Shown piece after piece: positions 1-52,560 of a DNA stretch of 52,560 nt. How positions within the stretch are numbered: the stretch's first letter is position 1; each line of letters begins with the position of its first letter. The DNA is from Pseudomonadota bacterium. GTDB taxonomy: Bacteria; UBA10199; 2-02-FULL-44-16; JAAZCA01. Made by a program: the position numbers and the translations under genes. Location: positions 1 to 52,560 of the forward strand of contig JAFGMW010000094.1 of assembly GCA_016927275.1 (NCBI GenBank), in the 5' to 3' direction. The notes under the pieces were generated by a model that saw nothing but the letters and a program-made list of their open reading frames with translations, had not been told where the DNA came from and ran no database searches.

Positions 1-87
1 TGCATAAACTCCGCTGCCCTGCGCTTCATCCCGCTCAAAGACCTGGAGAAGGAGGGTTACGGCAAGTACGGGCGCCTGTTCGAATAA
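1..87 (+). CDS. msrB: Peptide-methionine (R)-S-oxide reductase MsrB, C-terminal fragment
   Basis: Only the last 28 residues are inside the window; the gene begins upstream. The visible peptide starts CINSAALRFIP and ends in GYGKYGRLFE before TAA. This matches the conserved MsrB tail, in which the Cys of the R-x-C-x-N motif is the catalytic residue that reduces the R epimer of methionine sulfoxide; the first visible residue would be that Cys. A separate msrA lies about 21 kb away on the other strand, so the two repair activities are not fused here. No more can be said about start or upstream partners. Confidence 0.85.
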   Translation, partial: CINSAALRFIPLKDLEKEGYGKYGRLFE

Positions 88-437
88 GGACCGACAAAAA
101 AACCTATAAGACGGAGCAAGGTTCAGCGCCTAGATAACCCGGTGAAACCGTCAGACGGAGCGACCGGATACCCTAACATGTCGAAGATTTATCATTCGCG
201 GCTATTCAGGCTTCAATGGCTTCTTCCTGACCGTCAGCGCAATGGAGACGACTTCGTGCGGTATGACCTGGAGACACACGAATTCATGCGGGAGGCGGGA
301 AAGACTGCAACAGTGAATCCCGGCGACAGGGCGCCTGAATCCGGCCTGGGCGCACGCGGGCTTAGCCGTGAGGGTGAGCGGGCGATACATCAATGATATT
401 GAAAAGTTATCGTTGCTCCGTCTGACGTTTTTTCGCT
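88..437. other. Intergenic region without a supported gene
   Basis: About 350 bases lie between msrB and the convergent SGNH hydrolase gene. I see no convincing gene. A 13-base motif, CGTCAGACGGAGC, occurs at 148-160 and in reverse complement at 414-426, so the stretch is bounded by a short inverted repeat; a related AGACGGAGCAA occurs near 109. The plus-strand 84-codon frame inside it has no recognisable product. Confidence 0.5.
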
Positions 438-1199
438 TCACTGACTCTCAGCGCTACGCTCGTAGCGGATCGTGCGGAATATCGATTCGAGCTCCCGGTC
501 GATGGATCTGAACCGCTCGTTCGCAAAGGCCAGGAAGGCCTGCTCCACTATCTGCTCGGCCATGACCTCGAGGCCTTCGATGCTAGGGTGGAGCCAGTCG
601 ATCATGTCAGGGTAAAGGGTGGGAAACTCGAGCTCGCCCGGTTCACAGGGGTTCTCCATCGCGTCGTACAGTCGGACAAGCTCCACTTCGGTGGGCAGCC
701 GCCTTCGGGCGTACTCCTCCGTGAGGCGCGTCGAGAGATCGGCCAGCATCCTGTTGAACGAAAGGGTCTCCATGCCCTTCGCGTCGGTCCACTTCTTGAA
801 ACCGCGCCACGGCGTGGCCTCCAGCATGATTATCCGCGAAACGCCCGATGATGCCAGCTCGCCGCAGATCTCCACGAGCTTCCTCTCCATGTCCTCGGCG
901 GTCCTGCCCGAGGCCATGTCGTTCACACCCACGTCCAGAATCACCTCGTCGTAGCCCCGCTCGACTATCTCGTCGAGACGCCTTTCCCTCACGCCGTAGA
1001 TCTCGTCCAGCCCGAGCAGGCCGCCGTTGGTCTCGCCGCTGCGGCACTCGGGAGTCACCTCTATGCGGCTGCTGTCGAGGTATTCGTCGAGCAGCAGCGG
1101 ATAGAGCGATTCCTGCGCGCATGTCCTCGAGTCGCCCACGACCGCGACCCTGATCGGCTGCCCTGCGGTTGCCGGCTTGTGTGTGACAGTTGCCCTCAT
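438..1199 (-). CDS. SGNH/GDSL-type hydrolase, cytoplasmic
   Basis: A 253-aa protein with the three hallmark blocks of the SGNH hydrolase superfamily: GDS at residues 22-24 (Ser24 nucleophile), GVND at 91-94 (Asn oxyanion block) and DWLH at 200-203 (Asp/His of the catalytic dyad or triad). Members hydrolyse acyl esters of lipids, sugars or cell-wall polymers; the substrate here cannot be told. There is no signal peptide, so it probably acts in the cytoplasm, or its export is not Sec-dependent. It stands alone, convergent to msrB, with the next minus-strand gene 36 bases upstream of its start. The Shine-Dalgarno is weak. Confidence 0.8.
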   Translation of the reverse strand: MRATVTHKPATAGQPIRVAVVGDSRTCAQESLYPLLLDEYLDSSRIEVTPECRSGETNGGLLGLDEIYGVRERRLDEIVERGYDEVILDVGVNDMASGRTAEDMERKLVEICGELASSGVSRIIMLEATPWRGFKKWTDAKGMETLSFNRMLADLSTRLTEEYARRRLPTEVELVRLYDAMENPCEPGELEFPTLYPDMIDWLHPSIEGLEVMAEQIVEQAFLAFANERFRSIDRELESIFRTIRYERSAESQ

Positions 1200-1235
1200 G
1201 TTTTTAAGACGAACATTTATTCGTGTATCGATTGA

Positions 1236-2267
1236 TCAAAAAAAATTGGGTATTGTGTACACTTCCGTGCAGTCCCGCCTGGGCTCTCTGCTGAATATGA
1301 CCTGCCAACGGCCCTGGTCGCCGATCTCCCTTCTCAAGGCCCTGGTGAACTCTCTGCCGTAGGTCATCTTGATCAGCGTTCGCACTTCTGTGGATTCCAT
1401 GTGTCTGACCGAATCGTTGTCGATTATGAGGCTTCCCCCTTTGTCGTCGGCGACCCACAGGAGCATGTGGCCCGTTGGTCCTTCGCTTTTTCCGCCGAGT
1501 GTCATCGTCGAATTGCGACCACGATCCAGCCTGCACGGCCGATCCTCATTTATGAGGACTATGTGATGGAATTTGAGGCCCGGTATCCCCTTGAGCACTC
1601 GGTGTGCTATCTCTGCAAAGATCTTGCAGTCTATCCTGAGCCTGCCCCTGGCATCGACTGAGAAACCGCTGGGCTGGTCAAGGCTCGCCTCATCGGGCAG
1701 TCCGATGAGTGAACGTGATTCTTTTTCCGCGTGAACGCCGACGCTGTCCAGGAAGAACCCGAGCATTTTCTCGAATTTCTTCAGCGGATCGTCGGACGAC
1801 GCAGCGGAGGCTTGAAATGCAAGCCTCGCCTTTTCAAAGTCGAGGTCTTTTATGGCAATGCTCATCTGGACCGGAGGAGTTCCAGGCAGGTATGAAAGGG
1901 CGCTTGCTTTTTCTCCGTATTCCATATCGACCAGCTGTTTCATCATCTCCGGGCCAGGACCGTCGTTCGGATCGTCGAGAAAGAGCGGCGCAAGTGGAAG
2001 CGGATTGCGAATCCCGAGTTCCTGCGCCGCGATCTCCACTGCATATCTGTCCATTTCCCTGTAGCTATCTCCGTCTGAGTCGCCGACCGAGCCAGGAAAG
2101 CACTGCTCGATATGGTCGATCAATTCCTCGTCCACAGGACCTGCGCTGGTTTCCTCCAGGCATTCGGGGTCGAAGCCATCCGTTACCTGGCCATTGTACC
2201 TGGGATTGAAGGTGTAGGTCGTATACTCGATCGGCTGCGGCTCGACTCGCTTTATTCGTTTGCCCAT
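1236..2267 (-). CDS. Hypothetical protein with transglutaminase/cysteine-protease-like Cys-His-Asp pattern
   Basis: A 343-aa soluble protein with a good ribosome site (GGAGG four bases before ATG). I do not recognise a family. The C-terminal third contains DCKIFAEIA (Cys214), GHMLLWV (His267) and IIDNDS (Asp283/285) in the order and spacing expected of a transglutaminase-like or papain-like fold; this is an inference from pattern only. The N-terminal half is acidic and lacks a signal peptide or membrane segment. It may share a transcript with the SGNH gene downstream on the same strand (36-base gap). Similar Cys/His/Asp spacing appears in the TPR protein at 4246-5928. Confidence 0.6.
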   Translation of the reverse strand: MGKRIKRVEPQPIEYTTYTFNPRYNGQVTDGFDPECLEETSAGPVDEELIDHIEQCFPGSVGDSDGDSYREMDRYAVEIAAQELGIRNPLPLAPLFLDDPNDGPGPEMMKQLVDMEYGEKASALSYLPGTPPVQMSIAIKDLDFEKARLAFQASAASSDDPLKKFEKMLGFFLDSVGVHAEKESRSLIGLPDEASLDQPSGFSVDARGRLRIDCKIFAEIAHRVLKGIPGLKFHHIVLINEDRPCRLDRGRNSTMTLGGKSEGPTGHMLLWVADDKGGSLIIDNDSVRHMESTEVRTLIKMTYGREFTRALRREIGDQGRWQVIFSREPRRDCTEVYTIPNFF

Positions 2268-2388
2268 CTGGCCTCCGCATAATGGTTATCGTCTGCATCC
2301 AGGCCGAGTTGCGCAATATTTCGAAATTGTCGAAAAAGCCGCTATTTTCCGGCTTTCCGGAGACACGACAAAGGGACAAAGGGACAAA

Positions 2389-2416
2389 GGGGACGTTTCC
2401 CGGTGGGTAAGTTACG
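2389..2416. repeat. REP-like intergenic element, copy A
   Basis: GGGACAAA is repeated in tandem just upstream (2373-2390) and runs into GGGGACGTTTCCCGGTGGG. A related stretch, GGGGGACTTTTCCCGGTCTG, is found in another intergenic space at 6186-6205. Shared intergenic sequence of this sort is typical of REP/RAYT-type repeats. No transposase is present in the window. Confidence 0.4.
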
Positions 2417-2439
2417 AGAATCATTAGGATGATTTTTTA

Positions 2440-2462
2440 GGGTGCAGCGTTTCGCTGCGCCC
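2440..2462. other. Strong hairpin in 2268-2583 intergenic space
   Basis: GGGTGCAGCG and CGCTGCGCCC pair over 10 bp (one G-U) with a TTT loop. It lies between two minus-strand genes, downstream of the lipoprotein gene at 2584-2985. No U-run follows on either strand (a T-run precedes it on the plus strand), so it is not a textbook terminator; it could be a processing or attenuating structure. The rest of the 316-base gap holds only the REP-like element. Confidence 0.45.
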
Positions 2463-2583
2463 CTGACTATTTCGCTCTGTCTGATTTGATTTGCGGAATT
2501 GAGAAATCATGTCGGCGAGCCGCAGCGAAACAGAAGCCGCCGCCCCGTCTGACTTCTCTCGGGTTTCCGTCATCCGGGTTCTG

Positions 2584-2985
2584 CTATTTTACTACGAATG
2601 CCACTCTCTCCGTCTTCCCGCCGAACACGATGTTCATGAGGTAGTTGCCGCTGGCCAGCTCCTTTTTGCTCATCGTGTTGTCGAGCTTGAAGAAGTCCGT
2701 GTCCCTGGCCATGATGACCTCCGGGCTCGCGCCGGGTTTCACCTTTCCGTTCTCGTCAGTCGGAAACACGTTGACGATTATGCTCTCCTGTCTGCCAGGG
2801 ACCTGGACCGTCGCGTCGTTCTCTATCGGCGTGTTTAGTTTTGAAAGGATCTCGGACCTGCTGTCCAGCGGCATGCCGTCGATGTGGATCTCAGAAACCG
2901 GCGTCAGCGCCTTTGAACACCCGCAGATCGCCCCCGCTGCGATGATGATCGCGACCAGCACCAGCCGAACAGGATTCTTCTTCAT
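2584..2985 (-). CDS. Small lipoprotein, function unknown
   Basis: A 133-aa protein. The start at 2985 is chosen over a longer frame because it has a strong GGAGGGG ribosome site and begins a clean lipoprotein signal: MKKNP, a hydrophobic stretch, then the AICGC lipobox with the acceptor Cys near residue 22. The mature part is beta-rich in appearance and ends GGKTERVAFVVK, suggestive of a small beta-sandwich, but I do not recognise a family. It probably sits in the periplasm anchored to a membrane. It follows the next lipoprotein gene (3065-3823) on the same strand by about 80 bases, so they may be co-transcribed. Confidence 0.65.
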   Translation of the reverse strand: MKKNPVRLVLVAIIIAAGAICGCSKALTPVSEIHIDGMPLDSRSEILSKLNTPIENDATVQVPGRQESIIVNVFPTDENGKVKPGASPEVIMARDTDFFKLDNTMSKKELASGNYLMNIVFGGKTERVAFVVK

Positions 2986-3064
2986 ATCCCCTCCTCCTTT
3001 TTTTTTGCGAGCGCCGAAAAACAGAGATTGCGCTCTGAAATCGAGCGCCATATCCTGACCCTGA

Positions 3065-3823
3065 TCAAATGGGTTGAACGACATCGATCTGAATCGTCCC
3101 CTCCGCTGCATTCTTCTCGCAGCTCGTCTCCCGTACCCTTATGTTGACCGTGTGCAGGCCCTTTGCAGACACCGGCGGCTTGCCGCTTATGAGCCCCGTA
3201 GCCGGATCATAGGCAAGTCCCTCCGGCAGCCCGCTCATTTCCCAGATGTAAGGGCAGATCCCGTCTCTGCTGCAGCCGGTCGCTGTGAGGGGGATCTCAC
3301 ATGTCGGCGGGGTGTAATATTCGCTGTACGTCAGACACATCGGAGTGGAGTCAAGAACTGCGATCTTCACCTTGTTCTCGGCAGGGATATCACCGACCTT
3401 CACCTGGAATGTGCCGACGAAGTGATTCGTGGGGCATGAGACGTCCGTGACCACGAAGGCCACCTGGCCTTCGAAGAGTTCCGTCGGCACGCCGGCCACG
3501 TCACCGCCGGTGTTCGAAAGACCCGGGGGCAGGCCGGTGAAGGCCCACGAGTGCTCGCCGCTGCCGCCCTCCGCAGCCAGGGAGAAGGTGCACGGCTGAC
3601 ACAGGGTGCATGTCTTCGTCCCGAGCGATCCGCTCGCGATCCCGATCAGGTCTTCGGTGCCGCACGCGGCCGCCGGCTCCTCCGGCACCGCCACTTCGCC
3701 TTCGGGATAAACCGTGCCCGATTCAGGAAGGGGGCCCGGGAACTCGAGCTGGCCTGAGCTGGGGCAGCCGGCCGTCAACAGGGTCGCTGCCATCACCAGC
3801 AACACGGCGGTCATCGCCTTCAT
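3065..3823 (-). CDS. Lipoprotein with two putative Ig (He_PIG-like) domains
   Basis: A 252-aa lipoprotein with an LLTAGC lipobox (Cys19). Two repeats of the putative-Ig pattern are visible: GLPPGLSNTGGDVAGVPT in the first half and GLPEGLAYDPATGLISGKPP in the second, the signature of He_PIG/cadherin-like extracellular domains. Paired Cys residues (including CGTED, TLCQPC, CPTN, TSC) suggest disulfides outside the cytoplasm. Such modules usually mediate adhesion or act as spacers on surface proteins. The ribosome site GGGAGG lies six bases before ATG. The gene is divergent from the TPR gene region that starts near 4095. Confidence 0.75.
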   Translation of the reverse strand: MKAMTAVLLVMAATLLTAGCPSSGQLEFPGPLPESGTVYPEGEVAVPEEPAAACGTEDLIGIASGSLGTKTCTLCQPCTFSLAAEGGSGEHSWAFTGLPPGLSNTGGDVAGVPTELFEGQVAFVVTDVSCPTNHFVGTFQVKVGDIPAENKVKIAVLDSTPMCLTYSEYYTPPTCEIPLTATGCSRDGICPYIWEMSGLPEGLAYDPATGLISGKPPVSAKGLHTVNIRVRETSCEKNAAEGTIQIDVVQPI

Positions 3824-4094
3824 CGCAAGCCTCCCTTCGTTAGGGATCGGCGGCTGCCGACCTTTCGCTACCCTACCATATAACTGCGCCCGTGCATATC
3901 ACCGCGCTGTGTTCGCGCCGACTCTCCACCGCCCTCGAGAGCCGCTAACTGCCTGATTTTATTGCTTTATATCTCGTTTTCGGCCGGCGGCTTTTCAAGC
4001 TCGCCATATCCACAGGATAAAGAAAGGGCGCAACAAAGGTCTCCGACAGCCGAAAAGATATATAGTGATCCTCGAGGCGGTTCCGGAGGTGAGA
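3824..4094. other. Intergenic region, likely divergent promoters
   Basis: This space separates a minus-strand lipoprotein gene from plus-strand genes. A short hairpin, GGCGGCTGCC, lies just upstream of the lipoprotein start, and AT-rich stretches at 3955-3975 and 4060-4075 could host promoters. No gene is supported. Confidence 0.35.
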
Positions 4095-4190
4095 ATGGGC
4101 GATGGAAAAGTGAGGCGCTTCTCGGTGATCGAGGGTCAGCCGCAATACTTACAGGAGCTGATGCTCAGGTACGTGGAAGACGAAGAGTGA
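4095..4190 (+). CDS. Short ORF (31 aa), possibly the frameshifted N-terminus of the next gene
   Basis: ATG at 4095 is preceded by GGAGGT four bases upstream, the best ribosome site in this stretch. The 31-aa product starts MGDGKVRRFSV and ends LMLRYVEDEE. The frame of the following TPR gene is open from 4162 without an ATG until 4246, and reads SDLPHANGPLSIVRLGRSDE just before the annotated Met. This looks like coding sequence, so the two frames may once have been one gene broken near 4186-4195. It could equally be a small leader peptide. Confidence 0.35.
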   Translation: MGDGKVRRFSVIEGQPQYLQELMLRYVEDEE

Positions 4191-4245
4191 TCTCCCCCAT
4201 GCAAACGGTCCCCTTTCGATCGTCAGGCTGGGACGGAGCGACGAG

Positions 4246-5928
4246 ATGACGGAACTTTACTGGATAAAGAAAGGCATGGCGCCGCGCTACGATGTTTCCG
4301 CGCTCTCTTCGGGTGTCGATCTCAACTGCGACGGCACGATCGAAAGCTCGGAGCGGACCGATGCCGACGGGGACGGAAGCGTGACCCCGGGGGAATGGCG
4401 GGGCTTTCTTCTGACAAACAGGGAAGAGCTCAAGGGCCTGGATGCGGCGTTCAGATATTATTACAAGTACAATGAAATCTTCGAGCCCGACAATCCCATC
4501 TACAATATCACGTCTGTCGAGTCGGAAATAGTAAGCGAGGACGATATCCAGCTCGCATATGACAATGTCCTGCAGGTGCGCGCGCGCTTCATGGAGGTGT
4601 TCGATGAGCTCAGCCGATGGCGGGCCAGACCTCTCACAGCCAGGGAAATCGGCTATTGCCATCTGTACAGCATCATGGTCGAGGGCATGCAGTTCAGCAT
4701 GGAAGAGCAGCGCGGCGACGATTCTTTCCTCGGGAATTTGAGCAGGAGGAGCGTAGACTGCGATACCGGCTCCCTCCTTCACCTGATCGTGGGCCACACT
4801 GTCGGTCTTCCGGAATATCTTGTCCGTGTCCCGAACCATGCCTTCCTGAAATATGACGACGGCAGAGGCGACGCGATCAACGTTGACTACGCGAACGAAA
4901 TGCCTGACGAAGTTTACATGGAGGCACACGGCATCGACTGGGAGACAGCCAAAAGATCCGGGTTTATGATCAAGCTGAGCGGCGAAGATCTGGTGCCGGT
5001 ATCCCTTGCGGCGAGATCGATCGAAAAGTCGAGAAGGGGCGACATCGAAGGCGCCATAAGCGACTGTGAAGAGGCCCTGCGCCTCAGGCCTGATTTCGCA
5101 GCGACACATAATACGCTCGGGAATATAAAGGCCGACGCGAAAAGGCATCGGGAGGCGGTTGAGGATTTCAACAGGGCAATCGAGTTGTATCCGAACTACG
5201 CGCGCGCCCGCTACTACCGCGCCTTTTCCCATTTTATGCTGGGCGACTCGGAAAAGGCCAGGGCCGACATCGATCGGGCGCTCGAACTGTCGCGGTCTCT
5301 TCCCTGGGAAATCTCCCGTTTTTCGCCGAACTTCATCGCAGGCATGATCATGTTCGATACGGGCGATATTCCGAAGGCCCGGAAGCACCTGGTGAAATCA
5401 CTGGGCTACCTGCGCGACGAGACGCGGCGCGACGATATGGCAATGCCCGCCTCGCTCACGCTTTATACGCTTGCTGCGTTGCTGGTGCCCGATTCCTACC
5501 GACTGACGACAGGGCTACGGCATGATCTTGCGGATCCGGACAGGCTTGACACCAGGCTGGGATTCGATCTGGGCTGGACGACTTTCATAGGTGATTCGAT
5601 TTTTTACCTCCGGCCGGAAGCGGGCGTCGGATACTCGACCCGCGTCTCCCATCACATGGTCGAGCTTGGAGGCGGTTTCGAGCTGGGCGTCGAGGCCGGT
5701 TCGAACTCGGCAGGCCTTGCGCTGAGCGCCGGCTACAACTTCAGAGCGGCCGGCGACGCGGATTCCTCCGCAATGGGTGAGGGCGGCTTCTTCGGATACT
5801 CGCTGAACATCCACCGCATGATCCTCGATCCCTTCGGCGCGGGCGTGTCTTTGACAATGCAGCACGATATTTCAGATCCGTCGAAGATGGCGCTGACGCC
5901 TGCCTTCGATATGTCGTTGTCGTTCTGA
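4246..5928 (+). CDS. Large protein with EF-hand-like loops, transglutaminase-like centre, TPRs and barrel-like C-terminus
   Basis: A 560-aa protein. Residues 25-30 (DLNCDG) and 39-50 (DADGDGSVTPGE) are calcium-loop patterns like EF-hand or dockerin. Residues about 95-230 carry Cys172 (DCDTG), His198 (VPNHAF) and Asp214, matching the SirB1/transglutaminase-like triad order. Residues about 250-395 are TPR repeats (for example GDIEGAISDCEEALRLRPDF). The last 140 residues are alternating, aromatic-rich strands ending in Phe, as in outer-membrane beta-barrels. No signal peptide is present at this Met, which is odd for a barrel and supports a start problem (see 4095). Function is unknown; the domain order is unusual. 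Confidence 0.65.
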   Translation: MTELYWIKKGMAPRYDVSALSSGVDLNCDGTIESSERTDADGDGSVTPGEWRGFLLTNREELKGLDAAFRYYYKYNEIFEPDNPIYNITSVESEIVSEDDIQLAYDNVLQVRARFMEVFDELSRWRARPLTAREIGYCHLYSIMVEGMQFSMEEQRGDDSFLGNLSRRSVDCDTGSLLHLIVGHTVGLPEYLVRVPNHAFLKYDDGRGDAINVDYANEMPDEVYMEAHGIDWETAKRSGFMIKLSGEDLVPVSLAARSIEKSRRGDIEGAISDCEEALRLRPDFAATHNTLGNIKADAKRHREAVEDFNRAIELYPNYARARYYRAFSHFMLGDSEKARADIDRALELSRSLPWEISRFSPNFIAGMIMFDTGDIPKARKHLVKSLGYLRDETRRDDMAMPASLTLYTLAALLVPDSYRLTTGLRHDLADPDRLDTRLGFDLGWTTFIGDSIFYLRPEAGVGYSTRVSHHMVELGGGFELGVEAGSNSAGLALSAGYNFRAAGDADSSAMGEGGFFGYSLNIHRMILDPFGAGVSLTMQHDISDPSKMALTPAFDMSLSF

Positions 5929-6261
5929 TGCCCGACGAAGCTCCGGGCGGAGCGGAGATAACCGGAGGTGGCGTCAGAGGAAGACCCTCCTTTGCGCTTG
6001 ACCGTCCTGCCGTTTGTGCCGGTCATCTGAAAGGCCGCACCCTCGACCATTTTGCTTTGTCTGACTTAATGACTTGATTCTCCTCACTCCTTTATTAACT
6101 GCGCTGGGGAGACGAGATTGCGTTGATCGAGCGGATGCACTACTATGGTGGGGCGATGAAGGGAGTGGCGTTCGCCCTTGTAAAAGGGGGACTTTTCCCG
6201 GTCTGTAAGCGATTGAAAATGCCGAAGCCGTGAAGGGCCGAAGGCAGAAGAGGAGGGGCGC
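5929..6261. other. Intergenic region with REP-like element, copy B
   Basis: About 330 bases without a supported gene. Positions 6186-6205 hold GGGGGACTTTTCCCGGTCTG, related to the element at 2389-2416. GCTTTGTCTGACTTA near 6054 resembles GCTCTGTCTGATTTG near 2473 and GCTCCGTCTGACG near 414, so a second short motif recurs in the intergenic spaces of this region. Confidence 0.4.
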
Positions 6262-7206
6262 ATGAGACTTTTACCGGTTGCGGTGCTGATCATGTTGTTG
6301 CTTTTACCCGCCGGGGCCTTCGCGGGGAGCGCCACCGCCGGCATCGGCGAGGGGTGCAGCTACCGAACGGGGAGCTTCACGGTGCCGCCGGGCAAGGTGG
6401 CGGTCAGCATCCAGGCCTCCGTAGACACCGGCTGGCTGCCTTGCGCCGGAACCGGGCATGCCACGCGTGCCGGGGTTCGCCTGAAGGGGCCTGCGGGCAA
6501 CGTCATCTACTACTTCGTCAGGACTTACGAGGGGAAGGAGCAGGTCCTCGCGGGGAGCCTGGCCGGCCTGCGGCTCGGCCCCGGAACGTATACGGTCGAG
6601 GCACCGGACGGCGGGCTAGGTACGACGGCGACGGTGAGCTTCGATCTCCAGGACGCGGCGCCGCCTCCACCTCCACCTGCCGTGGCCGCGGCCGGCCCCG
6701 GCGGGGCAGGCTCGCTCTCCGGCGACTGGAGCGATCCGTCGGTCAAGAGCGCAGCGCGGATCGTGCACAGCGGCAGCGCGATGACGATCACGAACACCTT
6801 CCAGTGGGAAGGGAAGACCGTCACCTGGACCGGGAGCGGCACGGTCTCCGGCGATGTCGTGAAGTTCAACTACTCTTACACCGGATTCAGGCCTGAGGGC
6901 TGGGAGGACGGCACGATGACGCTCCGCAGGACGAACAGCAGGACGCTCTCCGGGAGCTGGACGACCGCCTCCGGAAAATTCAGCCAGCCGATCACGTTCG
7001 TCCAGACCCGCTCCGACGAGCCCGGGCCCGCGTTCCCGTCCGGGCAGCAAAAGGCCGGGCCTGCGGCGCACGCACCCGCGGCACCCGCGCCTGCTCCGGG
7101 CGCCCCCCGGACGCCGGCGCGCGGGCGAACGATCTGTCCGCCCGGCCAGCATTACGAGGAGAACGTCGGCTGCACCCCCTATTTCCGCGAGGCGGAGGAG
7201 CGCTAG
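6262..7206 (+). CDS. Secreted protein with proline-rich linkers, function unknown
   Basis: A 314-aa protein with a classical signal peptide (MRLLPVAVLIMLLLLPAGAFA, predicted cleavage after residue 21) and a GAGGGGCGC ribosome site. An N-terminal beta-sandwich-like domain (residues about 25-130) is followed by a six-proline linker. A second beta-rich domain follows, with LSGDWSD, a threonine-rich middle and LSGSWTTASGKFSQP, resembling small lipocalin-like or avidin-like sheets. The tail is Ala/Pro-rich and ends with a Cys pair (CPPGQHYEENVGC). It is likely periplasmic or extracellular. I do not recognise the family. Confidence 0.6.
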   Translation: MRLLPVAVLIMLLLLPAGAFAGSATAGIGEGCSYRTGSFTVPPGKVAVSIQASVDTGWLPCAGTGHATRAGVRLKGPAGNVIYYFVRTYEGKEQVLAGSLAGLRLGPGTYTVEAPDGGLGTTATVSFDLQDAAPPPPPPAVAAAGPGGAGSLSGDWSDPSVKSAARIVHSGSAMTITNTFQWEGKTVTWTGSGTVSGDVVKFNYSYTGFRPEGWEDGTMTLRRTNSRTLSGSWTTASGKFSQPITFVQTRSDEPGPAFPSGQQKAGPAAHAPAAPAPAPGAPRTPARGRTICPPGQHYEENVGCTPYFREAEER

Positions 7207-7421
7207 CGCGGAATCAAAAAAACCGCGAAAAACAGAAAAAAACAGCAGGGCGCCGCAGGTGCAAGCATTCGATATTCAAGGGCCCGTGTGTTTGCGATGC
7301 CGACCGGAACTCTCGAGGGATCCAGCTCCCAAGCTGTGGCGGCTGCAGTACGGGAAGGGGGCCGGCGCCAGGCCGAGAAGCTCGCCTGCGGCAGGGTCAG
7401 CGACTATTGCAACGCTATTTT

Positions 7422-10400
7422 TTACTTCCAGACCTTCACGTTGTCTATCAGCACGCGGGCGGGTGACGGGGACTCGCCGCCGAGCCCTATCGGGTTGCCT
7501 ATGTATCGCTCGGCAAGCCGGTCTCCAGAAGAAGATTGTTGCTTCAGAACATTGTCGACATAGAAATTGATCCGTTGATCCGGCGTGATCTCGATCCTGA
7601 AGTTGTGCCACGCACCGGCGGGATATGAACCGGTGTGGTTCGCGGAAAACCAGCCCAGGTTGTCCTTGCGGTAACCATATGTTACCGAAGAAGGGGCATA
7701 TCTTATCCAGACTCCGTAATCGTAGTAGCACCCCTTTGTCTCGTAGGGGTTCGTCTCGGGATGGCCCTCGAGTATCCCGAAGGTCGCCTCTCCGCTGCTC
7801 TGTATGTAGATGTCCGCTGAGATGTTGAGGCCTTCCGAGTAGTCGAACGCGTCCTTCGTGTACGCCCCTGTTTTGCAGCCGCCGATCTCGCCGTTGTCGT
7901 ACGACGGCTTCGGTCTGCCGTAGAAAGTGTAGATCGCGGGCAGCTGGTCCGCCGGAATAGGGCCGGAATTGTCAGCTGCAACGATGTTCCATTTGTCCAG
8001 ACCGGACGCGAAATCGTCCAGGAACGAGTCGAGCAGCGCCGGGTCCTCCGCCCCTATCAGGGGCATGTGGTAACCGCTGCGCTCCAGCCCCGCCAGCAGC
8101 CCCATGGCCTGGGACCAGCCAAGCGGCCGGGCGGCTCCGCCCTGGCCCTCCGGATCGTTTGCAGCATCCCCCCAGTGCTCGTCCTTGAAATACTGCTGAG
8201 GCGTCAGCATATAGTATATGCCTCCGAGATATACATACGGCTTGTAGAGCATGGAGGTGCGGAAGGCTTCGTCCTGGGCCCCGAACTCCGGGTGCACCAC
8301 GCGTGCCGCATAGAGGGCCGAATATAGATAGCGCGGGACCCAGAGCGAGCTGTCCGCCGAAAAGGAGTCGAGGTCGGAGTGGGTCGCGGCGGTGCGCCAG
8401 TAAAAAGATTGCACCAACGGGTCGTCCAGCGGAAAGAGGTTGAAGGGCATCGAGAAGGCCATGATCATCTCTCCGTCCTCGTCGCTGAACTCCGTCAGCC
8501 CGCTGACCGAGCATGCGATCGCCAGCTGCGCGATGTCGTAGGCGTCGGCTCCGTACTTCCTCCGCGCATGGCAGTCGCCGGAGCTGCAGAGCTGGGACGT
8601 TACGGCGTCCTTGATCCGAGCCGCTGCCTCGCGGTAGCCGTCCGCCTTCGACGGGGCGGCGGCGTCGATCATCTCGGCCGCTGCCAGGAGCCCCGCGTGC
8701 GCCGCGGCGTTCGTGTAGAGGGACTGGCCTATGTCCTTTAAGGGATTTTCGTGCCAGTCGAGGCTGGGCGAGATCAGGCCGTCTGCGCAGATCCTGCTCA
8801 GCACGTAGTCGGCGAGGTCGGTTATGTCCGATGCGCCTATGCCGGAGGGCAGGACCCCCGTCCTCTTCCAGTACAGCCACAGGCCCCACAGGACCGTTGG
8901 CATCTGGTCCTCTTCCAGGAAAGAGTAGCCCAGGAACTCGAGGGGCTCTCCGGTCAGGCTGGAGTAGGCCTGCACCCACTTTCCGTCCTGCCTCTGCGCC
9001 CTATTGAAGAGGAATTCGGAGAAGAACTTCTCCGCGATCTCCTCGTGGCCGGCCATGATGTGGGCCGCGGCCTGAAACACCCCGTCGCGCGGCCACGAGA
9101 AGTAGTAGGTGGGCTCGTGGCTGGGGGCCGCGATTATCGCACCGGTGCGCCGGTCCGCCAGCATCCTGAGCGTTATCAGCGGCACCAGGTAAGGGCTGTC
9201 TTCCGGGATGTTGGAGGTCCACAGGTAGTCATACAGCCAATGGTCCAGGGTCGCGGCCTTCATGGCGTCGGACCCTGCTCCGGCCGCCGAATCCAGCGCC
9301 GCGGCGCAGGTGGTTTCGGAATCGCATCCGGCCGTGATGACCGCCACCCTCCCGTCCGACGGGATCGGCCATTCTGCCAGACCGGGTTTGACGCTCGTGG
9401 GGTTGCACTCGGCGGAGGGGTAGAGCCTTCTTACCTCCTCGAGCGAAGAGATTTCGTTGTCGCAGGTCATCGCCAGGCGCTCCCCGCCCGAGCCGATAGC
9501 CGTCATCGCTATCGCATACGCCGGCGCCTCCGATCTCGTCCACGTGAGGCGGTTCGATGCGCAGGCCTGGGTCTGCTCGTTGAACTTCCACTCCCTGAAA
9601 AAGGGGTAGTGGACGTTGACGTTGTAGCGGGAGTAGACGGCCAGCCTCGTGGCCGGATCGGAGGCCCCGCCGCACAGGTCGCCTGCCGCGACCTGGAAAT
9701 CGCGCACCAGCATGTTGGCCCTCTCGGAGTCGCTTTCAAACGATTCCCACGGCACGAAGGCCTTTTCGACGATCGTGGTCCCTGCGCAGGGCCCGAGCCC
9801 GGAGTAGGTTATCTGCGCCACCGGTGCGCCCTTTGAGATCGAGGTGCCCTCGTATCTCACGTCAACGGACCAGCGGGCCGGGTCGCTGAACCAGTGGTAT
9901 GATCCGTTCGCGCGCACTCCTCCGAACGAGCCCTGGAAGGGTTTCATCCACTCCGCCGCCATCGACAGATAGGGGATGTGGTTGTAGGCGCCGACGGAGG
10001 GGAACCACAGGGCGTTGAGCCTTCCGTCGCCCGTGAAGTTGGCGGTCATCTCCCCGTTGCCGACTATGAGCACGGTCGGGTTTATGCCCTGGCTCGTGAT
10101 CTCGTTGCCGAGCCCTCCCTCTACGATGCCGTACAGGGTGGAAACCTGGCTGCTGGCCACCGAGTCGATGAACTGCAGGGCGCCGCAGTAGGCGTTGTCG
10201 GCCGCGTCCTCCATCTCCAGGGTGAAGGTCCCCAGCATGTTGCCCGCCTCGTCGAACAGATCGGTGGCGACGACGGTGACGGTGCCGGTGAACGTTATCG
10301 CTCCGTCGATGGCGACCTCAAGCGAGTGTGTGCCCACGGCGAGGACCGCGGTGAAGACGCCCTCCGCGTCCGTGACAGCCACGACAGGGTCTGAGAAGAA

Positions 10401-10595
10401 CGTGAGCTCGACGTCCGGTGCTCCGATCCCCTCCGAGCCTGTCACGGCGCCCATTATCTTAACGAGCTGCTGATTCCCCGATTCGTCAGGGTCAGGCGTG
10501 CCGGCGTCAGGGGAGGTTCCGGACCCTCCGCAGCCGAGGTAGAGGATCAGCAATATCGGGATTGCGACGAGGAACCTGATTCTGGCAGCCTTCAT
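7422..10595 (-). CDS. GH15 (glucoamylase-like) lipoprotein with C-terminal lectin-like domain
   Basis: A 1057-aa lipoprotein. The start at 10595 gives a lipobox LYLGC (Cys22) and a GGGAGG ribosome site; the longer frame is a shadow running into a repeat. Residues 45-130 resemble a carboxypeptidase-regulatory/Ig-like domain. The central part carries the GH15 marks YYFSWPRDG (around 497-505), EEDQMP (561-566) and RPLGWSQA near the C-terminal third. The last 150 residues are a concanavalin/LamG-like domain (ISADIYIQSSG to ARVLIDNVKVWK). GH15 enzymes invert alpha-glucosidic bonds of starch, trehalose or similar glucans. It is probably a periplasmic or surface hydrolase; no sugar transporter is adjacent. 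Confidence 0.8.
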   Translation of the reverse strand: MKAARIRFLVAIPILLILYLGCGGSGTSPDAGTPDPDESGNQQLVKIMGAVTGSEGIGAPDVELTFFSDPVVAVTDAEGVFTAVLAVGTHSLEVAIDGAITFTGTVTVVATDLFDEAGNMLGTFTLEMEDAADNAYCGALQFIDSVASSQVSTLYGIVEGGLGNEITSQGINPTVLIVGNGEMTANFTGDGRLNALWFPSVGAYNHIPYLSMAAEWMKPFQGSFGGVRANGSYHWFSDPARWSVDVRYEGTSISKGAPVAQITYSGLGPCAGTTIVEKAFVPWESFESDSERANMLVRDFQVAAGDLCGGASDPATRLAVYSRYNVNVHYPFFREWKFNEQTQACASNRLTWTRSEAPAYAIAMTAIGSGGERLAMTCDNEISSLEEVRRLYPSAECNPTSVKPGLAEWPIPSDGRVAVITAGCDSETTCAAALDSAAGAGSDAMKAATLDHWLYDYLWTSNIPEDSPYLVPLITLRMLADRRTGAIIAAPSHEPTYYFSWPRDGVFQAAAHIMAGHEEIAEKFFSEFLFNRAQRQDGKWVQAYSSLTGEPLEFLGYSFLEEDQMPTVLWGLWLYWKRTGVLPSGIGASDITDLADYVLSRICADGLISPSLDWHENPLKDIGQSLYTNAAAHAGLLAAAEMIDAAAPSKADGYREAAARIKDAVTSQLCSSGDCHARRKYGADAYDIAQLAIACSVSGLTEFSDEDGEMIMAFSMPFNLFPLDDPLVQSFYWRTAATHSDLDSFSADSSLWVPRYLYSALYAARVVHPEFGAQDEAFRTSMLYKPYVYLGGIYYMLTPQQYFKDEHWGDAANDPEGQGGAARPLGWSQAMGLLAGLERSGYHMPLIGAEDPALLDSFLDDFASGLDKWNIVAADNSGPIPADQLPAIYTFYGRPKPSYDNGEIGGCKTGAYTKDAFDYSEGLNISADIYIQSSGEATFGILEGHPETNPYETKGCYYDYGVWIRYAPSSVTYGYRKDNLGWFSANHTGSYPAGAWHNFRIEITPDQRINFYVDNVLKQQSSSGDRLAERYIGNPIGLGGESPSPARVLIDNVKVWK

Positions 10596-10756
10596 GGGGC
10601 CTCCCTTTTTCAGGCGCCCCGGCAGGTCTGGGATGCCGGGGCAGCGTATCTCCCCCCCGGATGCGCATGTTCTATAGTAATGATCGCATGGATTTACAAG
10701 GCCGTTGTACGAAAAGGGCGGAAAGTGGGAAATTCGCCTGCCAGGGAGGTTATCGC

Positions 10757-10796
10757 CGGCCTGTCCTGAGCGCAACCGCTCCGGTAGATTCAACAC
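10757..10796. repeat. REP-like intergenic repeat
   Basis: GGCCTGTCCTGAGCGCAACC is the kind of GC-rich repeat that, read on the minus strand, gives the spurious peptide LRSGQAG seen in many environmental genomes. It sits between divergent lipoprotein genes. Only one clear copy is in the window, so the assignment is tentative. Confidence 0.3.
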
Positions 10797-10850
10797 CCTT
10801 GCGGTGCCGGTGGATTCTGATAGGTTCCAGGCGACCGGAAGGGAGGGTTT

Positions 10851-11714
10851 ATGAATAGGGGCTTTGCGGCCGGGATCATTGCAATGATGCTCTTTGCAGC
10901 GGGATGCGGGGGCGGCGGACTAATCAACGGATACGGGGATGACGGCACCGGCGACGTAACGGCTGTCACGGAACCGGCCCCTGAGGTGGTTCAGGGGCCC
11001 CAGGGCCAGGCCGGCGAGGACGGCGCCGACGGCGCCGACGGAACCGACGGGCGGGACGGCGCGAGCGCGGCCCTGCCGTCGGGCGTCTGGCTCGACGGGG
11101 TCAACGCGATCACATTCTTCTCAACCACCGAGGGCCTCATGATGCAGGCCGCCGACACCACCGCCGCCGGCACGCTCGCCGGCGCCTTCAACGGAGCCGG
11201 CACCGGCAACAAGGCGCTGCTCGGCCTCAATGCGTACGACGGCCTGGCGGTGAGCGATCTCCAATCCATATCGATCGTCGCGCGGCAGGACCGCGGCAGC
11301 TCCTTCTTCTACTTCAACATCCAGGTCGACTGCGACGGCGACGGCGCGTGGACCGCGAACGACGGGATCGTGGTCGTTGATTCCGATTCGCTGGCCGACT
11401 TCACGCTCCCGGCCGACGGCTCTTTCTCTACGATAACGCTGGATCCCGCGGACGCGGTCTTCAAGATGGTGGGAGGGCCCAAGGCGAGCTGCGGCAACCT
11501 CCCGAGCCACCTCGGCGGATTCGCGGGCTTGCCGCTGACGTCGATGCCGGCGACGGCTGTGCTCTGGAACGGATCGACCGGCGACGGCGGGATGCCCCGC
11601 GCGACGCCGATGGCCGCGCTCCTGTTCATAATGGGCGACTCGGTCAACCAGAACTTCCGCGCCATGACGATCCAGTCGATTGCGGTAAACGCCGACACCT
11701 ACACGTTCATGTGA
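10851..11714 (+). CDS. Lipoprotein with short collagen-like segment
   Basis: A 287-aa protein whose signal ends in the lipobox LFAAGC (Cys19), followed by a glycine-rich spacer. Residues about 48-70 are Gly-x-y triplets (GPQGQAGEDGADGADGTDG), a short collagen-like stalk. The remaining 200 residues are beta-rich, with ISIVARQDRGSSFFYFNIQV and DCDGDGAWTANDG, a calcium-loop-like stretch. The ribosome site is GGGAGGG before ATG. It is divergent from the GH15 lipoprotein gene with a 255-base gap. Likely surface-exposed; function unknown. Confidence 0.7.
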   Translation: MNRGFAAGIIAMMLFAAGCGGGGLINGYGDDGTGDVTAVTEPAPEVVQGPQGQAGEDGADGADGTDGRDGASAALPSGVWLDGVNAITFFSTTEGLMMQAADTTAAGTLAGAFNGAGTGNKALLGLNAYDGLAVSDLQSISIVARQDRGSSFFYFNIQVDCDGDGAWTANDGIVVVDSDSLADFTLPADGSFSTITLDPADAVFKMVGGPKASCGNLPSHLGGFAGLPLTSMPATAVLWNGSTGDGGMPRATPMAALLFIMGDSVNQNFRAMTIQSIAVNADTYTFM

Positions 11715-11772
11715 GCGGAGAAATACGGTATCGACGCAGGCGCTTTGTGCGGACCGGCTGAGAAAGCCGCCG

Positions 11773-13572
11773 TCAACTATCCCACATCGCTATCTTCCTG
11801 GCCACGACGGCGCCGCTCTTCGCGTTGACGAAGAATACGGTCAGCCCCAGCTGGATGGCCCAGTGCAGGTTCTGCCTTTCAGGGGTGGAGCTGCCGGGCT
11901 CCTCGGGCATGAGGACGAGGGACAGGCTCCTGTGGTCCTCCTGTCCCATCGCCTCCTCGAATGCGACCTCGTCGAGGCGCCTGAGTGCCTCGGCCCTGGT
12001 GATCTTCTCCTTCTTCTCCTTTTCGCCGCCTGCCCACAGACCCTGGCGGTCCAGCTCGTCCAGCCTCTTGTCGCTCTCGTCCAGGTTGCTCTTGGCCGCC
12101 ATCTTGATGGTCTTCAGGGCGTTGGGACGGCCGTATTTTATCGCCGGGTCCACGTCCACGCTTTGCCTCATGTCGCTCGCGGAGAAGCTCCTGGCCGCCC
12201 CCGAGCCGTCCTTGAATACGATGAGCCCCGAGCCCAGCATCCTCACGAAGTGCCGCTTTTCCAGGACGAGGAACTGCTGATAGAATTCTCGAGACCCGGC
12301 CAGGTTTCCGACCGAGTTCTCGCGCACGAACGCGAAGGGCTCCGGCGCCTCGGTTAGCAGGCGGCCGAACTCCTCGGAGAAGCGCCGGCGCATGCCGCGC
12401 TTGTGCACCGCCTCGTCCAGGAAACCGCGCCTCTTCGCCTCCTCGGTTATCGCCCTGGCGACCTTCTTGTATTCCAGCTCGCGCTTAGATCCCTCGAGGT
12501 AGATTTTTGCGCCGGCGAGCGCGGCCTCGAAGAAGTCCTTGGGGGTCGGCATGTTCGTGGCGTAGTGGGCCCCGTGGTTCATGAGGATGGACATCGCGAC
12601 GTCCGCGGCATCCCTCCCGTTCCCCAGCATCGGCTCCAGCGCCTTGCGCACGCCCCACCAGAAGCCGCCGTAGACCTGGCCCAGGCTGTGCACCTCCGAA
12701 TCGACCTCGTTGTACCTGAGGTCGTTGTTGACGTTGCGGAGGCCCCTGTCGGTCCCGTACTGCTCACCCGTGTTGGGGAGGAAGTCCTCGCTTATCACCG
12801 GGTTGTTCGCGTAGAATGCCGCGATCGAGTCGGCGAATCCCTCGTGGATCGCGCCGCCGTCGCCGGCGTACCAGGAGGCGAGCTCAGGGTTCATGCAGTG
12901 CAGGATCGCGTGCCCGCACTCGTGGCGGACGATGTCGGCGTCCTCGGCCAGGTGCCAGGCGCCGAACCTCGATTTGTCGCCGGTGCCGAACGTGAGATGG
13001 CCGGTCCTCGGATCGAACCACGCGTTGACGTCGCGGGCCGCGTTGACGTGGGCATATATGGGCTTGATCGCCGAGATGATCCTGGCCATATCGAAGCCTA
13101 GCTTGTCCTTGAGATAGAGTATGAGGCTCGTGAGCGAATGGTAGCACTGGACCTGGTCGAACGGGTCGCTCGTGAGGCGGGAGGTCTTGTCCACGTAGGG
13201 AGGGCGCAGGAAATTTCCCCGCAGTCGCGTCTGCCCGGTGACGTGCACCCATTCGCCCTTGAGCGACTGCGCGTTCGGAGGGAGGCCGGGGAGGCTTATC
13301 TGTCGGACGTGCCCGAAGCTCGTCACCTCGTTCTCTTTTTCCCACACGTACGCGGCGAAAGGGTCGTCGTCCGGTCCGGAGTCGTCGGGCGGCCGTGCCT
13401 GCTGCGCTTCAGGAGGCAAGCCGGGCAGTGCGGCGGGCGGTGCGGTGGGCGGCAAGCCGGGAAGCGTGCCGTTTACACGTGCGGCAATTGCGGCGGCGCT
13501 TGTTGTGGCGATCGGAGCAGCGATTGCAGGAGTCAGCGCAGGCGGAGGAATGGTGCTTATCGTGGTTGCCAT
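11773..13572 (-). CDS. HExxH zinc metallopeptidase-like protein with Pro-rich N-terminus
   Basis: A 599-aa protein; the start at 13572 is supported by GGAGGGG. Residues 217-221 are HECGH (zinc-binding HExxH) and 244-249 EGFADS supplies a downstream Glu, the gluzincin arrangement of M4/M36-like thermolysin and fungalysin families. The N-terminal 100 residues are Ala/Pro/Thr-rich with three LPGLPP repeats and no ordinary signal peptide. The C-terminal 200 residues are helical with Lys/Glu stretches. It likely cleaves proteins; the site of action is uncertain. The neighbouring plus-strand nuclease-like gene starts 143 bases away with a similar Pro/Thr-rich leader. Confidence 0.75.
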   Translation of the reverse strand: MATTISTIPPPALTPAIAAPIATTSAAAIAARVNGTLPGLPPTAPPAALPGLPPEAQQARPPDDSGPDDDPFAAYVWEKENEVTSFGHVRQISLPGLPPNAQSLKGEWVHVTGQTRLRGNFLRPPYVDKTSRLTSDPFDQVQCYHSLTSLILYLKDKLGFDMARIISAIKPIYAHVNAARDVNAWFDPRTGHLTFGTGDKSRFGAWHLAEDADIVRHECGHAILHCMNPELASWYAGDGGAIHEGFADSIAAFYANNPVISEDFLPNTGEQYGTDRGLRNVNNDLRYNEVDSEVHSLGQVYGGFWWGVRKALEPMLGNGRDAADVAMSILMNHGAHYATNMPTPKDFFEAALAGAKIYLEGSKRELEYKKVARAITEEAKRRGFLDEAVHKRGMRRRFSEEFGRLLTEAPEPFAFVRENSVGNLAGSREFYQQFLVLEKRHFVRMLGSGLIVFKDGSGAARSFSASDMRQSVDVDPAIKYGRPNALKTIKMAAKSNLDESDKRLDELDRQGLWAGGEKEKKEKITRAEALRRLDEVAFEEAMGQEDHRSLSLVLMPEEPGSSTPERQNLHWAIQLGLTVFFVNAKSGAVVARKIAMWDS

Positions 13573-13715
13573 AACCCCTCCTTTCAACCCCCCGGGGTGG
13601 ATAGTGATTAACACGAAATGCAGGAAAAGTCAATATTTGCCGTCAGGCGGGGGTGCCTTAAGAAATCAGGCAACAAATCCGGCGGGGCATCGATAATGAG
13701 GCTAGGGAGGACTGA

Positions 13716-15140
13716 ATGACTCTAACAACGGTTCCGACACCGGCTTTCTATCAGCGCGCATTTTTCCCGACGCCCGCAGTCATTCCATTCGCAGGGCTGA
13801 AACTGCCGATTGAGGCGGAGAAGCTTTTCAAGAACGCCGGCAGGAGTATGGCGTCGGCGATAGCGGCGGGCAGACCTTTCCAGGAGCTGGACGACGAGGA
13901 CTCCAATCGGTTGCATGCCGCGGGTTCGCGCTTCGGATACAGGGACGGCATGGTGACCTCGTCGCTGGCGTTTCGGGTCGGCAAGATGATGCGCTTCGGC
14001 AAGGCGGCCAGATCCCCTCTCTGGAGGAGGACCTGGGCCGTGCTGGAAGAGCGGTTCTTCAACGGCGCGAGCTTCTTCAGGCGCGACGGAGAGGTCCGGC
14101 CCGTTGAGGTCCGGTTGAATCCGGACAAGCCCTTTGCCGACGGGGATACCGCAAAGATAGTGAGTTTCAAACAGGGGGACGGGTGGGTGGATTCCAAGGT
14201 CAGCGTGAGGATGGACGGGATAGACACGCCCGAGTCCAATCCGAGCGAAAAGCTGAGGAGAGGGGTGGCGTACATATCGAGATATCTGGGTGAGGAGCAC
14301 GCGGTCGACCCGGCCGACATGGATGCGTTGGGTCGTCTCGTCCAGGCGCGCATCGTCTATCTGGGAAAGATCTCCGGTATCGTTACGGCGGGCTTCGGCG
14401 CGCACTTTGCGGACATCGGCGTCAGGCTCGGGCCCGCGTACACGCGCGTGGCGAAAAAGGTGCCCGCGCTCTGCGACTCGCTGGACATATGGGACCGCTA
14501 CGGCAGGATCGTGGGCAGGATCATGGCGGGCGGTGAAAACCAGGGCGAGGATCTTCTCGCCGGATTCATAGAGGCGGTCCTGCCCGGTGTGATGGCGGGC
14601 GCGGAGGGGGAATATCTTGCGGCCTACAGGGAGAAGACGAGGCCCTATGCAGCGCTCTTGAGAAGATGGAAGGCTGACAAGCCGGAACTCCATGGAATAT
14701 TGAGCGCGAAAACGGCGCCAATCCCGACAAGGATATTTTCAAAAAATAAGTGCAAACGACTGGCCCGCCTCTGGGCTGAGTTCTGCGCGGAGAATCCCAG
14801 GGCGATAAACGACATCCAGACCATGATGGCGCTCATCGGGGTCACGCCGCCGTATCCGAAGTACAGGGGGCACCTCACGGCGATGGACCTCTCGGCGGAG
14901 CTTTACGCGCTCGGCCGCGCGCCTCAGGTGCAGGAGAGATACGGGATGACCTTCGACCCCATGTACATATTCGTGAGGCCGGTTGCTGACCCCAACGATC
15001 CCGATCGCAGCCCGGTCTATTCCAGGTATCCCGACATGTCCGGCGTGGCCGATATATCGGAGATGAACCCTCCGGATTGCACCGCCGAATCGTGCCGTGC
15101 GAAAAAGGGGAAAGAAATACGACTCAGGCCGTTGTCCTGA
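13716..15140 (+). CDS. Staphylococcal-nuclease-like (TNase) domain protein
   Basis: A 474-aa protein with a strong AGGGAGG ribosome site. SNase landmarks are ADGDTAKIV (141-149), VRMDGIDTPES (164-174, giving Arg165, Asp170, Thr171 and Glu173 of the active site) and, after a long insertion, DIWDRYGRIVG, whose Arg fits the second catalytic Arg. SNase enzymes cleave DNA and RNA with calcium. The 140-residue N-terminal extension and the C-terminal 190 residues are unlike the compact 150-aa family form. The leader MTLTTVPTPAFYQRAFFPTP is not a standard signal. The next gene, 14 bases downstream, also looks like a nuclease. Confidence 0.75.
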   Translation: MTLTTVPTPAFYQRAFFPTPAVIPFAGLKLPIEAEKLFKNAGRSMASAIAAGRPFQELDDEDSNRLHAAGSRFGYRDGMVTSSLAFRVGKMMRFGKAARSPLWRRTWAVLEERFFNGASFFRRDGEVRPVEVRLNPDKPFADGDTAKIVSFKQGDGWVDSKVSVRMDGIDTPESNPSEKLRRGVAYISRYLGEEHAVDPADMDALGRLVQARIVYLGKISGIVTAGFGAHFADIGVRLGPAYTRVAKKVPALCDSLDIWDRYGRIVGRIMAGGENQGEDLLAGFIEAVLPGVMAGAEGEYLAAYREKTRPYAALLRRWKADKPELHGILSAKTAPIPTRIFSKNKCKRLARLWAEFCAENPRAINDIQTMMALIGVTPPYPKYRGHLTAMDLSAELYALGRAPQVQERYGMTFDPMYIFVRPVADPNDPDRSPVYSRYPDMSGVADISEMNPPDCTAESCRAKKGKEIRLRPLS

Positions 15141-15154
15141 AGACAGAAGGCGCA

Positions 15155-16324
15155 TTGAGATTCTTTTCACCGGCTCTTTGTCCGACGCCCGCCCGATCGG
15201 CGCCAGCTGCCCCGTGCGCCAGCCTCGTGTCGGGCATACCGCGCATCGCCGCCGGGCCGGGACCGGCTGTCGTCGATTACGGCGACGCATGTTACGCAGC
15301 CACCGCCCGCCTCGCCCAGATCGAGAGGCGCTTCATCGAGCGTCTGTCCAATCCGTTCGTCGCATTCGACCTTCCAGTAGGCGACATGCCGTGCGCAGGC
15401 GAGGGGCTCTCCGCGCCCAGGGCCTCGTGGCCGCAGCTCATCGCGGACCCCGATCTTGCGCACGCGCTGCCCCTTGAGGCGCCTTCGATAGCTGCGCAGG
15501 AGGTAGTGCTCCCCGGCGCCAGGGGCCGGCCTGAGATGCTGCTCGCAGGGGGCATGACCGTCATCCGGAATCCCGACAGCTTCGAGGACCTCTGCGATAT
15601 GCTGGGCATGAGCAACCACGGCGCTCAGCCGCCGTACGGCCTCTTCCGCGACAGCAGGGATGTGAGTAAGTACCTGGACAGCCTCGTGGGCGACACAGCT
15701 CTCGCCCCCCTGGGCCGGAAGAAGAAGAAGGGTGCCGTGGGCGAGCTTATCCTCGTCAGCGAGCTCGTGAGGGAGCTGAAAAACGAAGAGTGCTGCCTGA
15801 TACACTCAGTGGATGTCCCGTTCAGGGAGCAGGACGGCCGCGAGAGCTTCCGGAGGCCGGATCACATACTGCTTCATCCGAGGATAGTGGCGAGCCTGGA
15901 GACCAAGAACCAGAGGCCCCACGCGTGGGATCATGTCAAGGGGGCCAGGATCGACTCGGCCCTGAGCGAGGTGGGCGAGGCCGCGTCGGCGATAGAGGAG
16001 ACGCTCCGCCGGGAGACCGGAGAGGACGATGTGGAGGTCGTGCCGATCGTCTGCGACACGGGCAGGTCCATGAGACCGCCGGGCCTCGAGATCAACACCT
16101 CCGTAACAGAGCCTGTCTACGAGGAGATCCCCTGGGACGCGGATGCAGATCCCACGATCAGGTCCCCGCTGCTCGGCCGTCACGGCCGGAGGAAGGTCCA
16201 CTACACGGACAACGGCGTCTGGATCGCCCGCTTCATAGTCGCGAGCAGCAGGCCGGCATACGCGCCGGAGCAGATCGAGCGGTTCAGGGACATACTCCTC
16301 GCCCTCAAAAGGAGGTCCTACTGA
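15155..16324 (+). CDS. NERD-like (nuclease-related, PD-(D/E)xK type) protein
   Basis: About 389 aa if translation starts at the TTG at 15155, which has GAAGG four bases upstream; another TTG at 15077 would overlap the preceding gene by 64 bases. The C-terminal half has VGELILVSEL (Glu197), RPDHILLHPRIVASLETKN (Asp236, Glu249, Lys251), the G-E...D-H...E-x-K order of the NERD domain and of PD-(D/E)xK nucleases. The N-terminal 180 residues match nothing I know. Pairing with an SNase-like gene suggests a common role in nucleic acid degradation; whether it is exported is unclear. Confidence 0.6.
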   Translation: MRFFSPALCPTPARSAPAAPCASLVSGIPRIAAGPGPAVVDYGDACYAATARLAQIERRFIERLSNPFVAFDLPVGDMPCAGEGLSAPRASWPQLIADPDLAHALPLEAPSIAAQEVVLPGARGRPEMLLAGGMTVIRNPDSFEDLCDMLGMSNHGAQPPYGLFRDSRDVSKYLDSLVGDTALAPLGRKKKKGAVGELILVSELVRELKNEECCLIHSVDVPFREQDGRESFRRPDHILLHPRIVASLETKNQRPHAWDHVKGARIDSALSEVGEAASAIEETLRRETGEDDVEVVPIVCDTGRSMRPPGLEINTSVTEPVYEEIPWDADADPTIRSPLLGRHGRRKVHYTDNGVWIARFIVASSRPAYAPEQIERFRDILLALKRRSY

Positions 16325-16400
16325 CCTCTGCACGGATTTCTTCCCGTGGGCATGGTTTTTTTCCACGATATGAATATAATCGGTCGTGAAAGGGGGCGAG

Positions 16401-16907
16401 ATGCAGGGCATATCCAGACGAAGGATAATACTCGCAGGGGCGTGCCTCATCATTGCGTGCGTCTGTCCGCTCTTCATCCCGCTTGTCCTGTGGCTCCCGA
16501 TCCCGGAGGGGCCTGCGACCGTAATATCGGGTCTGCTCCTCTTCGGCATCCCCGAGCTCTTCACAGTGGCCGCGATCGCAATAGCGGGCAAGGAGGGCTA
16601 CCAGCTGCTCAAGGGCAGGGTGCTGGGCCTCTTCAAAAAGGTCGTCGCGCCGCCGCGGGTCTCCAGGCCGCGCTACATCGCAGGACTCGTGATGTTCAGC
16701 CTGCCGCTCATGCTGAGCCTCTTCATCAGCTACAGCGAATCCCTCTTCGCCGAGTACTCCCGCCACAGGATCGCGGTGAACCTCACGCTCGACGCGGTGT
16801 TCGTCGCAAGCTTCTTCGTGCTCGGGGGGGAGTTCTGGGACAAGCTCCGCTCGCTCTTCGTCTTCAGGTCCAGGGCGGTGTTTGAGGACGTGCGCCGGAC
16901 ACGATGA
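16401..16907 (+). CDS. Transporter-suffix-domain-like membrane protein
   Basis: A 168-aa protein with four hydrophobic segments (residues about 8-30, 35-58, 95-115 and 130-150). The pattern LVLWLPIPEG, SGLLLFGIPELFTVAAIAIAGKEGY and FKKVVAPPRVSRPRYIAGLVMF matches the small stand-alone transporter suffix family. ATG at 16401 is preferred over the upstream GTG at 16386 because a GGGGGCG site lies just before it. The role of the family is not known. Its stop codon lies at the left arm of an inverted repeat. Confidence 0.7.
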   Translation: MQGISRRRIILAGACLIIACVCPLFIPLVLWLPIPEGPATVISGLLLFGIPELFTVAAIAIAGKEGYQLLKGRVLGLFKKVVAPPRVSRPRYIAGLVMFSLPLMLSLFISYSESLFAEYSRHRIAVNLTLDAVFVASFFVLGGEFWDKLRSLFVFRSRAVFEDVRRTR

Positions 16908-16950
16908 ACCTGCTTCATGGTGCTCGACTTGATAACTATGAAGCAGGTTC
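16906..16950. repeat. 13-bp perfect inverted repeat
   Basis: GAACCTGCTTCAT (16906-16918) and ATGAAGCAGGTTC (16938-16950) are perfect inverted copies separated by 19 bases. The structure overlaps the stop of the upstream gene and precedes the start of the next by 17 bases. There is no T-run, so it may be an operator or mRNA structure rather than a terminator. Confidence 0.6.
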
Positions 16951-16967
16951 GATCAGTGAGGTGTAAA

Positions 16968-17342
16968 ATGCGCAGTCTATCGTTCCTCGTGATCATGCTC
17001 CTCGCAACGTCGGCCTGTGCGCAGACAAAGGTCGGAGGTCTCTGCGAATACGAGAAGTTCCCAGGCGTGTGCACGGTGACGCAGGTTGATCCCGACGGGA
17101 CCGTCAGCTTCACCTACGACGGCGCGATCGGCGGCCAGGCGGTCTCGCTCGCCGGCAACACCACGGCCGGGGAATATCGGGAAGGCGATGTGGCCGACTG
17201 CGATCTCCAGTTCATCACGACGGGCGCGTGCACTCCGTGCCTCGTCTCCATCGGCTCCTGCGGCGAGGAGGCGTGGGCCGCCTTCACGGCGTGGGCGGCA
17301 GGGAGGGTGAGCGGCGGATGCTCGCTCCTGGCCGGGAAATGA
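16968..17342 (+). CDS. Small secreted cysteine-containing protein
   Basis: A 124-aa protein. The signal peptide is MRSLSFLVIMLLATSACA, with either cleavage after Ala or a lipobox-like TSAC. The mature part holds eight or so cysteines (GGLCEY, GVCTV, DCDLQ, GACTPC, GSC) and ends SGGCSLLAGK. The tail resembles GGGCGLIAG near the end of the convergent beta-helix protein (see findings). It overlaps that gene by 59 bases tail to tail. Function unknown. Confidence 0.6.
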   Translation: MRSLSFLVIMLLATSACAQTKVGGLCEYEKFPGVCTVTQVDPDGTVSFTYDGAIGGQAVSLAGNTTAGEYREGDVADCDLQFITTGACTPCLVSIGSCGEEAWAAFTAWAAGRVSGGCSLLAGK

Positions 17343-19794
17343 ACTCCGAAGTCGCCGGACCGGCGCTGCGGGGGCCTGCTATCAGCCCGCAGCCTCCGCC
17401 CGTGCTCTCCCCGGCGGCATGGCCCGCCTGGTAGATTGAGAAGTGGGATATCTCCACCATAACCAGGTAATGTGTTTCGTCGACTTTTACGATGAAGCGC
17501 GCCGGGATCGCCGTCCATTTCTGAGCATCGGCATCGTACGCAAACACGAAGATCCGCTCCAGGTCCCATCCGGCCGCCTCCATGTCCTGAAGGCTGACGG
17601 GTATGTAGGCCGTGACAGGCTTTTCGAATTGCAGTCCGCTCGGGCTGAACGCGATTGCGACGCCTGTCGTGGCGCCGATGGTGGGATCCAGCTCCGGAGG
17701 GGCGTCGATGACCCCCATCCGGATTTCGGTGTCCTCGACGAGCGCGCCCGCGGGGATCTCGAGCTTCAGGCCGTTGAGCGGGTCCGCGGCGTTCGCAACG
17801 CCCACCACCCCACCGGTGGCTGCGGGCACCAGCTCGCCGGCATCCGCCTTGGCGACGTAGCGCAGGACGCCGTCGGGGGCGCTCTCGACCGCGCCGTTGC
17901 TGACCGCGAGCGTGAAGGCGTAATTGCCCCCGACCGGAAGCGTCACGGAGATGGACTTGGCCCTCGGATTCGCGATTAGGCCGGTCATCGGATTGGCGGA
18001 CGACTCCTTCCAGAGATAGGAAAGCGTGCGGCCTTCGGGATCGGTGGAACCCCCGCCGTCTAGGGTGATCGCATCACCTGCGAAGGAGACGCCGTCGGGG
18101 CCAGCGTCTGCCATCGGCCCCTGCGGGGAGACCGCGGTGACGCGGACGGAGGCGCTCGGGCTGTCCAGGTAGCCGTTGTCAACGACCAGCGTAAAGGCGT
18201 ACTGGCCTGCAATCGTAGGTTTCACCGAAGGGTTGACGGAACGGCGGTCGGTGAGCAGGCCCTTCTCGGGGTTTGAAATCCGCTCGTCCCACAGGTACGA
18301 GAGGGGCAGTCCCGCCGGATCGGAGGATGCGCTGCCGTCGAGGATCGCCGTCTCCCCCACGACGATGGTCTGATCCTTGCCTGCGTCGGCGATCGGCTGG
18401 TCGGGCAGGGCGACGTTGAGCGTAGCGCGCGGCGGTTCAAAGCCGCCGTGGAAACAGAGTGCGCTGATGGCGGTGCTGCCGGCCGCTATCGCAGTCGCAA
18501 GGCCCGAATCACTGTCGATCGTCGCGACCGCCGTTTCCTTGCTCTTGAATTCGCATTCGAGGATCACGTCGGCCGTCGTCCCGTCGAGGAGGGTGCCGGT
18601 CGTCGCGTACTGCTGCGTCGCCCCCGGATAGACGGTCTTGGATGAGGGCATCAGATCGACGGAGACCGGATAGGGCGCAGCCCAGAAGGGGTCGAAGGTC
18701 ACATTGGCCGAGACTGGGTCGCACCCGGCGTATCCGGGCCCTGCGGCACAGCCCCACCAGTTGTTGGTGGCGTCGACCGACGTCTGGTGCGGTTCCGTAG
18801 CGTTTATGCCTAGGGCGTTGCCTGTAAAATTATTAGAGGATATATCATTGTTCTCCGACGGGTACCATGTGCCCGCCTGCCAGCTTGCGTCGGCCTTGAT
18901 GCCCTCTGCGCTGTTGCTGGAGATGGCATTGCCCGTGATTGTATTATTTGAGGAGCCGAGCAGCCTGATGCCGGTCAGTGAGTTCCTGATTGTGTTGCCT
19001 GTGATGGTTTGCGAACTCGGTCGCCATAAATTTATGCCTATGCTCGCTGCGTTTGAGATGACGTTGCCATCGGTGACAAAGTTGCCGTGGCAATTTTCCC
19101 CGATGAAAATACCGTCGCGATTGGAAGTGACGGTGTTGGTCTTTATGCGGTTTCCGGTTGAGCTTTCGGCTATCGCACCCCCCGCGGCCGCGGCATTATC
19201 CAGCGCAATGGCGTCAAGCCCGCTGCTGCAAACGGTGTTCGACTCAATGGTGTTGCCCGAAGAACCTGCCAGCGCGACGCCGTAAAGGCTGTTATCGATA
19301 TCGTTTGAAAATATGGAATTGCCCGAGCCCGCTATTATCACGACGCCGCTGGCGTCGCCGGTTATCAGATTGCCTGCGACCGTGCACCCGGTGACACCAA
19401 CAGGGTCGCCAAAAGAGCCGAGCAAGACGTCCGCATCCATTGGAGTCGATCCCGAATTTTGCACCGTGAAGCCGGAAAGAGTGACATCGTCGGCTGTGAT
19501 CTGCACCACCACCCCACTCGATCCCCCGTCGATAATGGTGGCGGCCGCATCGGCGCCGGAAAGGGTGAGCGGCTTGTCCACCGTGATGTTCTCGTGATAC
19601 GTTCCAGCCGCGACATTTATCGTGTCGCCTGGCGCGGCGGCGTCGATGGCCTCTTGGATGCTCCTGTGCTCTGCTGGAACATTTATGATCGCCGCCCCGG
19701 CCGATCGCCCCGAGGCGACGAAGAAAGCCACGGACAGCAGCGCCATGCCTGCGATCCAGAACACCACAGGACCGAATCTCTTTGTTATGCCCAC
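17284..19794 (-). CDS. Surface parallel beta-helix protein with Ig/PKD-like and ZU5-like domains
   Basis: An 836-aa protein. The GTG at 19794 is chosen because AAGGGAGG lies just upstream and encodes part of the longer frame. After a signal/anchor (VFWIAGMALLSVAFFVASG), residues about 35-360 form right-handed beta-helix repeats (NTITGNAISSN, GNTIRNSLTGIRL), the NosD/PbH1 type. A BIG2-like segment, two PKD-like domains (ADAGKDQTIVVGETAILDGS; ADAGPDGVSFAGDAITLDGG) and a ZU5-like domain (LKLEIPAGALVEDTEIRMG) follow. The tail contains GGGCGLIAG, then a Ser/Pro/Arg-rich extension that overlaps the convergent gene and may be non-native. Likely a cell-surface carbohydrate-binding or adhesive protein. 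Confidence 0.8.
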   Translation of the reverse strand: MGITKRFGPVVFWIAGMALLSVAFFVASGRSAGAAIINVPAEHRSIQEAIDAAAPGDTINVAAGTYHENITVDKPLTLSGADAAATIIDGGSSGVVVQITADDVTLSGFTVQNSGSTPMDADVLLGSFGDPVGVTGCTVAGNLITGDASGVVIIAGSGNSIFSNDIDNSLYGVALAGSSGNTIESNTVCSSGLDAIALDNAAAAGGAIAESSTGNRIKTNTVTSNRDGIFIGENCHGNFVTDGNVISNAASIGINLWRPSSQTITGNTIRNSLTGIRLLGSSNNTITGNAISSNSAEGIKADASWQAGTWYPSENNDISSNNFTGNALGINATEPHQTSVDATNNWWGCAAGPGYAGCDPVSANVTFDPFWAAPYPVSVDLMPSSKTVYPGATQQYATTGTLLDGTTADVILECEFKSKETAVATIDSDSGLATAIAAGSTAISALCFHGGFEPPRATLNVALPDQPIADAGKDQTIVVGETAILDGSASSDPAGLPLSYLWDERISNPEKGLLTDRRSVNPSVKPTIAGQYAFTLVVDNGYLDSPSASVRVTAVSPQGPMADAGPDGVSFAGDAITLDGGGSTDPEGRTLSYLWKESSANPMTGLIANPRAKSISVTLPVGGNYAFTLAVSNGAVESAPDGVLRYVAKADAGELVPAATGGVVGVANAADPLNGLKLEIPAGALVEDTEIRMGVIDAPPELDPTIGATTGVAIAFSPSGLQFEKPVTAYIPVSLQDMEAAGWDLERIFVFAYDADAQKWTAIPARFIVKVDETHYLVMVEISHFSIYQAGHAAGESTGGGCGLIAGPRSAGPATSEFISRPGASIRRSPSLPPTP

Positions 19795-19993
19795 GATCCC
19801 TCCCTTCGGGCGCACGACCGCCGGCCCGCATCCGACGCATTTATATTGTGTATATCTGCATTATTCATCCGCAGTGGGCTTCAGTCAAGGCGTCTTTGCC
19901 TGATCAGGGGAATTATTTTTGTCCCAGGAGAGGTCTGGATGGGATTGCATTTTCCGCGTCAAATGTGTGAAATGCCGGTCATCGGGAGGATAT

Positions 19994-20833
19994 ATGGGCG
20001 AAAAAGGCCAGACCAGCAGCATGGTGATATTCTGCGACTTCGAGAACGTGGCGCTCGGCGTGCGTGAGGCCAAGTACGAGGCCTTCGACATCAGGAAGGT
20101 GCTGGAGCGGCTGCTCCTCAAGGGCAACATCGTCGTCAAGAAGGCCTATTGCGACTGGGAGAGGTACAAGGATTTCAAGAAACCGATGCACGAGGCGGCG
20201 TTCGAGCTGATCGAGATCCCGCACGTTCGCCAGTCCGGAAAGAACTCCGCCGACATCCGCATGGTGGTCGACGCCCTGGACCTCTGCTACACGAAGTCGC
20301 ACGTCGACACGTTCGTGATCGTCAGCGGCGACTCCGACTTCTCCGCGCTGGTGAGCAAGCTCAGGGAGAACAACAAGGTCGTGATCGGCGTTGGCGTGAA
20401 GAACTCCACATCGGACCTCCTCATATCGAACTGCGACGAGTTCATCTTCTACGACGATCTGGTGCGAGGCGCCGCCAGGCAGGACAAGGCCAGGCGCAGC
20501 AGGACAGCGATCGGGAAGACGGCGCGCAGGCCGGCAGGCGCGGGAGCGGGCGCAGGCGCAGGCCCCGGCGAGGCGGAGAAGCGCCAGGAGGCGCTGGACC
20601 TGGTCATGGAGACCGTCGAGGCGCTCTTCGCCGAGCGGGGCGAGGAGGAGAAGGTCTGGGGCTCGATGGTCAAGCAGGCTCTGAAGAGGCGCAAGCCGGG
20701 CTTCAACGAGAGCTATCACGGCTTTCGCAGCTTCGGCAGGCTGCTCGAGGAGGCCCAGGCGCGAAAGCTCCTGGCTCTGGAGCTGGACGAAAAATCCGGC
20801 GGCTACATCATCAAGAGCTTCTCGCACGATTGA
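19994..20833 (+). CDS. NYN (LabA/PIN-like) domain RNase-like protein with OST-HTH-like C-terminus
   Basis: A 279-aa cytoplasmic protein; start at 19994 has GGGAGGA four bases upstream. The NYN domain (PIN-like fold, metal-dependent RNase) covers residues 8-155 with acidic residues at CDFEN (Asp15), KNSADIRM (Asp87) and VSGDSDFS (Asp113, Asp115). An Ala/Gly/Arg linker follows, and residues about 200-279 fit an OST-HTH/LOTUS module (EKVWGSMVKQALKRRKPGF, FRSFGRLLEEAQ), an RNA-binding winged helix. This NYN+LOTUS architecture is known in bacteria, but its targets are mostly unknown. It stands alone. Confidence 0.85.
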   Translation: MGEKGQTSSMVIFCDFENVALGVREAKYEAFDIRKVLERLLLKGNIVVKKAYCDWERYKDFKKPMHEAAFELIEIPHVRQSGKNSADIRMVVDALDLCYTKSHVDTFVIVSGDSDFSALVSKLRENNKVVIGVGVKNSTSDLLISNCDEFIFYDDLVRGAARQDKARRSRTAIGKTARRPAGAGAGAGAGPGEAEKRQEALDLVMETVEALFAERGEEEKVWGSMVKQALKRRKPGFNESYHGFRSFGRLLEEAQARKLLALELDEKSGGYIIKSFSHD

Positions 20834-20855
20834 GGGGAAAGAATACGTCTCCCGG

Positions 20856-20886
20856 GACTCAATTGTTCGGAAACAATATGTGAGTT
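20856..20886. terminator. Composite hairpin between convergent genes
   Basis: GACTCAATTGTT and AACAATATGTGAGTT pair with a CGGA loop and a small bulge. It lies 23 bases after the NYN gene stop and at the end of the minus-strand stretch following msrA. A clear U-run is missing, so terminator function is uncertain; a shared bidirectional stop signal is the simplest reading. Confidence 0.35.
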
Positions 20887-20984
20887 CACATGTCCTCCGT
20901 GCCGAAGAAACCGTCCATTATCATCGCGGGCAGCGCGATCAGGGCCCGCAGGGCCGTCACCGACCAGAAGATGCTTCTCATCAT
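20886..20984 (-). CDS. Possible small hydrophobic protein (32 aa) downstream of msrA
   Basis: Reading MMRSIFWSVTALRALIALPA then MIMDGFFGTEDM, it has one hydrophobic helix followed by an acidic tail. It starts 34 bases after the msrA stop on the same strand, but there is no good ribosome site. It could be a membrane micro-protein or a chance frame. Confidence 0.25.
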   Translation of the reverse strand: MMRSIFWSVTALRALIALPAMIMDGFFGTEDM

Positions 20985-21017
20985 GATCCGTTAGGACGCT
21001 CCGGCGACGACCGGAAT

Positions 21018-21530
21018 TCAGTCCCGCAGGTAGTGGCAGGAGTAGCCCCCCGGATTCTTCTGCAGGTATTTCTGGTGATACCCTTCCGCCTCGTAGAAGG
21101 GCTCTGCCTGTGCGATCTGCGTGACGATCGTTCTCCCGCCCCATCTGGCCGACCTGCCGGCCCTCTCCATGGCGCTGACGGCCGCCCGCCTCTGCGCCTC
21201 GGAGTGGTAGAATATCGCGGAGCGGTACTGGGTGCCGATGTCGTTTCCCTGCCTGTCCGTGGTCGTGGGGTCGTGGAGGCGGAAGAAATAGTCGAGTATC
21301 TCGTCGTAGCCGATCCTGGCTGGATCGAACGTGACCTCCACCGCCTCGGCGTGTCCCGTGTCGCCCCGCTTGACCATCTCGTAGGTCGGTCGGGCGATTC
21401 CCCCGCCGGTGTAGCCCACCCGCGTGCCCACCACACCCGGGACGCTGCGGAGGATCTCCTCCACGCCCCAGAAGCAGCCGCCCGCGAGAGTCGCTTTTTC
21501 GAGCCCCCTCTCTGTATCCCCGTGTGCCAT
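21018..21530 (-). CDS. msrA: Peptide-methionine (S)-S-oxide reductase MsrA
   Basis: A 170-aa enzyme of normal length for MsrA. It carries the catalytic GGCFWG motif (residues 17-22, Cys19 nucleophile), GYTGGG, the conserved RIGYDEILDYFFRLHDPT region and GTQYRSAIFYHSE. It ends GGYSCHYLRD, with a C-terminal Cys that can act in recycling. It reduces the S epimer of methionine sulfoxide using thioredoxin. There is no signal peptide, so it works in the cytoplasm. The ATG at 21530 is preferred because homology begins soon after. The only MsrB in view is at the left edge of the window. Confidence 0.95.
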   Translation of the reverse strand: MAHGDTERGLEKATLAGGCFWGVEEILRSVPGVVGTRVGYTGGGIARPTYEMVKRGDTGHAEAVEVTFDPARIGYDEILDYFFRLHDPTTTDRQGNDIGTQYRSAIFYHSEAQRRAAVSAMERAGRSARWGGRTIVTQIAQAEPFYEAEGYHQKYLQKNPGGYSCHYLRD

Positions 21531-21645
21531 GCGCCGGTTGATACAGGAAACGGGGTAATATGGCAACGGGACAGGTATTTGCTTTATCTGCCGTTGATCT
21601 TGTTGTAAGCGGGTGCGTACGAGGTTCTTTTCGAAGGAGGTCTGA

Positions 21646-22056
21646 ATGCGCATCGTCTTTGCTCTTTTGGCTGCAGCGTTGATGGTCGTAGCCTCGGGCC
21701 CCGCTCAGGCGATCGAGGTCGTCTCTGCCAACGGCTTCACCTGCACGCAGCAGCCCGCGCCGGGCAACAGGTCGCTCGTGGAGTGCATCGGCCAGTTCCC
21801 GGGCGTCGCAGGGCTCTTCGCCGGCACCGGCTACGACATCGTGCACGTGGAGTACAGCCCGGACAACAAAAAGCGCTACTTCTTCATGTCGGAGACCGGC
21901 TGCCTCATCCTCAACGCGAGCGACAACACCGCGCTCGCCACCGACAGGTCCGGGACGAAAAAACAGTTCCCGGCTTTCATGGATGCGATGGGGTGGTGCT
22001 ACGGCGGCGGGCAGCCCGCACCCGCGCCAAAGCAGCAGCCATCCCAGGTCCGGTAG
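21646..22056 (+). CDS. Small secreted protein, function unknown
   Basis: A 136-aa protein with a strong AAGGAGG ribosome site and a signal peptide (MRIVFALLAAALMVVASGPAQA). The mature domain has cysteines at FTCTQQ, LVECIG, TGCLIL and GWCYGG that may form disulfides, and ends in a Pro/Gln-rich tail. I do not recognise the family. It is divergent from msrA with a 115-base shared upstream region. Confidence 0.6.
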   Translation: MRIVFALLAAALMVVASGPAQAIEVVSANGFTCTQQPAPGNRSLVECIGQFPGVAGLFAGTGYDIVHVEYSPDNKKRYFFMSETGCLILNASDNTALATDRSGTKKQFPAFMDAMGWCYGGGQPAPAPKQQPSQVR

Positions 22057-22123
22057 CGGCGGGGAAGGGGCCGGGGGAGATTCCTGCATGGGTCATCGGA
22101 CGATATCGGCGGGGCGTTAAAAT

Positions 22124-22498
22124 ATGCAATATTCGATCGCATTGGACCTGCAAAAGAGGATGTGCGAGATCGTGCGCAGGCTGGGTCTTGCGCATGTCGA
22201 TTGCAACCGGGTCGTCTGTTTCAGGAGCGTGGGGAGCAAGACCAAAAGGGTCATAGCCAGATGCCATGCCCTGCCGAAGATCATGCAGCTGGCCATGGAG
22301 GTGAAGGCCTGGTATGCGATCGAGTTCCTCGAGCGCTTCGAGCGCCTCACCGAGGCCGACCAGGACATGACGATCATCCATGAATTGATGCACATCCCGA
22401 AGACCTTCGGCGGCGGCTTCAGGCACCACGATTTCGTCTCCCGCAGGAACGTGGAGAAGATGTATAAGACGTTTCTGCAGTCCCGGGCTGCATCGTGA
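22124..22498 (+). CDS. Putative metallopeptidase (HELMHIP motif)
   Basis: A 124-aa protein with the zinc-binding motif HELMHIPKTFGGGFRHHD (HExxH plus a downstream His), as in the putative metallopeptidase family found in phages, archaea and some bacteria. Residues before it include a basic/hydrophobic helical region with CNRVVCFRS. It lacks a signal peptide. Ribosome site is weak, but the ATG at 22124 is the only good start. The family's substrates are not established. Confidence 0.75.
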   Translation: MQYSIALDLQKRMCEIVRRLGLAHVDCNRVVCFRSVGSKTKRVIARCHALPKIMQLAMEVKAWYAIEFLERFERLTEADQDMTIIHELMHIPKTFGGGFRHHDFVSRRNVEKMYKTFLQSRAAS

Positions 22499-22556
22499 AG
22501 AACCGCTCACAGGCGCATCGGCGGCGGCAGCGGCGGCCGGGACGCGGAGTAGGCGC

Positions 22557-22748
22557 CTATTCGGCCTTGACCTCTATCGACTCGATCGTGTCGCCCCTGC
22601 GGATATTCTCCACGACGTCCATGCCGGAGATCGTCCGGCCGAAGACCGTATAGCCCCCGTCGAGGAACGGGGTCGGCTTCAGCGTGATGTAGAACTGCGA
22701 GCCGCTGGATCGCCGCTCGGGGTTCACCTGGTCGCCGGTGCGCGCCCA
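22557..22748 (-). pseudogene. Cyclophilin-type peptidyl-prolyl isomerase, 3' fragment
   Basis: The minus-strand frame ending TAG at 22557 encodes [38 protein letters not shown] and [17 protein letters not shown], an excellent match to the C-terminal half of cyclophilins. Upstream of about 22748 the same frame stays open but reads unrelated sequence ([15 protein letters not shown]) instead of the expected N-terminal half with the active-site Arg region and the FHR motif. The 5' half has therefore been deleted or replaced. The fragment lies just beyond the stop of the 1248-aa membrane gene. It is probably non-functional. Confidence 0.8.
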
Positions 22749-22873
22749 GCTTTCGCTGCACCGCCGGAGGGCTATCAGCTGCGGAATGAAAAGACAAGCC
22801 GGGAGATGGGGGGCAAGCGGCCGCCTGTTCAGGAAGGCAGCCCGTGGATGGACGATCGAGTCTCAGCGCGCAG

Positions 22874-25800
22874 TCAGGAGTGCTCATTGGAGTTCGCCTC
22901 GTCGGCGACATCCGCATCCGGCTGCTCTTCGGTCTCCGGGACGGAGAAATCGACAGGATCGATGTTGAATATCTCGTTGAAGACGATGTCGAAGTCAGGC
23001 TGGCGCCCGTGGCTCTTTATCCGCTTCTCATAGGCCGCGAAAGAGGTTTTCAGGGCGCGCCTCACGCGTTTGATTACCACTCTGCGCATGGGATGTCTCA
23101 TGCCGGACTCATCCGTTATTCCCGCCCTCTTCTCGACTTCATTCGGATCGATGTCGAGGAGCTGCAGGATCCACGAGTTATACTTGAGGAAATCGCTTAT
23201 CATGCCGCCGAACCTCTCGCTCCCCCTGGCGAGGACCAGCACCTCCAACAGCGGTTTCAGGTGCGCGCTGTTGTCTGCCGATGGCGCGTCCATCCTTATG
23301 AGGTGGAAGAGCACGTCGAGTTCGCCTTCCGTGAGCTTTCGATTGTCCCGGCCCTTTTTCTTCTTCTCCTTGAACTTTTTGGGTTTCTTGCTTCTGGCGA
23401 TCCTCTCCTCGTTTTCGATCTCCCACTTTACCCTTCTGCCCTCTTCAACCTCGTCGATCGCCTTGCCGTCTAGGAGGTCGTCATAATCGTCCATGATGAT
23501 CTGATAGATGTTCTGGTAAAAATAGGTGTTCACGATGTGAGGGAAGACGGGGGGACTGAACGCCCTGGTGCAGGACCGTGCGGGCCACAGGAGGTCCGAG
23601 GCTTCGGCATGGTCCATGAAAAGATGGCCGAGATGCATGGACTGGCCGGAGATCTTTAATTTGTCCCTCAGCGCATCGAGTTTTTCCGAGATCTCCTTGT
23701 TGCCTTCCTCTGCGGTCATCTCACCGTCCTTGACCTTTTGCGTTATGCCGTAAATTTTGACTTCGACATCACTCATATCCTGAAGGATCGGATCGCGCTC
23801 CCAACTGGTCCCGCTTATCTCGTTCCACGTGGCTGTGGCGGATCCGTTGCCGCCGATGTTGTTGACCAGCTCCATTGCGGCCACCCCTTCGTTGGTGTCC
23901 CATCCCAGATAATACCTGAGCGAGGAGCCGAGGGGGTCGTAGATGAATGACCTGAAAATTCTATTCGATGAATAAGATGACGTAAAGATGGCGCCGAGGC
24001 CGCTCAGGAGGACTTCGAGGCCTGCCCTGTGAATGGGATACCCGGCCTTGCCGCTGTCCTCCCAGGCCTGTTTCATTCTCTCTACCAGGGGGATCTTCCC
24101 CTTCAGAACGCCGCTCATGAGCAGCGTTATCATGAGAAACCCCATAGTCATGAAAATGCCCCTTGTGAAGAGCAGGGCGATGTTCTTCGGGTCGTCCAGA
24201 TTGCTCTGAATGACTTTCCCGAGGGGGGAGGTGAGGGCGTTGACCATGATCATCAGGAATGCGAGATTGTAATCGACCTTTCTGGGGTCGAGCGCTTTGA
24301 AGAGAGAAATCACGGACTGCTTAAAGAGACTCCACAGGTTTTCGGCGCCCACCGGGTCATGGCCTGCGAATATGCCGAGTTGCGATGTGAGCGAATGGAA
24401 TACGCGCGGCCCCAGGGTCCGGTCCACCTTTGCGAGCCCTGAGTTGAGCAGCAGCATCAGCGCGCCTCCGTAGAATATGCAGGACCTGATCACCCTGTCC
24501 AGCCATGGGTCCATGCCCTCAGGCTGCATAGCGTTGAGCAAAGATGCATCTGCCGGGATCTGAGCGTTGGAAACCGCAGTTCCGAGAAATGCGGCAGCGG
24601 GTATTGCAAGGAAGCTGAACAGGACCGGCCACCAGGTTTTTGTGGTCGCCCTGTTGATCTTCGGCACGAAGAGGAGGAGGAAATAGAGGAAAGCGACAAA
24701 GGAGGGGTGTCTCATCGCATCCTTCACCATCTCGAGCCAGTCTGCGTTCAGCAGTTTTGTCATGAGATAGGTCGGCAACTGGCCGCTTTCCATGCTCAGG
24801 ACGTGCCCTATGGACTGCACATTGTCCTGGAGGTTCTGAATGCTCAGGGGTTCGACGAGGCTGCTGTGGAGAGATGACATCCAGCCCGGAATGTTTTTTA
24901 TGATATTCCCATAGCCTTCAATAAATGCACAGGCGGTGTCGACGAAACTGGTCCCTATGTCGGGCCCGTTGCTGATGATTAGCATCGGCACTAACCAGAG
25001 CGCTGATTTCTCGAACATCAGAATCAGTTTGCTCGCGTCATCTATGTAATCGACCGCGTCCCTTTTGGGCAGACCGTATTTGAAGGCGGTTTTGGCCTGC
25101 TCCGTTTCCCATCCCCGCTTCAGCATGTTTATCAGATAGACCGCTGCTGCGGTGCCGCTGCCCACCACTATGCCGGGCCACTCAAAACCGCTCAGGATCG
25201 CATCGATCAGCGATCCCGCCACGAGGCCGGTGGCGCCTGCCTTGAGGGAATCGACCAGGCCTTCCGAACCGGCGTTGCGGACCGCTTCCACGGAACGGCA
25301 GATGAGCCCGGATAAGAGGGAGACCTTTTTGCCGAGATCACCCAGCTCCTCATCGTCATAGATGCGCATTCCGTCGGAAAAATCATTCAGGGCCGGATGC
25401 TTCAACACTTCCCGTGCGCCGGACGTCATTTCGAAAGGGGCGCTCGTCGCGATTCGGGAAAAAGGGAGAGCAGATATCAGGTAGCCCGTGCCCAGGAAGA
25501 GGCGGGTTGCGGCCGATCGGTATGAGGCCACCAGATTTCTGTACCTGTTCAGATATTCCTCGATGCGCTTTGCGTCTGTGTGGCTGGCAAATTTCGCTAT
25601 TATCTTGTCTATGCCCTCTGGGACATGGATTGCCTGAATATCATTCAGGAGCTCTCCGATCGATCCTATGTGCTTCATGACAGCCGCATTGTCTTGGCGG
25701 TGGTGCGCGTAGAAGAAGAGCCGTGACATGAGCTCGATGCAGCTTATTCCTGCGAAGAGATGGAGCTCCTTGATCTCGTCATCGACCGCCACGCCTTCGT

Positions 25801-26620
25801 CGCGGAGCGCCTGTTGCCACGGGATTTCGCTTTCCTGCTCCAGCGGCCCATGAGCGCCCTCCGCTCGACTTTGAGCAAGCGCCTTTTGCTCTTCGGCATA
25901 TCTCTCTCCCAGAGTCTTGAACTCGGCAAGCATCTCATCGCAGCGCTTCTCCAGGGTCGCGATGTCCGGATTCGCGGCGTCGGACGTATAGCCGGCTATG
26001 TTCTTGGCCTTGAGTATTTTGGCCTTCACCAGGTCCAGTTCGGTATAGCCGCCTGCAGGTGGATTTTTCAGGAAATAGTCGAGTCTGTGCACGTTCTCCG
26101 CAGCGAACTTAGAGTCAGACAGGTTCGACGATTCGAGGACTGCCTCGGTGACCAGTATGGCGCCGTCGTTTATGTGCTGGTAAAGCGGCGTGGAAAAAGG
26201 GGCAGCGTCGATAGCGGTGTGAAGCTCGTACAGGGCCAGACGGTAGCTGCGAGCTGCGGCATCGAACTCAAAATCGTTTCGGGCTTTTCTCGCGCTGTCG
26301 ATAAGATCCCGGACCTGCTCCATTCGGGCTTTCATCTCCCGGGAAAGCCGGACGCTTTCGGCAAATCGCTGCCCGGCTGTGATCTTTGAGGCGCCGAACC
26401 GCCTTTCAAATCGCGTCCTGAAAGACATCTCCACCGGATCAAACGAATCGTCTGTGACGGAGCTTGTGCGGGCCATCCTTGCGGGGGAACTCCGGGCGAG
26501 GTCTTCAAGTGAGCGCGCGTACGGGCAGTTCGCGGCGATCGACCCCGGTGAAATGAAAAATGCAGGCGATGCAGCCGTATTCACCGGCAGGATGCTTTGA
26601 GCTGTTATCGGCCTGTGCAT
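22874..26620 (-). CDS. Giant multi-pass membrane protein, paralog 2 (unknown family)
   Basis: A 1248-aa protein; ATG at 26620 has AGGAGG five bases upstream. Residues 1-350 are mostly helical and soluble (TPR-like heptads; FDAAARSYRLALYELHTAID). The middle, about 360-900, has some eight to ten hydrophobic segments (GLVAGSLIDAILSG, FVAFLYFLLLFVPK, VLFSFLAIPAAAFLGTAVS, FMTMGFLMITLLMSGVLKG). The last 350 are soluble, very charged, with a KKPKKFKEKKKKGRDNR stretch and acidic tail. It shares the order LGWDTN, ATATW, WERD, LLWPA and SHGRQ with the upstream protein at 26657-29857, so they arose by duplication. I recognise no known family. No enzyme motif is visible. Confidence 0.8.
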   Translation of the reverse strand: MHRPITAQSILPVNTAASPAFFISPGSIAANCPYARSLEDLARSSPARMARTSSVTDDSFDPVEMSFRTRFERRFGASKITAGQRFAESVRLSREMKARMEQVRDLIDSARKARNDFEFDAAARSYRLALYELHTAIDAAPFSTPLYQHINDGAILVTEAVLESSNLSDSKFAAENVHRLDYFLKNPPAGGYTELDLVKAKILKAKNIAGYTSDAANPDIATLEKRCDEMLAEFKTLGERYAEEQKALAQSRAEGAHGPLEQESEIPWQQALRDEGVAVDDEIKELHLFAGISCIELMSRLFFYAHHRQDNAAVMKHIGSIGELLNDIQAIHVPEGIDKIIAKFASHTDAKRIEEYLNRYRNLVASYRSAATRLFLGTGYLISALPFSRIATSAPFEMTSGAREVLKHPALNDFSDGMRIYDDEELGDLGKKVSLLSGLICRSVEAVRNAGSEGLVDSLKAGATGLVAGSLIDAILSGFEWPGIVVGSGTAAAVYLINMLKRGWETEQAKTAFKYGLPKRDAVDYIDDASKLILMFEKSALWLVPMLIISNGPDIGTSFVDTACAFIEGYGNIIKNIPGWMSSLHSSLVEPLSIQNLQDNVQSIGHVLSMESGQLPTYLMTKLLNADWLEMVKDAMRHPSFVAFLYFLLLFVPKINRATTKTWWPVLFSFLAIPAAAFLGTAVSNAQIPADASLLNAMQPEGMDPWLDRVIRSCIFYGGALMLLLNSGLAKVDRTLGPRVFHSLTSQLGIFAGHDPVGAENLWSLFKQSVISLFKALDPRKVDYNLAFLMIMVNALTSPLGKVIQSNLDDPKNIALLFTRGIFMTMGFLMITLLMSGVLKGKIPLVERMKQAWEDSGKAGYPIHRAGLEVLLSGLGAIFTSSYSSNRIFRSFIYDPLGSSLRYYLGWDTNEGVAAMELVNNIGGNGSATATWNEISGTSWERDPILQDMSDVEVKIYGITQKVKDGEMTAEEGNKEISEKLDALRDKLKISGQSMHLGHLFMDHAEASDLLWPARSCTRAFSPPVFPHIVNTYFYQNIYQIIMDDYDDLLDGKAIDEVEEGRRVKWEIENEERIARSKKPKKFKEKKKKGRDNRKLTEGELDVLFHLIRMDAPSADNSAHLKPLLEVLVLARGSERFGGMISDFLKYNSWILQLLDIDPNEVEKRAGITDESGMRHPMRRVVIKRVRRALKTSFAAYEKRIKSHGRQPDFDIVFNEIFNIDPVDFSVPETEEQPDADVADEANSNEHS

Positions 26621-26656
26621 TTATTCCTCCTGACCGATGTCGCATCAGAACAGGAA

Positions 26657-29600
26657 CTATGCTCCCGTTTTTCCCATCACCTCGCTGTCGGCCAGAAAGA
26701 GGCCTTCGAACTGCACCTTCAGGAGCCCCTGTCTGCCGTGGCTTGCCACCCTCTGCTCGTATTTGTCGAATCGCTTCCTGACGCGGTTCTTGAACGCCCT
26801 CCTGGAGAGCCTCCTGAGCCTTTCGTTGTACGGCTTGTATTTTTCCAGGTTCACGTTCATAACCTCGGCTATCCATTGGTTCTCTTCGAAAAAAATCTGC
26901 AGACTCTTTCCGAACCGCCTGCTGTTCCTGGAGAGGGCGAGCGTCTTGACTATCGGCCTCATCGCCTCGTATCGGTTCGGGTCCCTGGCCTGATGCTCGA
27001 CGAAGTCGAGAAGCGATCCCAGATCCTTTGCGGTGAGCTCCTTGTCTTTGGCATCCATCAGGAGATCATGGAGGCTAGCGTAGAAGTCGACGTTGGGCAT
27101 CTGAGGATAGGAGGGTTGCCTGAACGATCTGCTGACCGCGTAAACGGGCCACAGCCTGTCCGAAAGAGACTTGTGGGCCATGAAGGGGTGGAGGACGTGA
27201 GTAACCTGTCCCGCCTTGCTGAAAAAGGCGTACATCTCATTCATCGCATCGTCCCGGTTCTGCACCTCTTCCTCGCGCTTCGCTTCCCTGCCGGCGGCTG
27301 CGGCGAGATCTAGGCCGGAAGTCAGATTGCCGATGTTGCGGACGATGGCCTCCCTCTCCCACACCGTGGCCGAAGACTCGGGCCATGTGGATGTGGCCAT
27401 GGCGTTCCCAGACAAGAAGCTCATCGACGAGTCTATCAGCTGTCCGCTGTTGGTGTCCCAGCCGAGGAGCGCCCGGAGCGATGCCGCCGGAAGATCCATC
27501 GTGAACTTTCTCAGGAGCCTGTTTTTGACATAGGGGACCCTGAACGAGTCGAGATATCCCATTCCCATTTCCAGCAGGCCTCGCGGGACCGAAAGACCCC
27601 TGGAGTCCTGCCACGACTCCCTGATCCTGGACCTCAGGGGAATGAAGCCGTTGAGGAGTCCTCCCACGGTTAGGGTCACTGGGATCAATCCCAGCGAGAT
27701 CGCCACCCCCTGCACGAGGCACTCGGCGACGCTATCGGCCCGTACGACACCCTGAGCCAGCCCCCCGATCGGCGACATGATGCCGGCTCCGACCACGGCC
27801 GCGGTCAAAGGCAACATGTAGATGTGCGGGTTTCTGGACGGGTTCATGGCGGAAACAGTCGCTAGGAGCGGATTCCTGGCCGGTGAGGAACGCCTCAAGG
27901 GGACGAGGCCGGCGGTCAACTGCATCATGAGCATGCCGCCCGCGATGATCGATGCCCGTTGTATCCTGTCAGCATATAGGTAGCTGTCGAATTTGTCGGG
28001 AAAAGACCCGGCATTTTGGCCGAGGATGTGCATGCCGATCTCCGCCGAGAGCATCAGCCCCCCCGGCAGGAAGACAGCGGTGAATCCGGAGAGGCTGCGC
28101 CGCAGGGATGGAAAGATGAGGTTGGCGGAGAGGAATGCCGCCGTGGCCTTCAGATAGGTGCCGTAGGCCAGATCAAGCGCGCAGTCCGGTGGCATGCCCG
28201 CGACCGACGCCGTCGCGTCGGCCAGAAACATCGAGGCGCCGGGCACGAACAGCAGCGACAGCCTTCCCAGTGATTCCCGCAGCTCTTTGCTGAGCGCGCT
28301 CGACGCCGCCAGCGCAGCGGACGCCGATATGAGGGTTTGATAGGCGGTCTGCAGAGCCTGTTCAGGCGTGATCGAATTCAGGGCATTCAGCGACTGGCCG
28401 GCGATGGAATGGAACCCGTCTGCTGCCATCGCTCCCAGCTGGGAGTATGCGGTGACGATCGCCTGTATTGTATCGCCGAATGTATGGATGCTTTCCGGCC
28501 CCGAGTTCAGCACAGCAGCAGGCAGCAACCATGTGGCCGCGTTGAGGCCGCCCCAGAGGATGAGGCGCGAGGCGTCCAGCGCAGACTCGGGGGCGGTCCT
28601 GTCGAATATCCCGGTCTTTGCGGCGTATCTGGCCTCCAGGGAGTTCCAGCCGTTCCTGAACCGGTTGATGCTGGTCAACAGGGCGGCGCCTGCGACGGCG
28701 GCCGCCACGGTCGATTCGCCTCCCATGCCGAAGAGCGCCGATGCGCCGAATCCGGCCGCCAGGCCGAAGAGGCCCGCGAAGATAGATTCCTTTATGCCCT
28801 TCGAGTGGGCGAGCGCCAGGGCGGCCTGGAGCCTCTTCATGTAGGAACCCTTGCTGGAGCGGAACTTGACCTCAGAGGGGGACAGGACCCTTGAGCTGTC
28901 GATGAACGGTTCGAACATGGGGTCGGTCAGCACCCTCCTCGTGCCCGCGGTGCAGGCGAACTGCCGTGTGGTCAGGGTGCGCGCACTCCGCAGCGAGGGG
29001 CCCCACAGCCCCAGCCTGGCAAGGAGGATGGCCGAATCCGCTATGTAGCTCGCGATCGCTTCGTTGCGGTCGTCGGTGAGGTGATCTGAGAGCACATCCT
29101 TTATCGTCTCCCTCTGTCGCTCTATGAGCAGGTTGCGCTCGTGGAAGTCGCGCCGGTTGTGCGCCATTGCGATCGAGCGCGCCAGAAGCTCAACGGACAG
29201 GAGCCCGGCGTAGAAGGAGGTATCGGGATCGTCGCCTGCGCCCGCATCTGAGCGGACGCGCTGGACCATCTCGTACGCCTCCTTGAGGAGGGCGCCCTTG
29301 GGCTGGCCTGCGGACATGGTGTGCTGCATGATCTTGTACGCCTTGATCATTGTGGCGCGCGCAATGTCCGAGAGGGTGCCCTCCGATTCCCTGATCTCCT
29401 CGATGAATCGGGTGAGGCGGTTGAGCATCTCCGGGACCTCTTCGGGACCCGAGAGGACCGCGGTCTCGAAGAGCGCCTCCTTGAAGAGGCCGTCGCCTGA
29501 CGGGATGTGGCGGTAGAGAGGGGCGTCGTCCTTGAGGTGCTCGAATGGGCTCTCCAGGGCGATGAGCGTTTCCCGGTAGTTCCGAAACGCATCCTCGAGA

Positions 29601-29857
29601 TTGCCCGAGCTTCGGGCCTGGCGGGCCTGCTCGAACCTCTTCTTCATGAGGGCGAGCTCGAACCTCGGAGCTTCGGAGATCCCCGCAATCCTCATCTCGA
29701 GCCTGCGGGCGTGGACGTCTTCGGAGGGGATGGCGAACGCGTCGCGAACCATGTCGCCCGATGAGAAGGTGGTATGTGCTGAGGGGACAGGGATGTTCCC
29801 GCGCGTGGTGAACACGGCGGAAAAGACAGGAGGGACGAATCTGACAGGAAGGGACAT
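26657..29857 (-). CDS. Giant multi-pass membrane protein, paralog 1 (unknown family)
   Basis: A 1066-aa protein with a GGGAGGA ribosome site. N-terminal residues 1-320 are soluble and helical (RFELALMKKRFEQARQARSSG, EDAFRNYRETLIALESPFE matches the paralog's FDAAARSYRLALYELHTAI). The middle has multiple hydrophobic segments rich in Ala/Gly (SIFAGLFGLAAGFGASALFG, STVAAAVAGAALLTSI, AAFLSANLIFPSLRRSLSGF). The C-terminal part carries LGWDTN, ATSTW, WERE, LWPVYA and YEQRVASHGRQ. It starts the two-gene unit; the second gene begins 36 bases after its stop. N-terminal residues MSLPVRFVPPVFSAVFTTRG are not a classical signal. Function unknown. Confidence 0.8.
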   Translation of the reverse strand: MSLPVRFVPPVFSAVFTTRGNIPVPSAHTTFSSGDMVRDAFAIPSEDVHARRLEMRIAGISEAPRFELALMKKRFEQARQARSSGNLEDAFRNYRETLIALESPFEHLKDDAPLYRHIPSGDGLFKEALFETAVLSGPEEVPEMLNRLTRFIEEIRESEGTLSDIARATMIKAYKIMQHTMSAGQPKGALLKEAYEMVQRVRSDAGAGDDPDTSFYAGLLSVELLARSIAMAHNRRDFHERNLLIERQRETIKDVLSDHLTDDRNEAIASYIADSAILLARLGLWGPSLRSARTLTTRQFACTAGTRRVLTDPMFEPFIDSSRVLSPSEVKFRSSKGSYMKRLQAALALAHSKGIKESIFAGLFGLAAGFGASALFGMGGESTVAAAVAGAALLTSINRFRNGWNSLEARYAAKTGIFDRTAPESALDASRLILWGGLNAATWLLPAAVLNSGPESIHTFGDTIQAIVTAYSQLGAMAADGFHSIAGQSLNALNSITPEQALQTAYQTLISASAALAASSALSKELRESLGRLSLLFVPGASMFLADATASVAGMPPDCALDLAYGTYLKATAAFLSANLIFPSLRRSLSGFTAVFLPGGLMLSAEIGMHILGQNAGSFPDKFDSYLYADRIQRASIIAGGMLMMQLTAGLVPLRRSSPARNPLLATVSAMNPSRNPHIYMLPLTAAVVGAGIMSPIGGLAQGVVRADSVAECLVQGVAISLGLIPVTLTVGGLLNGFIPLRSRIRESWQDSRGLSVPRGLLEMGMGYLDSFRVPYVKNRLLRKFTMDLPAASLRALLGWDTNSGQLIDSSMSFLSGNAMATSTWPESSATVWEREAIVRNIGNLTSGLDLAAAAGREAKREEEVQNRDDAMNEMYAFFSKAGQVTHVLHPFMAHKSLSDRLWPVYAVSRSFRQPSYPQMPNVDFYASLHDLLMDAKDKELTAKDLGSLLDFVEHQARDPNRYEAMRPIVKTLALSRNSRRFGKSLQIFFEENQWIAEVMNVNLEKYKPYNERLRRLSRRAFKNRVRKRFDKYEQRVASHGRQGLLKVQFEGLFLADSEVMGKTGA

Positions 29858-29905
29858 TCAATCCTCCCGACACCGCTCCACTCCCCCGTCGTTGAGATAA
29901 CTAAG

Positions 29906-29930
29906 AAAAAAAACAGGCCTCGCGGCCTGT
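29906..29930 (-). terminator. Rho-independent terminator, minus strand
   Basis: ACAGGCC and GGCCTGT (29913-29930) form a seven-pair stem with a TCGC loop. Read on the minus strand it is followed by eight U residues. It ends a minus-strand transcript arriving from above 29950, where only a 25-aa ORF is visible, and insulates the giant-membrane-protein genes from upstream transcription. Confidence 0.75.
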
Positions 29931-29949
29931 CTTTCTGCGTCTCTTGGGA

Positions 29950-30027
29950 TCAGATGAACGTGAAAAAAATCGCTGTCGCGATCCCGATATCAAGCTGGCG
30001 ATACGGTTTCTTCGGTCGAGCCATCAT
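29950..30027 (-). CDS. Possible 25-aa membrane peptide with its own terminator
   Basis: ATG at 30027 has GTGAGGT just upstream and encodes MMARPKKPYRQLDIGIATAI followed by FFTFI and TGA: a basic head and a hydrophobic tail. The stop is 20 bases before a strong terminator, and a palindromic TATAAT lies upstream at 30166-30179. The unit promoter-like element, ribosome site, ORF and terminator is compact. The gap from 29858 to 30268 holds nothing else that looks coding; a non-coding small RNA is the alternative. Confidence 0.35.
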   Translation of the reverse strand: MMARPKKPYRQLDIGIATAIFFTFI

Positions 30028-30165
30028 GTCGACCTCACGGCTTTGCGGCGTGCACAGGTTCCGTAAAGGGTCTGACAGCAGACGCAGCATTTATCGCACT
30101 TTGAAGGCCGAAGTCAAGGACGACACCGCCGGGAAATGACGAATATGCATTTTGAAGAACTTTTT

Positions 30166-30179
30166 CGCATTATAATGCG
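30166..30179. promoter_or_regulatory. Palindromic TATAAT, possible -10 element
   Basis: CGCATTATAATGCG is a perfect 14-base palindrome containing a consensus -10 hexamer on both strands. No consensus -35 hexamer stands 17 bases away on either strand. It lies between the guaA terminator and the 25-aa ORF. Confidence 0.3.
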
Positions 30180-30213
30180 CGGGCGGAGATATTTATTCGA
30201 AGTACATGCAAAA

Positions 30214-30238
30214 GATCCCCCGGCGACGCCGGGGGATC
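30214..30238 (-). terminator. Rho-independent terminator of the GMP synthase gene
   Basis: GATCCCCCGGC and GCCGGGGGATC form a perfect 11-pair stem with a three-base loop, followed by TTTT on the minus strand. It lies 30 bases after the stop of the GMP synthase subunit gene. Confidence 0.85.
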
Positions 30239-30268
30239 CTCTGTCCGTGCATGTGTCGCAGTGCCGCT

Positions 30269-31201
30269 TCAGATGTACTCGACGGTCGCTGGCGGCTTGG
30301 GCGTGAGGTCGTAGAGGCAGCGGTTGACGCCCGGGATGTCGACTATCGCCCTGCAGATCCTCTCGAGCTTCTCCCACGGCAGCCTCGTGGCGGTCGCCTC
30401 CCTCGCGTCCCTGCTCTCAATGCAGCGCACGACGACGATGTCGCCGTACTCGCGCCTTCCGTTGCGTATTCCCGTGGCCTTGTCGGTGAGCAGCGCAGCC
30501 AGGTACTGGAACGCGCCGGTGTCCTTGAGCTCATTCTCCACTATGGTCGTCGCGCGCCTGACCACCGCGAGCCTCTCCTTGGTCACCTCGCCCACGATCC
30601 TGGCCGCGAGCGCCGGCCCCGGGAACGGGATGCGCGCAAACACCGGCTCCGGGAGCCCCAGGGCCTTTCCCACCTCGCGCACCCCGTCCTTGCGCAGCGC
30701 CTTGAGAGGCTCGATCACCCTGTATCCATACTCCCTCTCGGGGTCGATGCCGAGCTGCTCCAGGATGTTGTGCTGGCGCTTGATGCCCGCCACGGTCTCC
30801 TCGATGTCGGTGAGGATGGTCCCGTGCAGCAGGTACTTGGCCCCGCTCTCCTTCACGAGCCTTCCGAACACGTCCTTGTAGAAGGTCGCTGTTATCGCGC
30901 AGCGCTTCTCCTCCGGATCGGTGAGCCCCTTGAGCGCCGCGAGGAACTCCCTGCGGCTGTCCACGAGCCTCACGGGGATGTTCATCTCTGCGAAGGTCTC
31001 GACCACCGCCTGCGGCTCCCCCTCGCGCATGAGCGCGTTGTCGACGAACACGGTCTTGAGGCGGTCGCCCAGCGCCCGGTGCGCGAGCACGGTCAGCACC
31101 GAGGAGTCGACCCCGCCCGAGAGGGCATTGATCGCGACCCCGTCTCCCACATCGTTCCTGATGACGCCTATCTGCTCTTCGATGAATTTCCTGCAGTCCA
31201 T
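30269..31201 (-). CDS. guaAB: GMP synthase ATP-pyrophosphatase subunit (stand-alone GuaA C-terminal part)
   Basis: A 310-aa protein starting at MDCRKFIEEQIG, equal to the ATP-PPase and dimerisation parts of GuaA without the class-I glutaminase domain. The PP-loop SGGVDSS is at residues 28-34; RIPFPGPALAARIVGEVT and the C-terminal DLTPKPPATVEYI-type ending are diagnostic for GMP synthase. It adenylates XMP and aminates it to GMP, in complex with a separate glutaminase subunit in organisms with the two-subunit (archaeal-like) type. No such subunit is in the window. GGAGGG precedes the ATG. A strong terminator follows. Confidence 0.9.
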   Translation of the reverse strand: MDCRKFIEEQIGVIRNDVGDGVAINALSGGVDSSVLTVLAHRALGDRLKTVFVDNALMREGEPQAVVETFAEMNIPVRLVDSRREFLAALKGLTDPEEKRCAITATFYKDVFGRLVKESGAKYLLHGTILTDIEETVAGIKRQHNILEQLGIDPEREYGYRVIEPLKALRKDGVREVGKALGLPEPVFARIPFPGPALAARIVGEVTKERLAVVRRATTIVENELKDTGAFQYLAALLTDKATGIRNGRREYGDIVVVRCIESRDAREATATRLPWEKLERICRAIVDIPGVNRCLYDLTPKPPATVEYI

Positions 31202-31265
31202 AGCTTCCCTCCATGGTGTGGATTACGATTATCGGCGTATATCGTTCACAGGGGCGCGCCGATGT

Positions 31266-31285
31266 AAAGGAGGTGATTGGCCGCA
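31266..31285. other. Sequence resembling the 3' end of 16S rRNA (minus strand)
   Basis: The plus strand AAAGGAGGTGATTGGCCGCA is close to the reverse complement of the 16S rRNA tail (GCGGCTGGATCACCTCCTTT), differing by one deletion and two mismatches. It lies between two minus-strand genes. It may be chance or a decoy-like element. Confidence 0.3.
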
Positions 31286-31327
31286 ATAATCTCTTGATAA
31301 TCAACGGGAATACTGAGATGCGGACCG

Positions 31328-32218
31328 CTAGGTCACCTTTGCGGAGCGCATCTCCTCTCGTTCCTCAGTGGTGGGCGCTGTGAACATGATCCCTATGCCG
31401 CTGCCCACGACCAGGGCCGCGCCCATGGCCGACCACAGGTCGGGGACCTCGCTGAAGAGCAGAAGGCCCAGGAAGTAGGCGGCGATCACCGATGCGTAGC
31501 TGAACGGCGCGATCGTGGAGGCGTTCCCGAGCTTGTACGCGTGCACCATCAGTATCTGCCCGAACGTCAGCGCGACCCCTATGAAGGCGATCAACCCCCA
31601 CTGCTCGAGCGTCGGCGCCTTGAATCGGCTGAACGCGAACGGCGCCGAGCAGAGCGCGGTGAACCCCGTGAAGTAGAGGGTGATGACGAGCGAGGAGTCG
31701 GAGGCTGCCATCCTGCGCACGCACAGCATCGCCAGCGCGCCGAGGAAACCGGCCATGAGTGCGTAGGCGGCCGCCCCCTCGAAGAGCGAGGTGTCGGGCT
31801 TGAGGATGAGGCCGATCCCCCCGAATGCGACGACCACGAGCGCGAGCTTGCCGAGGGAAAACCTCTCGCCCAGGAACGCTGGCGCGAGCAGGGCCACGAA
31901 GATGGGCAGGGTGTTGAAGAGGGTGGAGGCGTCTCCGATCTTCATCTTTGTCATGGAGTAGAAGGACAGGGCCATGGCCACGAAGCCGAACAGGGCGCGC
32001 AAAAACAGCGCCGTGTGGTTTTGGCCCCTGAGGCTCATGCCCCTCAGCTTCATGTACGACGTTATTATGATGACGGAGGCCAGCCCCCTGAAGAACACGA
32101 GCTCCATAACGGGAAGGGATCTGCCCAGGGTTTTGATCACCGCCCAGCTCGCGGCGAAGAGCAGCTGCGCCGAGACCATCCAGAGGATGCCGCACGCTGC
32201 GGTCCGGCATCTTCTCAT
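31328..32218 (-). CDS. EamA/DMT-family transporter
   Basis: A 296-aa inner-membrane protein with about ten hydrophobic helices in two repeats, typical of the drug/metabolite transporter superfamily. Landmarks are LLFAASWAVIKTLGRSLP, ELVFFRGLASVIII, FLGERFSLGKLALVVVAFGGI and, in the second half, GQILMVHAYKLGNASTIAPF and LLFSEVPDLWSAMGAALVVGSG. Substrates of such proteins range from amino acids to nucleosides and cannot be told by sequence. Its ATG overlaps the stop of the upstream peptidase gene by four bases, so the two are co-translated. Confidence 0.9.
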   Translation of the reverse strand: MRRCRTAACGILWMVSAQLLFAASWAVIKTLGRSLPVMELVFFRGLASVIIITSYMKLRGMSLRGQNHTALFLRALFGFVAMALSFYSMTKMKIGDASTLFNTLPIFVALLAPAFLGERFSLGKLALVVVAFGGIGLILKPDTSLFEGAAAYALMAGFLGALAMLCVRRMAASDSSLVITLYFTGFTALCSAPFAFSRFKAPTLEQWGLIAFIGVALTFGQILMVHAYKLGNASTIAPFSYASVIAAYFLGLLLFSEVPDLWSAMGAALVVGSGIGIMFTAPTTEEREEMRSAKVT

Positions 32219-33144
32219 CTTGCCCTCACCTCGAATTCGGGGCTCGCGACCTCGGAGGGCATCCCTTCGTAGTCGTTGTCGCAGAACGAAGCGACCGCGC
32301 GGTAGCGGCCAGGCCCCAGCCGCTCAGGGAGGGGCCATCCGATCCCGGCCATGTCCCTCACCGAGGCCATGCTGACGCAGGGTTTGCCCTCGGCCGCTAT
32401 CGCAGGGGAGAACTCCTCCGCCTTTTTCCATCGCCCCTTTTTGTCCTGCGCCTCGAGCCTCATCTCTGGCCTGAGGCCTATGGGGAACGCGGTCATGCGG
32501 ATGAATCGGAGCTCGATCTGCTCGCCCGGAAGGTAGATGTCGCGGTCCGCGACCAGGCCTATGAGCCTGTTGTTGAGGGAGGCGTCGGTGTCCACGCCGG
32601 AGGATGTCTCGTCCCAGAAGCGGGCAGGCCCCACGTCGACGTGTACGTTCCTGCCGTGGTAGTAGCCGGCCCCACCCAGGCCATCGTCCCTGATCGCCTC
32701 CCAGATGCACTTGGATGGCACCCCCTTGATCCAGAGGTCCGCAGCCATGCCGTACTGGTGGAGGCTCGCCCTCGCCGCGAGCGCCACCCTGTCCCTCAGG
32801 CGCGTGTTGTGCTCAGGGCTCCGGAAGCCGGACGTTATGGTGACGAGCGCGTTCGGGTCGAAGCGGTCCTGCAGGTAATCTATGAACTCGATGAGCCTCG
32901 GCGACACGCCGAGGACCGGGTCGCCCCAGCGGGCGGAGAAGATCGCGTTTATCCTCCTCATCGCATCTTCCGAGTATGTGCCGTCGGGGTTGCGGTATCT
33001 GCCGTGGAATGCGGCGGGCCCCTTGCCGGAGGCGAGGCTGAGCTTGCCGTCGCCGTGCAGGAAGTAGCGCGACTGGATTTGAGCGGCCGCGGCCGCGGTC
33101 GAGAGCGAAAGGGACAGGCAGATGGCGACGGCGCTCTTTCTCAT
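32215..33144 (-). CDS. Secreted M15-like / YcbK-type (DUF882) peptidase
   Basis: A 309-aa protein with a signal peptide (MRKSAVAICLSLSLSTAAAA). The catalytic-like region contains TSGFRSPEHNTRLR, ASLHQYGMAADLWI and GAGYYHGRNVHVDVG. The His...Asp...His arrangement is the M15/DUF882 zinc site of DD-carboxypeptidase-like enzymes that act on peptidoglycan cross-links. The C-terminal 110 residues form an extra domain (IYLPGEQIELRFIRM to PEFEVRAR), Ig-like in look. ATG at 33144 has GGAGG upstream. It is the first gene of a two-gene unit with the EamA transporter and divergent from the AI-2E-like permease. Confidence 0.85.
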   Translation of the reverse strand: MRKSAVAICLSLSLSTAAAAAQIQSRYFLHGDGKLSLASGKGPAAFHGRYRNPDGTYSEDAMRRINAIFSARWGDPVLGVSPRLIEFIDYLQDRFDPNALVTITSGFRSPEHNTRLRDRVALAARASLHQYGMAADLWIKGVPSKCIWEAIRDDGLGGAGYYHGRNVHVDVGPARFWDETSSGVDTDASLNNRLIGLVADRDIYLPGEQIELRFIRMTAFPIGLRPEMRLEAQDKKGRWKKAEEFSPAIAAEGKPCVSMASVRDMAGIGWPLPERLGPGRYRAVASFCDNDYEGMPSEVASPEFEVRAR

Positions 33145-33246
33145 CTTTCCTCCGGGAGCCGGATTTATGGGACGTTTCGGCCCGCATGTCAAACCCTCGA
33201 CTTGGCCGCACGTGCTGTGCTATTTTGCCGCTGAAAAGGGGGAGCT

Positions 33247-34296
33247 ATGACACCAAAGGGCACGCGGGCGGCATTCATCGTATTCTTCATGGCGCTCGTC
33301 GCCGCGTTTCTTTACATGGCATCGCCGCTCATGATCCCGGCGTTCGTGGCGTGCATCGTGTCGATCATCTTCTATCCTCTGTACCAGAGGCTGGAGCGGC
33401 TCGTGAGGCGCAGGCGGTACGCGGCCGCGGGGCTGGCAACCCTGCTGTGCTTCGCGGTGGTGCTCATCCCGCTGGCGGCGATGGTGGGCATGCTCAGCGT
33501 GAAGCTCGTGGGATTTGCGATGAGGCTGGCCCAGCAGATCCAGGCCGGGCACCTGGGTCAATACATCGACGGTGCCGGCGTGGCGATAAACGAGCGGCTC
33601 GCCTTGCTGCCCGGCGGCGAGGAGCTGGTCGTGAACCTCCGCGAGATGCTCATAGAGGGGCTCAAGGGCATCGCCAATTTCCTGTACCAGTACTCGCCTC
33701 AGGTCCTCTCCTCCACCGCCTCCATTGCGGTCAACCTCGTGCTGATCGCCATATTCCTGGTCGTGTTCTTCGCGGAGGGGAGCAGGATATTCTCGTGGAT
33801 GCTGAAGATCCTGCCGATATCGGCCGTGCATCAGAAGGAGATATCGCGCGAGATAAGGGTGATGATCTCGGCGCTGTTGTTCGGAATGATCGGCACCGCG
33901 ATCGTGCAGGGCATCCTCATGGGGGTCGGGTTCTGGGCCGCCGACTTTCAGAACCCGGCGATGTGGGGCATGATCGCGGCGCTCGTAGCCTTCATACCCA
34001 TCATCGGCGCCGCATTCATCTACACAGGCGCCTGCATAGCGCTCGTGATCATGGGACGATGGGAGGCTGCGGCGGCGTTTCTGCTGTACGGGTTGCTGAT
34101 CGTCTCGAGTGTGGACAACTTTCTCAGGCCGCTGGTCATGCGGGGCAGGATAAACGTGCACCCCGTGCTCCTCTTCGTGGCGCTGCTGGGCGGGATCAGG
34201 GCCTTCGGACCCATAGGCGCGATCTTCGGCCCGGTGCTGCTCGCCGTGTTCCTCGCGTCGCTTCGGATCTACCAGCGGGAGTTCACACAGAGCTGA
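33247..34296 (+). CDS. AI-2E family (PerM-like) transporter
   Basis: A 349-aa membrane protein with the family layout: two N-terminal helices (AAFIVFFMALVAAFLYMAS; VACIVSIIFYPLY), a basic loop (RRRRYAAAG), a third helix, a long amphipathic segment and a C-terminal cluster of helices ending GGIRAFGPIGAIFGPVLLAVF, the conserved GPxG-type tail. Members were first described as AI-2 exporters (TqsA) but many serve as ion or unknown-substrate permeases. GGGGGAGCT precedes ATG. It overlaps the convergent transketolase by 14 bases. Confidence 0.9.
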   Translation: MTPKGTRAAFIVFFMALVAAFLYMASPLMIPAFVACIVSIIFYPLYQRLERLVRRRRYAAAGLATLLCFAVVLIPLAAMVGMLSVKLVGFAMRLAQQIQAGHLGQYIDGAGVAINERLALLPGGEELVVNLREMLIEGLKGIANFLYQYSPQVLSSTASIAVNLVLIAIFLVVFFAEGSRIFSWMLKILPISAVHQKEISREIRVMISALLFGMIGTAIVQGILMGVGFWAADFQNPAMWGMIAALVAFIPIIGAAFIYTGACIALVIMGRWEAAAAFLLYGLLIVSSVDNFLRPLVMRGRINVHPVLLFVALLGGIRAFGPIGAIFGPVLLAVFLASLRIYQREFTQS

Positions 34297-36661
34297 TGCT
34301 GCCTTTTTCTTTCAGGTACTTCATCACGGCCTTGAACTGGCTCTCTCCGTCGAGGCCCGCCTCGGCCAGCACGAAGGAGGCCTGGCCGCTTCCCATGTAG
34401 CGCCCCTTCGAGAACGGCGACAGCGACATCCCCCTCCCGAACTCCCCCTTCACCCAGCGGTACATGGTGGGCATGGTGAAGCCGGTGATGCCCATCGCGT
34501 CCTGGGCGTGCTCATCCGGGAATACGCGCCGCTGTTCCGAGTGGGGAAGCATCTCGAAGAGCTCCGCGCTCGAGACATAGTAGACGTTGAGCTGCACCCC
34601 CTCGCGGTCGAGCATGGCAAGCGCCCCGTTCACGAACTCGTAGGCCACGTCGCTTCCCTGGAGCACGACCGTTCCCTGGGCCTTGCCCTTCGGTCTCCTC
34701 AGCATATAGAGGCCCTGGGCGGTCAGGCGGGAGTCGGCGATGGAGAGCCCCTCGCGGTCCGGGACCGCCTCGTTGGGCCTGGTCACGAACGGCGCTATGA
34801 CCGCGGGCCGCCTGGCGAGTGCTGCGGAGACCAGAGGCCAGAGCTCGTCCGGGCCCCACGGCGTGAGCGTGATCATCGTGCCGCGGGGGAAATTCTCCTG
34901 GAAGAGCTGCAGCGCCTGCGGGTCGGCGTGAGTGGGACCGTCCTCGCCGGTCTTGAGGCCCGCGTGAGCGCACACGACTATCATCGGCCTGTATGCGGCG
35001 CCGGTCGAGTCGCGCCGCGCCTGGTTCGCGATGGAGTGCAGCCTCGCGGCTATGTGGCCGAGCGGCGCCATGAACGCGCCGTAGGAGTAGGCAGCTCCCA
35101 TGTGCCGGCCGAAGCTGGAGATGCCCGATGCGACCCCCCCTATCGCGTCCTCGCAGATCCCGCCGATCGAGAGCAGGCGTGACGAGCCGTTGGTCGAGGC
35201 GTTGAAGTAGCCCTGCCCGAAGCCCTCGGTCGCCATGTTCGTGTTGGTGGAGCCGACGAGGTCGGCCGCGGCCGCGAAGATCGCCCCCCTGGAGAGCCGG
35301 TTGTAGTGGTTGAGCACCCTGCCCAGCTCGGCCCTGAGCGTGGTGGACTGTCCCGGCTTCAGCGCGAGCGCCGGGGGCACCCCGTTCGTCCAGTTTTCAG
35401 AGGCGGTGAACACGGCCTCTATGTCGGGCGCGCCGCTCCTGGGCCTGCGCGCGATGCCATCGAGCCTCGACTTCGCCTCGCGCAGGCGCCGCGCGATGAC
35501 CTCCGGGGCCGATTTGCACTTCGCCAGCTCGCCCCTGATGAGGCCCAGGGCGTTCCAGAAGCAATCCTCCATGATCTCGTTCTCGCATCCGGGCTTTTTG
35601 CACCTGATCTCCCCGGGCGCGCAGCTCGGGAACCTGTCCGCCGCGTCTCCCATGAGCTGGGCGAGCGCGTTGTAGAACCCGTCGGAGCAGAGCTTGTGGC
35701 CCGCGCCGTGCGACGCCCTGCCCTCCATGCCGTACTTCCACCCCTTGACCGTGCGATAGACGATCGCGGTCGGCTGCCTGTTTTCTATCGTCCTCGCCCT
35801 GCGCTGCGCGGACGCGATCTGCTGGAAGTCCATGCCGTCGTCGACGTAGATCACGTTCCAGTCGTTGAGATAGCACAGCTCGGCAGGTGTCCACTGGACG
35901 TAGTCGCCCGGCTTGTCGCCTTCGCGGCAGACCCGGTCCGAATCGATGGAGGACTGGTTCCAGTCCACATGGAGGACCGCGTTGGCGATCGACGAGGTCC
36001 CGGCCGCGGCGAGCGACTCTGCCGAGCGGCCCGGCGTCAGCCCCCCCTCGCCCTCCACGATGTGGATTCTGGGGGCGCGGCTTCCGTAGTAGTCCGCCGC
36101 GGCGAAGGCGAGCCCGACGGAGCTCGCCACGCCCACGCCCGAGGCGCCGGTGGAGAGCCTCACGAACGGGGTCGCGGGGGTGGGGTGGCCGTCGAGGTGC
36201 TTTGACTTGTGCCTTCTGAACAGAGGGGTGTCGGTGATGGGGTTCCTTCTGAAACCGAGCAGGTCCTCGATGCGGAGCTGCCGGCGCTCGTCCCTGGGGA
36301 GCAGCTCCGGCGCCGCTGTGCGCGCGATCTCGTTGCGCAGCGCCCACATCGCGTAGAGCCCGAGCGCCTTGTGGCCCGCGGCGTAGGATACGACGTCCGC
36401 GTCGTCCCTGTCGGGGTCCGACAGGTCGTAGTCCATCCCGTCGAAGAGCAGCGCCGCAACGAAGCGGCCCGACGATATGGAGCCTCCCGGATGGCCCGAC
36501 ATGGGCACGTAGTTGTAGAGAAGGGCGCAGAGGGTGCGATAGATGAGATCGAACTCCTCGAACGCGGCGAGATCCCTCTCGGGGAGCGGGGGAGGCGAGT
36601 TTTTCATCTCCGCTGCGATGTCGATGTATATGCCGCGCCTGGGTCCGAGTTCGAATTTCAT
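34283..36661 (-). CDS. Transketolase-like thiamine diphosphate enzyme
   Basis: A 792-aa protein, longer than the usual 650-680. The TPP domain begins with YNYVPMSGHPGGSISS (SGHPGGS 55-61), then YAAGHKALGLYAMW and VEGEGGLTPGRSAES, a variant of the GDG...N cofactor motif. The pyrimidine-binding domain contains VCAHAGLKTGEDGPTHADPQ, the transketolase signature with its catalytic-site His residues, and VVLQGSDVAYEFVNGAL is in the C-terminal domain. It probably moves two-carbon units between sugar phosphates. A Cys-containing insert (SCAPGEIRCKKPGCENEIME) near the middle is unusual. AAGGAG precedes ATG. Whether it belongs with the exopolysaccharide operon upstream on the same strand (136-base gap) is open. 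Confidence 0.9.
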   Translation of the reverse strand: MKFELGPRRGIYIDIAAEMKNSPPPLPERDLAAFEEFDLIYRTLCALLYNYVPMSGHPGGSISSGRFVAALLFDGMDYDLSDPDRDDADVVSYAAGHKALGLYAMWALRNEIARTAAPELLPRDERRQLRIEDLLGFRRNPITDTPLFRRHKSKHLDGHPTPATPFVRLSTGASGVGVASSVGLAFAAADYYGSRAPRIHIVEGEGGLTPGRSAESLAAAGTSSIANAVLHVDWNQSSIDSDRVCREGDKPGDYVQWTPAELCYLNDWNVIYVDDGMDFQQIASAQRRARTIENRQPTAIVYRTVKGWKYGMEGRASHGAGHKLCSDGFYNALAQLMGDAADRFPSCAPGEIRCKKPGCENEIMEDCFWNALGLIRGELAKCKSAPEVIARRLREAKSRLDGIARRPRSGAPDIEAVFTASENWTNGVPPALALKPGQSTTLRAELGRVLNHYNRLSRGAIFAAAADLVGSTNTNMATEGFGQGYFNASTNGSSRLLSIGGICEDAIGGVASGISSFGRHMGAAYSYGAFMAPLGHIAARLHSIANQARRDSTGAAYRPMIVVCAHAGLKTGEDGPTHADPQALQLFQENFPRGTMITLTPWGPDELWPLVSAALARRPAVIAPFVTRPNEAVPDREGLSIADSRLTAQGLYMLRRPKGKAQGTVVLQGSDVAYEFVNGALAMLDREGVQLNVYYVSSAELFEMLPHSEQRRVFPDEHAQDAMGITGFTMPTMYRWVKGEFGRGMSLSPFSKGRYMGSGQASFVLAEAGLDGESQFKAVMKYLKEKGSISSV

Positions 36662-36797
36662 GTCCGGCTCCTTTGGATCCCCGCACTTCGCGGAGGGCGG
36701 CAGAGCCTATCGCGGGGCCTTTCGCAGGTCAACTGAAACGCTCTGCCGTCCATGTGATGGTGCAAAAGGGAAGGGGAAGCCGGCGCGATTGCGGCCG

Positions 36798-37010
36798 TCA
36801 GCCGGTCTTGAGCGATTTGTCGATTGTCATCCGACGGATCTCGCCGACCACCCTCGAGTGCTTCACCTCGGCCTCGTAGAGGGATGATATGACCTGCCTG
36901 ACCTCGGGGTCGGATATGGAGCGGAGCAGCGCGGAGTACATGTCGCTCATGTTCCTCTCGGTCGACTCCATCTCCGTGAAGAAGTTCAAAAAGTCCTGTG
37001 AAGTGAACAT
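36798..37010 (-). CDS. Small ferritin-like helical protein, copy 2
   Basis: A 70-aa all-helical protein with two segments: FLNFFTEMESTERNMSDMYS and DPEVRQVISSLYEAEVKHSR. The E...E-x-x-H spacing (Glu14, Glu55 and His59 region) recalls half of a ferritin/rubrerythrin four-helix bundle, but a complete di-iron site is not present in one chain; a dimer could supply it. It is the last gene of the exopolysaccharide operon, 13 bases after the related gene. Role unknown. Confidence 0.6.
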   Translation of the reverse strand: MFTSQDFLNFFTEMESTERNMSDMYSALLRSISDPEVRQVISSLYEAEVKHSRVVGEIRRMTIDKSLKTG

Positions 37011-37023
37011 ATCTTTTCTCCCA

Positions 37024-37260
37024 TCAGTACTCTTCCTTGCCGTCGTTTTCGATCTTGAGTCTGAGGGCGGAGAGGGTCTGGCTGTGAGACCTGGACTCTG
37101 AGGATATCATGGAGAGCATGGCCTTGATATTCCTCCGCTCCGGCTCGGTGCATTCGTACCACTGCAGCGCAGATGCCACGTTGTCCGCCATGTGCTCGGC
37201 CATCTTGTCCTCCACCTCGATCGCCTTGTCGATGAAATTCAGAAGATCTCTCTTTTTCAT
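37024..37260 (-). CDS. Small ferritin-like helical protein, copy 1
   Basis: A 78-aa helical protein: LLNFIDKAIEVEDKMAEHMA then a turn and TEPERRNIKAMLSMISSESR, SHSQTLSALR. Glu and His spacing again resembles a rubrerythrin-like half-bundle (E16/H22; E61/H64). It begins with the ATG overlapping the GH5 stop by four bases and has a GGGGGAG ribosome site, so it is translationally coupled. It resembles the next gene in length and pattern, suggesting duplication or a heteromeric pair. Confidence 0.65.
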   Translation of the reverse strand: MKKRDLLNFIDKAIEVEDKMAEHMADNVASALQWYECTEPERRNIKAMLSMISSESRSHSQTLSALRLKIENDGKEEY

Positions 37261-38399
37261 CTCCCCCCTCCGAACTCTCGGTAGAAACCGGCAAAATCGA
37301 ATCCGGGATCCTCGGCAGCGAGGCTGGGCCTGATCCCGAAAAACTGTGCGCTGCTCTCGTATGACCCATCGTCTATCACAGCCATGGTCGCATGGCCAGC
37401 CTTTGATATGTCGGCCCCTCCCCTGTATATCTCGCGCCAATAGAGGTAGCCGTCAAGTCCCAGCTCCCGGCCCGCTCCCAGCACGTCCGCGATCCATCGG
37501 CCTGCGCTCTCCTCGTCGGCCGCTGTCGACAGGCCGAACTCGCCTATGATCACGGGAACGCCTGTCTTGCGCGCGACGCCCGCCGCATAGGAGAGTTCCT
37601 CCATTATAACGCCCGGGCCATAGAAGTGTTTCTCGCCGCTGTGGTCCGCGGCCTCTCCGGGGTAGCGGACTCCGGAGATGTCCCTGAATCGCGGGTTGTC
37701 CGCGACCCCCTGGTGCGTGAATTCAATTGGGCTGTAGAAGTGGAAGCTGAAGGCGAGCTTGTCATCCCGGAGCTTGCGGACCCTCCAGTCCCTGTCGGGC
37801 TGCAGGATTATGAGGTGAACGGGATCGACCGCGCGTATCGCCTCGATCGTATCCTCCATCAGCTCCCAGTACTGATCGGGCCCGCCCGAGGGTTCGTTCA
37901 TTAACTCGAAGGCCCATATCCTGCGGTCCTTTGCAAACCTTCGCGCGATCTCGGCCCATGTCGCGACGAATCTTAACTTCAGCGCCTCATCATGCCAGAA
38001 GGCCTCGCTCCCCGGCGTCACCCGGTAGTCCTGGATCGCTCCACCGGGTGGGATGTGCATGTCCAGGACCACCCGCAAGCGGTATTTCTCAGCGAATGCC
38101 AGCTGTCTCTCCAGGAATTCGAAGCCCTGCTCCCTCACCTCGCCTTCGTGGCCCATGAAATAGTCCGCCTTCACGGCGAGCCTGGCCGTGTTCATTCCGC
38201 CCAGCGCGGTGAAGGCCCAGTCGCGCTCCTCGATGGAGTCCATGTCCGGCGCGACCCTGGCCGGGTCCCAGAGCGTCGAGTCGTCCATGAGGGCTGCGCC
38301 ACGGACGTCAAGGCCCTGCCGCCCGCATGTGCACGATCCTCCCTTGACGCACGAGGCGAGGGCCAGCGACGCGAGGAGGATGAGGGAGGTCGTCTTCAT
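37257..38399 (-). CDS. GH5-type glycoside hydrolase lipoprotein
   Basis: A 380-aa lipoprotein (LASC lipobox, Cys17). It carries the GH5 (clan A) features: ARLAVK on strand 2-3, VVLDMHIPPGG (His115), FELMNEPSG with the acid/base Glu169 after Asn168, SFHFYSP (His220), and IIGEFGLS with nucleophile Glu287; a Trp follows (LYWREI). GH5 enzymes cleave beta-1,4-glucans, mannans or related polymers. Its place between a cellulose-synthase-like GT2 and small helical proteins points to trimming or releasing a nascent exopolysaccharide in the periplasm. It overlaps both neighbours by four bases. Confidence 0.88.
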   Translation of the reverse strand: MKTTSLILLASLALASCVKGGSCTCGRQGLDVRGAALMDDSTLWDPARVAPDMDSIEERDWAFTALGGMNTARLAVKADYFMGHEGEVREQGFEFLERQLAFAEKYRLRVVLDMHIPPGGAIQDYRVTPGSEAFWHDEALKLRFVATWAEIARRFAKDRRIWAFELMNEPSGGPDQYWELMEDTIEAIRAVDPVHLIILQPDRDWRVRKLRDDKLAFSFHFYSPIEFTHQGVADNPRFRDISGVRYPGEAADHSGEKHFYGPGVIMEELSYAAGVARKTGVPVIIGEFGLSTAADEESAGRWIADVLGAGRELGLDGYLYWREIYRGGADISKAGHATMAVIDDGSYESSAQFFGIRPSLAAEDPGFDFAGFYREFGGGR

Positions 38400-39934
38400 G
38401 AAGCCGCCCCATCCACTTCGAGATGCAGTTCCTCGTTGAAGTAGAAGATCGCGTTCATCACCAGGAAATGATAGGTCACCCAGAAGCAGTTGACCAGCAC
38501 AGAGAGGTCGCGCTCATAAAAGAACCTGTTTATACCCCATGCGAGCGCCGCGAAGTTGAGAAACATGATGACGATCTGCGGCCAGAGCGAGAGGAACGAC
38601 ATCCGCGTGCCCTTGCCCTTGAGCGTGATGCCGAACTTTCCCTGCACTCCGGCGAGGCCGAGGAGAGTGGCCCTGACGTAGACGGGGATCGATATGTACG
38701 TGAGCAGCTGGCCGATGAAGAGCTGTTTCAGCCTGTAGCTCCGCGCCCTCAGGGTGAAGAAGAACACCGCCAGCGAGAGGGTGATGTAGGGGATGAACAC
38801 GCTGAAGTAGATGTCCATGTGGATGAAGAACGAGGGCACGTTGAAGAAGATGTATGCGATCGGGCACGCCATGAGGAAGAGAAATGCCAGCCCGATGAGG
38901 TAATAGCTGCTGGAGAGCAGGTACTCCCACCACTGTCCGATCGAGAGGCTGGCCGGGCTCCTTATGAATTGCGCGACCACCCTGCGCAGCACGCCCACGG
39001 TGCCCCGGGCCCAGCGATCCTGCTGCTTGAAGTAGGCGGCCAGCATCTGAGGCCCCATGCCGAACGTGCTCACGTGGTTGTAATAGAGCGATCTCCACCC
39101 GGCTGTGTGGAGCTTGAGCGAGGTGGCGAAGTCCTCAGTCACCACGCTCTCGTCGAATCCCCCGACCGAGAGCAGCGCCTCGCGCCTGAACGCCACGTTG
39201 GTCCCGCAGCAGAACATGGACTGGTTCGAGCCCTTGGCTTCGCAGATGTATTCGTAGAATACCGACTGCTGATACGTGGCGCCCTTTGCAACGTGGCTCT
39301 CCTCCATGTTCGAGTAGTACTGGGGGGTCTGGACGAATGCCAGCCCCTCGTCCGATTCGAGCATCGGTATGATCGTGGTGAGGAAACCCTGGATCGGGCG
39401 CTGGTCGGCGTCGAATATGGCGACATATCTCTGGTCCAGGGCACTCAGGCAGTCGTTCACTATCCCGGCCTTCGCGCCGCGGCGCTCGCTGCGCCTGAAG
39501 AGCGTAAGGTTGAACTTTTCGCACAGCTCCTCGGCCTCGCGCATGTATTTTTCGTCGGAGGAGTCGTCCAGGAAATAGACCGTCTTGTTCGGGTAGCTCA
39601 AATTGACCAGGCTCCGGAAGGTCTGCTCCAGCACCTCCTTCGGCTCGTGCCTTGCGGCCACCAGCACCGCGACCGCCGGGGGGGGAAATGTGAGGGGGTG
39701 GTGTCGGCCGAGATCCGCCTGTCTGCCGGTCGAGCTCCGAAGGAGCGCAGCCGCGTAGCCAAGGGCGTGCACGAGGATGAACATCTCCCCGGCCAGCAGC
39801 ATGCCTGCGAAGAGCTGCTCGGTCCAGACGTGCTCCGGCGCAAGGATCATCGTGAACGCGATGCGCACTATCGCATAGACTATGATCGCAATCATAGCGG
39901 CCAGGAATGCGAGCGATGTGAGAAGCTTTTTCAC
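38396..39934 (-). CDS. Cellulose-synthase-like GT2 polysaccharide synthase
   Basis: A 512-aa inner-membrane processive glycosyltransferase. GTG at 39934 has AAAGGA upstream. Two N-terminal helices precede the GT-A domain: LDDSSDE (122-128), DAD (175-177, UDP-metal site), TED (267-269, catalytic base) and QQDRW (304-308), the D,D,D,Q-x-x-R-W signature. Five or so C-terminal helices (from about residue 335) form the channel. No PilZ-like RxxxR is present at the C-terminus, unlike BcsA, so direct c-di-GMP control via PilZ is not expected. Overlaps the GH5 gene. The sugar polymerised (beta-glucan, mannan or other) is not decided by sequence. Confidence 0.92.
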   Translation of the reverse strand: MKKLLTSLAFLAAMIAIIVYAIVRIAFTMILAPEHVWTEQLFAGMLLAGEMFILVHALGYAAALLRSSTGRQADLGRHHPLTFPPPAVAVLVAARHEPKEVLEQTFRSLVNLSYPNKTVYFLDDSSDEKYMREAEELCEKFNLTLFRRSERRGAKAGIVNDCLSALDQRYVAIFDADQRPIQGFLTTIIPMLESDEGLAFVQTPQYYSNMEESHVAKGATYQQSVFYEYICEAKGSNQSMFCCGTNVAFRREALLSVGGFDESVVTEDFATSLKLHTAGWRSLYYNHVSTFGMGPQMLAAYFKQQDRWARGTVGVLRRVVAQFIRSPASLSIGQWWEYLLSSSYYLIGLAFLFLMACPIAYIFFNVPSFFIHMDIYFSVFIPYITLSLAVFFFTLRARSYRLKQLFIGQLLTYISIPVYVRATLLGLAGVQGKFGITLKGKGTRMSFLSLWPQIVIMFLNFAALAWGINRFFYERDLSVLVNCFWVTYHFLVMNAIFYFNEELHLEVDGAAS

Positions 39935-39955
39935 CCGAATCCTTTCAGCCCGGAG

Positions 39956-41779
39956 CTAAAATCGTATCGCCATGGAGGCCATGGCCCCCAGGTCCCAGTA
40001 GACGCTGCTGTAGTTGCCGAACGCCTCGACTCCCGTCTCGAGACTATGGCTCCAGTCGCGGTGGAACTCGAAGGCCCCTCCGTTGAAGGGCCTCTTGTCC
40101 CTGTCGATCTGGAAGCGGTACTTGAAGCCGTAGTATGTGTTGAGCGCCCCGTAGTACATGCCGTCAGGATTGAGATAGTGCCTCCAGTGCAGCGTCGCGG
40201 ACATGTGCCAGAAATTCTCCGGCGACCAGTAGTCGGTGACCGTTCTCTTCCAGTCCTGCCAGTCGAACCGAAGGTCCAGGGTGAGCCTCCTGGGCTCGTA
40301 GGAAAAATAGAACAGCCCCTCCACCCCTGCCGAGTTCTGCCTGTTTGAGTCGCTCACCATCCGATAGCGGTAACCGGCGTATGCGGTCACCCTGCGGTGG
40401 AGCCTCGATTCGATCTGCCCTCCGACGTCTGTCTGGCGCAGCCTCTTGTCGAAGACGATCCTCTGGTTGTAGAGGTCGTCGCGCTCTGTGAACGCTGTGA
40501 GGACCAGCTGATCCAGCGCCCTGACCGAGGCCCTCCCGCTCCAGAGGTGGCTCATCCTAGAGTCCGAGGGATATCCGGTGGGCAGATAGAGCCCCTCGCC
40601 CCAGAACCTTGGGCCCAGGGAGAAGTCGAGGCCTATCTTGCCCTGGCTCCTCGGTATGGAGCCGGCGTTCTCGAACCTGAAGAGGTCGAAATAGTAGCCG
40701 GCATCTATTCCGAGCGAAGAGCCGATGGGCTGCCTGAAGGAGAGGCCCGCTGTGTAGCGATCGATGTCGGTGTCCCTGGAGCCGCTCTTTGCCCTGAACC
40801 AGTGGAATTCCGGGATGAGCACCCGTTTCTTCCAGAGGGTCTCTGCACGCGAGAGGCTGTCGCGCGCCCTGAAGTGGCCGGGCATCTCGTCCAGCATGGT
40901 CGAGAAATCGGATGAGGCCTCGGGCCACATGCGCTCATAGCCCTCCGTCTGGCCGAGATCGAAGCGCGCCTCCGCGTTGCCAGGCTCGATCTCGAGGAGC
41001 TCCCGGTAGAGCGAGATCGCGTCGATCGGCCACGAGTTCCAAAATGCGTCCTTGGCCCGCCCCTCGAGCCCTATGGCCTCCATCCCGGTCCTGTCTGCCG
41101 CCTCGCGGTATGCGGCGAGCGACTCGCCGTAGCGCTTGGCCCAGCCCAGCACGCGCGCCTTCTGCCTTGCCGCGTCCGGATCGTAATCGGCCTCGAGGAT
41201 CCCGTCGTATGCGGCGATCGATTCGTCGTAGCGGCCTGCCCAGGAGAGGACGTCGGCGCGGCCGCGCATGGCGCGAAGGTTGCCCGGCTCCTGCTCGATC
41301 GCAGCGTCGTACTGCGCGACTGACTCGCCGTAGCGCTTCTCGTACGAGAGGAGCTCCGCGACCCTGACCCTGGCGTCGATGTCTGAGGGGTCGCTCTCGA
41401 GGACTCTGGCATACAGCTCCTGAGAGCGCTTGAACTCCCCTTTGATGAGCAGCACCTCTGCCGCCTTTGATTCGGCCTTTGGCCCGAGCCTTTTGTCGGA
41501 CAGCACTTTTTCGTAATGCGCCAGCGCGGCGTCGTAGTCTCCGGACCAGAATGCCAGCTCGCCCGCCTCGAGATGCGCCTGCATGTCGCCCGGGTATCTG
41601 GCCAGATATTCGTCGTAGCGCGCGCGCGACTCCTCGTACTTCTTCTGGTGGGAGAGCACGCGCGCGAGCCCCAGCAGGCTCTCCCTGTGGCCGGCCCAGG
41701 ATGAGGCGGACCAGAGGGCGCAGAAGAGCATCAGAGCCGATGCGGCCAGGGCCGATCTACTGTTGAATCGTCTCGTCAT
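39956..41779 (-). CDS. TPR and outer-membrane beta-barrel exopolysaccharide export protein
   Basis: A 607-aa protein with a signal peptide ending in SSWAGH near residue 31. Residues about 30-290 hold seven or more TPR-like repeats (KKYEESRARYDEYLARYPGD; KRYGESVAQYDAAIEQEPGN). The last 300 residues are aromatic-rich beta strands (YYFDLFRFENAG, YAGYRYRMVSDSN, MYYGALNTYYGFKYRF) ending MASMAIRF, a typical outer-membrane insertion end. This TPR+barrel architecture is that of PgaA, BcsC or AlgK/AlgE-type exporters. It lies four bases after the other TPR gene and 22 before the GT2 gene. It is likely the outer-membrane conduit. Confidence 0.85.
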   Translation of the reverse strand: MTRRFNSRSALAASALMLFCALWSASSWAGHRESLLGLARVLSHQKKYEESRARYDEYLARYPGDMQAHLEAGELAFWSGDYDAALAHYEKVLSDKRLGPKAESKAAEVLLIKGEFKRSQELYARVLESDPSDIDARVRVAELLSYEKRYGESVAQYDAAIEQEPGNLRAMRGRADVLSWAGRYDESIAAYDGILEADYDPDAARQKARVLGWAKRYGESLAAYREAADRTGMEAIGLEGRAKDAFWNSWPIDAISLYRELLEIEPGNAEARFDLGQTEGYERMWPEASSDFSTMLDEMPGHFRARDSLSRAETLWKKRVLIPEFHWFRAKSGSRDTDIDRYTAGLSFRQPIGSSLGIDAGYYFDLFRFENAGSIPRSQGKIGLDFSLGPRFWGEGLYLPTGYPSDSRMSHLWSGRASVRALDQLVLTAFTERDDLYNQRIVFDKRLRQTDVGGQIESRLHRRVTAYAGYRYRMVSDSNRQNSAGVEGLFYFSYEPRRLTLDLRFDWQDWKRTVTDYWSPENFWHMSATLHWRHYLNPDGMYYGALNTYYGFKYRFQIDRDKRPFNGGAFEFHRDWSHSLETGVEAFGNYSSVYWDLGAMASMAIRF

Positions 41780-41782
41780 GCG

Positions 41783-43189
41783 TCACTTCCCCAGCAGTAT
41801 CCTGTACTGCCTCTCCGCTTCGGCCGGTTTGCCCCTCCAGGTGAGCACCTGCGCCAATTTCTCCCTGAGCGCCGAGTTCCCGGGATATGCAGCCACCAGG
41901 CCCCTTATTATCTCCTCGGCGCGGGCGAGGTTCCTCTCTCGGAGCGCCAGGTTGAACAGGACCATGCCGGCCGCGAGGTTTTCGGGATCTTTCTCCATCG
42001 TCGCCGTTGCCAGCTCTTTCGCCTTCTGAGCGTCGCCGATGGCGAAGAACGCCTGCGAGGCCTCCGCCATCTCCTCCGGAGAGGGGGCCTCGTGCGTGAG
42101 GGTCTCCCGGTAGATCGCTGCCGCATCCTCGTTTCTGCCCACCGCAGCATACGCGGCGGCAAGCTCAAGTGCGCTCTTTGTGCCCGCGTAGTCCCACTCG
42201 ACCAGCTTTTCAAGATAAGGGATCGCATCGGCAATCTTTCCCTGCCACTGCAGGGAGTTGGCCATACCTGCGACCGCGGACGCGTCGTTAGGCCATCGCT
42301 CCAGGATCTCGGAGAAGGCGGCGCGGGCCGCCTCGAAGTCGCCCGACCACAGGATCACGTTGGCGCGCGCAACCCTCACGCCTGCGTCGTCCGGCCTGAT
42401 CGACACCGCCTCGTCCATCTGCGCCAGCGCCGCTTCCCAGTCGCCCCCGCCTACCATGCAGTCGGCGAGCCTCACGCGCGCTTCCAGGTCCGAGGGGTCG
42501 ATCCGGAGCGCCCGGCGGTAGTAGGTCTCGGCCTTGTCGAACTGACTGCCCTCGAGATGGTATCTGCCTATCGCCTTGAGGGCCCGCGGATCATCCGGGA
42601 AGCGCCTATCGAGATCGGCCAGGAGCTCCCTCGCCTCATCCTCTTGCCCCGCCTTTGCGAGCGAGTGGGCCAGATTGGAGATCGCCTCCTGATGGGTCGG
42701 CTCGAAGATGAGGTACGAGCGATAAAGCGGTATTGCCTCGTCGTAACGTTTTTCCCAGTAGAGGGCGTCGGCGAGGGAGCGCATGGTCGGGAAATCCTTC
42801 GGATGCCTGGAGAGTATCTGCCTATACGCCTCGATCGCCTCCTCGCGCTGCCCTGTCCAGGCCATTATGTCGGCCAGCCCCCTGACCGCGAAGCGGTTGT
42901 GAGGGTCGACGGCAAGGAGCGCCTCGAAGATCTTCCGTGCCACGCCGTAGTTTCCTGTCCAGAGCGCGGCAAGCCCCAGCTCCTGAAGGGCCTTCCTGAA
43001 GCCTGGCCGCAGGGAGACCGCCTTTGCGAGGTAGGGGAGCGCTTCCTGGGGCATCCTCTGTTCGATGAATCTGTGGCCCTTTGCGTAGTCTATGCCAGCC
43101 TGGTTGAAGAGGTGAAATGCGACGGTGGTGAGCGCCGCAGTCGCGATCAGCGCAGCGGCGAATAAGACGTATTTGCCCTTGCCCCCCAT
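41783..43189 (-). CDS. TPR protein with N-terminal membrane anchor, exopolysaccharide operon
   Basis: About 468 aa. The ATG at 43189 is used; a TTG at 43210 would add seven residues, and neither has a good ribosome site. A single helix (YVLFAAALIATAALTTVAFHLF) anchors a run of about eleven TPR units (QREEAIEAYRQILSRHPKDF; KRYDEAIPLYRSYLIFEPTH; GSQFDKAETYYRRALRIDPS). It is the first gene of the operon and is probably periplasmic, bridging the synthase and the outer-membrane protein, as the TPR parts of BcsC or PgaA do. It overlaps nothing and faces maf across a short divergent gap. Confidence 0.8.
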   Translation of the reverse strand: MGGKGKYVLFAAALIATAALTTVAFHLFNQAGIDYAKGHRFIEQRMPQEALPYLAKAVSLRPGFRKALQELGLAALWTGNYGVARKIFEALLAVDPHNRFAVRGLADIMAWTGQREEAIEAYRQILSRHPKDFPTMRSLADALYWEKRYDEAIPLYRSYLIFEPTHQEAISNLAHSLAKAGQEDEARELLADLDRRFPDDPRALKAIGRYHLEGSQFDKAETYYRRALRIDPSDLEARVRLADCMVGGGDWEAALAQMDEAVSIRPDDAGVRVARANVILWSGDFEAARAAFSEILERWPNDASAVAGMANSLQWQGKIADAIPYLEKLVEWDYAGTKSALELAAAYAAVGRNEDAAAIYRETLTHEAPSPEEMAEASQAFFAIGDAQKAKELATATMEKDPENLAAGMVLFNLALRERNLARAEEIIRGLVAAYPGNSALREKLAQVLTWRGKPAEAERQYRILLGK

Positions 43190-43298
43190 AGAAACTGATA
43201 GATATTTCAAGATGAGCCATATGCCAAGTGATTTGAGGTGTTTTGGCGCTCTCCTCCAGCCCCTTGCGCTCGTCGCCTCCAGCAGGCATTATCCGCTC

Positions 43299-43889
43299 AT
43301 GGCGCTGATCGATTTCAGAAGGCCGCTGCTCCTGGCCACCGCCTCACCGGCCAGGCGCAGGCTCGTGGCCGACGCGGGGTTTGAGTTCGACACCCAGATC
43401 GTCTCGATCGACGAGGCGGCGCTCCCGGGCGAGGGCTTATTCGCCTATGTGGAGAGGCTGGCCCGCGCCAAGGCGGAGGCGGCAGTTCCACCCTCGCTCG
43501 ACTGCGTAGTCGTCGCCGTGGACACGGCGATAGGGCTCGGAGGGGAGATAATAGGAAAGCCATCGGACGAGGCGCATGCCCGCGCGATACTGCGCAAGCT
43601 CTCCGGCCGCGCGCACGAGGTGGCGAGCGCGATCGCGGTGAGGGATCTCGCGGCCGCGACCCTCGACGCGAAGGTCACGGTGACGAAGGTCGAGTTCGTA
43701 AAGATGCCGGCCGGGATGATCGACTGGTACATCGCTTCCGGCGAGTGGCAGGGCAGGGCCGGCGCCTACGCCATCCAGGGAAAGGGCGCGTGCCTCGTGA
43801 ATCGGGTGGAGGGCTGCTTCACGAACGTGATCGGGATATCGATGCCGGCGCTGTTTGAGATGCTGGGTAAGGCAGAAGCTAGAAGCTAG
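43299..43889 (+). CDS. maf: Maf-family nucleoside triphosphate pyrophosphatase
   Basis: A 196-aa protein of normal Maf length. The N-terminal LLLATASPARRRLVADAGFEF is the conserved substrate-binding motif, VVAVDTAIGLGGEIIGKPSD the second, and the C-terminal GAYAIQGKGACLVNRVEGCFTNVIG is diagnostic. Maf proteins hydrolyse dTTP, UTP or modified nucleotides to the monophosphate. Start ATG at 43299 fits the homology; its ribosome site is weak. The gene overlaps the convergent dus gene by 11 bases. Confidence 0.9.
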   Translation: MALIDFRRPLLLATASPARRRLVADAGFEFDTQIVSIDEAALPGEGLFAYVERLARAKAEAAVPPSLDCVVVAVDTAIGLGGEIIGKPSDEAHARAILRKLSGRAHEVASAIAVRDLAAATLDAKVTVTKVEFVKMPAGMIDWYIASGEWQGRAGAYAIQGKGACLVNRVEGCFTNVIGISMPALFEMLGKAEARS

Positions 43890-44850
43890 AAGCGAAGAAG
43901 TGTGAGATCAGTTGTTTTAGATCGGATGCATCTGTGATCCCGTTGGCCTGATTGAGGAATCTTCGCACCCCGTGCATTCCCTTCCCGTACCACGGCAGCA
44001 CCTGGCGCATCATCATGACGCCCCTCTTTTCGCCCACGAACGAGCAGAGCATCTCGAGGTGGCGCGCCGCCTGGACCCCGCGCTCCGGGGCCGATGGGCC
44101 GGCGTAGCCGGGCTCCAGGATGCCCCTGAATATCCACGGGTTGCCGATCGCGGCGCGGCCGATCATCACGCCGTCGCAGCCGGTCTCCGAGATCATGCGA
44201 AGGGCGTCTTCGCGCGTGCGCACATCGCCGTTTCCGATCACCGGTATCGAGACCGCTTCCTTCACCGTGGCTATCACGCCCCAGTCCGCACGGCCGGAGT
44301 AGAGCTGGGAGCGGGTCCTCGCGTGCACGAACACCGCGTCTGCGCCCTCCGCCTCGGCGATGCGCGCGATCTCGGCGCAGTTGATCGAGCACTCGTCCCA
44401 GCCCGAGCGCATCTTCACGGTGACGGGGAGCCCCGTCGCCTTTCTCGCTGCGGATACGATCTCCGCCGCGAGCGCGGGCGTCTTCATGAGGGCCGCGCCT
44501 GCGCCCTTTGAGACCACCTTCTTCACAGGGCAGCCCATGTTGATGTCGACGAGGTCGAACGCCTCGCCCTCGAGCGCCCTTATGGCGTCGAATACCGCGG
44601 CGGGACGCGCGCCGAAGATCTGGAGGCCGAAGGGGCGAACGGAGGCGTCGTTGGCGAAGTAGCGGCGCGTCTTCTCCTGCGCCCTCACCACGCCCTCGGC
44701 GGCCACCATCTCGGAGATGGCGAGCGCGCAGCCGCACTCCATCGCGAGCATCCGGTAGGGAAGCGACGACAGGCCGGCCAGCGGCGCTGCGATCAGGTTG
44801 TTTCTCAGCCGAAGGCTGCCGATGCTGAGCTTGTCGAATGCAGATGTCAT
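43879..44850 (-). CDS. dusB: tRNA-dihydrouridine synthase (Dus family)
   Basis: A 323-aa flavoenzyme of the expected size. Landmarks are NLIAAPLAGLSSLPYR, LVDINMGCPVKKVVSKGAGA (Cys in NMGCP is the catalytic acid), PVTVKMRSGWDE, VFVHARTRSQLYSGRADW, IPVIGNGDVRTREDA and GVMIGRAAIGNPWIF, all typical of DusB-type enzymes, which use FMN and NADPH to reduce uridine in the tRNA D-loop. The subfamily call (B) is from overall look. Its stop is inside the convergent maf end. Confidence 0.92.
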   Translation of the reverse strand: MTSAFDKLSIGSLRLRNNLIAAPLAGLSSLPYRMLAMECGCALAISEMVAAEGVVRAQEKTRRYFANDASVRPFGLQIFGARPAAVFDAIRALEGEAFDLVDINMGCPVKKVVSKGAGAALMKTPALAAEIVSAARKATGLPVTVKMRSGWDECSINCAEIARIAEAEGADAVFVHARTRSQLYSGRADWGVIATVKEAVSIPVIGNGDVRTREDALRMISETGCDGVMIGRAAIGNPWIFRGILEPGYAGPSAPERGVQAARHLEMLCSFVGEKRGVMMMRQVLPWYGKGMHGVRRFLNQANGITDASDLKQLISHFFASSF

Positions 44851-44891
44851 TTTATCCCTGGCGCTGCTTGGGCAATCCTTTGAAGCCTGCA

Positions 44892-45061
44892 GACGGGACG
44901 CTTCGACGGCGCTTTTCGCAGCGTGGCTCGAGCCTGCCTGCCGGCAGGCAGGGAGGCCGGGTTCAGCAGCCCTATAATTTTCCGGCCGACGAAAGCCCCC
45001 GAGGAGCCGGCGTCTGAGGCGACGAGGGATAGCGAGAAAAGCGCCGTCGAAGCGTCCCGTC
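44892..45061. repeat. 25-bp inverted repeat enclosing a 20-bp palindrome
   Basis: GACGGGACGCTTCGACGGCG and the five bases after it (44892-44916) recur perfectly in reverse complement at 45037-45061. Inside, CCTGCCTGCCGGCAGGCAGG (44933-44952) is a perfect palindrome. The structure fills the gap between dus and the tonB-like gene. The palindrome is REP-like; the outer arms could form a 25-pair stem in RNA or be ends of a small non-autonomous element. Confidence 0.8.
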
Positions 45062-45102
45062 TTGGCGATGCTCCGTGCTGCCCTGAGATCCCTCTTCCTC
45101 CT

Positions 45103-45705
45103 TCATTCATCCATCGAGTACTTCACCGCCAGCGTTATCGGCGCAGGGTAGTAGGGCAGAGGGGCCGCGCGCCTGACCGTCGCGACCGCCGCCTCGTCGA
45201 GCATCGCCTCGCCTGAGGAGCCGGCGAGCCTGGCCCATACCACGCCCCCGTCCTCGCCTATCTGGAAGGTGACCCTCGGCTCGCCCGATATCCCGCGGCG
45301 GCGCGCGGCCGCCGGGTAGTATTTCGCAGAGTCGATCCTCCGCCATATCTTCGCGAGCAGCGCGTCGCCGCCCTTTCCCCTGCCGCCCTCCGCCCCGGCA
45401 ACGCCGACCGCCTCTCCGCCGCCCGCGCCATCGGATGCCGCGTGCGCGCCGCCCTTGCTCCGGTCCTCTGGCCCCGCCGGTGACGCGGGATCGGCCATCG
45501 CGTCTCGAGGGGAGGGGCGCGCATTCGGGGATGCTGCGCCCTGCGCCCGAGCCCTCGATCCCTCGGGGGCCTCGATCCAGACGCTCACCGCATCGCCGGG
45601 CCCTGCCGACGGCGCGGCTGCGAAGAACCCCCAGGCCGCTGCGAGCGCGGCAAGGAGCGCCACGTGGGCGATCAGCGATATGACAGTTGCGGTCGAGAGC
45701 CTCAT
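45103..45705 (-). CDS. TonB-like energy-transduction protein
   Basis: A 200-aa protein with an N-terminal anchor (ATVISLIAHVALLAALAAAW containing the SxxxH pattern of TonB), a long Pro/Ala/Gly periplasmic linker, and a C-terminal TonB domain: YYPAAARRRGISGEPRVTFQI, DEAAVATVRRAAPLPYYP, ITLAVKYSMD. It would couple the proton motive force to outer-membrane transporters. ExbB/ExbD are not in the window. The ribosome site is GGACAGG before ATG. Confidence 0.85.
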   Translation of the reverse strand: MRLSTATVISLIAHVALLAALAAAWGFFAAAPSAGPGDAVSVWIEAPEGSRARAQGAASPNARPSPRDAMADPASPAGPEDRSKGGAHAASDGAGGGEAVGVAGAEGGRGKGGDALLAKIWRRIDSAKYYPAAARRRGISGEPRVTFQIGEDGGVVWARLAGSSGEAMLDEAAVATVRRAAPLPYYPAPITLAVKYSMDE

Positions 45706-45827
45706 GCGATCCTGTCCCTTTGACAGGGCTTCTTATGCGACAGGGGCCGATCGCGCAAGCCCCATCGCCCGCCTTCGGCCTTGACTGGGCCGCGGCCTCT
45801 GGTAGCTTCGTCCTGCCGGAGGTGGCC

Positions 45828-46175
45828 ATGGAAAACGACGAGAGGGCGCTTCACACAAGGAGCGCGGCGGGCGCGCGCATCGACGCGGTCTGCTGGGGGC
45901 TCTTCTTCATCTGGATCGGCGCCATCCTTCTCTTCAAGACGATCCCCCGCGGGATGGGCGCGCTGGGGGTCGGGGCGATAATACTGGGCGGCGCCGTGGT
46001 GAGGCTTGTCGCTGGGGTCACGGTCTCGATGTTCTGGCTCATCATCGGCACGGTCTTCGTGTTGGCCGGGGTGGGTGAGATATACGCGATAAACCTCCCT
46101 CTTCTGCCCGCCGCCCTCATAATATGCGGAGTGCTCCTGCTGTTCCACAAGAGGTCCGCGAGGCGGGGCAAGTGA
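45828..46175 (+). CDS. Small membrane protein, unknown
   Basis: A 115-aa protein with four hydrophobic segments: DAVCWGLFFIWIGAILLF, MGALGVGAIILGGAVVRLVA, VSMFWLIIGTVFVLAGVG and LPLLPAALIICGVLLLF, followed by a basic tail. ATG at 45828 has GGAGGT upstream; the longer frame has no support. The layout (helical hairpins with a Trp-Gly start) is common in proteins of unknown function. It is followed 14 bases later by the DUF6132-like gene and likely shares its transcript. Confidence 0.6.
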   Translation: MENDERALHTRSAAGARIDAVCWGLFFIWIGAILLFKTIPRGMGALGVGAIILGGAVVRLVAGVTVSMFWLIIGTVFVLAGVGEIYAINLPLLPAALIICGVLLLFHKRSARRGK

Positions 46176-46189
46176 AGAAAGGACCAAAA

Positions 46190-46357
46190 ATGGCGCTGAG
46201 GCTGGCGATAGGCGCGATCGCAGGCGCGGCCTTCGGTTACATCGTTATGTACAGGCTGATCGGCTGTTCGACCGGCGTCTGCCCGATAACGAAGAACCCC
46301 TTCATGTCCACGATCTACGGCGCGATCATAGGCGGGCTGATAGCGAGCGGGATCTGA
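46190..46357 (+). CDS. DUF6132-family small membrane protein
   Basis: A 55-aa protein with two hydrophobic helices (LAIGAIAGAAFGYIVMYRLI; STIYGAIIGGLIAS) flanking CSTGVCPITKNPFM, the Cys-x-x-x-x-Cys-P and NPF pattern of the DUF6132 family. AAAGGA lies six bases before ATG. The gene follows the 115-aa membrane protein gene. The family is found beside redox or thiol-related genes in other genomes by memory; no such partner is seen here. Confidence 0.75.
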   Translation: MALRLAIGAIAGAAFGYIVMYRLIGCSTGVCPITKNPFMSTIYGAIIGGLIASGI

Positions 46358-46972
46358 TCAGAACCATTCCAGTATCTGCGAGGCGATGCCCGCCTCGGTG
46401 GTGCCGCTCTCCACTATGACGTCGATGATGTTTGTGCCTGCGCTGCGGTAGTGCTCGATCATCGGGACCGTCTCGTTTGCGAAAGTGCCGAGCTTCTTGA
46501 GGACCGCCTCGTGCGTGTCGTCCGGCCTGCCGAAGTGGTCGCCCGTGAGGCCCATGGAGCGGCGGGCAACCCTGGCCGCCGCCTCGCGCGGGGTGCAGTT
46601 GAGCACCGCCACCTTCTTCACCTCCACCAGGTCCGCGATGTCTCGGGCCTGGCCCAGGTGCCTGGGCAGGCCGTTGAGTATCACGCCCGGCGCCCCGCCG
46701 TTCTTCTTCACGAACGAGCCCACGATCTTCTTGACGATCGGGAACGCCTCGTCGGGGAAGAGCTCGTGCCTGGAGATGAGCCCGGAGACGTACTCGACCT
46801 CTTCGTCCGTGAGGCCGTGGTCCGCAGCGCCGCGCACGACCGCGCGCAGCTCGTGGCCGAAGTCGAAATGGACCCATCCTGTGCGCTTTTCCAGCATCGC
46901 CCCGAGTGGCGATTTCCCGGAACCGGTTGGCCCCACAAGCAGCAGGGCCGGCATGTTCCCGGCGATGCTCAT
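46358..46972 (-). CDS. Adenylate-kinase-like nucleoside monophosphate kinase
   Basis: A 204-aa P-loop protein with LLLVGPTGSGKSPLG (Walker A, 14-21). Adk features are NGLPRHLGQARDI (like the RDGFPRt region that binds AMP and phosphate), VAVLNCTPREAAARVARR (the LID-near Arg stretch), and a C-terminal FANETVPMIEHYRSAGTNIIDVI. No Zn-finger LID is seen. It may phosphorylate AMP or another NMP, but several positions differ from canonical adenylate kinase, so the substrate is not certain. It is convergent to the DUF6132 gene by one base. Confidence 0.8.
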   Translation of the reverse strand: MSIAGNMPALLLVGPTGSGKSPLGAMLEKRTGWVHFDFGHELRAVVRGAADHGLTDEEVEYVSGLISRHELFPDEAFPIVKKIVGSFVKKNGGAPGVILNGLPRHLGQARDIADLVEVKKVAVLNCTPREAAARVARRSMGLTGDHFGRPDDTHEAVLKKLGTFANETVPMIEHYRSAGTNIIDVIVESGTTEAGIASQILEWF

Positions 46973-47062
46973 GGCCCCTAGATAACCCATATTCGCATAA
47001 ATACAAGAGAATAAGGGCTTGCCTCACCAGGGTGAATTTGCTAGTGCCTGCGGCTCAATTAA

Positions 47063-47154
47063 GGGGTTTTGCGCTCCCATCGTCTAGCGGTTTAGGACAT
47101 AGCCCTCTCAAGGCTAAGACACGGGTTCGAGTCCCGTTGGGAGCGCAAAACCCC
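47063..47154 (+). other. Precursor helix extending the tRNA-Glu acceptor stem
   Basis: GGGGTTTTGC (47063-47072) and GCAAAACCCC (47145-47154) are perfect complements flanking the tRNA, so the acceptor helix can be extended by ten base pairs in the precursor. A run of nine T (47157-47165) follows, consistent with intrinsic termination using this stem. Confidence 0.75.
47073..47145 (+). tRNA. tRNA-Glu (anticodon CTC)
   Basis: A complete cloverleaf: acceptor GCTCCCA pairs with TGGGAGC; the D arm has GTCTAGCGGTTTAGGAC; the anticodon stem TAGCC/GGCTA frames the loop CTCTCAA with anticodon CTC; the T arm is CGGGTTCGAGTCCCG with the invariant TTCGA. Discriminator base is G. CCA is not encoded. It lies between adenylate kinase-like and TPR genes, both on the other strand. 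Confidence 0.95.
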
Positions 47155-47178
47155 TGTTTTTTTTTAAGAGATGGCCAT

Positions 47179-48210
47179 TTATTTATTCAGCGCATCCAGG
47201 AGTTTTGCCGCGCTCGCGGGGTCCAGGGCCGTGAGGATGTTGTACTGCGCGACCGCGGCGGGCCGGTCGCCGGCGCCGAGGTGGGCGAGCCCCAGCCCCA
47301 GGTGGGCCGCCGCGTTTGCGGGCTCTAGCTCGACCGCCTTTGCGAACGACTGTATGGCCATCGGGTATTGTCCCAGGGAGTTGAACAGGGTGCCGAGCCC
47401 GATGTTCACCGCCGCTGAATCGGAGCTGTAGAGGATCGACTCTCCGAACTGGTCCATCACATCTTTCGGCATCGCGAACTCGTCCTCAAGCCTGCCCGTG
47501 ACGGGGGGTGCTGTCTCCTCCTCCCCTTCGGTCTCCGCTTCAGGCGGCGGGGCCTCGGGGCCCGCCTCCGGGGCTGCCGCTTCGCCGGTATCCCCGGGCC
47601 TCGATTCCGGCGTGCCCCTCGCCGCTGTCTCCGGGGCGCTGGGTCTGCCAGCGTAGGTGGGGTCCATGGTTATGGCCCGGGCGAAGTAGGAGATCGCCTC
47701 CTTGTCCCGGCCGAGGTTGGCCAGCGAGACACCCATGCGATATTGCGCCTCGGCGTTGCCGGAATTCGTCCGCAGCGCCTCACGGTACGCCTTGATCGCG
47801 TCGTCGAACAGGCCGAGCTCCTCGTAGGAGAGGCCCATGCCCATGTGTGCCCTCTCAAACTTGCGGTCGAGGTTGAGCGCCTTCTTGTACTCCTCTATCG
47901 CCTCCTCGTGCCTTCCGGCATCGGCAAGGGCCTTCGCAAGGTCGTAGCGCGCTCCGGCCGAGTTCGGGTTCTGCATCGCCGCTTCGATGAGCGCGGAGAT
48001 GTCCCTCCGGCGCACCTTGTCCCTGGCCTGAGAGGCCGCTTCCTCGCGGGTGTCCCCCATGAAGCTCTGCCTTATGAAGACGATGGCGGCGATGAGGGCC
48101 AGGCCGGCCGCAATGGCGATGAATGCGCCCCTGCGCATGCCCAGTATCCTGCGGCCAGGGCCTTTGTCCGGGTCGATTTTGTAGATCTCGGTCGGCCTGT
48201 CGTACTCCAT
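47179..48210 (-). CDS. TPR protein with N-terminal membrane helix
   Basis: A 343-aa protein. After a short cytoplasmic head with MEYDRPTEIYK, one helix (GAFIAIAAGLALIAAIVFI) anchors it. Three TPR units (AGRHEEAIEEYKKALNLDRKF; LGLFDDAIKAYREALRTNSG; LGRDKEAISYFARAITMDPT) are followed by a Pro/Glu-rich linker and two more TPRs. The whole points to a periplasmic scaffold, as in many assembly or secretion factors. Start at ATG 48210 fits the anchor. It is divergent from the ETF operon with about 100 bases between. No specific partner is evident. Confidence 0.8.
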   Translation of the reverse strand: MEYDRPTEIYKIDPDKGPGRRILGMRRGAFIAIAAGLALIAAIVFIRQSFMGDTREEAASQARDKVRRRDISALIEAAMQNPNSAGARYDLAKALADAGRHEEAIEEYKKALNLDRKFERAHMGMGLSYEELGLFDDAIKAYREALRTNSGNAEAQYRMGVSLANLGRDKEAISYFARAITMDPTYAGRPSAPETAARGTPESRPGDTGEAAAPEAGPEAPPPEAETEGEEETAPPVTGRLEDEFAMPKDVMDQFGESILYSSDSAAVNIGLGTLFNSLGQYPMAIQSFAKAVELEPANAAAHLGLGLAHLGAGDRPAAVAQYNILTALDPASAAKLLDALNK

Positions 48211-48309
48211 GATCTGTGCAGAATAGCAGAAGACAACGTTCTTTAACAAGGCCGGTCTGGCGATGGAATCCCTTGACTTAGTGGGCACTTGAGTGGCCTA
48301 TAGGATTTC

Positions 48310-49950
48310 ATGCACATCTCGTTCGACGCGATATTCGTTGGCGCAGGCCCCGCCTCGCTCGCCGGGGCGCTCATGCTCAAGAGGCTGGCGAAATCCAATC
48401 CGGCGCTCTCCGGCATATCGGTGGCCGTGATCGAGAAGGCGCCGAACCTCGGCGACCAGAGCCTCTCCGGCGCCACATTCGACGCGCGCGCCCTCGATGA
48501 GCTCCTGCCTGACTTTCGCGACCTCGATCCCCCGCTCGGCCCCAGGGTCAGGCACGAGTCTCTCTCGTTTCTCACCGAGCGCCGCCGGATCCCGGTGCCC
48601 ATCGTCCCCCCTCCCATGTCCAACCGCGGCAAGTACCTGATGTCGCTCGCGGAGTTCGTGAAGTGGCTTGGAAGGCAGGCGGAGCGCGAGGGGGTGGAGA
48701 TCTTCACGGGGGAGGCGGCCGACGAGCTGATCTTCGACTCGCGCGGCGCGGTCATAGGCGTGAGGCTCAAGGGCAAGGGGTTCGACAAGGAGGGCCGCCC
48801 GAAGCAAAACGCCCTGCCGCCGACCGACGTGGGGGCCAGGGTCGTGGTGCTTGGAGAGGGGGCGCGCGGGCATCTCACCAAGCGGCTCGTCGCCGCAAAG
48901 GGGCTCGACGCAGGCTGCACCCCGCAGGGTTACGCGGTGGGGCTCAAGGAGCTCTGGGAGGTCCGAGAGGATCGTTTCCACAAGGGCACGGTCATAAACA
49001 CCATGGGCTGGCCGCTCGCACTCGACACCTTCGGCGGCAGCTTCATCTACCACGTTCGCGACAGGCTCGTCGCGGTGGGGCTGGTGGTCGGGCTCGACTA
49101 CAGGAGGGGCTCCATCCACCCGTTCGAGCTCCTGCAGCGCCTCAAGGAGCATCCGTACGTCTCGCGCACGCTCGAGGGGGGGAGGCTCGTCTCGTACGGC
49201 GCGAAGACGATCGCGGAGGGCGGGTGGTTCGCCATGCCGCGCCCGTACGGCGACGGTTTCATAATCGCGGGCGAGGCGGCGGGGATACTCGACGCCATGA
49301 AGCTCAAGGGGATCGACCTCGCGATGAAGTCGGGGATGTGCGCCGCGGAGACGATCTGCGAGGCGCTGGCCGCCGACGACCCCTCGGAGTCGATGCTCTC
49401 CTCGTACGAGGCCAGGCTCAAGAAGAGCTGGGTGGGAAAGGCGATGTGGCGCGCCCGCAACTTCCACCAGGGCTTTCACCGCGGGCTGATACCGGGCATG
49501 ATCCACGCCGCGCTCCAGTTCGTCACCTGCGGGAGGGGGATCGTCCGCCGCTTCAGGGTGGCGGAGGACGCGCTCTGCATGCGCAAGATGTCGGGCAGAG
49601 GGGGCGATTCGCCCGCTGAGTTCAAGCCGGACAACAGGATCACCTTCGACAAGCTGACCTGCGTCTTCGCCTCCGGCACCAAGCACGAGGAGGACCAGCC
49701 CTGCCACCTGAAGATAGAGGACATCTCCATCTGCAACGGGATATGCAGGACCGAGTACGGAAACCCCTGCCAGCGGTTCTGCCCCGCCAACGTCTTCGAG
49801 ATGGTGGAGGAGGCGGACGGCGTAAAGAGGCTGCACCTCAATCCGGCCAACTGCCTGCACTGCAAGACCTGCGACGTGAAGGACCCCTACAGGATAGTCA
49901 CCTGGACCCCGCCCGAGGGCGGCGGCGGGCCCAACTACAAGGGGATGTGA
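48310..49950 (+). CDS. Electron transfer flavoprotein-quinone oxidoreductase (ETF-QO)
   Basis: A 546-aa protein of the ETF-QO/FixC family. The FAD-binding [16 protein letters not shown] starts at residue 11. [30 protein letters not shown] and [22 protein letters not shown] are the conserved blocks around FAD and the quinone site. The C-terminus has a [4Fe-4S]-binding Cys set ([18 protein letters not shown] and [13 protein letters not shown]), then [12 protein letters not shown]. It takes electrons from ETF to the membrane quinone pool and is bound to the membrane. It is the first gene of an operon with etfB and etfA; its stop overlaps etfB's start as TGATG. Confidence 0.95.
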
Positions 49951-50753
49951 TGGAGATCGTGGTCTGCGTGAAACAGGTGCCCGACACCACCGACGTGAAG
50001 GTCGATCCGCAGACCAAGACGCTGGTGCGCGACGGCGTCCGCGCCGTGCTCAACCCCTTCGACGCCTTCGCGATAGAGGAGGGGCTGCGCATCAAGGAGA
50101 GGTTCGGCAGCGGCAGGGTGACCGTCATCACGATGGGACCGCCGCAGGCGCGGGCCGCGCTGGAGGAGGCGCTGGCCATGGGCGCCGACGACGCGGCGCT
50201 GATCTCGCACCGCGCCTTCGCGGGCAGCGACACGTTGGCGACGAGCTACGCGCTCTCCCAGGCGATCAAGAGGATCGGCAAGTTCGACATCGTGGTCTGC
50301 GGCAAGCAGGCGGCGGACGGCGACACCGCGCAGGTGGGGCCGGGCATAGCGGTGAGGCTCGGAATCCCGCAGATAATCTTCGTGAACAGGATAGCCGAGA
50401 TATCGAAGGAGCGGATCGTTGCCTGGCGCATCACCGAGGAGGGCCACGAGGTGGTGGAGACGCGGCTGCCCTGCCTCATATCGGTCGTGAAGGAGGCGAA
50501 CGTCCCGCGCTACGCCTCCTTCTCCGGGAAGGTGAGGGCGCGCCGCGCGCAGATACCGGTCTGGGGGCCGGAGGACATCGGCTGCGACGAGGCGGCGATA
50601 GGCCTCGACGGCTCGCCCACCTGGGTGGACCGCATATTCGCGCCGGCCCACAGGGAAGGGGCGCGTCCTGTGCCGGCGACGGACGAGAACATAGGAAAGG
50701 CGGTCAGGGCCCTTGCGCCCGACCTCTCGGAGATATGGGCATCGAGGTCATAA
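49950..50753 (+). CDS. etfB: Electron transfer flavoprotein subunit beta
   Basis: A 267-aa EtfB: starts [20 protein letters not shown], then [52 protein letters not shown] (AMP-binding [13 protein letters not shown] motif) and [19 protein letters not shown]. With EtfA it holds FAD and AMP, accepting electrons from acyl-CoA or other dehydrogenases and passing them to ETF-QO. ATG overlaps the upstream stop, and its own stop overlaps etfA by 19 bases, so translation is coupled. The dehydrogenases it serves are not in the window. Confidence 0.97.
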
Positions 50754-51931
50754 AGGCGAAGTGCACCGGCTGCGGCATCTGCGTGCACGAGTGCCCGGTC
50801 GAGGCCATTGAGATGCACGCCGGCAAGGCGGTCATCGACTACGAGACCTGCATCCTCTGCGGGGCCTGCGCGAAGGTCTGCCCGGTCGACGCGATCGTCT
50901 TCGACAAGCCGAAGGTCTGCGACCGCGCCAGCCTCTCGGGCCACAGCGGGGTGTGGGTCTACTGCGAGCGCAGGGCCGGCAGCCTGCACCGCGTCTCGTT
51001 CGAGCTGCTCGGCTGCGGCCGGGGGCTCGCCGACGCGTGCGGGTGCGGCCTTTCCGCCGTCGTGATGGGGGGAGGCGCCGCCTCGTGTGCCGGCCTGCTG
51101 TTCGCTCACGGCGCGGACAGGGTCTACGCGATCGATTCGCCCAGGCTCTCGGCATTCCGCGACGACGCATACGCGTCTGCGCTGGTCTGGCTGGTGGCGC
51201 GCCACAGGCCGGAGGTCGTGCTGGCGGGGGCCACGGCTCAGGGTCGCTCGTTCATACCCAGGGTGGCGGCGATGCTCGGCACAGGGTTGACCGCCGACTG
51301 CACGAAGCTCTCGATAGACGACGACGGCAACCTCGTCCAGGTCCGCCCGGCGTTCGGCGGCAACATCATGGCGCAGATCATGTGCACGTGCTCACGTCCG
51401 CAGATGGCTACGGTGAGGCCCCACGTGATGAAGATCCTGCCCTCCGATCCTGCGAGAAAAGGCGAGCTCGTCGAGGAGCATCCCCCTGAGAAGGTCCTCT
51501 CATCCGACATCGAAATCGTCAGGACCGTGATGGAGCTCAAGGGTGCCGGGAACATAGCTGATGCGGAGATCGTCGTGGCCGGCGGCAGGGGGCTCGGAAA
51601 GCGTGAGGACTTCAGGCTCGTCCGCGACCTGGCGGAGGTCCTGGGGGCCGCTGTCGGAGCCTCGCGCACCGTGGTCGACGAGGGCTGGGTTCCATACGCG
51701 CACCAGGTGGGCCAGACCGGCCGCACGGTCTGCCCGAAGCTCTACATCGCGATCGGCATCTCCGGCGCGATCCAGCATCTGGTGGGCATGCAGACCTCGG
51801 AAAAGATTCTCGCGATCAACTCCGATCCCAACGCCCCGATCTTCCGCATCGCGGACTACGGATTGGTGGGGGATCTGTTTGAGGTAGTGCCTAAACTAAC
51901 TGCGGAATTTAGCAGGCTCAGAGGAAAATAA
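50735..51931 (+). CDS. etfA: Electron transfer flavoprotein subunit alpha with N-terminal ferredoxin domain
   Basis: A 398-aa EtfA, about 70 residues longer than the classical form because of an N-terminal 2x[4Fe-4S] domain: Cys10, 13, 16, 20 and Cys39, 42, 45, 49. The EtfA part follows, with [20 protein letters not shown] (FAD domain), [27 protein letters not shown]-like and [18 protein letters not shown] (FAD-binding arginine, GISGAIQH). Fused ferredoxins are known from anaerobic bacteria and let ETF exchange electrons with low-potential donors. It closes the operon. No terminator with a clear T-run follows. Confidence 0.96.
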
Positions 51932-51935
51932 TCGC

Positions 51936-51990
51936 AGTACCATCGCAGCATCATCGTCTTTCCATCGCTTTACCATCGCCTCACCATCGC
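51936..51990. repeat. Array of 11-bp tandem repeats
   Basis: Five units of 11 bases with consensus nnnACCATCGC run without gaps: 51936-46, 47-57, 58-68, 69-79 and 80-90; unit two has one or two changes (CATCATCGT). A weaker sixth, ATAATCGC, sits at the left. It lies between etfA and the S23-type gene, both of which end here. Confidence 0.8.
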
Positions 51991-52041
51991 AGTTCAACTG
52001 CGAGCTCAGATCACAGATCCAGATTGAGAGAACAGATTGAG

Positions 52042-52059
52042 AGCTCAGAGCTCTGAGCT
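52042..52059. repeat. 18-bp perfect palindrome
   Basis: AGCTCAGAGCTCTGAGCT is a perfect 18-base palindrome. CAGATTGAGAG is directly repeated nearby (52020-52030 and 52033-52043). AGAGAAAAAAT follows. It lies just downstream of the convergent S23-type gene end. Confidence 0.7.
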
Positions 52060-52077
52060 GAGAGAAAAAATCGGGGC

Positions 52078-52413
52078 TCATGGAAGAGCCTCGATCTTGA
52101 CGTAGGCGAGCTTGAGGCGCGATTTGAGGGCTTCCTGTTGGACTGCGGGCATGAGCCCGAAGGCGCGCGCCAGATCGAGCGCTGCGCTGGTTTCGGCGAG
52201 CGACCCGAGCGCGATTTGAAAGAAGCGGCGGCGCTCCCGGCCGTACGCACGTTTGCCGTTGCCCTCGGCGAGGTTTAGGACAGCCGATGACATCGCCCGG
52301 TTGAGCTGATCGGCCAGGAACCCGTTTCCCCTCGGCCACTTGGCGACCCTCTTTGCAAGGTCCTCTGCCAGCGCCATCAACTGCCTGAAGCAATCCAGCT
52401 TTTCGTGATTCAT
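52078..52413 (-). CDS. Four-helix-bundle (S23/IVS-type) protein
   Basis: A 111-aa helical protein of the S23 (23S rRNA intervening sequence protein) family: FRQLMALAEDLAKRVAKWP, LADQLNRAMSSAVLNLAEGN (conserved RA.SS...N.AEG), RFFQIALGSLAETSAALDLA. Such genes occur inside rRNA intervening sequences and also as free genes with unknown roles. No rRNA is present here. GGAGGAG precedes the ATG. A paralog starts on the other strand 87 bases away. Confidence 0.9.
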   Translation of the reverse strand: MNHEKLDCFRQLMALAEDLAKRVAKWPRGNGFLADQLNRAMSSAVLNLAEGNGKRAYGRERRRFFQIALGSLAETSAALDLARAFGLMPAVQQEALKSRLKLAYVKIEALP

Positions 52414-52427
52414 AACTCCTCCTGTGA

Positions 52428-52484
52428 AGTTGGTTTTTTCGTTGCCCTCTCAAAGAGGGTGGAGGGCAACGCAAAAAACCAACT
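52428..52484. repeat. Long inverted repeat between divergent S23-type genes
   Basis: AGTTGGTTTTTTCGTTGCCCTC (22 bases, 52428-52449; shown here as AGTTGG...GCCCTC) is repeated in reverse complement at 52462-52484 with one inserted base. A 12-base loop, itself containing GAGGG that can pair with CCCTC, separates the arms. It spans almost the whole region between the two start codons and their ribosome sites. Confidence 0.85.
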
Positions 52485-52500
52485 CAAGGGAGGTTTAAAA

Positions 52501-52560
52501 TGTTTCACGAAAAGCTGAATTGCTACAAGCAGTCGGTCGAAATGGCAGAGGACCTCAGCA
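52501..52560 (+). CDS. Second four-helix-bundle (S23/IVS-type) protein, N-terminal fragment
   Basis: The first 20 codons read MFHEKLNCYKQSVEMAEDLS, matching MNHEKLDCFRQLMALAEDLA of the divergent gene almost position by position, so it is a paralog. GGGAGG precedes the ATG by eight bases. The gene runs off the right edge. Confidence 0.85.

Follow-up and report, generated by a model that had tools for sequence, protein, structure and literature searches.

The closest described systems to the membrane protein family reported here are the OPA antiporters (GlpT, UhpC/UhpT, and SLC37A4), the UhpB-UhpC pair, and the TPR proteins BamD and LGN. A true homologue of the OPA antiporters is the recurrent neighbour gene of this family. 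However, M1 and M2, the two members encoded in the window (the whole stretch of 52,560 nucleotides that was analysed), are not themselves MFS proteins, as no Pfam MFS match was found in M1, M2, or 11 members. As in the UhpB-UhpC pair, a large multi-helix membrane protein is found beside a UhpC-like MFS protein, but the giant proteins have a TPR-like helical head instead of a histidine kinase domain, and no histidine kinase or ATPase domain was matched by Pfam in M1, M2, or the members scanned. The head of M2 is likewise modelled as helical hairpins resembling the TPR arrays of BamD and LGN, although no sequence or fold score is significant, and in the giant family the head is fused to a multi-TM core. 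A further likeness, to sucrose-phosphate synthase/MshA-type GT4 enzymes, is that of a neighbouring GT4 and not part of M1 or M2.

The first-pass annotation had described two adjacent genes encoding proteins of 1066 and 1248 residues, and both ORFs were found where it placed them, on the minus strand (Table 1). M2 lies upstream of M1 in the direction of transcription with 36 bp between the ORFs, each ORF is preceded by a strong ribosome-binding site, and the third-position GC content (0.81 for M2 and 0.72 for M1) is coding-like for the window. Because a terminator-like hairpin directly precedes M2, the two genes probably form their own separate two-gene transcription unit. On the same strand, the upstream genes encode a PP-loop protein resembling GMP synthase (30272-31201, minus strand), which stands alone and carries the C-terminal domain of that enzyme, together with an EamA transporter and an M15 peptidase. 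Directly downstream of M1, a putative phage metallopeptidase domain (PF18894) is encoded at 22124-22498 on the plus strand, and elsewhere in the window an ORF of 1124 residues (7425-10796, minus strand) weakly matches glycoside hydrolase family 15.

Table 1. Features of the M1/M2 locus (positions in the window).
Feature	Position	Strand	Description	Basis
M2	26657..29857	-	1066 aa; first gene of the probable unit	ORF, ribosome-binding site, codon GC, homologues
M1	22874..26620	-	1248 aa; second gene of the probable unit	ORF, BLASTP to M2 (E 2e-53), homologues
M1 ribosome-binding site	26626..26631	-	AGGAGG	Sequence
M2 ribosome-binding site	29863..29867	-	GGAGG	Sequence
Terminator-like hairpin	29907..29936	-	Directly upstream of M2; sets M2 apart from the upstream gene	Consensus scan, top of list
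M2 helical head	28850..29674	-	Residues 62-336; TPR-like hairpins, predicted cytosolic	AlphaFold2, pLDDT mostly 70-89
M1 helical head	25421..26344	-	Residues 93-400	Alignment to M2 head
M2 membrane core	27653..28798	-	Residues 354-735; ~8 predicted TM segments and an extra hairpin	Hydropathy/charge
M2 extra TM hairpin copy	28196..28363	-	Residues 499-554; duplicate of 559-623	Profile match
M2 most conserved post-core stretch	27353..27544	-	Residues 772-835	Alignments A1, A2, A5
M2 basic helical tail	26687..27100	-	Residues 920-1057; predicted cytosolic	AlphaFold2, pLDDT mostly 55-88

M1 and M2 are related well above chance: BLASTP aligns them over two collinear stretches, with E-values of 2e-53 and 7e-31 and 27% identity, and the motifs LGWDTN, ATxTW, WER, LWP, and SHGRQ follow one another in the same order in both, as had been proposed. 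The proposal that they belong to no recognised family also held. Neither protein had a match at the curated cut-offs of Pfam and NCBIfam, and none of 11 members scanned singly exceeded the Pfam cut-off. Sequence searches of the PDB with M1 alone, with the family profile, and with the head profile were non-significant (the best match, at E 0.01, was a designed protein), and a literature search returned nothing on the giant family. A viral origin was rejected, with no related locus in viral contigs and nothing below E 0.04 in PHROGs, as was a role in anti-phage defence, with zero matches to the PADLOC models. As judged against Pfam, NCBIfam, PHROGs, PADLOC, and PDB, the family thus appears new, although it might yet be assigned by a deeper search.

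The predicted layout comprises a disordered leader, a cytosolic TPR-like helical head, about eight TM helices, and a basic cytosolic tail. The head-core-tail arrangement suggested by the first-pass annotation is predicted for both proteins, but the head of M1 is closer to 390 residues than to 330. Structure prediction modelled the M2 head with fair confidence and the tail at a pLDDT of mostly 55-88, but the model of the membrane core was unreliable (pLDDT ~40); the core of the closest relative, modelled as well, was unusable (pLDDT 46). Foldseek matched the head model to BamD and LGN with top probability (1.0), with no E-value below 1e-3, and no Pfam TPR profile matched the head significantly, the single-member hits to TPR_7 (E 0.097) and TPR_2 (E 0.38) falling below significance. 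The assignment of the modelled head as TPR therefore draws on fold shape rather than on a significant sequence match. For the core, family-averaged hydropathy and positive-inside loop charges indicate about eight TM helices, with the two termini in the cytoplasm. M2 additionally carries a copied TM hairpin, which matches profile stretch 504-559 at E 7.5e-9, whereas the best among 200 shuffles reached 0.024; this repeat is visible by profile but not by plain BLASTP self-comparison, and the profile gives a fainter indication of such a duplication in the G004 member.

Conserved residues outside the membrane core, noted previously, are borne out by the family alignments. The most conserved post-core stretch of M2 reads F..PY..NR..R..T.D...R..LGWDTN.G...N...AT.TWPE...WER, and the tail carries conserved FFxxN and HxR motifs. 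LGWDTN, WPExxGTxWER, and xHxF...H are largely retained family-wide, and SHGRQ is specific to M1 and M2. Residues invariant over both subfamilies are mainly Gly, Ala, Pro, Leu, and Phe together with two Arg. Since this set includes no obvious catalytic centre, the alignments favour a structural or binding role. It is also noted that several soluble sugar enzymes encoded in these genomes (L094:6272-8152, L092:9395-11458, L055:12138-13658, and L093:10316-12001) start with a leader rich in proline, serine, and threonine. Its composition resembles that of the leader of the giant proteins, and it could serve as a common targeting leader.

M1 and M2 proved to be homologous genes, but not simply a pair: the source genome contains at least seven paralogues, namely M1 and M2 on C94, M3 on C72, M4 and the truncated M5 on C22, the truncated M6 on C111, and the divergent M7 on C54. 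When related genomes were searched, the family was found in 7 of the 46 genomes of UBA10199, the presumed class of the source, including all four of the source's GTDB family. No convincing member was found outside the class among 385 genomes searched; a frame of 1838 residues in G092, matching in the head region only (E 1.3e-4), was marginal and taken as chance. The named genome contigs searched contained two family loci, which are those of G036 and G007. The family comprises two subfamilies, joined by profile comparison (E 1.5e-39). A recent tandem duplication of M1 and M2 was rejected, because the tree does not allow them to be sisters (p-AU 0.014), and the five testable paralogues of the source genome were also rejected as one clade (p 0.02). 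The paralogues are therefore old, and M1 and M2 are ancient paralogues in a lineage-restricted family of ~1000-residue membrane proteins. M7 (L057:8521-11625), of subfamily 2, adjoins not sugar genes but what we take from N-terminal sequence to be dnaA, dnaN, and recF.

Both GlpT-like antiporter genes of the source genome directly follow family members (M4 and M3). Class-wide, the gene immediately next to the antiporter encodes a family member or distant homologue at 11 loci, and at several more one lies one to three genes off. The antiporter is homologous to GlpT (E 4e-93) and retains the residues aligned with the known substrate-binding positions of GlpT. The linked GT4, which resembles sucrose-phosphate synthase/MshA-type enzymes below curated cut-offs, has orthologues (52-60% identity) in exactly 5 of the 46 class genomes, and all five carry a family member on the contig of the GT4 gene, at a distance of less than 8 kb. 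Other recurrent neighbours are GalT, UDP-glucose pyrophosphorylase, phosphomannose isomerase, and nucleotidyltransferases. The second subfamily occurs at glycogen/maltose-phosphate loci alongside genes for GlgA, maltokinase, and amylase-like proteins, and at one of these loci a sucrose-type transporter is encoded as well. The linkage is indirect evidence, since loci within one order share descent and are hence not all independent. The M1/M2 locus itself has no antiporter or GT4 neighbour, and M6 and M7 have no antiporter neighbour.

Giant proteins adjoin antiporter genes in other families of the class as well. One such group is distantly homologous to the family, with an hhalign E-value of 4.9e-6 and a probability of 86%, whereas controls with reversed and shuffled sequences reached 0.013 at best; the match covers the final part of the head together with the first TM hairpin. 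Profile search found its members in 12 class genomes, and in the stretches fetched an antiporter is beside the gene or one gene away in 8 of the 12 and in neither position in the other 4; because the group came to light through its adjacency to the antiporter, its linkage does not count as independent evidence. In G004, the gene of this distant group (L032:11935-16611) starts with two CxxCH motifs and has an in-frame TAG between its body and the homologous C-terminus. In G043 and G045 the same antiporter is adjoined by members of a second family (L098:355-1818 and L101:9079-11454; 37% mutual identity), which was not matched to the giant one.

Given the repeated linkage to antiporter and sugar genes, the most likely of the roles considered for the M1/M2 family is that of a membrane partner or scaffold in the transport of sugar phosphates and the metabolism of nucleotide sugars, a reading that we regard as possible yet short of probable. 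Alternatively, the giant protein may itself be a membrane enzyme, or the flippase or polymerase, of a surface or membrane-bound glycan, fed nucleotide sugars by GT4, GalT, and the isomerase. The recurrence of these genes and of nucleotidyltransferase is compatible with such an enzyme, as are the polar GWDTN, xHxF, and D900 that subfamily 1 keeps in its post-core segment. However, these residues are incompletely kept even there and absent from subfamily 2, no polymerase, flippase, ligase, or GT family was matched in Pfam or NCBIfam, and the neighbouring antiporter serves sugar phosphates rather than a lipid-carrier system, so that we consider this alternative unlikely. To be judged equally improbable is that the sugar linkage is incidental and that these are lineage-specific membrane proteins of another role whose neighbourhoods are shared by descent in one order. 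M1/M2 and M7 do lack sugar neighbours, and much of the linkage falls within a single order with loci that are not all independent; nevertheless, two subfamilies and the distant group are all linked, across several families of the class and with the genes differently arranged.

By analogy with UhpC and UhpB, the antiporter homologue might sense its ligand and the giant protein relay the signal inside. The best NCBIfam match of the antiporter is indeed UhpC (the glucose-6-phosphate receptor subfamily), albeit below cut-off, and the one-to-one adjacency of an antiporter and a large multi-helix protein with a cytosolic head would suit such an arrangement. Yet Pfam detects neither a histidine kinase nor a receiver or DNA-binding domain in any of the members, the true transporters GlpT and SLC37A4 align well with the antiporter, and M1/M2, M6, and M7 have no antiporter beside them, all of which makes a sensing role quite improbable. 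The envelope, secretion, or cell-contact system proposed by the first-pass annotation is the least credible, since, for all that the proteins are large, multi-copy, and divergent with a proline/serine-rich leader, neither homology (PADLOC, PHROGs, and Pfam) nor the annotated neighbours of the family loci, among which are no secretion, adhesion, or contact genes and the recurring ones belong to sugar metabolism, point in that direction.

If the giant proteins are instead membrane partners or scaffolds, the membrane core would associate with the GlpT/UhpC-like antiporter, which is of the OPA type (sugar-phosphate/phosphate). The head and tail would keep at the membrane the soluble enzymes for interconverting hexose phosphates and nucleotide sugars, such as the GT4 glycosyltransferase, GalT, phosphomannose isomerase, and enzymes of glycogen metabolism. 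We infer both the physical partnership and the scaffold role from gene linkage, which is not the same as physical contact, and likewise that M1 and M2 do the same job as their antiporter-linked paralogues. A bolder and rather doubtful version is that a giant TPR-headed membrane protein and an OPA antiporter form a class-wide candidate obligate complex, which would couple hexose-phosphate import to a membrane-bound enzyme assembly and would have radiated into paralogues for different sugar pathways.

In summary, even without a mechanism, M1 and M2 represent a conserved family of ~1000-residue proteins outside Pfam, NCBIfam, and PDB, with a testable guilt-by-association lead. If the partnership is real, it would constitute a new kind of accessory protein for the GlpT/UhpC/SLC37A4 transporter family. 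It would also show that in an uncultured deltaproteobacterial lineage the uptake of sugar phosphates and the synthesis of nucleotide sugars are organised at the membrane.
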